Shown here: positions 1 to 38,233 of the stretch, piece after piece
How positions within the stretch are numbered: the first letter of the stretch is position 1
How the letters are laid out: the number at the start of each line of letters is the position of its first letter
Translations under genes and position numbers: made by a program
Notes under the pieces: model-generated
Seen by the model: the letters and a program-made list of their open reading frames with translations, nothing else
What the model was told of the DNA's origin: nothing
Database searches by the model: none
Source: Calditrichota bacterium
Lineage (GTDB): Bacteria > Calditrichota > Calditrichia > Calditrichales > J004
Assembly (NCBI GenBank): GCA_024277115.1
Contig: JAJRVW010000109.1
Coordinates: forward strand, 1-38,233
Direction: 5' to 3'
DNA length: 38,233 nucleotides

Positions 1-1
1 A

Positions 2-1282
2 AAAAGGTATTTGCAGGTACAAACTATAAATGAGATTGGCAAAAGGGTTGTAGCCAGCAGTGGGGTTGGTGAGTTGATGGATTTTATAAGTAAGCGCCTG
101 GTGACAACTTTTTTTGAATCGGCAAATATCTTTTTTCTTCTGGCAGACGATCAGGTAAAAAAGCTAGTATTACGGGCGGCTGCAGGAATTTCTATTCAGG
201 ATATTTTTAAGAAATTTCCTATCGATAGTGAATTTAAAATGGAAGGTTTGTTTGGTCGGGTTTTTAATAATGGGAATAGTGTGTTATTGCCAAATGCCAC
301 AGGTTCTGACGATGAGTCGGAGGGTTTAAGCAAAAATGTATTTAGTATCTTTACTTTCCCAATAAAATCAAAAAATAGAAATTATGGCCTCCTTCATATT
401 GAGAATTCTGAGAAAATGACCTTGGACGATGGCGATATTTTTATGATGGAAACTATTTCCGAGTATCTTGCCATTAGTTTGGATAAACTCGAATTGATGG
501 AAAAAATCACCAAACAAAACCATCTAATCGAAAAGCAAAATAAGGGCCTGTTAAAAGACTTAAAAAAGGCCGGGGATTTTCAAAAAAGCCTGTTACCGGA
601 ATATTTGCCTGTTCTGGAAAATTATAAATTTGCCGTATCCTTCTCCCCCTCAAATCAATTAGGTGGCGATTATTATGACATTTTCCAGATTAATGACCGT
701 TTTGTGGGGATTTTGGTTGCCGATGCCTCCGGGCATGGGGTGGCTTCGGCTATGCTTTCGGCTATGTTTAAAATTACGCTCCAAAAATATTCTTCCACAG
801 ATATGGACCCGGCCAGTGTTTATACAAAAATAAACCAGGACTTTTGCCAGGTTGTACAAACTGGGGATTTTTTTACATCTTTTTATGGGATTATCGACCT
901 GCATACAAACAAATTTTTATATAGCAACGCTGCGCATCCCTTGCCGTTGCTTTATAATTATGAGACGAATGAAATTGAAGAACTCGACTCCGAAGGTTTT
1001 TTACTCGGTATTATGGACGAGGGAATTACCTATGAAAAGAAGGAGTTGCTGTTTAAAGGGAAGTACAGGTTGTTTATTTTTACCGATGGCCTGCACGAAG
1101 AGGTAAATGATAAAAACGAGCAATACGGTGAAGACCGTGTTAAAAATAATCTTATAAAATATGCAAAAATAGGACAGGAAGAATTTTTAACAAAAGTGGT
1201 GGTTGATTTAAAAAAGTTTACAGGCACAGAGTCTTTTGAAGATGACCTGACTTTGGTTGTCATGGATATTTCTGCGGAATAG
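2..1282 (+). CDS. GAF-SpoIIE (PP2C-type) serine/threonine phosphatase, 5' end outside window
   Basis: Likely a signalling phosphatase of the RsbU/SpoIIE type. Such enzymes remove phosphate from anti-sigma-factor antagonist proteins in partner-switching systems. Counting from the TTG at 11, residues about 20-160 look like a GAF sensor domain, 160-195 a coiled-coil linker, and 205-423 the PP2C domain. The metal-binding motifs GGDYYD (218-223) and DASGHG (238-243) are intact, as are the later FTDGLHE and DDLTL motifs. The frame is open back to base 2, so the TTG is probably not the true start and more domains may lie upstream. It ends in TAG at 1280-1282. No STAS or anti-sigma kinase gene lies nearby, so the target is unknown. 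The domain call is firm; the pathway is inference. Confidence 0.9.
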   Translation, partial: KRYLQVQTINEIGKRVVASSGVGELMDFISKRLVTTFFESANIFFLLADDQVKKLVLRAAAGISIQDIFKKFPIDSEFKMEGLFGRVFNNGNSVLLPNATGSDDESEGLSKNVFSIFTFPIKSKNRNYGLLHIENSEKMTLDDGDIFMMETISEYLAISLDKLELMEKITKQNHLIEKQNKGLLKDLKKAGDFQKSLLPEYLPVLENYKFAVSFSPSNQLGGDYYDIFQINDRFVGILVADASGHGVASAMLSAMFKITLQKYSSTDMDPASVYTKINQDFCQVVQTGDFFTSFYGIIDLHTNKFLYSNAAHPLPLLYNYETNEIEELDSEGFLLGIMDEGITYEKKELLFKGKYRLFIFTDGLHEEVNDKNEQYGEDRVKNNLIKYAKIGQEEFLTKVVVDLKKFTGTESFEDDLTLVVMDISAE

Positions 1283-1581
1283 GTTAAGGTATTATTAATG
1301 CTTTGAATGAGAGTTCATATCCCCATCAAGATATTTGGTTTTGTGTGACTTAGTGTGTGCAAACTTTCTAAGTTTTTAATCATAATCCTACTCTTACCCA
1401 TATTAAGTTTTAAAATAACAGGCAAGCAAACTTTAGGTTGTTTATAAAACTAATCGACGATATTTTTGCACATATTTTTCAACTTCTCTAAATTCCCCAA
1501 GCTTGCCTAACCCATTCTAACTTTAAAATATTTTGCCATCTCTTTATCAGGGTGATTGGCAAATAATAATCTGGCTAAAAA
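1283..1581. other. Intergenic region, about 300 bp
   Basis: This is AT-rich spacer between the phosphatase and larC. I see no tRNA, no convincing promoter and no terminator. The only structure is an 8-bp inverted repeat, AGGCAAGC at 1420-1427 and GCTTGCCT at 1501-1508, whose arms are too far apart to be a confident hairpin. No good ribosome binding site precedes the larC ATG. Confidence 0.5.
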
Positions 1582-2754
1582 ATGCGTTTACTTTATTTTG
1601 ATTGTTTTAGTGGTATCAGCGGGGATATGCTTCTTGGCGCGTTTATTGATGCTGGCCTTGAGCCCAAGGTTTTGATAGATTTACCTGAAAAACTAAACTT
1701 GCCCCATGTAAAAATCAGTATAAAAAAAGTGCTTAAAAAGGGGCTAAGTTCCATAAAAATAAATATAGATTTCCCCGATGAACATGTACACCGTCATCTT
1801 GCCGATATCGAAAAAATCATTGAGAAAGCACAGCTACCACCCAAAGTAAAAACAACGGCCAAAAAAATATTTTTAAACCTTGCCAAGGCCGAAGCACGCG
1901 TGCATGGAACAGATATTAAAAAAATTCATTTTCACGAAGTCGGTGCGTTAGATGCAATTATTGATATTTGCGGCGCTGCTTTGGCATTTCATTCTTTACA
2001 AGTTGATACCGCTTATTGCAGTCCAATTTCTGTTGGCGGTGGGATGGTTAAAATTGCCCACGGAACTTTTCCAGTACCGGCTCCGGCAACGGCTTATTTA
2101 TTGGAAAATTTTACGATTAATCAGGGTCCCGTTCCCAAAGAACTTGTAACGCCAACCGGAGCGGCTGTATTGGCCACTTTATGTTCGCATGCGCAGGTTC
2201 CTTCTTATAAAATCACCGCGACCGGGTATGGCGCAGGTACAATCAATTTGGATGAAATGCCTAATGTGTTGCGTATCCAAATTGGCGAGGCTCAGCCTAA
2301 AAACAGGCAAGCAGCTGACGAGGTAATTCTGATTGAATGTAATATTGATGACCTTAATCCGCAGATTTTCCCTTTTCTGATCGATAGGGTTTTAGAAGCG
2401 GGCGCAGTTGAGGCATTTGTAACGCCGGTTGTGATGAAAAAAGGGCGGCCCGGGCATTTGTTCTCTACTTTATGCCCCGTGGATAAAGAACAGGCTGTTT
2501 TAGAGATTATATTTAAAGAGACAACGACAATCGGTGTGCGCAAACAAAAGGTGGCCCGCGCAGTTTTACAGCGAAAGCAGATTAACATAAACACTTCATT
2601 GGGGATGGTCTTGGTTAAAGAAATTATCATGCCGGATGGTGGAATTAGAAGGGTACCTGAGTTTGAAGAATGTAAAAAATTAGCTTTAGCAATGGGGAAA
2701 TCCATTCAGGATATTCAGCAATTATTGGTAAATGAATTGGGTGAGTTTAAATAA
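1582..2754 (+). CDS. larC: Nickel insertion protein LarC (nickel-pincer cofactor biosynthesis)
   Basis: LarC inserts nickel into pyridinium-3,5-bisthiocarboxylate mononucleotide, making the nickel-pincer cofactor of LarA-type racemases and epimerases. The 390-residue product opens with the family signature FDCFSGISGDMLLGA, contains HFHEVGALDAI (about 114-124) and VTPTGAA, and is of normal length. In some lactobacilli larC needs a programmed frameshift between its two halves; here it is one continuous frame. There is no larA, larB or larE in the window, so the client enzyme is not identified. gmhA follows after 19 bases and is probably co-transcribed. The ATG has no obvious Shine-Dalgarno sequence, but the conserved family N-terminus begins at this codon. 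Confidence 0.92.
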   Translation: MRLLYFDCFSGISGDMLLGAFIDAGLEPKVLIDLPEKLNLPHVKISIKKVLKKGLSSIKINIDFPDEHVHRHLADIEKIIEKAQLPPKVKTTAKKIFLNLAKAEARVHGTDIKKIHFHEVGALDAIIDICGAALAFHSLQVDTAYCSPISVGGGMVKIAHGTFPVPAPATAYLLENFTINQGPVPKELVTPTGAAVLATLCSHAQVPSYKITATGYGAGTINLDEMPNVLRIQIGEAQPKNRQAADEVILIECNIDDLNPQIFPFLIDRVLEAGAVEAFVTPVVMKKGRPGHLFSTLCPVDKEQAVLEIIFKETTTIGVRKQKVARAVLQRKQININTSLGMVLVKEIIMPDGGIRRVPEFEECKKLALAMGKSIQDIQQLLVNELGEFK

Positions 2755-2773
2755 TTATTAGAGAGAAATAAAT

Positions 2774-3337
2774 ATGAAAAATATGATTAAAAATGAATTA
2801 AGCGGGCATCAATCGGTATTTGAAAAAACGGTGGAATATCTTGCCTCAGATATTGAAAATGCTTGCGAGCTGGCCGTCGAAACGATCAGGACAGGGCATA
2901 AAATTATGTTTTGTGGCAATGGTGGCAGCGCGGCGGATGCACAACATTTGGCTGCCGAAATAAGCGGACGGTTTGTGAAAGAACGCAAGGGGTTACCGGG
3001 GCTGGCCTTAACAACGGATACATCCGTCTTAACCGCTGTCTCAAATGATTTTGGATATGATTTTGTTTTTTCGCGCCAGGTCGAAGCCTTGGCCCAAAAG
3101 GGTGATTTACTTGTCGGGATTTCAACATCGGGCAATAGCGGCAATGTGATTAATGCCTTTAAGGTTGCCCAAAAGATGGGTTGTAAAACACTTGGGTTGA
3201 GTGGCAAAAGTGGTGGTGAGTTTGCAGGGCAATGTGATCTGAACCTGATCATCCCATCAGATATAACGGCGCGAATCCAGGAAATGCATATTTTAATCGG
3301 CCATATAATCTGCCAGGCAATTGATGATACTGTTTAG
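2774..3337 (+). CDS. gmhA: Phosphoheptose isomerase (sedoheptulose 7-phosphate isomerase) GmhA
   Basis: This SIS-domain enzyme converts sedoheptulose 7-phosphate to D-glycero-D-manno-heptose 7-phosphate, the first step to heptose of lipopolysaccharide inner core or S-layer glycans. The 187-residue length is normal for the family. Visible motifs are CGNGGSAADAQHLAAEISGRF (about 48-68, with the catalytic Glu in AAE), the phosphate-binding STSGNS, and the C-terminal ARIQEMHILIGH holding the conserved Glu and His. The paralogue DiaA is similar, but the AAEISGRF and RIQEMH motifs favour GmhA. It sits directly behind larC; other heptose genes are not in the window. A hairpin with a T-run follows the stop codon. 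Confidence 0.88.
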   Translation: MKNMIKNELSGHQSVFEKTVEYLASDIENACELAVETIRTGHKIMFCGNGGSAADAQHLAAEISGRFVKERKGLPGLALTTDTSVLTAVSNDFGYDFVFSRQVEALAQKGDLLVGISTSGNSGNVINAFKVAQKMGCKTLGLSGKSGGEFAGQCDLNLIIPSDITARIQEMHILIGHIICQAIDDTV

Positions 3338-3355
3338 GCTGATTTTAAATTGTTT

Positions 3356-3389
3356 AACAGGAATATGTTAAAAACTTATCCTGTTTTTT
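3356..3389 (+). terminator. Probable intrinsic terminator after gmhA
   Basis: A 7-bp stem, AACAGGA (3356-3362) with TCCTGTT (3379-3385), has a 16-base loop and leads into a run of six T (3384-3389). It lies 18 bases after the gmhA stop codon. The right arm overlaps the 3' end of the convergent NUDIX gene. The long loop makes it weaker than the other terminators in the window. Confidence 0.5.
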
Positions 3390-3925
3390 AATTTTAAATA
3401 ATTATAAGCGCGCATCAAACCAATCACCGCCAGGGCATCTTTTATCTCGGCATTTAACACCATCTGCCACGCTTTTTTAAAGGGCAGCTTTTTGATTACC
3501 AAATCTTCCGTATCGTCCGGCTCTGCTTGGCCTTGCTGCAAATCTTCTGCAAGATAAACATAACCGATCTCGTTGGTAAAACAGTTGCTAGTGTAAAGCG
3601 TATCCAAAAAAGTCCATTTTTTTCCCGTCAATCCGGTTTCTTCCCTTAGCTCACGCTGTGCGCCCAGTAAGGTGTCTTCACCTTCAAGGCCACCACCTTC
3701 GGGGATTTCCCAGGAATAGGTATCAAGCGGGTAGCGAAACTGTCCTACAATATAAGTCTGTAAATCTTTTGTGATCGGCACAATCCCAATGGCCGGTTTT
3801 GCCTCCACAACGCTGTAAATTCCTGCATTGCCGGAAGGATTGATGATTTTATCTTCCCGCAGACGGATCCAATTATTTTTATAGATTTCTTTAGTTGAAA
3901 TTTTTTTCCAGGGATTTGCCGACAT
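3368..3925 (-). CDS. NUDIX hydrolase, ADP-ribose pyrophosphatase type
   Basis: Nudix enzymes cleave nucleoside diphosphates linked to another moiety. This one most resembles the NudF/ADP-ribose pyrophosphatase branch. The Nudix box GX5EX7REUXEEXGU is complete, ending in RELREETGL, and is preceded by SWEIPEGGG, which is typical of ADP-sugar hydrolases. At 185 residues it has normal length. It lies 3 bases downstream of the broken cyclase reading frame on the same strand, so the two were probably one transcription unit. It converges on gmhA. The exact substrate cannot be read from the sequence. Confidence 0.88.
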   Translation of the reverse strand: MSANPWKKISTKEIYKNNWIRLREDKIINPSGNAGIYSVVEAKPAIGIVPITKDLQTYIVGQFRYPLDTYSWEIPEGGGLEGEDTLLGAQRELREETGLTGKKWTFLDTLYTSNCFTNEIGYVYLAEDLQQGQAEPDDTEDLVIKKLPFKKAWQMVLNAEIKDALAVIGLMRAYNYLKLKNRISF

Positions 3926-3928
3926 AAA

Positions 3929-5014
3929 TTATCCTAAAATTTTACTGTACCATTTGCCTTTTTTTACAAGAAGGTGAATATCGCTCAATCCGGGTATACC
4001 TTTCAACTTTTCCTGCACCGGTTTCATTTCGATATTTTCAGCGGCCAAAAATTCCTTGACTTCAGGATTGTCTGTAATGGACGGTGTGGTGGAAACGGAA
4101 TTATTATCGGCAAAATTTACAATCCGCGCGGCGATATTGATGGTTGTTCCAAATAAATCCATAACATCGTTCATTTTTACGATAAGCGCCGTGCCGCTGC
4201 TGATGCCCACTTTTAATCCATAATTATCATTTTTAATTTTATTTTTAACCAATAAATCGGCCACCGCTTGTTTTAGTTCAAATGATGTTTTAACCGCATC
4301 GACAGGTTCTTTAAAAATAACCATAATCGCGTCGCCAATGGTTTTAATGACACCGCCGGAATTTTTAGCGATGGATTGAAACAACGTGTCAAAATGCTCT
4401 TTGATAAAACTCTACGCGTTCAAATCGCCCATCGAGCTGTATAACTCGGTAGACCGGACAAGGTCGGTAAACAAAACGGTCACCGAGCGGATTTTTACCG
4501 AGTGTGTCACATCGGGCACTTCGGAGGAAAAATATTTCCGGAAGAAGGGCGAACCAATTAGGTCGAGCGCAGTAACAGGTTGCACACGCTTGTCAATTTT
4601 CCGTGCCGTGCCGGGCACAGGCGCTTCACCTTCAAAAAGATTGGGGTGCAACGAAATGACGATGGTAATGTTTTCATCAGCAAAATTATCAAAATTTACT
4701 TTGCAGCTTGTGCAATGGCTCTCGCCGGGAAGTTCATTAAAGTGGTGCGAGTGGTCGGCAATCTCGCCACAATGCGGGCAGGACATATCCCATTGCATTT
4801 CAAAAAGCCCTTCCACCACGCCGAGGATGATTATGTCGAGTAAATCACCTTGCTCCAAATCGAGTTTGATGGCTATTATATTTGGATTTAACAAAAGCAG
4901 GTCTTGTGGTTTGCTTTGCATGATAAAGCGGTAAATGGCTTTTATTTGTTCGGGCTTTATCCCTTTTTGGTAGATGTGCTTAAGCTTGGATTGTACTAAA
5001 TCTTTTTTATACAT
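3929..5014 (-). pseudogene. Class III adenylate/guanylate cyclase interrupted by an in-frame TAG
   Basis: Two minus-strand reading frames, 5014-4412 and 4411-3929, lie in the same frame and are separated only by a TAG codon at 4414-4412. Joined, they make a cyclase of about 360 residues. The N-terminal part has a helical region and a zinc-ribbon-like motif (CPHCGE, then CTSC). The C-terminal part is a class III catalytic domain. The first metal Asp (FTDLVRST) lies before the TAG and the second (TIGDAIMVIF) after it, with NIAAR further on, so neither fragment alone could be active. The codon fits a tyrosine position (GDLNA-stop-SFIKEHFDTLF), one base from TAC or TAT. TAG is a normal stop elsewhere here. 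A TTG at 5062 is a possible earlier start. Nonsense mutation or sequence error are the main explanations. Confidence 0.82.
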
Positions 5015-5201
5015 GGCCTTGTCTTTTATTGTGGATTGATCTGCTAATTTACAAAGACCCAAAGAAAATGTATCACGTTTTATAAAAGATCGTTTATTTT
5101 TTTTGATATAAATGGGATTTCTGTAAAACCTCTTCTTTTAAAATAGCCTGCTGTTTTGTAGATTTACTGACTTATTTATTTTGACCGCTTAAGGAGTAAA
5201 A

Positions 5202-7034
5202 ATGGAAAATAAATTAATCGAATGCGTACCCAACTTCTCGGAAGGGAAGGACTTAAACCTGATCAAACAAATCACTAATGAAATTGAATCGGTAGATGGC
5301 ATTAAGCTGCTTGATGTGGACCCCGGCGCGGAGATGAACCGGACCGTGGTTACTTTTGTCGGGCCGCCCAATGCTGTAAAAGAAGCCGCTTTTCTTGCCA
5401 TCAAAAAGGCTTCGGAACTGATTGATATGAGCAAGCACCAGGGCTCGCATCCCCGGATGGGCGCGACGGATGTTTGTCCATTTGTCCCTGTAAGCGGCGT
5501 TTCGATTGAAGAGTGTATCGAGCTTTCTAAAGAAGTGGCCAAAAGAGTGGGCGATGAACTGCAAATCCCAATTTATCTTTATGAAAAATCAGCGCAAAAA
5601 CCGGAGCGGGAAAACCTGGCCATTGTGCGTAAAGGCGAGTATGAAGCGCTTGAATCCAAGTTGGCTAAACCGGAGTGGAAGCCCGATTTTGGGCCGGCAA
5701 AATTTAACGCGAAGGCCGGCGCCACGGTTATGGGCGTGCGGGAATTTTTGATTGCCTATAATATCAGCCTTAACACGCGCGAAAAACTCCATGCAACGGA
5801 TATTGCCTTTGAACTACGTGAGAAAGGACGCTCTGCGCGTCGGGGAAATACACAACCTTTTTATTATAAAGGCCAGACCATTTTAAAATATAAAGCGGGG
5901 GATTATCCTTGTGGCACATGTGATTTTTCCGGCAAAACCATTAACGAAACCACCCGCCATTGTAAGGACGCGCATGATTATGACCTGGCTGCTTTGCTAA
6001 AACTAAATGCGATCGATCCTGAAAAGCCGGAAGGGAAATCCGTAAAAAAACCGGGGTTGTTCTCTCATGCAAAATCCATTGGCTGGGTTGTGCCAGAGTT
6101 TGACCGGGCACAGATTTCCATTAATCTTACCGATTATAATATCACCTCCGTGCAGGATGTGCTTGAAGCGACACGCACACTTGCCGCAGAGCGTGGCCTT
6201 GTGGTAACAGGCAGTGAAATTGTTGGCATGGTGCCGTACCCCGCGTTGTTGGAAACGGGAAAATATTATCTACGAAAGCAGGGAAGGGCGGTTGGCATCC
6301 CGATAAAAGATATTTTGAATACGGCGGTACAATCACTGGGCTTAACAGACGTGGCCGATTTTAATATCGAGGAACGTGTGCTTGGCTTGCCCCAAAACCT
6401 TGATACGGCATTGGTGGAAATGAAGGTGACCGATTTTACCGATGAAGTTTCGCGCGAATCTGCCGCGCCGGGTGGTGGCTCCATTGCCGCATTGGCAGGC
6501 GCTTTGGGTGCGTCGCTCTCATCGATGGTGGCAACCCTTACCGCAAATCGCCGGGGCAGCGAGGCAGTGGATGAAATCTTAAACGAAGCTGCCGAAACCT
6601 GTCAGGAAGTAAAACAATCCCTTATAAAGGCAGTTGACGCGGACACCGACGCATTTAACGTTTATATGGATGCACGGCGATTACCGGCCAAAACAGATGC
6701 CGAAAAAAAAGTGCGTGAAGAAGCTATGCTCGATGGCTTAAAGCAAGCGGTAAACGTCCCATTTAACACGGCGCGGCAAAGTTTCCGGGCAATTAAACTG
6801 GCCGAAACGGTTGTAAAATATGGCAATCCCGCTTCCATCACCGATGTGGGAGTTGGGGCACAAATGGCTTACACCGGCGTAAAAGGCGGCATCTATAATG
6901 TGCTGATTAATTTAAAGGATATTTCTGACGACGGTTTTAACGCCGATATGCGCAAGCGGTGTTCGGCGCTGAAAAAAGAGGCCAAAGAGGCCTTGGATAA
7001 TGTGATCACCATAGTTGAAGACGCATTAAAATAA
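5202..7034 (+). CDS. ftcD: Bifunctional glutamate formiminotransferase / formimidoyl-tetrahydrofolate cyclodeaminase
   Basis: The formiminotransferase half moves the formimino group of formiminoglutamate, from histidine breakdown, to tetrahydrofolate; the cyclodeaminase half converts the product to 5,10-methenyl-THF and ammonia. Residues 1 to about 330 hold the transferase (ECVPNFSEG at the start, HPRMGATDVCPF near 83-94). Residues about 405-610 hold the cyclodeaminase (SAAPGGGSIAALAGALGA). The 610 residues exceed the usual roughly 540 of animal FTCD. The surplus includes a segment near 205-275 with C237-X2-C240-X12-H253-X4-H258, the spacing of a C2H2 zinc finger. AAGGAG sits just upstream of the ATG. 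No hut genes are present in the window. Confidence 0.92.
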   Translation: MENKLIECVPNFSEGKDLNLIKQITNEIESVDGIKLLDVDPGAEMNRTVVTFVGPPNAVKEAAFLAIKKASELIDMSKHQGSHPRMGATDVCPFVPVSGVSIEECIELSKEVAKRVGDELQIPIYLYEKSAQKPERENLAIVRKGEYEALESKLAKPEWKPDFGPAKFNAKAGATVMGVREFLIAYNISLNTREKLHATDIAFELREKGRSARRGNTQPFYYKGQTILKYKAGDYPCGTCDFSGKTINETTRHCKDAHDYDLAALLKLNAIDPEKPEGKSVKKPGLFSHAKSIGWVVPEFDRAQISINLTDYNITSVQDVLEATRTLAAERGLVVTGSEIVGMVPYPALLETGKYYLRKQGRAVGIPIKDILNTAVQSLGLTDVADFNIEERVLGLPQNLDTALVEMKVTDFTDEVSRESAAPGGGSIAALAGALGASLSSMVATLTANRRGSEAVDEILNEAAETCQEVKQSLIKAVDADTDAFNVYMDARRLPAKTDAEKKVREEAMLDGLKQAVNVPFNTARQSFRAIKLAETVVKYGNPASITDVGVGAQMAYTGVKGGIYNVLINLKDISDDGFNADMRKRCSALKKEAKEALDNVITIVEDALK

Positions 7035-7054
7035 TAACCGGATAAAAAGTATTT

Positions 7055-7639
7055 ATGAATATACACGATTTAATCAAACAAAAAGAAGCCGATCATTCCG
7101 AGAATAATTTTATTCAGTTTTCGGATAAAGAAATCGCCGGCCTTGATAGCAAGAAAGTGGCAACAATTGTCGATCATTTTCATGGACGGGCATTGATGAA
7201 AGTTCCCCCAAGCGAAATACTGTTTTTTGAATGGCTTAAAAAAATCGAAAACAGGGTTTGGAACGATCTCTGGGGCGAAGGGGACGATCTTTACCTGGTA
7301 AGCATCGATCTGCTTGGCCAGTTTTTAAAAGAGAAAAATGGCTATCCCATTTGCGACCTTGAAGAGGAAAATTACTATTTTACGGTGAAGCATATCAAGC
7401 CAAAAGGTATCCAGGAAATGGAGCGGATCATCAAAAAAACCGAGGACGGCATTCAGTTGGATATTGATGAGCTGATTTTATTTGAGCTGCATATTGCCCC
7501 TTTTGACCTGTGGCATTTTGCTTTTAGGTATCAGCTCCCGATGGATGATTTAAAAAAACTAATTTCGGATATGGAATACAAAGGTTGGATTGTCCGTCTC
7601 TACGAAGGCGCTGATTTACTCCGCTATGTCGAGGTTTGA
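7055..7639 (+). CDS. Protein of unknown function
   Basis: I do not recognise this 194-residue product. It is soluble, acidic and rich in aromatic residues, with no signal peptide, no membrane span and no cysteine cluster. Most of it looks alpha-helical, with Trp-rich stretches (FFEWLKKIENRVWNDLW near 56-72, FDLWHFAF near 159-166). The last 30 residues (MDDLKKLISDMEYKGWIVRL) resemble the recognition part of a small winged-helix fold, but this is only an impression. It begins 20 bases after the cyclodeaminase fusion and ends 17 bases before the VanZ gene, so it is probably co-transcribed with both. The long open frame and neighbours' spacing make it a real gene. Confidence 0.75.
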   Translation: MNIHDLIKQKEADHSENNFIQFSDKEIAGLDSKKVATIVDHFHGRALMKVPPSEILFFEWLKKIENRVWNDLWGEGDDLYLVSIDLLGQFLKEKNGYPICDLEEENYYFTVKHIKPKGIQEMERIIKKTEDGIQLDIDELILFELHIAPFDLWHFAFRYQLPMDDLKKLISDMEYKGWIVRLYEGADLLRYVEV

Positions 7640-7656
7640 AAGAAGGGTTCTGAACA

Positions 7657-8994
7657 GTGAGTGAACGTCGTGGCCGCCTGGCAAAATTTGGATTGGTATT
7701 TTCCGCTTTATTGATTTTATACAATACGTTAATTCCCTTTCGCCTTTACATAAAGCCGTCAAAAATAATTCGCAATTTTGGATTAATTGAATGGACACCG
7801 TTTTTTCATAACGGGTCGCTTATCCCTTTAACCGATATTGTCGGCAATATTGTTCTCTTTTTACCGATTGGTTTTTTTGCGGCCGCTGTGTTTTATTTCA
7901 ATTCCCGTTCCGGACAAATCTTAAAAAAAACAATTTTGTTTGGCCTTGCTTTTAGTTTTTTTATTGAATTCAGCCAGGTGTTTTTTAAATATCGCGTTTC
8001 ATCCGTCCACGATTTGTTTACCAATTCCATCGGGGCGGCAATTGGCGGCTGGGTTGCCATCCGTTTTATTAAAAACTATTTTGATGAATTATTAAAAAAG
8101 TTTAACAGTCTGCTGCTGCATAAGCCTTATGCTTTTTTTCTTCTGCTATTTTTATTTTTTAAATGCATTGATTTTATCTTCCCCGAAACCATAATTTTTC
8201 AGGTACAAAATAGCGCCCAAGCCTGGCAACTAACAGAGCTGATCCCTTTTGTAAGCGTTTCAGTTTTTCAATTTGGCAGGGAGTTTTTATTTTATCTGGT
8301 TTTCGGTTTGTTGCTAAGCAATGAAAAAAAGATGGGCAACCGGCCTGTGTTCGTACAGGTTTTTGTACTCCTCAGTTTAACACTAATCTTCGTGCAGGCT
8401 GTCTATATCTTGTTTTACGCCATTCCGGGAAATATAAACTATTTTCTGGCTGCTTTGGCGGGTTTTTATCTCGGATTAAATCGTGGCGGTTTTGGCAAGC
8501 AATTATTTTTTCTAAAAAACAATCTTACTGCGGCGTATTTTTTTATAGCTTGTTACATTCTTATTGATGGTTTGGCGCCTTTTAGTTTTAGCAGCGCTTC
8601 ATTTTCGGATGTGACAATAAAAAGTTTTGTCCCGTTTTATCATTATTTTAAAGAGACGTCATTTTTAAATATTAAGGATTTGATGTACTCGTTTGTTTTT
8701 TCTTTTCCCCTTGGCTGGGCAATTTGTTCTTACTTCCCCAAAACGTTCAAGGCTGGCATGCGGATTTTCTTTACCGCATTGATTGTTTTTCTGTTTAGCT
8801 TTGCAATTGAAGTGACCCAGGTCTTTTTAGCAACCCGTGTTCCCGATATAACAGATGTCCTTGTTATGGTTTCCGGTGCAATTGCCGGCGCATGGTTGTT
8901 TTTATATTACCTTTATCTGCAAAAATTAGAACAGAAAACCACTGATGACATAAAAAACGGAACTAATCCCGCCAATAACCAACGCATAAGGTAG
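7657..8994 (+). CDS. Membrane protein with two VanZ-like domains
   Basis: This 445-residue polytopic membrane protein starts at GTG, with AGAAGGG upstream. It holds two copies of the VanZ fold. The first, residues about 12-140, shows DIVGNIVLFLPIGF followed by FFIEFSQVFF and a VHDLFTNSIGAAIGG loop. The second, about 290-430, shows FSFAIEVTQVFLATRVPDITDVL and SGAIAGAWLF. VanZ of enterococci gives low-level teicoplanin resistance; most chromosomal VanZ-like proteins have no known role, and an envelope function is only inference. Its last 69 bases are antisense to the end of the nhaC-type gene. Confidence 0.82.
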   Translation: MSERRGRLAKFGLVFSALLILYNTLIPFRLYIKPSKIIRNFGLIEWTPFFHNGSLIPLTDIVGNIVLFLPIGFFAAAVFYFNSRSGQILKKTILFGLAFSFFIEFSQVFFKYRVSSVHDLFTNSIGAAIGGWVAIRFIKNYFDELLKKFNSLLLHKPYAFFLLLFLFFKCIDFIFPETIIFQVQNSAQAWQLTELIPFVSVSVFQFGREFLFYLVFGLLLSNEKKMGNRPVFVQVFVLLSLTLIFVQAVYILFYAIPGNINYFLAALAGFYLGLNRGGFGKQLFFLKNNLTAAYFFIACYILIDGLAPFSFSSASFSDVTIKSFVPFYHYFKETSFLNIKDLMYSFVFSFPLGWAICSYFPKTFKAGMRIFFTALIVFLFSFAIEVTQVFLATRVPDITDVLVMVSGAIAGAWLFLYYLYLQKLEQKTTDDIKNGTNPANNQRIR

Positions 8995-10404
8995 CTGCGT
9001 CTTAACATGGTCGATATGGTCGCTGGCCGAAGCCATAGATGAGATTATTGTTGTGTCCGAGATCGGCGAACAATGGTCGCCAAAAACGCCGCCACCCAAT
9101 ACTGCCGAAACAGCCAAAGGTATGCTTACATCCATCGATTGTGACATGGGAATGGCGATGCTCATCATTATGGCAAAAGTTCCCCACGATGTGCCGGTGG
9201 AGAAAGCGATAAAACTGGCTGTAATAAAAATTATTACCGGTACCATGGCCGGGCTGAGCCATTCTTTGGTGATTTCAGCGATGAATAATCCGGCGCCTAA
9301 ATCTTTGCTTACCTTGCCAATGGCGAAGGCCAGCATCATCAATAAAGCCAGTGGTATTAAGCCCCCGATTCCCTTAAAAGCCAGCTCAATCAATTCTTTC
9401 ATTCTAAATATTTTTTGTACCCTGTACATAGTAGCCGCTATAAAAATTGAAACTAAAACCGCCCATAAAACGGCTGTAGAACCAGAGCCATTGCTCATGG
9501 AACTAAATATTTTCCATATAAAATCATGTGTCTGGAAATTTACATCGACGCCCCAGCCCGTGTAAACCAGCCCAAACGGCATCATCAAAACCATTGCGAT
9601 TATTGGGATAATCATATTGTGTGCTTTGGCAGGCACACCTTCTTTTTTTGTCAGGCCAACCACATCGTCCGAGATCATCGGTTGGGCGCCGTCGGCCAAA
9701 ACTTTTCCTTCTATTTTCGCACGGTACTCCGCTTTTTTCATGGGGCCAAAATCTTTTTGCCAGAGAATAATCACTAAAACAGCAACGAGTGTCAGGATAG
9801 GATAAAAATTAAAAGGGTAGGCTTTAATAAGCACCATGATGGGATCAGAAATTCCCTGTGCCAGTAATAGGCCGATAATATATGCGCCCCATGCGTTAAA
9901 GGGAATTAAGATACAAATTGGCGCAGAGGTGGAATCGGCAATATATGCCAGTTTTTCACGGGAGATTTTATAACGGTCAAATAAAGGCCGGAAAAGAGAA
10001 CCAACGGTTAATACGGTGATGCTGGATTCTACAAAAACAATTACACCGGTCAGCCAGGCATAGAGCTGCACTCTTTTGCGGGACTTCTCGCCTGTGCCAA
10101 GTTTGCTCAGTTTTGCGCTCATAATCTTGATAAAGCCATCAACGCCGCCCGATCTCTGGATGTAAGCAATCAGAGCGCCCACAAGCGAACTGAACATGAT
10201 TGTGCGTGTATTGCCGGAATCTTTGAAAACATCCACTAAGGCCTGGATTGTAGCGATTGACCCTGCCAGCAAATCCCACCGGTTTAAAATAATCCAGCCC
10301 AACCAGATGCCAAATAGGAGTGAGATAAAAACCTGGCGCGTTTTAATGGCTAAGATGATTGCGATGACAGGGGGCATGAGTGACCATATACCAAAATGTT
10401 CCAC
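8926..10404 (-). CDS. nhaC: Na+/H+ antiporter of the NhaC family
   Basis: This is a 492-residue inner-membrane transporter with about 11-12 hydrophobic helices. The family signature GGGVFGDHCSPISDTTI is present near residue 440, and the preceding FSTGTSWGTFAIM and the mid-protein IADSTSAPICILIPFNAWGAY also match. Family members exchange Na+ for H+, or exchange malate/lactate-type couples in some branches, so substrate assignment is tentative. It starts at GTG with GGAG about 8 bases upstream. It stands alone on its strand, divergent from the HPt gene and overlapping the VanZ gene's 3' end. A sodium antiporter suits a marine or saline habitat, though that is weak evidence. Confidence 0.88.
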   Translation of the reverse strand: MEHFGIWSLMPPVIAIILAIKTRQVFISLLFGIWLGWIILNRWDLLAGSIATIQALVDVFKDSGNTRTIMFSSLVGALIAYIQRSGGVDGFIKIMSAKLSKLGTGEKSRKRVQLYAWLTGVIVFVESSITVLTVGSLFRPLFDRYKISREKLAYIADSTSAPICILIPFNAWGAYIIGLLLAQGISDPIMVLIKAYPFNFYPILTLVAVLVIILWQKDFGPMKKAEYRAKIEGKVLADGAQPMISDDVVGLTKKEGVPAKAHNMIIPIIAMVLMMPFGLVYTGWGVDVNFQTHDFIWKIFSSMSNGSGSTAVLWAVLVSIFIAATMYRVQKIFRMKELIELAFKGIGGLIPLALLMMLAFAIGKVSKDLGAGLFIAEITKEWLSPAMVPVIIFITASFIAFSTGTSWGTFAIMMSIAIPMSQSMDVSIPLAVSAVLGGGVFGDHCSPISDTTIISSMASASDHIDHVKTQLPYALVIGGISSVFYVISGFLF

Positions 10405-10585
10405 AAAGTTCTCCGGATGAAAATTTAAGTTGAAAATTGAAATAGGATAGGTTTTTTATTAAAATAAGTTTTTTTTAATTAATAAAAAAGTGGTTAAAAT
10501 TCAATCAACAGAAAACAAATCTAAACCAAAGATATATCAGGTCGAATGAGAAAATGACGGAAGAAAACTTAAAGGAATAATCAAA

Positions 10586-10921
10586 ATGAGTACAAATCTT
10601 ATCGATTATCAGGAAGCCTTGGACAGGCTTGGAGGGGATGAAGAATTTTTAACAGAATTGTTGGAAGAACTAATTCTTCAGATTGATCAAAATTTTAAAG
10701 ACATACAAAAAGCAATTAACGAAAAAAATTTTGGGGAGTTACGTTCTCTCTCTCATAGCCTAAAAGGGGCCTCGGCAAATTTGAACGTTACACGATTAGC
10801 CGGCCATTTTTTACACCTTGAGGACCTTGGGTCTTCAAATTCAGTTGATGGCGCCGAAGAATTACTTGAAGCTGTTGGCAATGATAGAAAAGAGCTGGAA
10901 ATTTTTTTAAATCAAAATTAA
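10586..10921 (+). CDS. HPt (histidine phosphotransfer) domain protein
   Basis: This 111-residue single-domain protein probably relays phosphate between a hybrid kinase and a response regulator. The phosphoacceptor His57 lies in LRSLSHSLKGASANL, the standard HPt helix, followed by HFLHLEDLGSS. It has a ribosome binding site (AAAGGA) and a short spacer. It does not sit beside a hybrid kinase. The nearest receiver-containing gene is the receiver-kinase at 12779, about 1.9 kb away, and a link between them is only a guess. Its stop codon directly abuts the stop codon of the convergent comF gene with no base between them. Confidence 0.88.
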   Translation: MSTNLIDYQEALDRLGGDEEFLTELLEELILQIDQNFKDIQKAINEKNFGELRSLSHSLKGASANLNVTRLAGHFLHLEDLGSSNSVDGAEELLEAVGNDRKELEIFLNQN

Positions 10922-11623
10922 TCAAGAACCGTCAATCTCCAATTTAGATTGAAGGATATTTACAGGAGTGGCCATTGCAACAATGTCCACTCTTTTGCAT
11001 TTAGCTGCTTTTAACACCCGCGCGCATTCGTTGATTGTTGCGCCGGTTGTAATCACATCATCAATCAGGAGAATAGTTTTATTCTCGATGTTTTCCACAA
11101 CCTTAAATACATCCCTCATGTTTTCTTTTCTTTGAGCTCTGTTAAGCTTGGTTTGAGATTGCGTATATTTATCGCGTAAAAGGATTGATTTACCAAAAGT
11201 TAAACCGGATAATTTACAGAGAAAATAAGCAATTACTTCACTTTGATTAAATCCTCTTTCCCGTTGTTTTGTTTTATGCAGGGGAACAAATGCAATAATG
11301 TCATAATCCATTTTTAGTTTTTTCTTAATCGTCGCAGCAAAGTAGGTTGCAATAACCTGGTGCCCATCGTACTTGAACAAGTGCATCAGGTTCTGAAATA
11401 GTTCTGAAAATTCGAACATAATATAAATTTTATTAAAGTCGCGCCGGGCGAGTCTGTTTATAAAAGCGTTAGTTTGCTCGGGAGAGATTTTGGGGAGGCT
11501 GTTATAGCATTTTTCACAGATTATTAGTCTGCCATCCTGAAGGGATTGGTCACACGAAATACAGATTGCGGGAAGAAGAAGATTTAGAAAATCAGTTCCA
11601 ATTGTTTTAAGTATTTTAATCAT
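10922..11623 (-). CDS. ComF family phosphoribosyltransferase-like protein
   Basis: This 233-residue protein has the two parts expected of ComF. An N-terminal four-cysteine zinc ribbon (CISC, then CEKC, about residues 18-39) is followed by a phosphoribosyltransferase domain with the PRPP-binding loop LLIDDVITTGAT near residue 190. ComF proteins are needed for DNA uptake in naturally competent bacteria, apparently for moving single-stranded DNA across the inner membrane; in others the role is unclear. The call is to family level. No other competence gene is in the window. No strong ribosome binding site is visible before the ATG. Confidence 0.88.
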   Translation of the reverse strand: MIKILKTIGTDFLNLLLPAICISCDQSLQDGRLIICEKCYNSLPKISPEQTNAFINRLARRDFNKIYIMFEFSELFQNLMHLFKYDGHQVIATYFAATIKKKLKMDYDIIAFVPLHKTKQRERGFNQSEVIAYFLCKLSGLTFGKSILLRDKYTQSQTKLNRAQRKENMRDVFKVVENIENKTILLIDDVITTGATINECARVLKAAKCKRVDIVAMATPVNILQSKLEIDGS

Positions 11624-11963
11624 AGAAATAGATTTAACAGAAGAACGATCAATTATTAATCAATATAGTGCATAATACAAAAAATTATTAAAGTAAATTG
11701 AGAAAAAAATGCTCATTCATGGGTTTACACCTGTTGAGATTCCGAACAGTCCAGTGATGATAATAAGTACACTTTAGAATTTATTTAATTTATTTTTATA
11801 GTCGTTTTAGGTAAAAAATATATAAAAAAAAGCCATATAAATATATAAAAAACAATAACTTATAGATAGTTCTTGATTGTTTTGTAGAAAAATAACAGAA
11901 TTATGGCATAGTAGATGCATAAAAGCCAATCAAATTATTTCATACCAATATTAAGGGGGCAAA
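11624..11963. other. AT-rich divergent intergenic region (340 bp)
   Basis: This spacer separates comF (-) from the sigma factor gene (+). It is very AT-rich from about 11780 to 11900, with A/T runs such as TATATAAAAAAAAG that could bend or take up upstream activator elements. It holds the sigma-54-like promoter listed separately and an AAGGGGG ribosome binding site at 11953-11959. I see no RNA gene or open frame here. Confidence 0.55.
11904..11920 (+). promoter_or_regulatory. Candidate sigma-54 (-24/-12) promoter of the sigma factor gene
   Basis: The sequence TGGCATAGTAGATGCAT has GG at 11905-11906 and GC at 11917-11918, exactly 10 bases apart as in sigma-54 promoters (TGGCAC-N5-TTGCW). It matches TGGCA of the -24 element and TGCA of the -12 element. 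Transcription would begin near 11930, giving a leader of about 34 bases before the ATG at 11964. No enhancer-binding protein or rpoN gene is in the window, so this rests on the motif alone. Confidence 0.45.
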
Positions 11964-12719
11964 ATGCAGCAAGCCGTTGATACCATGTGGCACGAATACA
12001 AACAATATAATAGTAATGCATTCCGTCAGCAACTCATTCTCCGATATAGTGGTTTGGTAAAGTATGTTGTGAGGAAGATGATTAAAAACTTTCCGCAAGC
12101 TATCGAAGAAGGTGATTTGCATCAGATTGGAATTTTAGGTTTATGTGAAGCGATTGAACGCTTTGACCCGGCTTATGGGATTAAATTTGAAACGTATGCA
12201 ATTCCCCGTATCAAAGGCTCTATTATTGATGAGTTAAGAAAACTTGATTGGGTGCCACGTTCTCTCCGGGCCAAGCTCAACAATATCAGAGAAAAAGCTG
12301 TTGAGATGGATCAAAAATTTTCGGGTAATTATACCGAGGCTGAAATGGCCAATGGATTAGGCATCGAGGTTTCTGACCTGCATAACTGGAAAAAAGATGT
12401 AAACGCCGTAAATGTTTATTCTTTGGACAAGCCGATTGATGATTCAAACAAGCAGAATTTATATGATGTTATTGAAGATTTTGATTATGTCAGCGCTAAT
12501 GACAAAATTGAGGATGACGAAATGAAAAGAATCTTACTAAAAGCTATAAAAAAACTTCCCGAAAAAACCCGCCTTGCCATTACATTATATTATTATGAAA
12601 AACTAACATTTAAAGAAATTGGCAAAATATTAAGTGTGTCAGAATCGCGCATTTCCCAAATTCATTCAGAAACGATGTCCAGGCTAAGAAAAGAAATTAC
12701 AAAAATGACTTATGCCTAA
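11964..12719 (+). CDS. fliA: FliA-type RNA polymerase sigma-28 factor
   Basis: This 251-residue sigma factor belongs to the sigma-28 (FliA/WhiG) branch. Region 2 spans about 25-95 (IEEGDLHQIGILGLCEAIERFDPAYG, then FETYAIPRIKGSIIDELRKLDWVPRS). Region 3 spans about 100-170, and region 4 about 190-245 (TFKEIGKILSVSESRISQIHSE). The DELRxxDWVPRS and ESRxSQxHSxxxxRLR motifs are those of FliA rather than of SigB or RpoD. The ribosome binding site AAGGGGG lies 4 bases upstream of the ATG. It is followed by the receiver-kinase gene and a FlgM-like gene, but no flagellar structural gene is in the window. It could drive motility genes elsewhere or have been recruited to another regulon. Confidence 0.88.
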   Translation: MQQAVDTMWHEYKQYNSNAFRQQLILRYSGLVKYVVRKMIKNFPQAIEEGDLHQIGILGLCEAIERFDPAYGIKFETYAIPRIKGSIIDELRKLDWVPRSLRAKLNNIREKAVEMDQKFSGNYTEAEMANGLGIEVSDLHNWKKDVNAVNVYSLDKPIDDSNKQNLYDVIEDFDYVSANDKIEDDEMKRILLKAIKKLPEKTRLAITLYYYEKLTFKEIGKILSVSESRISQIHSETMSRLRKEITKMTYA

Positions 12720-12778
12720 AATATAGTTTCACCGTTCACTCTTAACTTTATCATAGAAAATTATTCCAGGGAAAATGT

Positions 12779-13912
12779 ATGTGCGCTGAATCAGCTCAGC
12801 CTAAGATTCTTATTGTTGAAGATAAACAAGATAATATCGACTTAATCTCATATTTTTTAAAGCCGCAGAACTACGAACTTATTGTTGCTATGGATGGCGA
12901 AACTGCAATTGAAAAAGTTGCCAGTAATCCCCCTGATATTATTTTATTGGATATTATGCTTCCAAAAATGAGTGGGTTTGAAGTTTGTGAACGTATTAAA
13001 AAGAACCCCGAGACCCGCTTTATCCCTGTAATTATGATAACCGCGCTTAAAGAGTTAAAGGATAAAATTCATAGCCTCGAAGTTGGAGCGGATGATTTTA
13101 TCACAAAACCGTTTGAAAATGTTGAGTTACTTACCCGCGTTAAATCCCTTTTAAGAATTAAAAAATATCACGATGAGTTGGAACGAAAAAATAAAGAACT
13201 GTTACGTGTTGACCAGTTTAAAGACGACTTGGCACATTTAATCGTGCATGATATTAAGAATCCTATTTTTATCATTCAGGGTAACTTACAAATGATGGGC
13301 ATGGGGCTATCTGACTCGGCGACAAATATCTTAAAAAAGTATATTGACCGAATTGACCGGAGTACAAAAAACCTGCTAAGTATGGTTATGAACCTTATTG
13401 ATATATCAAAAATTGAATCCGGTAAGATGAAGCTCAATAAAGAGCTGATCAGGGTAAATGATGTTATAAAAAAATGTGTGGACAAGGTGCGTGATTATCC
13501 GGAAAACAATACAAAAAAAGTAATATTAGAACTTTCTCAAGATGTACCACTGACGTACATAGACCACTCTGTTTTTGAAAGGGTAATGGATAACCTTATT
13601 ACTTTTGCCGTATCAAATATTAACTCTGAAGGGGAAGTAAACATCAATACATCCTTTAGTAATAATGTTGTCAATTGTGAAATTATTGATGACGGAATTC
13701 AAATCCCACCTAAATATCAGCAATCCGTATTTGAAAAGTACAGCCAGATAGAAATAAAGAATGAAGGCTATCGCCTGATGAGAGGATTAGGATTTACATT
13801 TTCTAAAATGGCGGTTGAGGCACATAAAGGCCAGTTATATTTGGATAATTCTGATTGTACCGGAAATAAGTTTGTGTTAAACATTCCAAAAGAAAAACCC
13901 GCATTAAATTAA
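12779..13912 (+). CDS. Receiver-histidine kinase hybrid with a degenerate ATP-binding domain
   Basis: The 377-residue protein has a receiver domain (about 8-122) with acid pocket E14-D15, phosphoacceptor D58 and K110, all canonical. A coiled linker (123-150) leads to a HisKA dimerisation region with H157 (VHDIKNP), then a HATPase domain (about 222-370). That last domain departs from consensus. In the N-box (N272-L-I-T-F276-A) the second Asn, which binds Mg-ATP, is Phe. In the G1 box (D304-D-G-I-Q308-I) the second Gly is Gln. The F box and G2 (GLGFTFSK) remain. It may be a weak or inactive kinase acting mainly as a phosphorylation-controlled binding protein. It lies 59 bases after the sigma factor gene, probably in one transcript. 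Confidence 0.85.
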   Translation: MCAESAQPKILIVEDKQDNIDLISYFLKPQNYELIVAMDGETAIEKVASNPPDIILLDIMLPKMSGFEVCERIKKNPETRFIPVIMITALKELKDKIHSLEVGADDFITKPFENVELLTRVKSLLRIKKYHDELERKNKELLRVDQFKDDLAHLIVHDIKNPIFIIQGNLQMMGMGLSDSATNILKKYIDRIDRSTKNLLSMVMNLIDISKIESGKMKLNKELIRVNDVIKKCVDKVRDYPENNTKKVILELSQDVPLTYIDHSVFERVMDNLITFAVSNINSEGEVNINTSFSNNVVNCEIIDDGIQIPPKYQQSVFEKYSQIEIKNEGYRLMRGLGFTFSKMAVEAHKGQLYLDNSDCTGNKFVLNIPKEKPALN

Positions 13913-13969
13913 TCTCCCGATATTAAGTTTTTTCTCTTGAATAATACTAATTTGTTTCAACGCACAAAT

Positions 13970-13996
13970 TAAAGTTTTCTTTGCCTTCTCCGACTT
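13970..13996 (+). promoter_or_regulatory. Candidate sigma-28 promoter of the FlgM-like gene
   Basis: TAAAGTTT at 13970-13977 is a perfect match to the sigma-28 -35 element. After exactly 11 bases comes TCCGACTT at 13989-13996, which keeps the CCGA core of the -10 consensus GCCGATAA. Expected initiation near 14003 gives a leader of about 60 bases to the ATG at 14062. Dependence on the FliA-type factor encoded 2 kb upstream would make the anti-sigma gene part of that factor's regulon, as for flgM in enteric bacteria. Confidence 0.55.
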
Positions 13997-14061
13997 TAGT
14001 GTGTATAAACAAAATCATAATACTGTTAAAGGGTATGGAGAAAAAAAAGAAAGAGGGGGGG

Positions 14062-14208
14062 ATGACCAATACAACTCAGGTCAGTACGATCGAAAAGCAA
14101 AAAATTGATCTAATAAAATTGCGTATTAAAAATAAGTTTTATGATCGAGATGAAGTCTACAATCATGTAATTAATGATTTGATTAATAAGGAACTGAAGA
14201 TTAAATAA
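14062..14208 (+). CDS. FlgM-like anti-sigma-28 factor, 48 residues
   Basis: The start is placed at ATG 14062 because a G-rich ribosome binding site (AGAGGGGGG, 14052-14060) directly precedes it. Earlier in-frame starts (ATG 14035, TTG/GTG upstream) lack one and would read that site as protein. The 48-residue product has the pattern of the sigma-binding C-terminal half of FlgM: an Ile/Lys-rich helix (IEKQKIDLIKLRIKNKFY), a short turn (DRDEV), and a second amphipathic helix (VINDLINKEL). FlgM is normally near 90-100 residues with a disordered N-terminal half that is missing here. Position behind a FliA-type sigma gene and a sigma-28 promoter supports the call, made on pattern and context rather than strong sequence identity. 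Confidence 0.55.
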   Translation: MTNTTQVSTIEKQKIDLIKLRIKNKFYDRDEVYNHVINDLINKELKIK

Positions 14209-14375
14209 GTTCCTGTGTAAGATATTACCCGCCACATATTTTTTACCTTCTATCCATTTTTTTATAATACTTTCCCATTTTTCACCTTATATTTATCAAT
14301 CTATCTTTTTCAATTCTACAACTAATTTAAAGTAAATTAAGTATTTTTAATCACTTAGTTACCTATAAAAAGAAT

Positions 14376-14404
14376 TTGACAGAGATCACATTGAATTCAT
14401 ATTT
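14376..14404 (+). promoter_or_regulatory. Sigma-70-type promoter of the TonB-dependent receptor gene, with possible operator
   Basis: TTGACA (14376-14381) and ATATTT (14399-14404) are separated by 17 bases. The -35 region is embedded in TTGACAGAGATCACATT, with a TGA-N6-TCA core like that of CRP/FNR-family sites. The heptamer TCACATT recurs at 14408-14414, 22 bp (two helix turns) further on. A very similar 17-base element overlaps the promoter of the lipoprotein gene at 31181. Initiation would be near 14411. Confidence 0.55.
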
Positions 14405-14430
14405 TTATCACATTAAGAAATAAATATTTT

Positions 14431-14476
14431 AGATTGATATTCTTTATATAGAAAGGAGGGGGTGAATAATCAATCT
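14431..14476 (+). promoter_or_regulatory. Leader-RNA hairpin displaying a Shine-Dalgarno-like loop, with a 5-codon mini-ORF
   Basis: AGATTGATATTC (14431-14442) pairs with GAATAATCAATCT (14464-14476), giving 12 base pairs with one bulged A (14468). The 21-base loop contains GAAAGGAGGGGG (14451-14462), an unusually strong Shine-Dalgarno-like sequence. A GTG overlapping its end at 14462 opens a five-codon frame closed by TAA at 14477-14479. The true receptor start has its own AGGAGG at 14525-14530. The hairpin may be a ribosome standby site, a leader-peptide control element or a protein-binding site. Structure is by eye. Confidence 0.45.
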
Positions 14477-14535
14477 TAACTAACTTCAACAATTCTTAAC
14501 TCAATAAATATTTACAATTACTTTAGGAGGTATGT

Positions 14536-17181
14536 GTGAGTAAACTTACAATTATTTTGGCACTTCTGTTATTACCTATGATCGTTTTTGGAGGCGATGT
14601 AAAAGGTGTTGTTACAGATTCAAAATCAGGTGAAGTATTAGTTGGCGCTAATATTAGCGTTGAAGGTGAAAGCCTTGGTGCAGCGACCGATGCAGATGGA
14701 TATTTTGTGATTCAAAATGTTCCTGCCGGTGAGCAAACTTTAGTTTTTAATTATGTTGGTTACAAAGAATTATCACAAACAGTTTCTGTTACGAGTAGTG
14801 ATTTAGTCTTAGAAATTGAATTGGAAGCAGACTATTTATTGAGTGAGACCATTACAGTAGAAATTTCTCGCGCTAAGGAAAGGGAAACACCAATTGCTTT
14901 TACTGAGCTAAGTAGAGGTGATATTAAAGATCAATATTCTACACAAGATGTACCGGATTTACTAAAAGCCATCCCGGGTGTTTTTACATCAACAGCTGGT
15001 TTAGGTGAGAGCTCAATCTTTATTCGTGGCATGGATGCTGAACATGTTCAGGTTCTTGTAAATGGTATCCCTGAAAATGATCCAGAGTCTCAAAAAGTTT
15101 ATTGGTCAAACTGGACAGGCTTATCTGGAACAGCAGCATCTATCCAGGTACAAAGAGGTGTTGGTGCTTCTTTAGTTGGTTCCGGTTCCTTTGGTGGGTC
15201 TGTTAATATTAATACTTCCCAATATTCCCCAACCCGCAAATTAGAGGTTACAGGGTCTGCAGTAAATTACTTTAATGGTGATGCCAAAGTTGCAGATGGT
15301 ACTGGTGGACGTCAAAATGTAAATAATGGCAATCAGTTGTTCTCGATTGCTTACGGTACAGGATTAATGTACGATGGCCTTTTGAATATCTTTGCACGTT
15401 ATGAGAGAAAATCTGGTGATTCTTATATGCCTGGTACTTATTATAATGGCCATTCTTTTTACATTGGTGCGCAAAGCTTTATCGGTGACCATGTTGTTAC
15501 CATTAACTTGCACGGTGCCCCACAGCGACATAACCAGACACGTACAACTTCTGATTTGGAATTAATGAAGACATTAGGTCGTGAATATAACCGTACAAAT
15601 ACCCCATATCAGGAAAATTATTATTATAAACCGCAGTACGAACTTCATGATGATTGGAAAATTTCTGAAGATCAATTCTTAACTACCCGCGTATTTGCAA
15701 CTACCGGAACAGGCGGTGGACGCTACTTAAGAAATGATGTGTTCGATGTGAAAACCGGTGCAATTGGCTTTAAAGATATTAGCGAAGGTACAGATGCAAA
15801 ATATTTTGGACGCCATGCACGTTATATTTATGAGAAAACAGGTGTTTCTTTACAAGGATATAATGCAGCAGATACAAGTTATACATATAACGGAAATACA
15901 GATTATGTTAGCAAGGGTAGAATGCTAATTTCGTCTTCGTTTGCTCATTCCTGGAGAAATGATTCTCAGAGTTTGCACAGACAGTTTGGCGCAAATACAG
16001 CATATAAACATAAGATTAACGATATGTTTACTGTTACTCTTGGTGGGGAAGCTCGTTTTTGGAAAGCACGCCACACAGCACAATCCTTCGATTTTAGAAA
16101 AGTCGACCTTGAAACAGGTGGTGTTAAAATTTTGGACGAAGTTCAGAGACGTTATGATTATGATGGTTTTGTAGATAACCTTTCTGCCTTTGGCCGGATC
16201 ATGATTACCCCTGTTGAAGACATTACTATAATGATTGATGGACAGTTTGCAAATTATAGCTACAGGGTTGAAGAAAGACCTTTTGAAATTTATGATTTTG
16301 CAGCTGAGAAATTTATTGGCAAAACATATAAGCCAACAGTTGATGATGGCAATTTCAGCTCCGGTGACTATGAAAGAACTTATAGTTTCTTTATGCCAAA
16401 ATTTGGTGTTAACTATAATATTAATGAAAACCTTAATGTTTTTGGTAATTACAGTATTTCAAAAAAGGAACCTAAGGTTGGTGATTGGTATGATAGAACA
16501 CGTGGGCCAAAAGACATCGATTTAAAGGCTGAAACCCTTACAAATATTGAATTTGGTGTTGGTTACTCCAGCAGCATGATAGGTATTAACGCTAACCTTT
16601 ATGTTATGGATTTTGAGGATAAAATTGAGCGTATAACAAATCAATCTGACGAAACTGAAGTGGTTAATGCTGGTAATGCACGCCATATGGGCTTTGAGCT
16701 TGCCGCTAATACTGTAATCGACGATATCGATGGGATGCTTTCTGTCTCTTATGCGGTTAACAAATGGCAAAGTATGAGCGTTAAAGAAATTTTTGGATTA
16801 GATGCGACGGAAGTAAAAGGAAATATTGTTCCGTTTTCTCCAGGAATTATGCTTGATGGCGAAGCTGGTTATACGATTGACAATGTCCGCTTTTCACTTG
16901 GATTTGATTATTGGGATGAATTCTATGTTGATTATTCCAATGATACCAAATTAGATGCATTTAAAGAAGTGAACGCAGCAGTAAACTATAAGTTTAAAGT
17001 AGGTACCTCTAGGGTTAACTTACGGTTGAATTTATATAATATCTTAAACGAAGAAAATATATCTTCTGCAAGATATTCGCGGGATTATGGAAGAAACGAT
17101 GCACTTAATGGCAAAACAACTTTTTATGTGTTGCCTGCTCCAAAATTTAACACAGCATTAACGGCTTCAATATCTCTATAA
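14536..17181 (+). CDS. TonB-dependent outer-membrane receptor with carboxypeptidase-regulatory-like domain
   Basis: The 881-residue protein starts at GTG, five bases after AGGAGG. A signal peptide (about 1-19) leads to a CarboxypepD_reg-like beta-sandwich (about 22-105; GVVTDSKSGEVLVGANISV, ATDADGYFVIQNVPAG). A plug domain follows (about 115-235; VPDLLKAIPGVF, FIRGMDAEHVQVLVNGIP, GSGSFGGSVNI), then a beta-barrel with alternating aromatic strands. Such receptors import siderophores, vitamin B12, glycans or metals using TonB energy; the ligand cannot be read from this sequence. There is no SusD partner, so the glycan-type SusC role is less likely. It is monocistronic, bounded by its own promoter and a strong terminator, and the structured leader suggests controlled, possibly high, expression. 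Confidence 0.9.
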   Translation: MSKLTIILALLLLPMIVFGGDVKGVVTDSKSGEVLVGANISVEGESLGAATDADGYFVIQNVPAGEQTLVFNYVGYKELSQTVSVTSSDLVLEIELEADYLLSETITVEISRAKERETPIAFTELSRGDIKDQYSTQDVPDLLKAIPGVFTSTAGLGESSIFIRGMDAEHVQVLVNGIPENDPESQKVYWSNWTGLSGTAASIQVQRGVGASLVGSGSFGGSVNINTSQYSPTRKLEVTGSAVNYFNGDAKVADGTGGRQNVNNGNQLFSIAYGTGLMYDGLLNIFARYERKSGDSYMPGTYYNGHSFYIGAQSFIGDHVVTINLHGAPQRHNQTRTTSDLELMKTLGREYNRTNTPYQENYYYKPQYELHDDWKISEDQFLTTRVFATTGTGGGRYLRNDVFDVKTGAIGFKDISEGTDAKYFGRHARYIYEKTGVSLQGYNAADTSYTYNGNTDYVSKGRMLISSSFAHSWRNDSQSLHRQFGANTAYKHKINDMFTVTLGGEARFWKARHTAQSFDFRKVDLETGGVKILDEVQRRYDYDGFVDNLSAFGRIMITPVEDITIMIDGQFANYSYRVEERPFEIYDFAAEKFIGKTYKPTVDDGNFSSGDYERTYSFFMPKFGVNYNINENLNVFGNYSISKKEPKVGDWYDRTRGPKDIDLKAETLTNIEFGVGYSSSMIGINANLYVMDFEDKIERITNQSDETEVVNAGNARHMGFELAANTVIDDIDGMLSVSYAVNKWQSMSVKEIFGLDATEVKGNIVPFSPGIMLDGEAGYTIDNVRFSLGFDYWDEFYVDYSNDTKLDAFKEVNAAVNYKFKVGTSRVNLRLNLYNILNEENISSARYSRDYGRNDALNGKTTFYVLPAPKFNTALTASISL

Positions 17182-17192
17182 GTAATTTTTGT

Positions 17193-17226
17193 AAAAAAAG
17201 GGCGCCAGAGGCGCCCTTTTTTTTTT
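17193..17226 (+). terminator. Strong intrinsic terminator after the TonB-dependent receptor gene
   Basis: A perfect 7-bp GC stem, GGGCGCC (17200-17206) with GGCGCCC (17210-17216), closes a 3-base loop. It is flanked by seven A (17193-17199) and ten T (17217-17226), so it could also work on the opposite strand. It isolates the receptor from the rimP operon. Confidence 0.95.
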
Positions 17227-17327
17227 CGAATTTTTAGAATATTTTTTGTATGATATATAAATTATTGAAATTAGTTTTTTTGAAATAAGTCAAAGTATTT
17301 TATCAACCAGGAAGCATGTAGTTAAAT

Positions 17328-17356
17328 TTGCAAATCTATGTTATCAGTCTTATATT
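17328..17356 (+). promoter_or_regulatory. Promoter of the rimP-nusA-infB operon
   Basis: TTGCAA (17328-17333) and TATATT (17351-17356) are exactly 17 bases apart, a good sigma-70-type promoter. Initiation near 17363 would put the leader hairpin at 17370 almost at the very 5' end of the transcript, with about 48 bases before the rimP ATG. Confidence 0.6.
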
Positions 17357-17369
17357 AATCAGCTGTGTG

Positions 17370-17394
17370 AAGTGGGTATAAACCCACTTTTTTT
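17370..17394 (+). promoter_or_regulatory. rimP leader hairpin (terminator-like attenuator)
   Basis: AAGTGGGT (17370-17377) pairs with ACCCACTT (17382-17389) around a 4-base loop, and a run of seven T spans 17388-17394. This is an intrinsic-terminator-like hairpin inside the operon leader, only 17 bases before the rimP start. Comparable GTGGG/CCCAC hairpins with a T-run are known ahead of rimP in many bacteria (the rimP leader motif). Since NusA promotes pausing and termination, the element could let NusA level control its own operon; that is inference. Confidence 0.65.
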
Positions 17395-17410
17395 GTTTAT
17401 TGGAGATTTG

Positions 17411-17839
17411 ATGACCAGCCACGACAGGCTTCTGAATATTATTGAAGAACTTTGTGTAGATATGCACCTGCACTTGATAGAGCTCGAAGTGAAAGGTGAT
17501 AAAAGCAGGCCGTTATACCAAGTATATGTTGATAGCGCGGAAGGTATAACGTTAGGCGAGTGTGGACAATTATCACGGGCTATCCAGGATGAAATTGATT
17601 TTAACGATGCCTTCCCGCAAAAGTACAGGCTGGATGTTTCATCGCCGGGGTTAGACAAGCCCTTAATTAAAGATTTTCAATACAAACGAAACATAGGTAA
17701 GGAAATTACCTTTCTTTTTGAGGATGGTAAATCAAAAAAAAATATTGTTGGTTTTCTTAAGTCTTTTGATACAGATTCACTTGTTATCGAAACGGATAAA
17801 GGAAAAGAAACCGGCTTTCCCCGTACTGCAATCAGGTAA
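17411..17839 (+). CDS. rimP: Ribosome maturation factor RimP
   Basis: RimP assists maturation of the 30S ribosomal subunit. The ATG at 17411 has GGAG 7 bases upstream (17402-17405) and yields 142 residues. A longer frame from 17372 would begin inside the leader hairpin and is rejected. The protein has the two-domain layout: an N-terminal alpha-beta part with ITLGECGQLSRAIQDEID and the boundary motif YRLDVSSPGLDKPL near residues 70-83, then a C-terminal Sm-like barrel (IGKEITFLFE, then FPRTAIR). It is the first gene of the operon and is followed by nusA, the almost universal order. Confidence 0.92.
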   Translation: MTSHDRLLNIIEELCVDMHLHLIELEVKGDKSRPLYQVYVDSAEGITLGECGQLSRAIQDEIDFNDAFPQKYRLDVSSPGLDKPLIKDFQYKRNIGKEITFLFEDGKSKKNIVGFLKSFDTDSLVIETDKGKETGFPRTAIR

Positions 17840-17879
17840 GTGAAAATAAAGCTGCAATGGTAGGAGGTATTTTAGCCCG

Positions 17880-19133
17880 ATGAATATAGATATAATGGAA
17901 GCGATCACTCAAATCGCCAAAGATAAAAAAATTGAAAAAGAAAACCTTCGTGATATGCTGGAAAATATCTTTATTGGTATGATCCAAAAAAGGTATGGCA
18001 CGTCGGATAACTTTGATGTAATTGTAAATATCGACAAAGGTGATATTGAAATATACCAGGAAAAAACAGTTGTTGAAACTGTTGAAGACCCGGTTTCTGA
18101 AATCACTTTAGAAGATGCCCTTAAAATAGATGAAGATGCTGAAATGGGCGAAGAGATTGTTGAAGTAATTGATCCGGTCCTTTTTGGCCGTCGTTTAATA
18201 GTTGCAGCAAAACAAAATTTAAACCAGCGTATCAGGGATTTTGAAAAAGAGAACCTGATCGAGGAATATGAAAATAGAATTGGTGAAATAATAATTGGCG
18301 ATATACATCAGATCCATAAGCGTGGTATGTATGTAAATGTTGATAAAACGGAAGTATTTCTGCCAAGGGATGAGCAAATTTATAATGAACGGTTACGGCG
18401 TGGCAATACAATCCGCTGTTTAATAAAAGAGGTACGGAATACAGGTCGTGGGCCTGAAATTATTGTTAGCCGTTCTGATGAACAATTTTTAATCCGCTTG
18501 TTTGAGTTGGAGGTTCCGGAAATTTATGATGGGATTGTTGATATTAAAAAAGTAGCACGTGAAGCAGGTGAACGGTCTAAAATTTCTGTAGAATCGATTG
18601 ACCGGCGCATTGACCCTGTTGGTGCATGTGTGGGCATGAAGGGCGTAAGGATCCAATCAATCGTAAAAGAACTGAATAACGAAAAAATTGATATTATAAG
18701 TTATTCATCGGAACCGGAAATTTTTATCATGCGTGCCATGACCCCTGCAAAGCCTGTAAAAATAATCGTAAATAAAGATGAACGTATGGCGGTTGCGGTA
18801 ATTCCGGATGATATGATGGCGCTCGCAATTGGCCGGAATGGTGTAAACCTGCGTATGGCATCGTTATTAACCGATTATCAAATCGAGCCCATAAAGGAAT
18901 CTGAGTATGATTCCGAAAGTTCAATTGACTATGCTTCAACAGCAATTGGAGATGTGGAAGAGCTTGCAAATTCAGTAAAATTAAAGTTAGTGGACGCCGG
19001 TCTTAAAAATATTTCCGACCTGGCAGAAAAAGGTGTTGACGGCCTGAAAGAAATTGATGGTATCGGGCCAAAAACAGTTGATAAAATTTGGGAAGTAGTC
19101 CAGAAGTATCTGGATACAGAAGATGAAGAATAA
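17880..19133 (+). CDS. nusA: Transcription termination/antitermination factor NusA
   Basis: NusA binds RNA polymerase and affects pausing, termination and antitermination. The 417-residue product has an N-terminal polymerase-binding domain (about 1-130), an S1 domain (about 135-200; IGDIHQIHKRGMYV), then tandem KH domains (RIDPVGACVGMKGVRIQ, later MALAIGRNGVNLRMA). A C-terminal helix-hairpin-helix segment (LKEIDGIGPKTVDKIW) replaces the acidic repeats of E. coli NusA. AGGAGG at 17862-17867 is 12 bases before the first ATG. A second in-frame ATG at 17895 is possible but further still. It lies 40 bases after rimP. Confidence 0.95.
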   Translation: MNIDIMEAITQIAKDKKIEKENLRDMLENIFIGMIQKRYGTSDNFDVIVNIDKGDIEIYQEKTVVETVEDPVSEITLEDALKIDEDAEMGEEIVEVIDPVLFGRRLIVAAKQNLNQRIRDFEKENLIEEYENRIGEIIIGDIHQIHKRGMYVNVDKTEVFLPRDEQIYNERLRRGNTIRCLIKEVRNTGRGPEIIVSRSDEQFLIRLFELEVPEIYDGIVDIKKVAREAGERSKISVESIDRRIDPVGACVGMKGVRIQSIVKELNNEKIDIISYSSEPEIFIMRAMTPAKPVKIIVNKDERMAVAVIPDDMMALAIGRNGVNLRMASLLTDYQIEPIKESEYDSESSIDYASTAIGDVEELANSVKLKLVDAGLKNISDLAEKGVDGLKEIDGIGPKTVDKIWEVVQKYLDTEDEE

Positions 19134-19153
19134 GATGGGTTATTGGAGCATTA

Positions 19154-21754
19154 ATGGCAAAGAAATATAAACTCTTTAAGATTTGCAAAGAACTTAATTT
19201 AGGCTTGGATTCAATAAAAGGTTTCTTGGAGAAGCAGGGTGTGAAGATCACAGGCCCTAATTCAGCTGTTCCGGAAGAACTGTATTTTGAAATTGTTGAA
19301 CGGTTTGCCTCGGAAAAGGAAAAGGCGGATCGATTAAGAGAGCGTAAAAAAGAATCAAGTACCGAAGAAACAAATATTGATACGGTCGAAGCCCAGGCAA
19401 CTGGTGCTGTTCAGTCTGATTATATGAAAGCAATTAAAAAATCGATTGAAGACCGGACTGAGGAGCTATCCCGTCATGTTGTTAAGGAAGAGATTGTCGT
19501 TAAGAAAGAAACGCCGGTTGTAGAGGATAAGCCTGAAGAAAAAATTGCTGAGGTTGTTTCTGAGAAACCAGTTGAACCGGTTAAAGAAGACCTTGTTGAA
19601 AAAGAAGAGAAAAAAGAACCGGCAAAAAAGGAAGAGCCTAAAAAGCAGGTATTTGAAAAGATTGACCTAGATGCTTTTAAGCCCAAAAAGAAAAAAGAAA
19701 AACCCAAAGACGAAGGCCTGACCGAAAAAGAGAAGAAACGCCTGAAAGCTTTGGAAATGATCCGCAAGGATGGTAAAAAAAATAAAACCGGGAAGCCGGA
19801 TATTAGAAAAATTGGGACTGAAGGCGAAGGGCCATCCCGCAGAAGAAAAAATAAAAAACCTAAGAGACGTGAGGTCGACCTTAAAGAAGTACAAGATAAT
19901 GTTAAGAAAACCCTTGCCAATATTGATACAAAATCTAAAAAGACCAAGCGTCATAAAAAAGTTCAGAACGAAGAAGGTGAGCTTGTAGAAGAGAACATCA
20001 TCGAGGTTACCGAGTTTATTTCTGCGAATGACCTCGCCAACTTAATGGATGTGCCCGTTTCTGAGATTATTACCAAATGTCTTGAACTTGGACTTGTTGT
20101 TTCTATAAACCAGCGTCTTGATATTGATACGATTACGCTACTTGCTGAAGAATACGAGTATAAAGTTGAACTATCTAATGTAAGTGAGTTTGTTGAAGAC
20201 GAGGATGAGGAAGAGGAAGACGATCCTGCCGATTTAAAACCCAGGGCGCCAATTGTGACGATCATGGGGCATGTTGACCATGGTAAAACGTCACTGCTTG
20301 ATTATTTGCGACAAAGCCATGTTGTTGATGGGGAAGCCGGTGGAATTACACAGCATGTTGCCGCCTATGAAGTTAATTATGAAGGTAAAAAGATCGCTTT
20401 TCTGGATACACCGGGCCATGAAGCCTTTACAGCCATGCGGGCACGTGGCGCACAAGTCACAGATATAGTTATCCTTATTATCTCTGCCGATGACGCGGTT
20501 ATGCCCCAAACGGATGAAGCGCTGGACCATGCGAAAGCAGCCGGTGTTAAAATTGTGATTGCGATAAATAAAATTGATAAGCCCGGCGCCAATACCGAGC
20601 GAATCCGCCAGCAGTTGGCAGAAAGAGATGTGTTGGTCGAAGACTGGGGCGGCGCATTCCAATGTGCAGAAATCTCGGCGAAAACAGGGCAGGGTATTCC
20701 CGATCTATTGGAGAAAGTATTGCTCGAGGCTGAAATGCTAGACCTTAAGGCCAACCCGGATAGACTCGCATCGGGTTATGTTATCGAGTCCCGTTTGGAT
20801 AAAGGTAAAGGAGCTATTGCAACCGTCCTTATTCAAAATGGTACTTTGAAAATTGGTGACAGTTTTGTATGTGGCCAATTTCATGGAAAAGTACGTGCCT
20901 TATTAAATGAATTTGATGTTAGATTGAAATCAGTTGGCCCAGCTGAGCCTGCTTTAGTAGTAGGGTTTATGGGTGTTCCGCAGGCAGGGGACAAATTTGT
21001 AGTTAAAAAAGATGAAAAACAAGTCAAAGAAATTGCAACCAAGCGTCAGCAATTAAAACGTGAACAAGATGCCAAACAACATAAGCACATAACTTTGGCA
21101 CAAATTTCTGAGCAAATCTTACGTGGTGAAGTGCAGGATTTAAATATTCTTGTTAAAGCCGATGTGGATGGCTCGTCTGAAGCTTTGGCCGATGCATTGA
21201 TAAAATTGAACACCAGTGAGGTCCAGGTAAATATTGTGCGTAAAGCTGTAGGGCCTATTTCTGAGAGCGATGTACTTCTTGCCTCCGCTTCCAATGCGGT
21301 TATAATTGGTTTCCATGTCCGTGCAAACGGAAAGGCAAAAGAATTGGCTGAAAAAGAAGAAGTTGATATAAACCTTTATCGTGTCGTTTATGATGCCATC
21401 GATGATGTGAAAATGGCGCTCGAAGGTATGCTGAAACCTAAAGAAGAAGAAGTTGTTTTAGGACAGATTGAAGTTCGTGATACCTTTAAAATTTCTAAAA
21501 TTGGCGTTATTGCAGGATGTTTTGTGCTGAGCGGTAAAGTTACACGGAATAATAAAATACGCATTATCCGCGAAGATGTTGAAGTCTTTACGGGCAGCCT
21601 TGCATCGTTAAAGCGTTTTAAGGATGATGTAAAAGAAGTTGCAAAAGGCTTTGAGTGTGGTTTACAGGTGGAAAATTTTAATGACTTAAAAGTGGGCGAT
21701 ATTATTGAGCCCTTTGAGATTACACATACAAAACGTAAATTAGAAACGGCATGA
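19154..21754 (+). CDS. infB: Translation initiation factor IF-2
   Basis: IF-2 is the GTPase that brings initiator tRNA to the 30S subunit and promotes subunit joining. In the 866-residue protein an IF2N domain (1-50) is followed by a long Lys/Glu-rich, low-complexity linker (about 60-270), a second IF2N-like domain (about 275-345), the GTPase domain (G1 GHVDHGKTS near 371, DTPGH near 418, NKID near 472), and domains II-IV (AIATVLIQNGTLKIGDS, VRDTFKISKIG). The linker's length and charge are typical and vary freely between species. It follows nusA by 20 bases and overlaps the next gene by 4 (ATGA). Confidence 0.96.
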   Translation: MAKKYKLFKICKELNLGLDSIKGFLEKQGVKITGPNSAVPEELYFEIVERFASEKEKADRLRERKKESSTEETNIDTVEAQATGAVQSDYMKAIKKSIEDRTEELSRHVVKEEIVVKKETPVVEDKPEEKIAEVVSEKPVEPVKEDLVEKEEKKEPAKKEEPKKQVFEKIDLDAFKPKKKKEKPKDEGLTEKEKKRLKALEMIRKDGKKNKTGKPDIRKIGTEGEGPSRRRKNKKPKRREVDLKEVQDNVKKTLANIDTKSKKTKRHKKVQNEEGELVEENIIEVTEFISANDLANLMDVPVSEIITKCLELGLVVSINQRLDIDTITLLAEEYEYKVELSNVSEFVEDEDEEEEDDPADLKPRAPIVTIMGHVDHGKTSLLDYLRQSHVVDGEAGGITQHVAAYEVNYEGKKIAFLDTPGHEAFTAMRARGAQVTDIVILIISADDAVMPQTDEALDHAKAAGVKIVIAINKIDKPGANTERIRQQLAERDVLVEDWGGAFQCAEISAKTGQGIPDLLEKVLLEAEMLDLKANPDRLASGYVIESRLDKGKGAIATVLIQNGTLKIGDSFVCGQFHGKVRALLNEFDVRLKSVGPAEPALVVGFMGVPQAGDKFVVKKDEKQVKEIATKRQQLKREQDAKQHKHITLAQISEQILRGEVQDLNILVKADVDGSSEALADALIKLNTSEVQVNIVRKAVGPISESDVLLASASNAVIIGFHVRANGKAKELAEKEEVDINLYRVVYDAIDDVKMALEGMLKPKEEEVVLGQIEVRDTFKISKIGVIAGCFVLSGKVTRNNKIRIIREDVEVFTGSLASLKRFKDDVKEVAKGFECGLQVENFNDLKVGDIIEPFEITHTKRKLETA

Positions 21755-22032
21755 TCGTTGGGGTATTAGAAACAGAACTTCATATTCCGGGTTGTCAATC
21801 CCTTAAAGAAAAGAGGATGGTAATTCGTTCGATAAAAGATAAAGTCGCTAAAAAATTTAACACTTCGGTTGCTGAGATTGATTTTTTGGATAAGTGGCAA
21901 CGGGCTTCATTGGCCTTTGCAACGGTCTCCAACAGCAAGCATCACACAGAAGAAGTATTGCAAAAAGTTTTTCAGATGCTCGATAACAATGTAAATTTTG
22001 AATTGATAAAACATAGATTCGATTATAGATAA
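21751..22032 (+). CDS. DUF503 (YlxP-like) family protein
   Basis: This 93-residue protein has the DUF503 signatures VGVLETELHIPGCQSLKEKRMVIRS in its first half and VAEIDFLDKWQRASLAFATVS in the middle. The fold is a small ferredoxin-like alpha-beta domain. In many bacteria it sits between infB and rbfA, exactly as here, which suggests a ribosome- or translation-linked role that is not firmly defined. The start overlaps the infB stop codon in an ATGA arrangement, and rbfA starts immediately after the stop codon, so the three are translationally coupled. Confidence 0.88.
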   Translation: MIVGVLETELHIPGCQSLKEKRMVIRSIKDKVAKKFNTSVAEIDFLDKWQRASLAFATVSNSKHHTEEVLQKVFQMLDNNVNFELIKHRFDYR

Positions 22033-22401
22033 ATGGCAGATAGCAGACGGCTTGTAAAATATGCAGGCAATCTAAAAAAAGAAATTAGTTTTATTATTGA
22101 CCGCAAAGTAAGTAATCCGGAAAAAGGGTTTATTACAATAAATGCGGTGCGTGTATCACCAGACCTGAAAATTGCATCGATATATTATACGGTTTTAGGT
22201 GATGAAGGACAGAAGGAAAAAAGCCAAAAAGTTTTAGAAAAATCCAAAGGCTTTATTCGTAATGAACTAAAACCAAGTATCAAATCCCGCTGGCTTCCTG
22301 AACTCCGTTTTTTTTATGATGACACCATAGAACACGCGCATAAAATCAATACACTTATCAATAAAATTCATGAAGATGCAGATTCTAAAGCAGGGGAGTA
22401 A
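22033..22401 (+). CDS. rbfA: 30S ribosome-binding factor RbfA
   Basis: RbfA is a KH-fold assembly factor for the 30S subunit, acting on 16S rRNA helix 1 and needed at low temperature in E. coli. The 122-residue protein contains the expected DLKIASIYYTVLGDEG strand-turn and the C-terminal LPELRFFYDDTIEHAHKINTLI motif (PxLxFxxDxSxxxxxxI). It begins at the base following the DUF503 stop codon and its end overlaps truB by 32 bases. Confidence 0.92.
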   Translation: MADSRRLVKYAGNLKKEISFIIDRKVSNPEKGFITINAVRVSPDLKIASIYYTVLGDEGQKEKSQKVLEKSKGFIRNELKPSIKSRWLPELRFFYDDTIEHAHKINTLINKIHEDADSKAGE

Positions 22402-23083
22402 CCTCTCTGTAGAGGAATTGGGCGAAGGGTTTCTGATTTTAATTGATAAGCCCGTAGGATGGACATCGTTTGATGTGTGTAAGAAAATTCGGAATACGGT
22501 AAAGATTAAAAAAGTTGGCCATGCAGGTACATTAGATCCTTTTGCGACGGGGTTACTTCTTATAGGCGTAGGAAAAGGGACTAAAATGATGTCCGACTAT
22601 AGCCAGAGTACCAAAAAATACGATGCCTGTATTCAGTTTGGGTTTGAAACAGACAGTTATGATATTACAGGAACCGTAAAAAATAAATTAGATGATTTTG
22701 ATCTCGGACTGGATAATATTAAAGAAGCCGTTGCAGGTTTTTCCGGTGAGATCGAGCAAGTTCCGCCGATGTTTAGCGCCAAAAAAGTAAACGGTAAGGC
22801 ACTTTATAAATATGCCCGCAAAGGTATAGAGATTGAGCGAAAACCAGTAAGAGTAAATATAATAGAATCGACAATCGAAAGTTGGGTTAAACCTTATTTA
22901 GATATGAAGCTGCATGTTTCGAAAGGGACATATATTCGTTCCTATGCACACGATTTGGGTCAGGCGCTTGGTGTGCCGGCGACATTAAAAGAGCTGAGAA
23001 GAACCCAGGTTGATGATTTTTCTGTAAAAGAAAGTTTTAGTATTGATGCATTCTGTACATATTGGGCAAAGGTAACAATTTAA
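22370..23083 (+). CDS. truB: tRNA pseudouridine(55) synthase TruB
   Basis: TruB makes pseudouridine 55 in the T-arm of tRNAs. The catalytic Asp56 lies in HAGTLDPFATGLL, and the N-terminal GFLILIDKPVGWTSFDV and later SKGTYIRSYAHDLG motifs are standard. At 237 residues it lacks the C-terminal PUA-like extension of the E. coli enzyme (314 residues), a common short form. The start overlaps the end of rbfA; ATGs at 22370 and 22376 are both possible and about 18 residues precede the conserved core. Confidence 0.93.
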   Translation: MKMQILKQGSNLSVEELGEGFLILIDKPVGWTSFDVCKKIRNTVKIKKVGHAGTLDPFATGLLLIGVGKGTKMMSDYSQSTKKYDACIQFGFETDSYDITGTVKNKLDDFDLGLDNIKEAVAGFSGEIEQVPPMFSAKKVNGKALYKYARKGIEIERKPVRVNIIESTIESWVKPYLDMKLHVSKGTYIRSYAHDLGQALGVPATLKELRRTQVDDFSVKESFSIDAFCTYWAKVTI

Positions 23084-23087
23084 GAAC

Positions 23088-24011
23088 ATGGAGATTATCA
23101 GGGATCTACAAAATTGTACTTCTGAAAAAACTTCTGTAATTACCATTGGGACCTTCGACGGAATTCATCTTGGCCATTTAAAGATTCTTGAAACACTCTT
23201 AAAAATTGGTAAAGATTCCAAACTGGTTAGTACATTAGTTACTTTTAATACGCATCCAAAAGTAATATTAAACAGCGAGCTGGACAATAGTGTTAAGCTT
23301 CTGTCATCGATGGATGAGAAATTTGAGCTGTTAGAAAAAATAGGGATTGAAAAAGTAGTCGTTGTCGACTTTACTGATCACATCGCTAATTTGTCTTACC
23401 AGGAATTTGTACAAAATATTTTGATCGATAAATTAAAGATGGAACACCTGGTAATTGGGCACGATCACTCCTTTGGAAAAGGACGGGGTGGTAATTCTGA
23501 GACACTTTCTCGACTCGGACAGGCAAAAGGTTTTCAACTTACCCGGGTAGAACCACATTTTGTTGAGGATAAACCGGCCAGTAGCTCGGTAGTACGCACA
23601 TTTTTAGGGCTTGGGAAGGTACGGGTTGCCTCACTTTATTTGGGACGCTTTTATACCTTAACCGGCAAAGTTGTACATGGTGATGGACGCGGAAAAAAAA
23701 TGTCGTTCCCTACAGCTAACCTTGATGTGGGCGCCTGTAAAAAAATTATCCCAATGAACGGTGTATATGCCATCGATGTATTGGTAAAAGGCCGCCGCTT
23801 AAAAGGGATGATGAATATTGGGTTCCGCCCAACTTTTGAAAACCGAGGCCATACGCTGGAAGCACACATCTTTGATTTAAATGAAGATATTTATGATGAA
23901 ATTATTACCGTTTATTTTAAAAAACGCCTTCGCAAGGAACAGAAATTCTCTTCGATAGAAGAACTTATTAAGCAACTAAAAATAGATAAAGATAAAAGTT
24001 TATTACTTTAA
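23088..24011 (+). CDS. ribF: Bifunctional riboflavin kinase / FAD synthetase RibF
   Basis: RibF phosphorylates riboflavin to FMN and adenylylates FMN to FAD. The N-terminal nucleotidyltransferase domain has [12 protein letters not shown] (19-30, with the HxGH motif) and later [11 protein letters not shown]. The C-terminal flavokinase domain has the [15 protein letters not shown] motif near 200-214 and GVYAIDV. The 307-residue length is standard. It starts 4 bases after truB and rpsO follows after 17 bases, the usual position of ribF in this operon. Confidence 0.94.
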
Positions 24012-24028
24012 AATTTTTTGGAGGAACA

Positions 24029-24298
24029 ATGGCATTATCAAATGAAGATAGAGAAAACATCGTAAAAAAACACGGTGAAAACGATAAGGATACTGGTAAA
24101 ACAGAAGTGCAGGTTGCCCTTATCACCGAAAGGATCAAGTATTTAACTGATCATTTAAAAACCCACAAGAAAGACCATCACTCACGTCGTGGTTTATTGA
24201 AACTTGTTGGCCAAAGGAGAAGATTATTAAGATATTTAACAAAAACAGATATTATGCGCTATCGTGCAATCATCAAAGAGCTCGGATTACGCAGGTAA
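24029..24298 (+). CDS. rpsO: Small ribosomal subunit protein S15
   Basis: The 89-residue protein is full length, with the conserved [19 protein letters not shown] and [25 protein letters not shown] segments that bind the three-way junction of 16S rRNA. GGAGG precedes the ATG by 6 bases. In E. coli S15 represses its own mRNA through a pseudoknot; the 17-base gap after ribF leaves little room for such a structure unless it extends into ribF. pnp follows after 25 bases, as in most bacteria. Confidence 0.97.
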
Positions 24299-24323
24299 AT
24301 AGGCACTTAAGCCTGGAGGATAA

Positions 24324-26424
24324 ATGTTAGTAAAAAAATCAATTGAAATTGGTGGTAAAACCCTAACTGTTGAAACCGGAAGAATGGCAAAACAGGCCAA
24401 TGGCGCCGTTTTGGTTAGCATGGAAGATACAGCTGTTTTAGTTACAGCTGTTGCCGCAGAAGAACCAAGGGAAGGCCTTGGCTTTTTCCCGTTAACTGTT
24501 GAATACAGGGAAAAATATTATGCTGCCGGGAAGTTCCCGGGTGGTTTTATAAAAAGAGAAGCCCGCCCCAGTGAAAAAGAAATTTTATCAGCCAGGGTGA
24601 TTGACAGACCTATACGCCCGTTATTTCCAGATGGCTTTATGAACGAAACGCAGATTATCGCCAATGTTCTTTCTATGGACAATGATAATGACGCGGATGT
24701 TTTGGCTGCTTTGGGTTCATCATTTGCCTTGGGCTTATCGGATATTCCGTTTAACGGAATTATTGCAACTGTAAGGATTGCACGGGTAGATGGAAAGCAT
24801 GTTGTTTACCCAAGTTATGAAGAAGTTGAGAAATCTGATATTGAACTTCTGGTAGCCGGTTCTGCCGATTCAATAATGATGGTAGAAGGGGAAGCCGATG
24901 AAGTCTCCGAGGCTGATTTACAGGAAACAATTTCTGTCGCTCACGATGCAATCAAAAAACTAATCGATATGCAAAAAGAGTTTTTTAAAGAAGTATCGAA
25001 TGAAAAATGGGAAGTAGCCCCAAAAGAATTATCCGAAGGCCTTTTGGAAAAAGTACAAAACCTTTCTAAAGACGGGATTGCTGCCGGAATAAAAATCACA
25101 GAGAAAAAAGAACGGCGCAAAGCCCTGAAGGAAGTATCTAAAAAGGTGCTGGAAGAGTTGGAAGAAGAGTATCCTGATGATGCCGGAGATATCAAAGATA
25201 TTTTACATGACATCGAGAAAGAAGAAGTCCGTAAGATGATCCTTGATGAAAATGTACGGCTTGACGGACGTGGTTTAACAGACATCCGCGATATTACTTG
25301 CGAAGTAGGCGTTCTGGCGCGTACACACGGCTCAGCGCTTTTTACACGCGGGCAAACCCAATCACTTGGCGTTGTGACCTTAGGCAGTAAAGGCGATGAG
25401 CAGATCGTTGATGTACCGGGCGGGGAATATCGTAAAAATTATATGCTCCACTATAATTTCCCCCCATTTTGTACCGGTGAAGCCAAGCCAATCCGGGGCA
25501 CCAGCCGCCGCGAAATAGGCCATGGCAACCTGGCGGAACGGGCAATCCGGCCTGTTTTACCGGAAGATTTTCCTTATACAATCCGGGTAGTTTCTGAAGT
25601 ATTGGAATCCAATGGCTCGTCGTCGATGGCGACAGTTTGTTCGGGTTCACTTTCCTTGATGGATGCAGGTGTTCCAGTAAAAGGCGCTGTTGCAGGTATT
25701 GCCATGGGACTGATTAAAGAGGGCGACAAGGTTGCCATCCTTTCAGATATTCTTGGTGATGAAGACCATCTTGGCGATATGGATTTTAAAGTGGCCGGTA
25801 CATCCAAAGGTATCACAGCTGTCCAGATGGATATAAAAATTGATGGTATTTCCAGCCAGATTATGGCCGATGCCATGGAGCAAGCGCGTCTCGGCCGTAT
25901 GCACATAATGGGCATTATGAACGAAACACTTGCGAGCGGGCGTGATGAGCTTAATCCAAATGCGCCTAAAATTCATAAGATTAAAATTTCGCCTGATAAA
26001 ATTGGCACTGTAATCGGACCAGGTGGTAAAATGATCCGAAGCATTGTTGAAGAAACAGGGGTTCAAATCGATATTGATGAAGATGGCACAGTGATGATTG
26101 CCGCACCGGATGGCCCATCGGCAGATAAGGCTATCTCAATTGTGCAAAAACTTACCGAGGAAGCCGTTGCAGGCAAAGCGTACAAAGGCGTTGTAAAACG
26201 TATCCGTGATTTTGGCGCGTTTGTTGAAATCCTTCCCGGAAAAAGATGGCATGGTTCATATTTCTGAATTGGCCCTTGAGCGGACAAATAAAGTGACAGA
26301 TGTCCTGAAAGAAGGCCAGGAAGTTGATGTAATTGTAAAAAGCATCGCTCCTGATGGCAAAATTGCCTTAAGCATTAAAATGTATTTGCTTAAACAGCAG
26401 AAAGAACAAAATAAAGAAAACTAA
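24324..26424 (+). CDS. pnp: Polynucleotide phosphorylase, with an apparent one-base frameshift near the 3' end
   Basis: PNPase is the 3'-5' phosphorolytic exonuclease of the RNA degradosome. Two RNase PH domains (about 1-220 and 300-545), a KH domain ([15 protein letters not shown] near 565) and the start of an S1 domain are intact. The frame then runs into AAAAA at 26240-26244; as written it encodes [11 protein letters not shown] and stops at 26267. Skipping one A restores the expected S1 sequence ([21 protein letters not shown]) to a stop at 26424, a protein of 699 residues. The run probably should hold four A. The cause may be an assembly error, a real mutation removing most of the S1 domain, or recoding; the first is likeliest in a gene this conserved. 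Confidence 0.9.
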
Positions 26425-26456
26425 CGATTATAATATCGGTAGTTATATATACTATA

Positions 26457-26500
26457 AATCCCCCACTAATTTTGATAATATAAATTTTGGGGGATTTTTT
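26457..26500 (+). terminator. Intrinsic terminator after pnp
   Basis: AATCCCCC (26457-26464) pairs with GGGGGATT (26489-26496), extended by one A-T pair, and six T follow the A at 26494. The loop of about 22 bases is long, but the C5/G5 stem is strong. It separates the rimP-pnp operon from the M16 peptidase gene. Confidence 0.8.
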
Positions 26501-26527
26501 AGTTTAATTGAAGAAATGTAAAATTTA

Positions 26528-27772
26528 GTGAATCAAACCAAGTTTAACAAAACAGTCCTGAAAAATGGGCTGACTATTGTCAGTGAACAAGTTAAGGCCT
26601 TTCGTTCCATCGCCCTGGGTGTTTGGGTAAAATCAGGCAGCCGATTCGAAAAACATGAAGAAATGGGCATGGCGCATTTTATTGAGCACATGCTTTTTAA
26701 GGGTACGGCGAGCAGGTCTGCTTTTGAGATTGCCAGTTCTCTGGAAGATTTAGGCGGCAATATTAACGCGTTTACGGGCAAAGAAGAAACGTGCTTTTAT
26801 GTGCATAGTTTGGATACGCACCTCGAGATAAGTGTACAGGTTTTGGCGGATATGATCTGCAATTCGTTGTTTGATCCTGCCGATATTGCCATGGAGAAGC
26901 AGGTTGTGCTCGAAGAAATTAATTCTGTAAAAGACACCCCGGATGAGTATATTTTTGATGTTTTCCAGGAAAAGGTATTTCCCGATCAGGCATTGGGCTA
27001 TCCCATATTAGGCATGCCTGAAAATATTAAAAGTTTTAATAAAGACAATCTTGTTGAGTTTTGGAAAAAATATTACCATCCCGCAAATATTGTTATTGCT
27101 GCAGCGGGTAATGTTGATCATAGCAGTTTGGTTGATTTAATAAAATTAAATTTTAATTTTACAGAGAGTGCCGATATAGTTGAAATGCCCAAGGCACAAT
27201 TAGCGAGCAATGTTAACATTACGCTAAATGAACCTGTAAACCAGACACATATTTGTGTGGGAAGTGGTTCGGCCTCATATTACGACGCAGACCGCTTTGA
27301 CCTGATTGCATTAAACACCTATTTGGGCGGCGGGTTGAGTTCGCGCTTGTTTCAGACATTGCGGGAAGAGCTGGGGCTGGTTTACACCATTTATTCATTT
27401 TTAGATTTTTATAAAGATACGGGTATCTTTGGGTTTTATTTGGGGACAGATTTTAAGAACCAGAAAAAAGCATTTGATGAACTAAAAAATGAATTATACA
27501 AAACGACTACTGAAATCTTATCTGAAGAAAAAGTCGATAAATTGAAAGAACAAATAAAGGGTAGTTTTTTCCTTGCGATGGAAAGCACGTTTAAGCGCAT
27601 GTCCCGTCTTGCAAAAAATGAAATTTATTTTAACCGTTTTGTTTCTGCCGACACGCTTTCTGAAACGATAGATAAAATTTCACCGGACTCTATCTTTACA
27701 GCGGCCCGGAAACATTTAATAATTGAAAAACTAAATTCTGTAATACTGTCTTCAGGAAAAATAAATGCTTAG
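26528..27772 (+). CDS. M16 family zinc metallopeptidase (processing-peptidase type)
   Basis: The 414-residue protein resembles mitochondrial processing peptidase beta subunit and bacterial YmxG/PqqL-type single-unit M16B proteases. The inverted zinc motif HxxEH is H50-F-I-E53-H54 in MAHFIEHMLFKGT, and the downstream zinc Glu lies in the region VLEEINSVKDTPDEYIFD. A second, inactive-like M16 half (about 215-400) has GGGLSSRLFQTLREELGLVYTI. The start is GTG. M16 genes often follow pnp in diverse bacteria, as here, behind its terminator. It overlaps the next gene by 8 bases. Confidence 0.9.
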   Translation: MNQTKFNKTVLKNGLTIVSEQVKAFRSIALGVWVKSGSRFEKHEEMGMAHFIEHMLFKGTASRSAFEIASSLEDLGGNINAFTGKEETCFYVHSLDTHLEISVQVLADMICNSLFDPADIAMEKQVVLEEINSVKDTPDEYIFDVFQEKVFPDQALGYPILGMPENIKSFNKDNLVEFWKKYYHPANIVIAAAGNVDHSSLVDLIKLNFNFTESADIVEMPKAQLASNVNITLNEPVNQTHICVGSGSASYYDADRFDLIALNTYLGGGLSSRLFQTLREELGLVYTIYSFLDFYKDTGIFGFYLGTDFKNQKKAFDELKNELYKTTTEILSEEKVDKLKEQIKGSFFLAMESTFKRMSRLAKNEIYFNRFVSADTLSETIDKISPDSIFTAARKHLIIEKLNSVILSSGKINA

Positions 27773-28892
27773 AGTTGGGGTATTAAAAGAGATCAAAAAG
27801 AATGAAGGCAGGGTTGCCCTTTGTCCTGAGGGCGTCTTGGCACTCACCTCCCAGGGAATCGAAGTTGCTGTGGAATCGGGCGCTGGTGATGGGTGCAGTT
27901 GCCCGGATGAGATGTTTGTAGAAGCAGGCGCCACTATATTTCCATCCGCAGAAAAATTATTAAAAAATGCCGAGTTAATTGTAAAAGTTTTGCCTGTATC
28001 ACCGGTAGAAGCCGAGTTGATTACCGATGCCCACATGGTTTTCTCTTTTCTAAAACTTAACCCGACCGGTGACCGGCTAAAACCATTGATTAACTCAAAT
28101 ACAGTTTATTTCGGGGCAGATTTGCTCGAAGATGATCAGGGCGCACACCCAATCCTGGAGGCAATCAGTGAGGTGGATGGGCGTATGGCCGTTCATGTTG
28201 CGGCAAATTTGTTATCTGTCTCGCAGGGCGGCAAAGGCATTCTTCTCTCTGGCGCGGATGTAATTGCCCCTGCCAATGTTACAATAATCGGTTCCGGCCT
28301 CATCGGACGGGTCTCGGCGGTGCAAGCCTGGACCAATGGGGCAAATGTTAGTATGCTCTCATTAAAACCGGAAAATATTGAAAGTTACGATATAATCCGT
28401 GATGGACTGATGATCCAGGAATTTACCCCAGAGAAGTTAAAAGAACTTTTGCCTAAAACAGATATTTTGATTGTATCGGTGTACTCACTGCGCAACCCTG
28501 TTATGGATTTTATTATCAATAAAGAGTTGATCAACCTGCTTACACCAGGCAGTGTTGTGATTGATTTATCCGTAGAGCAAAATCCGGTCATCGAAACATC
28601 ACATGTAACAGACATTAACCAACCGACATATATCGTAAATAATATTGTCCACTATTGTGTCCCCAATATCAGCGCCACAGTGCCGCTCACGAGCAGTAAA
28701 ATTTATACTAAAAAAATAACGCCTTATATTGAACTTCTTGCTAAAAATGGTTTAAAAAATGCCCTGACAAAGTCCCCGGAATTACTCTCTGCACTGGCGA
28801 TCTATAAAGGTAAAATCACCAACCGTATTCTTGCCGATAGGTTTGGTCATACTTTTAATAATATTTTTGACCTTCTTGAGTTAAATCTTTAA
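27765..28892 (+). CDS. Alanine dehydrogenase/PNT-family protein with altered active site
   Basis: The 375-residue protein has the AlaDH/PNT layout: the N-terminal VGVLKEIKKNEGRVALCPEGV, the middle EVDGRMAVHVAANLL, and a Rossmann GSGLIG (G176-G181). However, the positions that I align with the catalytic Lys and His of Bacillus alanine dehydrogenase (K in VKVKEP, H in YLHLAA) read L76 (VKVLPV) and K97 (FLKLNP). The alignment is from memory, but if right, it is probably not an ordinary alanine dehydrogenase. NAD(P)-dependent amino-acid dehydrogenase activity on another substrate is possible. It overlaps the M16 gene by 8 bases and is followed 5 bases later by the deacetylase. Confidence 0.75.
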   Translation: MLRVGVLKEIKKNEGRVALCPEGVLALTSQGIEVAVESGAGDGCSCPDEMFVEAGATIFPSAEKLLKNAELIVKVLPVSPVEAELITDAHMVFSFLKLNPTGDRLKPLINSNTVYFGADLLEDDQGAHPILEAISEVDGRMAVHVAANLLSVSQGGKGILLSGADVIAPANVTIIGSGLIGRVSAVQAWTNGANVSMLSLKPENIESYDIIRDGLMIQEFTPEKLKELLPKTDILIVSVYSLRNPVMDFIINKELINLLTPGSVVIDLSVEQNPVIETSHVTDINQPTYIVNNIVHYCVPNISATVPLTSSKIYTKKITPYIELLAKNGLKNALTKSPELLSALAIYKGKITNRILADRFGHTFNNIFDLLELNL

Positions 28893-28897
28893 AACGC

Positions 28898-29677
28898 ATG
28901 ATCCCCTCAAATCTTCTTATTATAAATTATCATAAAATTGAAAAAAAAAGTGATATTGGGCTAACAGCGCGCCACCCTGAAGCTTTTAAAAGAGACCTGG
29001 ACACACTTGTTCAGGAGGGGTACACAACGATCAATTTTCATCATCTAAAGGCACAGGGGAAACTGCCCGCGAAACCTGTAATTATAACTTTTGATGATGG
29101 CTATCTATCGTTTTATGATGTTGCATTTAAAGAGTTGTTAAAACGGAACATGACAGCTGTTGTGTATGTGCCGGTAAACTATATCGGTAAATCGAATGAT
29201 TGGGACGTTCAGCTGGGTTATAAAAAATATGCCCACATGACCGCGCAACAATTACAAGAAATTGCCGAACAAAATTTTGAAATAGGGTCACATACTTTAA
29301 ACCACAAATATTTAAACGGCCTTAGTGATTCGGAGTTGGAAAAGGAACTGGGCGAGAGCAAAAGAATGCTCGAAGAACAGACCGCTGCATCGGTAATTTC
29401 TGTTAGCTATCCTTTTGGAAAATATAATAAAAATGTACTGAAACTCAGTCAAAAATATTATGATTTTGGTGTACAGCTTATGCCGCCTTTTTTTAGGGAT
29501 AGCCCGGATAATAAATTGTGCCTGCAACGAATAAATATTTACAGGACAGATTCGGCAGCTACATTAAAAAAAAAATTATCCTATTCAAATTATAAATTAC
29601 TCATCATAAAAAACAGATTGATCCAGCAGGGTGCCTGGGCAACAATCTTATTAAAAAAAATGAGAGGAAATAAATGA
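28898..29677 (+). CDS. Polysaccharide deacetylase (NodB-like, carbohydrate esterase 4)
   Basis: These metal-dependent enzymes remove N- or O-acetyl groups from peptidoglycan, chitin or exopolysaccharide. In this 259-residue protein the motifs are complete: TFDDGY with D66-D67, SHTLNH with metal-binding H132 and H136, and SYPFGKYN near 154-161. There is no clear signal peptide, so it may act in the cytoplasm or near the membrane during polymer synthesis. It is wedged between the dehydrogenase-like gene (5 bases before) and the cytochrome gene (4-base overlap), so co-transcription is likely though the functions do not obviously belong together. Confidence 0.88.
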   Translation: MIPSNLLIINYHKIEKKSDIGLTARHPEAFKRDLDTLVQEGYTTINFHHLKAQGKLPAKPVIITFDDGYLSFYDVAFKELLKRNMTAVVYVPVNYIGKSNDWDVQLGYKKYAHMTAQQLQEIAEQNFEIGSHTLNHKYLNGLSDSELEKELGESKRMLEEQTAASVISVSYPFGKYNKNVLKLSQKYYDFGVQLMPPFFRDSPDNKLCLQRINIYRTDSAATLKKKLSYSNYKLLIIKNRLIQQGAWATILLKKMRGNK

Positions 29678-30012
29678 ACAAAGTTCGAAAATGGCTGCCA
29701 TTCGCTTTAATGATTACGCTTGCCGCTTTTAGTTTTATCTATTTTATCCTTTTTGGTGATAATGAGCCATACTTTCCTGAAACCAGTGATCCTGACATAA
29801 TTTATCAGGAAGCGTGTGTCCAGTGTCATGGAAAAAATGGTGAGGGAAGTGGCATCTTATATCCGGCCTTTGATCATTCTGAACTAAGCCTGGAAATAAT
29901 CCGCCAGAATATAAAAGAGGGTACATGGTTAATGCCCCGCTTTAAAAATATTAATGGCGACACGTTAAATTTGCTCTCGGATTATATTTATCAAAAAAAG
30001 TATCTTAAGTAG
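29674..30012 (+). CDS. Membrane-anchored monohaem cytochrome c
   Basis: This 112-residue protein has an N-terminal membrane segment (about 8-27) that acts as signal or anchor, then a single class I cytochrome c domain. The haem attachment motif is C48-V-Q-C51-H52, and M87 in TWLMPRF is the likely second axial ligand. It would face the periplasm and carry electrons. Its ATG overlaps the deacetylase stop by 4 bases. No oxidase genes are nearby, so its partner is unknown. Confidence 0.9.
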   Translation: MNKVRKWLPFALMITLAAFSFIYFILFGDNEPYFPETSDPDIIYQEACVQCHGKNGEGSGILYPAFDHSELSLEIIRQNIKEGTWLMPRFKNINGDTLNLLSDYIYQKKYLK

Positions 30013-30165
30013 TTAATAATAATCGAGTTCTATCCAAATTGATTGATAAAACAAAAAAAACCTAAGAATCTTCAATCAAAAACCGTTAATTGGTGAGGGA
30101 TTTTTGGATACGCGTACGGTTGAATAAAATAGCAGTAGTGCCTGAAATGTTTATGGAGAAAGTTG

Positions 30166-31065
30166 ATGCGCATTGTAACCCGTGGTGATTTTGATAGTTT
30201 GATCAGTTCTGTATTATTAAGCCTGGCTTATGATATTGACGATGTAAAAATTACCAATCCGGCTGAAATACAAGAATGTAAATTTGCAATTACATCGGAT
30301 GATATTATTGCAAACCTGCCGTACCATTCTGATTGCGGTGTATGGTTTGATCATCATATAAATGAAGATTCGGTTGCACATAAAATTGATTTTAAAGGAT
30401 GTTTTAAAATTGCCCCAAGCTGTTCACGGGTTATTTTTGATTATTTAGAAGATGTGCAGGAAACACGCCGCTTCGAAAAAGTGGTTAAAATTGCAGACCT
30501 GATCGACTCTGCCACTTTAACGGTTGAATCAATTAAAAATCCCCATGGTTGGTACATTCTAGACCGCACCCTTAATGCTTTTGATCCCAAAGGCCGGTTA
30601 GGCGATTTTAGGGAATATTTTATCAAATTACTTCAATGGATTAAAACAAGCCCGTTAAGCAGTATTCTAATTTCCGATGAGGTTCAGGCACGTATTGAGC
30701 ATGTACGAAGTGAGCATAAATTGTTTATTAATGCCCTTCAGGAATGCAGTACAGTGGACAAGAATGTCATTATTACAGATTCCCGTAGTTTACGCTATTT
30801 CCCCAATGGAAACCGTTTTCAAATTTATACGCTTTTTCCAAATCAAAATGTGTCGGCCAGTATTTTTAACAGGCGCGGTACAGATACATCGGTCATTTTT
30901 TGTGGCCATAATATTTTTAACCGCGGGTGTAAAACGGATATAAATGAATTGATGCACAAATATAATGGCAGTGGAAGGATGACAGCAGGCTCTTGTGTAG
31001 TACCCTCGGCCGAAGCTGATAATATCCTCAAAGAAATTGTAGACACTCTAAAAGCGAATAATTAA
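30166..31065 (+). CDS. DHH-like phosphoesterase family protein
   Basis: The 299-residue protein resembles the DHH/DHHA1 superfamily (RecJ, NrnA, exopolyphosphatase-like). The N-terminal TRGDFDSLISSVLL supplies the D-x-D motif, VWFDHH near 65-70 is the DHH motif itself, and ADLIDSATL later supplies another acidic residue. Near the C-terminus, NGSGRMTAGSCVV resembles the GGGH-like DHHA1 substrate-binding loop, though the His is replaced. Members cleave short oligonucleotides, cyclic dinucleotide products, pAp or polyphosphate; which applies here cannot be told. The ATG at 30166 has GGAGAA 6 bases upstream; a TTG one codon earlier is less likely. Confidence 0.7.
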   Translation: MRIVTRGDFDSLISSVLLSLAYDIDDVKITNPAEIQECKFAITSDDIIANLPYHSDCGVWFDHHINEDSVAHKIDFKGCFKIAPSCSRVIFDYLEDVQETRRFEKVVKIADLIDSATLTVESIKNPHGWYILDRTLNAFDPKGRLGDFREYFIKLLQWIKTSPLSSILISDEVQARIEHVRSEHKLFINALQECSTVDKNVIITDSRSLRYFPNGNRFQIYTLFPNQNVSASIFNRRGTDTSVIFCGHNIFNRGCKTDINELMHKYNGSGRMTAGSCVVPSAEADNILKEIVDTLKANN

Positions 31066-31180
31066 AACACCCTCCTTTTCCTACATGATTTGTATTTTTT
31101 AATATATTTATATCGTAAATAGGCTGCATTGTATTTTACAATTACTAACGAATATTACATCATCAATAAAAAAGATAAAA

Positions 31181-31209
31181 TTGACACGGGTCACATTCTC
31201 GTATAATTT
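31181..31209 (+). promoter_or_regulatory. Promoter of the small lipoprotein gene, with possible operator
   Basis: TTGACA (31181-31186) is followed after 17 bases by TAATTT (31204-31209), or after 15 bases by TATAAT (31202-31207). The -35 region lies within TTGACACGGGTCACATT, whose centre TGAC-N4-GTCA is a perfect palindrome. Of its 17 positions 14 are identical to the element at the receptor promoter at 14376. Confidence 0.6.
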
Positions 31210-31240
31210 GCCGTTTTTTAAACATGTATGGAGGTTCGGT

Positions 31241-31414
31241 ATGAAGAAGTTAATCTTACTTCTTTTTGTTTTTGGTTTGTTAGCCTGTGGAGAAAAAAAG
31301 CAAGAAACTAAGGCTGTTGAAGAGACTGTTAAGCAGGAAACAGTTACTTCTATAGTTGATTCTACAGTTGCTGCAGACTCTACATCTAAAGTAGTAGAAG
31401 AGGTTGCCGAGTAA
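31241..31414 (+). CDS. Small lipoprotein of unknown function
   Basis: The start is ATG 31241, preceded by GGAGG at 31230-31234; earlier in-frame starts would add a non-signal stretch. The 57-residue precursor has a basic N-terminus, a hydrophobic core and the lipobox LLAC with Cys16. The mature part of about 42 residues is rich in Glu, Lys, Val, Thr and Ser and has no Cys beyond the lipidated one. A consensus-like promoter, a strong ribosome binding site and a terminator make it a monocistronic, probably well-expressed gene. A Lpp-like structural role is possible, but there is no clear heptad repeat. Confidence 0.75.
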   Translation: MKKLILLLFVFGLLACGEKKQETKAVEETVKQETVTSIVDSTVAADSTSKVVEEVAE

Positions 31415-31437
31415 AAAGCATCTTCTTAATTTATACA

Positions 31438-31466
31438 AAAGCCGGGAATGCCCAGGCTTTTTTTTT
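31438..31466 (+). terminator. Intrinsic terminator after the small lipoprotein gene
   Basis: GCCGGG (31441-31446) pairs with CCC-A-GGC (31451-31457), with one bulged A and a 4-base AATG loop. It is preceded by AAAA and followed by a run of nine T (31458-31466). Confidence 0.85.
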
Positions 31467-31614
31467 GACAGCTTCTCACAAAACTATTTTCGTTTTATCA
31501 CCACAATTTCCCGCTTATTAAAATTTTTATAACATCTGCGTTTGCCCCTTTTATTTCCTTAAGAATGTGTTAATATGAAATAACCATCTCTATATTTAAG
31601 TGGAAGAAAGCGGA

Positions 31615-32547
31615 ATGTTTATTAAATCTTTAGTGCAATTAATTTTTGTCTTTTCCCTGCCCCTCTCTCTTTTTGCCCAAACGTGTTGCTCGGCGGGGAC
31701 GCCCATTTTATCCGCCATAAATATTTCGGCAACAAATGGCGGGCAATGGCAATTATCCTTAACTGCCGAGCATAATTCCATACAAGATGTTTTACCCCGC
31801 GTGATTAGCCCGCGGGAGGAACGGTTTACAAATTCGTTGCTTTTAGATGTTTCCTATGGGATATCCGAGCGGTTTTCCATAACACTTATCGTGCCCTATG
31901 TGCAATTAAGCCAGACCCCGCTTTTTGGTAGCCAGGGGCAGATCCTTACCAATGGGCTTGGTGATATTCTTACTATGGTAAAATACAATATTATTCCGGT
32001 TAATTTTGTAAACCAGAATCAACTTGCTGTTGGCTACGGGCTTAAACTTCCATCTGGCCGTTCCGACCTTAGGGGCGGTTTAGGTGCCATTTTAGCCCCG
32101 CAATTACAACCCGGAACGGGCTCTTGGGACCATGTGTTGTGGGGCTTTTATTCTCAAAATTTTAGGCCTGAGCCGATCAGCTTATTTTTTAATTTAAACT
32201 ACCGCTTAAATGGTGATAACAACCGTTTTCAAACAAGCGGGCCATTCAGTTCATATAAATTTGGGAATGTTTTTTCTTCCGCACTAGGCCTGTCTTATCG
32301 CTTAAGACCATCATTGGATTTGTCTGCCCTTGTGCGTTACAGGCATACGGAAAAAGATTTATTTGCGGATGTAGAGGTACCGAACACAGGTGGTGACTGG
32401 GTCTATTTGGTCCCTGCCATAAATATAAATTTTGATCCGTACGGCCTCCGGTTTTCCGGCCAGCTACCAGTATTTAGGAACCTCACAGGCATTCAGATAA
32501 CAACAAGTTTCACCGTCTCAGCATCATTTTACTATTTTATTTTTTAA
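31615..32547 (+). CDS. Outer-membrane beta-barrel protein with N-terminal Cys-Cys motif
   Basis: The start ATG 31615 (AGCGGA just upstream) begins a good signal peptide (about 1-22, SLSLFAQ). A longer frame from GTG 31600 would add five residues. The mature protein starts TCCSAGTP and continues with amphipathic strands (FSITLIVPYVQLS, LGDILTMVKYNII, LAVGYGLKLPSG, SFTVSASFYYFIF), ending in Phe, as outer-membrane barrels do. The overall look is that of transporter/MetA-type barrel proteins. The paired cysteines right after cleavage could bind a metal or form a disulphide. The DUF3179 lipoprotein gene follows after 9 bases, so the two probably act together. Confidence 0.7.
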   Translation: MFIKSLVQLIFVFSLPLSLFAQTCCSAGTPILSAINISATNGGQWQLSLTAEHNSIQDVLPRVISPREERFTNSLLLDVSYGISERFSITLIVPYVQLSQTPLFGSQGQILTNGLGDILTMVKYNIIPVNFVNQNQLAVGYGLKLPSGRSDLRGGLGAILAPQLQPGTGSWDHVLWGFYSQNFRPEPISLFFNLNYRLNGDNNRFQTSGPFSSYKFGNVFSSALGLSYRLRPSLDLSALVRYRHTEKDLFADVEVPNTGGDWVYLVPAININFDPYGLRFSGQLPVFRNLTGIQITTSFTVSASFYYFIF

Positions 32548-32556
32548 GGGGGAAAT

Positions 32557-33627
32557 ATGAAAGTTATGTTTATAGTGTTTTTAACAGGATTTATTTTTTA
32601 TAGCTGTGCCACCGATCCGGCCACTAATAGTTCATCTCTGGGAGGTAGCGCCGATGACTGGCTTATCCCTAAAAACGAGGTATTTGACGGTGGTCCGGGC
32701 AAAGACGGCATTCCGTCCATCGATAACCCAAAAATGGTGGCTATGGACGAGGTAGATTTTTTAGAAGACAATGATCTTGTTGTTCTATTTAGCAAAGGCG
32801 GAAAGCTGAGCATTTACGCCCATAAAATTTTAGACTGGCACGAGATAGTCAATGATGCCGATGTGACTGTTTCGTACTGCCCGTTAACAGGGACATCCAT
32901 AGGCATAAACCGTAATTTGGAGCAAAACGGACAAAAAAAGAAAACCTCGTTTGGGGTATCCGGCCTGCTTTATAATACAAACTTGATTTTGTACGACCGC
33001 CTTACAGACAGTTATTGGTCGCAGATGAAGAACCAATGTGTGGCCGGTGATTTGGTTGGCACATTCCCACAAAATGAAATCCTGGTGGAAACAACCTACA
33101 AGACAGTGAAGGAGATGTTTAGTTCCGCTCAGGTTTTATCAAATAATACGGGGTATTACGGTAAAGAACAGTACGGCAACTATCCGTATGGTGATTATAA
33201 AACCAATAATAGCCGCTTGCTTTTTCCAGTGAGTAATACCGATACGCGTGTGCCGGGCAAAGAGCGTGTATTAGGTGTGCTTATTGGAAACGATGCCCAG
33301 GCTTTCAGGCTTTCGTCTTTTTCTGGTGGTACAAACGTCATTAACAGCACGATTGGCGGTGAAGCTGTTGTGGTTGTTGGCAATAGTAAACGGAATTTTT
33401 CTGTAGCTTATAAAAGCCATTTTACCAATAAAACTACAACTCTAACATTTGCTTCGATAGCCGAGTCGGGCCAGTCTATATTTAAAGATAATCTTGGTAA
33501 TAATTATAATATTTTAGGGGAAGTTGTAAGTGGGCCAAATATTGGTGAGCGTCTTGCCGGGACGCATTCTTATATGTCGTTCTGGTTTGCATGGGCGGCC
33601 TTTTACCCGGCCACAGGCCTCAATTAA
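32557..33627 (+). CDS. DUF3179-containing lipoprotein
   Basis: The 356-residue protein has a lipoprotein-type signal with Cys17 (FYSC) and matches the DUF3179 family. The signature ISYCPLTGTSIG-like motif appears here as VSYCPLTGTSIGINR, followed by FGVSGLLYNTNLILYDR and SYWSQM. The conserved Cys of SYCPLTG and WSQ motif are kept. The family is widespread in marine and environmental bacteria and its function is not established. It shares an operon with the preceding barrel protein (9-base gap) and its stop codon overlaps that of the convergent kinase by 3 bases (the TAA of each shares TTAA at 33624-33627). Confidence 0.85.
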   Translation: MKVMFIVFLTGFIFYSCATDPATNSSSLGGSADDWLIPKNEVFDGGPGKDGIPSIDNPKMVAMDEVDFLEDNDLVVLFSKGGKLSIYAHKILDWHEIVNDADVTVSYCPLTGTSIGINRNLEQNGQKKKTSFGVSGLLYNTNLILYDRLTDSYWSQMKNQCVAGDLVGTFPQNEILVETTYKTVKEMFSSAQVLSNNTGYYGKEQYGNYPYGDYKTNNSRLLFPVSNTDTRVPGKERVLGVLIGNDAQAFRLSSFSGGTNVINSTIGGEAVVVVGNSKRNFSVAYKSHFTNKTTTLTFASIAESGQSIFKDNLGNNYNILGEVVSGPNIGERLAGTHSYMSFWFAWAAFYPATGLN

Positions 33628-35093
33628 TTTTTAACTGCGGGGATTTTTATACAGACGCGTGTCCCATGATTTGATTTGCTTAACTCCTGAGTCTGGCTTT
33701 TTATGGAGATAGTACCGCCATATACTTCAATAAATTTTTTAGCCAGGGGAAGGCCAAATCCGGTGCCGGCTTCGCCATTGGTTCCCGGGCGGGTAGTTTT
33801 AATGTCGGGCTTCCAAATATCGTCAATCATCGAAGGCGGGATGCCAATCCCCTGGTCCTCGATAATAATCCGGCACTCTTTTTCGGACTCAATTTTAGAT
33901 GAGATGGATATGGTCGAGTTTTCCGGTGAGAACTTAATGGCATTGCTTAAAAGGTTGTTGATAACATTGGCCGAAAAACTATTTTGATCGACAAGGATGC
34001 GTGTGCCGTTCAGCTTATTATCTATTTTAAGTTTGATCTCTTTTTCTTTTAATTTCTGCTCAAAAACATTCTGTGTTAGTTCTAAAACCTCATTAAGGTT
34101 GACAGGTTGAATGTTTATCTGCAGTTTCCCACTGTCCAGCGCCACCTGTCTGCGGACCATATCTATCAACGATGTTTGTAGTTCCGCCGCTTCCCGGATG
34201 CGGTTTAACTTTTTACTAAGGGCAGGGTCATCGTGGATTTGTAGCTTTGCCAATTCAACATTGCCGATAATCATTGTAATGTAGTTTTTAAGGTCGTGGC
34301 TAAGTACCTTTACTAAAACTTCCCGCTGTTTTGAAATTTTTGAGATAAGGGCATTTTTGGTTCGGAGCTGTTTAATGTATTGCGATAAATTCCCCAACGA
34401 GGTTGTTATAAAAAGCAAGATTGCTTGCAAAGCGATTATCAAAATAGCCACAAATTGCAATCGGCCCAACCATAAAATATCATTATTGGGATAGTACGAA
34501 ACCATAGTTAGGAGCGGTTTGCCAGCGGAATCATCTAAAGTTTTTATATCATGTCCAAACCCTTTAAGTTCAGGCGGTTCAGTTTCCGGGTTAATAAAAC
34601 GGACGGGATACTCGGTCAGGGATTCAATTTCCCCGGCAAGGCTGTCATCAATAGATTTGAAGAAAAATATTTTTAGTTTTTTATTATTAATCTCCCTGTT
34701 CATAAAAGAGTAGAGCACAGTTCTTTTTGTGATTGGGCAGCGATAGACACCATCGGCTTTTTGGTTTTCGTATAAACAAATTCCCAGGCTATCGGTTGAT
34801 ATTTTCGGCCCGCTGCTGTAGAGGACATTTAAATTCTGGTCAAATATAATTTTTCCTTCATTTGGTTCATTTGTGTATGCTGAAAAGGATGTCAAATCTA
34901 TAGTGGTGTCAAAATTCTTAACTTCCTTGCTTAAGTTTTGAAGCTCGCGCTGTAAAATATTGGTGTGGATTTGCCTGACCATCGCTTGTTTATCGGAAAT
35001 ACTTTTTTCAATTTGATGATATAGCCAAAACACACCTAAAATCCCTACAAAAAGAAGCAGGCTCGAAATTGTTCGGATCCGGTTAATTCTCAT
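33624..35093 (-). CDS. Membrane sensor histidine kinase
   Basis: I place the start at ATG 35093, where AAAGGGG lies about 8 bases upstream; an ATG at 35144 lacks a ribosome binding site. The 489-residue protein has a first membrane helix (about 8-27), an extracytoplasmic sensor region (about 30-210), and a second helix (about 213-233). A coiled coil leads to a HisKA domain with the phospho-His in LSHDLKNYI, then a complete HATPase domain: NNLLSNAIKFSP, DQGIGIPP, and GTGFGLPLAKKF. No response regulator is adjacent, so it is an orphan kinase here. The sensed signal is unknown. Confidence 0.88.
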   Translation of the reverse strand: MRINRIRTISSLLLFVGILGVFWLYHQIEKSISDKQAMVRQIHTNILQRELQNLSKEVKNFDTTIDLTSFSAYTNEPNEGKIIFDQNLNVLYSSGPKISTDSLGICLYENQKADGVYRCPITKRTVLYSFMNREINNKKLKIFFFKSIDDSLAGEIESLTEYPVRFINPETEPPELKGFGHDIKTLDDSAGKPLLTMVSYYPNNDILWLGRLQFVAILIIALQAILLFITTSLGNLSQYIKQLRTKNALISKISKQREVLVKVLSHDLKNYITMIIGNVELAKLQIHDDPALSKKLNRIREAAELQTSLIDMVRRQVALDSGKLQINIQPVNLNEVLELTQNVFEQKLKEKEIKLKIDNKLNGTRILVDQNSFSANVINNLLSNAIKFSPENSTISISSKIESEKECRIIIEDQGIGIPPSMIDDIWKPDIKTTRPGTNGEAGTGFGLPLAKKFIEVYGGTISIKSQTQELSKSNHGTRVCIKIPAVKN

Positions 35094-35354
35094 TTTATAA
35101 ACCCCTTTATAAAGATTGCCTAAAATAGCGCCAATAAATAACATATCAGGTTTAAATGCTTAACATTTTTGTGATATAAATATATAATGTCCGGCGGCGC
35201 CTGTTTTGGAGTTTGAAAAAATAGTTGTTTATCCATAAGTTATGGAAATCCTTTGGATTTTGGCACAATTTAAATGTCGCCTGCTTAAAGCCTATTCCTT
35301 AAGTTTCGTATAATAATCGTCACATATTTTTCATAAATTTTAAAAGGCGTTGAT

Positions 35355-36056
35355 TTGGATTTTCAACAAATACAGTTGGGGCTTGTCTGGTATGTCATTT
35401 TTCTTTTCTCATTGGTGTTTCACGAAGCTTCGCACGCGCTTGTTTCGTACCGCCTGGGCGATCCTACCGCAAAAGAAGGCGGTCAGGTCAGTTTAAACCC
35501 AATCCCACACATCCAAAGGGAATTGTTTGGGACGGTAATCATCCCAATTGCCTCCTATCTTATGGCTGGCTGGATGTTTGGCTGGGCCAGTATTCCGCAG
35601 GATTATCATTGGGCCAGGCAAAACCCTAAAAAATCGGCTTGGGTGGCTTTGGCCGGGCCTGCTTCAAATTTAGCGCTGGTTATCGTTGCGATGGTTTTAA
35701 TTCGGCTCGGGTATTATTTTGATGTGTTTTACGCGCCCGATACGATAACTTTTTCGAGTTTGGTTGGTTCGGGTGAACCCGGTATTTTTGATCACGTGGC
35801 GACATTTTTAAGTATTTTGTTTTCCCTCAATTTAATCTTGTTTATTTTCAACCTCTTGCCATTGCCTTCGTTTGATGGCGTCCACCTTATATTTTTTATT
35901 GTGGATGACGAGCAGATCGGGCATATTTTAAACTATATCCACAATCCCGGTCTTTCATTTTTTAGTTTGATTATTGCCTGGAATATTTTTGATTATATTT
36001 TTGGCCCCATCCATACAATCTTTGTAAACATGATCTATCCGGGGGTTACATATTAA
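35355..36056 (+). CDS. M50 family (site-2 protease-like) membrane zinc metalloprotease
   Basis: The 233-residue polytopic protein has the zinc motif H23-E24-A-S-H27 in a membrane helix and the third-ligand motif NLLPLPSFDG near 170-179, so the catalytic site is intact. There is no PDZ domain, placing it with the short S2P homologues (like YwhC or Rip3 cores) rather than RseP. These cleave membrane-embedded substrates such as anti-sigma factors, but no candidate substrate adjoins it. The start is TTG with AAAAGG upstream, the best available but not certain. Confidence 0.88.
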   Translation: MDFQQIQLGLVWYVIFLFSLVFHEASHALVSYRLGDPTAKEGGQVSLNPIPHIQRELFGTVIIPIASYLMAGWMFGWASIPQDYHWARQNPKKSAWVALAGPASNLALVIVAMVLIRLGYYFDVFYAPDTITFSSLVGSGEPGIFDHVATFLSILFSLNLILFIFNLLPLPSFDGVHLIFFIVDDEQIGHILNYIHNPGLSFFSLIIAWNIFDYIFGPIHTIFVNMIYPGVTY

Positions 36057-36218
36057 TAAATTTATTTATCTCCGGTTTAATAAGATTGTTGTAGCCATTA
36101 CAAGAAAAGAGAAGATGGGTACTAAAATTGAAAGAAAAACGAAAATGAAAAGCCCACGCGAGAATAGCACATTTGGTTTTTGCCGACACGCAAAAAAAAC
36201 GACCCTAAAAAACAAAAA

Positions 36219-36256
36219 AGCCTGTCCCGTATTTTATATCGGGAAGCTATTTTTTT
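36219..36256 (+). terminator. Possible intrinsic terminator between the M50 gene and hsdM
   Basis: AGC (36219-36221) and TCCCG (36225-36229) pair with CGGGA (36240-36244) and GCT (36246-36248), interrupted by small bulges, and a T-run (36250-36256) follows. It lies 163 bases after the M50 stop codon and 49 bases before hsdM. Confidence 0.5.
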
Positions 36257-36304
36257 GCCAACGCTCTGACAGAATTAGAAACTGAATAAAGGAATAGAAA
36301 ATAT

Positions 36305-38233
36305 ATGATAACAAAACAAGCATTAGGAAGTACACTTTTTGGAATGGCTGACATTCTTAGAGACAAAGTAGAAGATTATAAAGCCTATATACTTTCACTA
36401 CTGTTTTTTAAACGACTTTCGGATAATTACGAATGGGAAACCGAAAACGGAATTAAAGAATTTATCAAAGAAAATGGCAGAGAGCCAAGTGAAGCCGAAA
36501 AAAGAATTATCATTAGCCAAAAACACGATTTTAAAATTCCCGAAGGCTGCTTTTGGAAAGATGTGCGTGATGCTTCACCTGATAAAAAGAATGAGAAGCT
36601 GAACGAAGCTGTAAATGCTATTGCAGACGCAAATGTTGACCGTGACGGAAAAGCTGTCTTAAAAGGTGTAATAAATACCGTTCGTTGGAATGAACCTGCA
36701 CCTGATGGTTCGGGTAGCAAGAAACTTAGCCCCGATGTTCTTTCGCTTCTTGTAAGTTATTTGGATGCTGTGGATTTAAGCAATAAAAATGCTTCGGTTG
36801 ATGTGCTTGGTGATGCTTACGAATATTTAATCAAACGTTTTGCCGATGAAAATAAAGGCGGAACAATGGCTGGGCAATTTTACACACCACAAGAGATTGT
36901 TGATGTAATTGTCCGTTATTTAAAACCACAAAAAAACACTACTGTTTACGACCCGACTTGTGGCTCTGGCGGTTTCCTTATAAATGCCGCTAAATATTGT
37001 AAAGCCAAATACAATAACCCAAAAGCAATAAGACTTTTCGGGCAAGAAGATGTTTGGAATACTTGGGCGATTGCAAATATCAATATGATTCTTCACGGAT
37101 TAGATGCTCGTATTGAAAAAGGCGATACTATTTTAGACCCCAAATTTACCGAAGAAGATAACGAGCTTTCTATTAGACAATTTGATTTGGCAATGGCTAA
37201 TTTCCCTTTCTCGCAAGAGAACTGGTGGAAAAACGGCAAACCGAAAAAAGATAAAAAAGGTAAAGTTGTAAATAAAAAAGACGGTTCGCCACAATTGGAA
37301 TATCCAAAAGAGGGAATAACCGACCCTTATGAACGCTTTATTTACGGACAACCCCCTTTTTCAAATGGTGATTTTGCTTTTTTGCAACACATTATCGCTT
37401 CTGTAAAAGATAATGGAAGAGCAGGAATAGTTTGTCCGCAAGGAGTACTGTTTCGTGGGCAACCCGAAAAAACCGAAGAGGAAGACGGACAAAACCGTAA
37501 AGCCGATGACGAGTATTTAATTCGTAGAGGATTTTTACAAGGTAAAGTTGACCATAATGGCGAGTTTACCGAAATGAAAAATATTATTGATGCCATTGTT
37601 GTATTACCGGGAAATCTGTTTTACGGAACAACCATTCCCGGAGCCATTCTTTTTATAAACAAAAACAAACCCGAAGAGCGAAAAGACAAGGTTTTGATGG
37701 TTTATGCTGCAAAAGAAGGCTGGTATAAAGAAGAAGCCAATATGAATGTGCTATTACCGCACGATATTTTGCGTATCTCTACCATTTTGGAAAGTTGGGG
37801 CAATTTAGAAAAAGCTAAAACTTGGATAAATTCCGAAAAAGGACGACTTAAAGAAAATATTCAAGAAAACCTTGATTTTAAACTCTTAGAAATTGGAGAA
37901 TACTATGCCGAAGATATTGCAACAGCCAAAGAAAAATTGGCAAAAGCCCAAAAAGTAATAACCGACAAAGAAGCGGATAATAAAAAACCGACTAAAACCC
38001 AAGAAAAAGCAGTGGTTACCGCTCAAAACGGACTGGATAAACTGACCAAAGAAAAAGAAGCCAAGATAACCGCAGCCCACGAACAAGCCGACAAAGAGCG
38101 ACAAGCCATTGACGATGTAGAGCAAGAACTCATTACAATGTTGCAAGACCCCGAACAGCGAAAACGCTATTTTGCCATTGCTGATATGGAAGAGTTGGAA
38201 GAAAACGAGTTTAACCTAAACATTCCCCGCTAT
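36305..38233 (+). CDS. hsdM: Type I restriction-modification system DNA methyltransferase subunit HsdM, 3' end outside window
   Basis: HsdM is the N6-adenine methyltransferase subunit of a type I restriction-modification system. The frame starts at ATG 36305 (AAAGGA upstream) and stays open for 643 codons to the window edge. An HsdM N-terminal helical domain (LFGMADILRDKVEDYKAYIL) precedes the methyltransferase domain, with FYTPQEIVDVIVRYL and SAM motif I DPTCGSGGF starting at D216. Catalytic motif IV reads N299-F-P-F instead of the usual NPPF. Residues about 540-620 form a Lys/Glu/Ala/Gln-rich coiled coil. Gln codons are 23 CAA to 1 CAG, unlike the mixed use in infB and pnp, suggesting transfer. 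HsdS and HsdR are expected downstream. Confidence 0.92.
   Translation, partial: MITKQALGSTLFGMADILRDKVEDYKAYILSLLFFKRLSDNYEWETENGIKEFIKENGREPSEAEKRIIISQKHDFKIPEGCFWKDVRDASPDKKNEKLNEAVNAIADANVDRDGKAVLKGVINTVRWNEPAPDGSGSKKLSPDVLSLLVSYLDAVDLSNKNASVDVLGDAYEYLIKRFADENKGGTMAGQFYTPQEIVDVIVRYLKPQKNTTVYDPTCGSGGFLINAAKYCKAKYNNPKAIRLFGQEDVWNTWAIANINMILHGLDARIEKGDTILDPKFTEEDNELSIRQFDLAMANFPFSQENWWKNGKPKKDKKGKVVNKKDGSPQLEYPKEGITDPYERFIYGQPPFSNGDFAFLQHIIASVKDNGRAGIVCPQGVLFRGQPEKTEEEDGQNRKADDEYLIRRGFLQGKVDHNGEFTEMKNIIDAIVVLPGNLFYGTTIPGAILFINKNKPEERKDKVLMVYAAKEGWYKEEANMNVLLPHDILRISTILESWGNLEKAKTWINSEKGRLKENIQENLDFKLLEIGEYYAEDIATAKEKLAKAQKVITDKEADNKKPTKTQEKAVVTAQNGLDKLTKEKEAKITAAHEQADKERQAIDDVEQELITMLQDPEQRKRYFAIADMEELEENEFNLNIPRY

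Follow-up and report, generated by a model that had tools for sequence, protein, structure and literature searches.

Introduction

In flagellated bacteria, the usual hierarchy of control runs from sigma-54 to sigma-28 to FlgM, and sigma-54 provides an input to the flagellar genes in many polar-flagellate species. The flgM genes often sit behind a sigma-28 promoter, and the N-terminal half of FlgM, as in Salmonella, allows export of the protein through the flagellum. Several related arrangements have been described. According to a review (PMC5655016), the non-flagellated Legionella oakridgensis keeps FliA and FlgM, with FlgM expression dependent on sigma-28, and seems to degrade FlgM; in Pseudomonas aeruginosa, FliA is freed from FlgM by a receiver protein that is fed by an Hpt and works through HsbA (PMC6482189); and the WhiG-RsiG systems of Streptomyces and Rubrobacter re-use a flagellar-clade sigma factor, together with an anti-sigma factor and the flagellar promoter consensus, for non-flagellar genes and other functions (PMC8325347).

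Here we consider a cassette situated in a window of 38,233 nucleotides (the whole stretch of DNA that was analysed), which corresponds to contig C51 of a Calditrichota draft genome of 4.97 Mb (G000, 95.6% complete). Similarly to the Salmonella/E. coli checkpoint, it comprises a FliA/WhiG sigma factor, a protein with a FlgM-type C-terminal segment, and a sigma-28 promoter before the candidate anti-sigma gene, and it shares the sigma-54 input with the polar-flagellate bacteria. In contrast to that checkpoint, it lies away from flagellar genes and is present in genomes without FlhA, its FlgM is short, with the N-terminal half missing, it has a constant receiver-pseudokinase partner, and the flagella of the same genome are served by another FliA/FlgM pair. 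The situation described for L. oakridgensis is alike in that sigma-28 and FlgM are kept without the flagellar regulon, so that release must be export-independent, but there it concerns one species, whereas the Calditrichota cassette is phylum-wide and syntenic, has its own sigma-54 promoter and pseudokinase, and is orthologous to a lost second flagellar system.

The control of FlgM by an Hpt-fed receiver protein without secretion makes the HptB-HsbR-HsbA-FlgM pathway of P. aeruginosa a candidate likeness; HsbR, however, is a receiver-PP2C-GHKL kinase acting through the antagonist HsbA, whereas the cassette protein has the REC-DHp-CA architecture and its ATPase is degenerate, and we saw nothing like HsbA in the cassette. 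In LvrB of Leptospira (PDB 8vc9), a REC domain is likewise followed by histidine-kinase-like domains, and it is the best Foldseek match. Precedents are known for separate pieces, but to our knowledge no described system has a pseudokinase together with a sigma/FlgM cassette that stands by itself.

Our main reading, to which we assign a probability of roughly 60%, is that an ancestral type-A flagellar system of the Calditrichota left the cassette behind as an orphaned sigma-28-type module, which has been kept for a non-flagellar regulon.

Composition of the cassette and its promoters

The cassette and its upstream neighbours are listed below in window coordinates.

10586..10921, + strand: Hpt phosphotransfer protein, conserved neighbour (Pfam Hpt, E 3.5e-10)
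10922..11623, - strand: comF homolog, divergent conserved neighbour (Pribosyltran domain; synteny)
11904..11918, + strand: predicted sigma-54 (-24/-12) promoter, TGGCATAGTAGATGC, of the sigma/receiver-pseudokinase pair
11964..12719, + strand: FliA/WhiG-family sigma factor, Calditrichota type A, hereafter sigma-A (NCBIfam TIGR02479; sigma tree)
12779..13912, + strand: receiver-histidine pseudokinase, REC-DHp-CA (Pfam Response_reg, HisKA, HATPase_c)
13970..13993, + strand: predicted sigma-28 promoter of the small gene, TAAAGTTTTCTTTGCCTTCTCCGA, putatively forming an autogenous loop
14035..14208, + strand: short FlgM-type anti-sigma candidate, 57 aa (family alignment; Pfam in orthologs; hhalign)

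The receiver-pseudokinase gene starts 59 bp after the end of the sigma gene, which it also follows in the orthologous loci. Both promoters had been proposed from the sequence of the window, and both are conserved, the calls being conservation-based predictions as opposed to mapped 5' ends. The sigma-54 motif TGGCAY-N6-TGC precedes the sigma gene in 17/17 Calditrichota loci tested, at 51-74 nt from its start (dinucleotide shuffles predict 0.013), and the genome search for rpoN found the gene at contig C88. In the f4-f6 families, a sigma-54 promoter directly before sigma-A was looked for and not found; in three f5/f6 loci it stands before fliW instead. The sigma-28 motif TAAAG-N15-CCGA is found before the small ORF, at a distance of 29-86 nt, in all 15 orthologous loci (expected, 0.015).

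The gene order Hpt-comF-sigma-REC/HK-small recurs in relatives, and in ten related loci an Hpt gene is found close to the cassette; its product is a possible phosphate donor for the receiver. The neighbours reported earlier for the window, comF upstream and a TonB-dependent receptor downstream, are those that we observe. We do not think that comF is part of the switch. The TonB-dependent receptor was rejected as a cassette member: it often follows the cassette, but mostly with 24-30% identity, and is missing in some loci. In the f2/f3 loci there is an extra divergent gene of ~430 aa between comF and sigma, with no Pfam match.

The sigma factor and the two flagellar systems

The description of the sigma factor as FliA-type holds, as it passes the NCBIfam FliA_WhiG model TIGR02479 with 243.6 bits (cut-off 189.6); Pfam sigma regions r2, r4 and r3 are matched, the latter slightly below its cut-off. 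The closest solved sigma structure is that of WhiG (195.7 bits). The sequence-only reading had further stressed that no flagellar genes are nearby, which is true of the window but not of the genome, where the search found two flagellar clusters, a long one on C153, where flhA is accompanied by a second FliA sharing 28% identity with the window sigma factor, and one on C67 with two flagellins and a second FlgM-like gene (flhB, flhF, flhG, rod, hook, motor, fliS, fliD and flaG genes in these clusters being named by sequence reading, not by profile). As these clusters include a FliA and a FlgM-like gene, the cassette represents a second, uncoupled pair.

In the tree of 53 sigma factors, where long outgroup branches make the deep joins unsure, we observe two clades. 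Type A (support 100/99) includes the cassette sigma factors of f1-f3, the sigma factor of the flhA-flhF-flhG operon in f4, G033 and G035, and other f5/f6 sigma factors; type B (100/100) includes the flagellar FliA of f1-f3, G032, G034 and G036. The FlhA tree yields the same two flagellar sets (support 99/97 and 100/99). In f4, the receiver-pseudokinase gene is situated within the type-A flagellar operon, behind those for sigma-A, HDOD, a GAF-kinase and other proteins. Thus, the two trees and the f4 operon indicate that the cassette sigma factor and pseudokinase descend from a type-A flagellar operon. The window's family uses the other flagellar system, with a divergent type-B FliA, and no type-A flagellum was detected in f1-f3, the flagella of which are of type B. 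Given the type-A orthology, the pseudokinase in the type-A operon and the separate type-B flagella, the cassette would therefore consist of parts of a lost flagellar system.

The promoter types of flagellins appear to follow the sigma types. TAAAG-N15-CCGA, the pattern fitting the type-A sigma factor and common to the 15 small-gene promoters, also occurs before two of the three f4 flagellins, the f4 flagellar sigma factor being of type A, while the type-B pattern TTAAR-N15-MCGAC precedes 6/7 flagellins of f1/f2. Crossover between the types was not observed: the type-A pattern is absent from 7/7 f1/f2 flagellin promoters, and the type-B pattern, from those of f4.

Conservation of the cassette and its occurrence without detectable FlhA

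The sequence-only reading had set conservation of the trio in relatives as a test; we find the sigma factor, the receiver-pseudokinase and the small protein kept across f1-f3. As for INDEPENDENCE from flagella, the cassette small gene is present in 5/6 f1, 12/15 f2 and 3/3 f3 genomes. Most cassette-bearing genomes also carry flagellar genes, and for Caldithrix abyssi the complete set of flagellar genes and occasional tumbling motility have been reported (PMC5317091). The cassette is also carried by G001, assembled as a single contig of 4,978,541 bases.

At the same time, the cassette is kept in genomes where FlhA and the type-B FliA were both undetected: G014 (96% complete), G015 (94%), G022 (92%), G021 (80%) and G012 (73%). 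FlhA was also not found in G039 (a single contig) and G031 (100% complete), which keep sigma-A and the receiver-pseudokinase and have a FlgM-like gene elsewhere in the genome. The absence of FlhA is judged on draft genomes with the exception of G039, FlhA and the type-B FliA share one operon and hence are not independent markers, and the search for flagellins covered the window's genome.

Conservation of the trio, its presence without detectable FlhA and type-B FliA, the orthology with the type-A operon, and the differing flagellin promoter type together give good support to the suggestion that this is a flagellar-type checkpoint re-used with its own promoters and probably kept even where flagella appear to have been lost. 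This would be a clear natural example of a flagellar checkpoint that has survived the loss of its flagellum throughout a phylum, and the intermediate stages are still visible: within a flagellar operon, alongside a second flagellum, and in genomes where no flagellum is detected.

The small FlgM-like protein

The small gene starts at ATG 14035 (57 aa) or at ATG 14062 (48 aa), the latter being preceded by a G-rich ribosome-binding site; TTG 13981 is not the start, because it falls inside the promoter. The family alignment of 12 orthologs has an invariant core K-xx-L-xxx-RI-x-N-xx-Y. The sequence-only reading described the product as a minimal FlgM-like protein, and this is supported at the level of the family: while the window's own copy does not match Pfam FlgM (PF04316), four of the 12 orthologs do (best E 2.6e-4), and hhalign of the family against the flagellar FlgMs of the phylum yields 97.3% probability (E 1.7e-11). 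For comparison, one Calditrichota flagellar FlgM passes the Pfam cut-off (26.7 bits vs 25). As aligned, the cassette proteins span 50-71 aa vs 95-115 aa in the flagellar FlgMs of the phylum, and in the profile-profile alignment they are without most of the N-terminal half. A PDB search with the small protein and with Calditrichota FlgM gave nothing meaningful. We consider the small protein a candidate anti-sigma factor that would bind the sigma factor as FlgM does.

The receiver-pseudokinase

The ATPase of the second protein had been described as degenerate, and its orthologs (n = 20, drawn from f1-f4 and f6, with G031 left out) agree: in 20/20 sequences, a Phe (16) or Tyr (4) takes the place of the catalytic N-box Asn, and the G1 box (DxGxG) lacks its second Gly. 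Conversely, the receiver residues Asp15, Asp58 and Thr88 are invariant, position 14 is acidic, Lys110 is found in 19/20 orthologs, and the H-box His157 is invariant. In the G031 receiver, the acidic pair is lost. In the predicted structure, pLDDT is about 90 for the ATPase part and lower for the receiver and the helical parts; the best Foldseek match of this partly low-confidence model is LvrB (E 5.1e-16), the others being ordinary histidine kinase cores, DivL among them. Receiver-pseudokinase thus seems the best name, with activity presumably lost.

The gene stays near sigma-A through families f1-f6, both inside and outside flagellar operons, and this constant closeness suggests a direct functional tie. 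Since the catalytic Asn is lost but the receiver Asp and the H-box His are kept, the protein is the leading candidate for the switch.

Proposed mechanism and alternatives

The cassette could operate as follows. An activator and RpoN at the sigma-54 promoter would jointly switch on sigma-A and the receiver-pseudokinase; sigma-A would then transcribe the gene of the short FlgM-like protein along with a few others (HU/IHF-like and signalling candidates), and the FlgM-like protein would bind sigma-A, completing a negative loop. Where no flagellum is present, release of sigma-A cannot rely on flagellar export. Instead, the receiver of the pseudokinase may be phosphorylated by an Hpt or another kinase, which would alter the binding of its dimerisation/ATPase module to FlgM or sigma-A. 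For this step the receiver-pseudokinase is the likeliest candidate, as judged from its residues and gene context; the earlier proposal that a receiver-kinase takes over the role of FlgM secretion is in keeping with the data in terms of the pseudokinase, the short FlgM and their constant partnership. In its strongest form, the proposal has the protein releasing the sigma-28/FlgM pair directly and depending on phosphorylation, as a secretion-free switch that arose in a flagellar operon and went on by itself once that flagellum was lost; this is tentative, and we would put it below even odds. Overall, the earlier interpretation as a whole is partly supported.

If each step is correct, the sigma-28/FlgM logic would be rewirable, with the flagellum as one of its clients. 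This would also bear on the presence of FliA and FlgM in non-flagellated bacteria, which is a recognised puzzle. The conserved pseudokinase gives a defined candidate for export-free control of FlgM.

As the first alternative, the re-used sigma/FlgM pair may be real and released by regulated proteolysis of FlgM, with the pseudokinase acting on something else. Proteolysis of FlgM is suggested for L. oakridgensis in the review (PMC5655016), and a protein of 48-57 aa could make a good protease substrate; the persistence of the pseudokinase near sigma-A through f1-f6 favours a direct tie, and we regard this alternative as somewhat unlikely.

Secondly, the cassette could still be flagellar, with sigma-A and its FlgM controlling late type-B flagellar genes in trans. 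Such a role would agree with the sigma-54 to sigma-28 to FlgM order and with the flagellar genes found in most cassette-bearing genomes, but the type-B system is equipped with a FliA and a FlgM-like gene separate from those of the cassette, its flagellin promoters are without the cassette promoter type (7/7), and the cassette is kept where FlhA and the type-B FliA are both undetected. Hence we consider flagellar control in trans improbable.

Thirdly, resemblance of the small ORF to FlgM could be coincidental, the sigma factor being controlled only by transcription and the receiver-kinase. The window copy indeed lacks a match in Pfam FlgM and in PDB; however, given the Pfam and hhalign scores of the orthologs and the sigma-28 promoter that precedes the small gene in 15/15 loci, as is often the case for flgM, coincidence is very unlikely.

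Finally, a WhiG-RsiG-like switch, in which an anti-sigma factor and a cyclic dinucleotide hold sigma-A, is suggested by WhiG being the closest solved sigma factor, by DGC/PDE genes in the Rubrobacter WhiG regulons (PMC8325347) and by candidate sites here preceding HD-domain, CdaA and PilZ genes, but it is highly improbable, as the RsiG motif E-x3-S-x2-R-x3-Q-x3-D is absent from all 18 proteins (12 short proteins and six FlgMs), and an RsiG-like anti-sigma factor was rejected.

Candidate regulon

Retaining the main reading of an orphaned type-A module kept for a non-flagellar regulon, we considered which genes sigma-A may control. Strict sigma-28 sites are few, and the reversed-pattern controls are similar in size in several genomes; in G015, G017, G018 and G022, the sole strict match is the small gene's own promoter. 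Outside the conserved positions the counts are near the control numbers, so a large regulon derived from strict consensus matches was rejected, and most single strict sites there may be due to chance. A sigma-28 pattern with N11 after TAAAGNNT has the wrong spacing (N12 being right), and its four matches were discarded.

The best conserved outside target is an HU/IHF-like gene (HU family by Pfam) next to one of the RuvX/YqgF type. Of the 20 f1-f3 genomes in which the upstream DNA was usable, 13 have a site with no more than one mismatch 152-197 nt before the HU/IHF-like gene (mostly at 165-176), vs 0.5 genomes expected among all 25 tested; one further genome has a site at -251, and the site is absent from f3. 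For a promoter, this is a long distance to the start codon.

Other candidate sites are found before genes of a REC-HD protein, hemerythrin and the c-di-AMP cyclase CdaA in G009/G010, and before a MASE3-PAS kinase gene in G000/G020. The HU/IHF-like and the signalling genes are thus regulon candidates only, suggested by site conservation. In most of the species-pair candidate sites, the boxes are kept and the spacer has diverged. A PilZ gene has a candidate site in G014, a genome without FlhA.

HU genes and the cassette sigma factor

Outside the cassette, the best conserved sigma-28 target in Calditrichota families f1 and f2 is an HU/IHF-like gene, and in family f3 (loci L018, L019 and L020) an HU gene lies directly 3' of the cassette FlgM-like gene. 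The cassette sigma factor is repeatedly tied to nucleoid proteins.

The gene that diverges from the sigma gene in families f2 and f3, and that the window lacks, is conserved and encodes a protein of about 430 aa. This protein has a signal-peptide-like N-terminal start, and a Pfam search with it gave no match.

Divergently oriented gene for the protein of about 430 aa (locus, positions)
L012 8303-9610
L013 8307-9611
L014 8355-9656
L084 4757-6061

Flagellar regulators and FlhA

Loci of families f5 and f6 have the gene order FliW, stand-alone sigma region-4-like protein, FlgM-like, HU.

FliW-region-4-FlgM-like-HU cluster in f5/f6 (locus, positions)
L086 8562-10137
L087 7436-8869
L088 8090-9135
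L091 6553-8458
L092 7963-9729

The stand-alone region-4-like proteins comprise 77-88 aa and match Pfam weakly; in three cluster loci a sigma-54 promoter is predicted 47-49 nt upstream of fliW, and FlhA is absent from some genomes bearing the cluster. The cluster seems to be a second case in which flagellar regulators have been re-used, and the region-4 fragment adjoining the FlgM-like protein could serve as a decoy.

In the window's genome, G000, flhA (C153:40572-42530, L006) contains two in-frame TAA stops, reflecting either decay or an assembly error, whereas the frame is open in the congener G020. On each of two contigs of other genomes (G029:C392 and G030:C109), the C-terminal half of FHIPEP (FlhA) is matched twice at adjacent positions, with E of about 1e-28 to 1e-30. 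The open frames that hold these matches reach 1817 aa and are not ordinary FlhA.

Another exact TAAAG-N15-CCGA, which may be a chance occurrence, is situated at window positions 31387-31410, about 213 nt upstream of the ORF at 31600.
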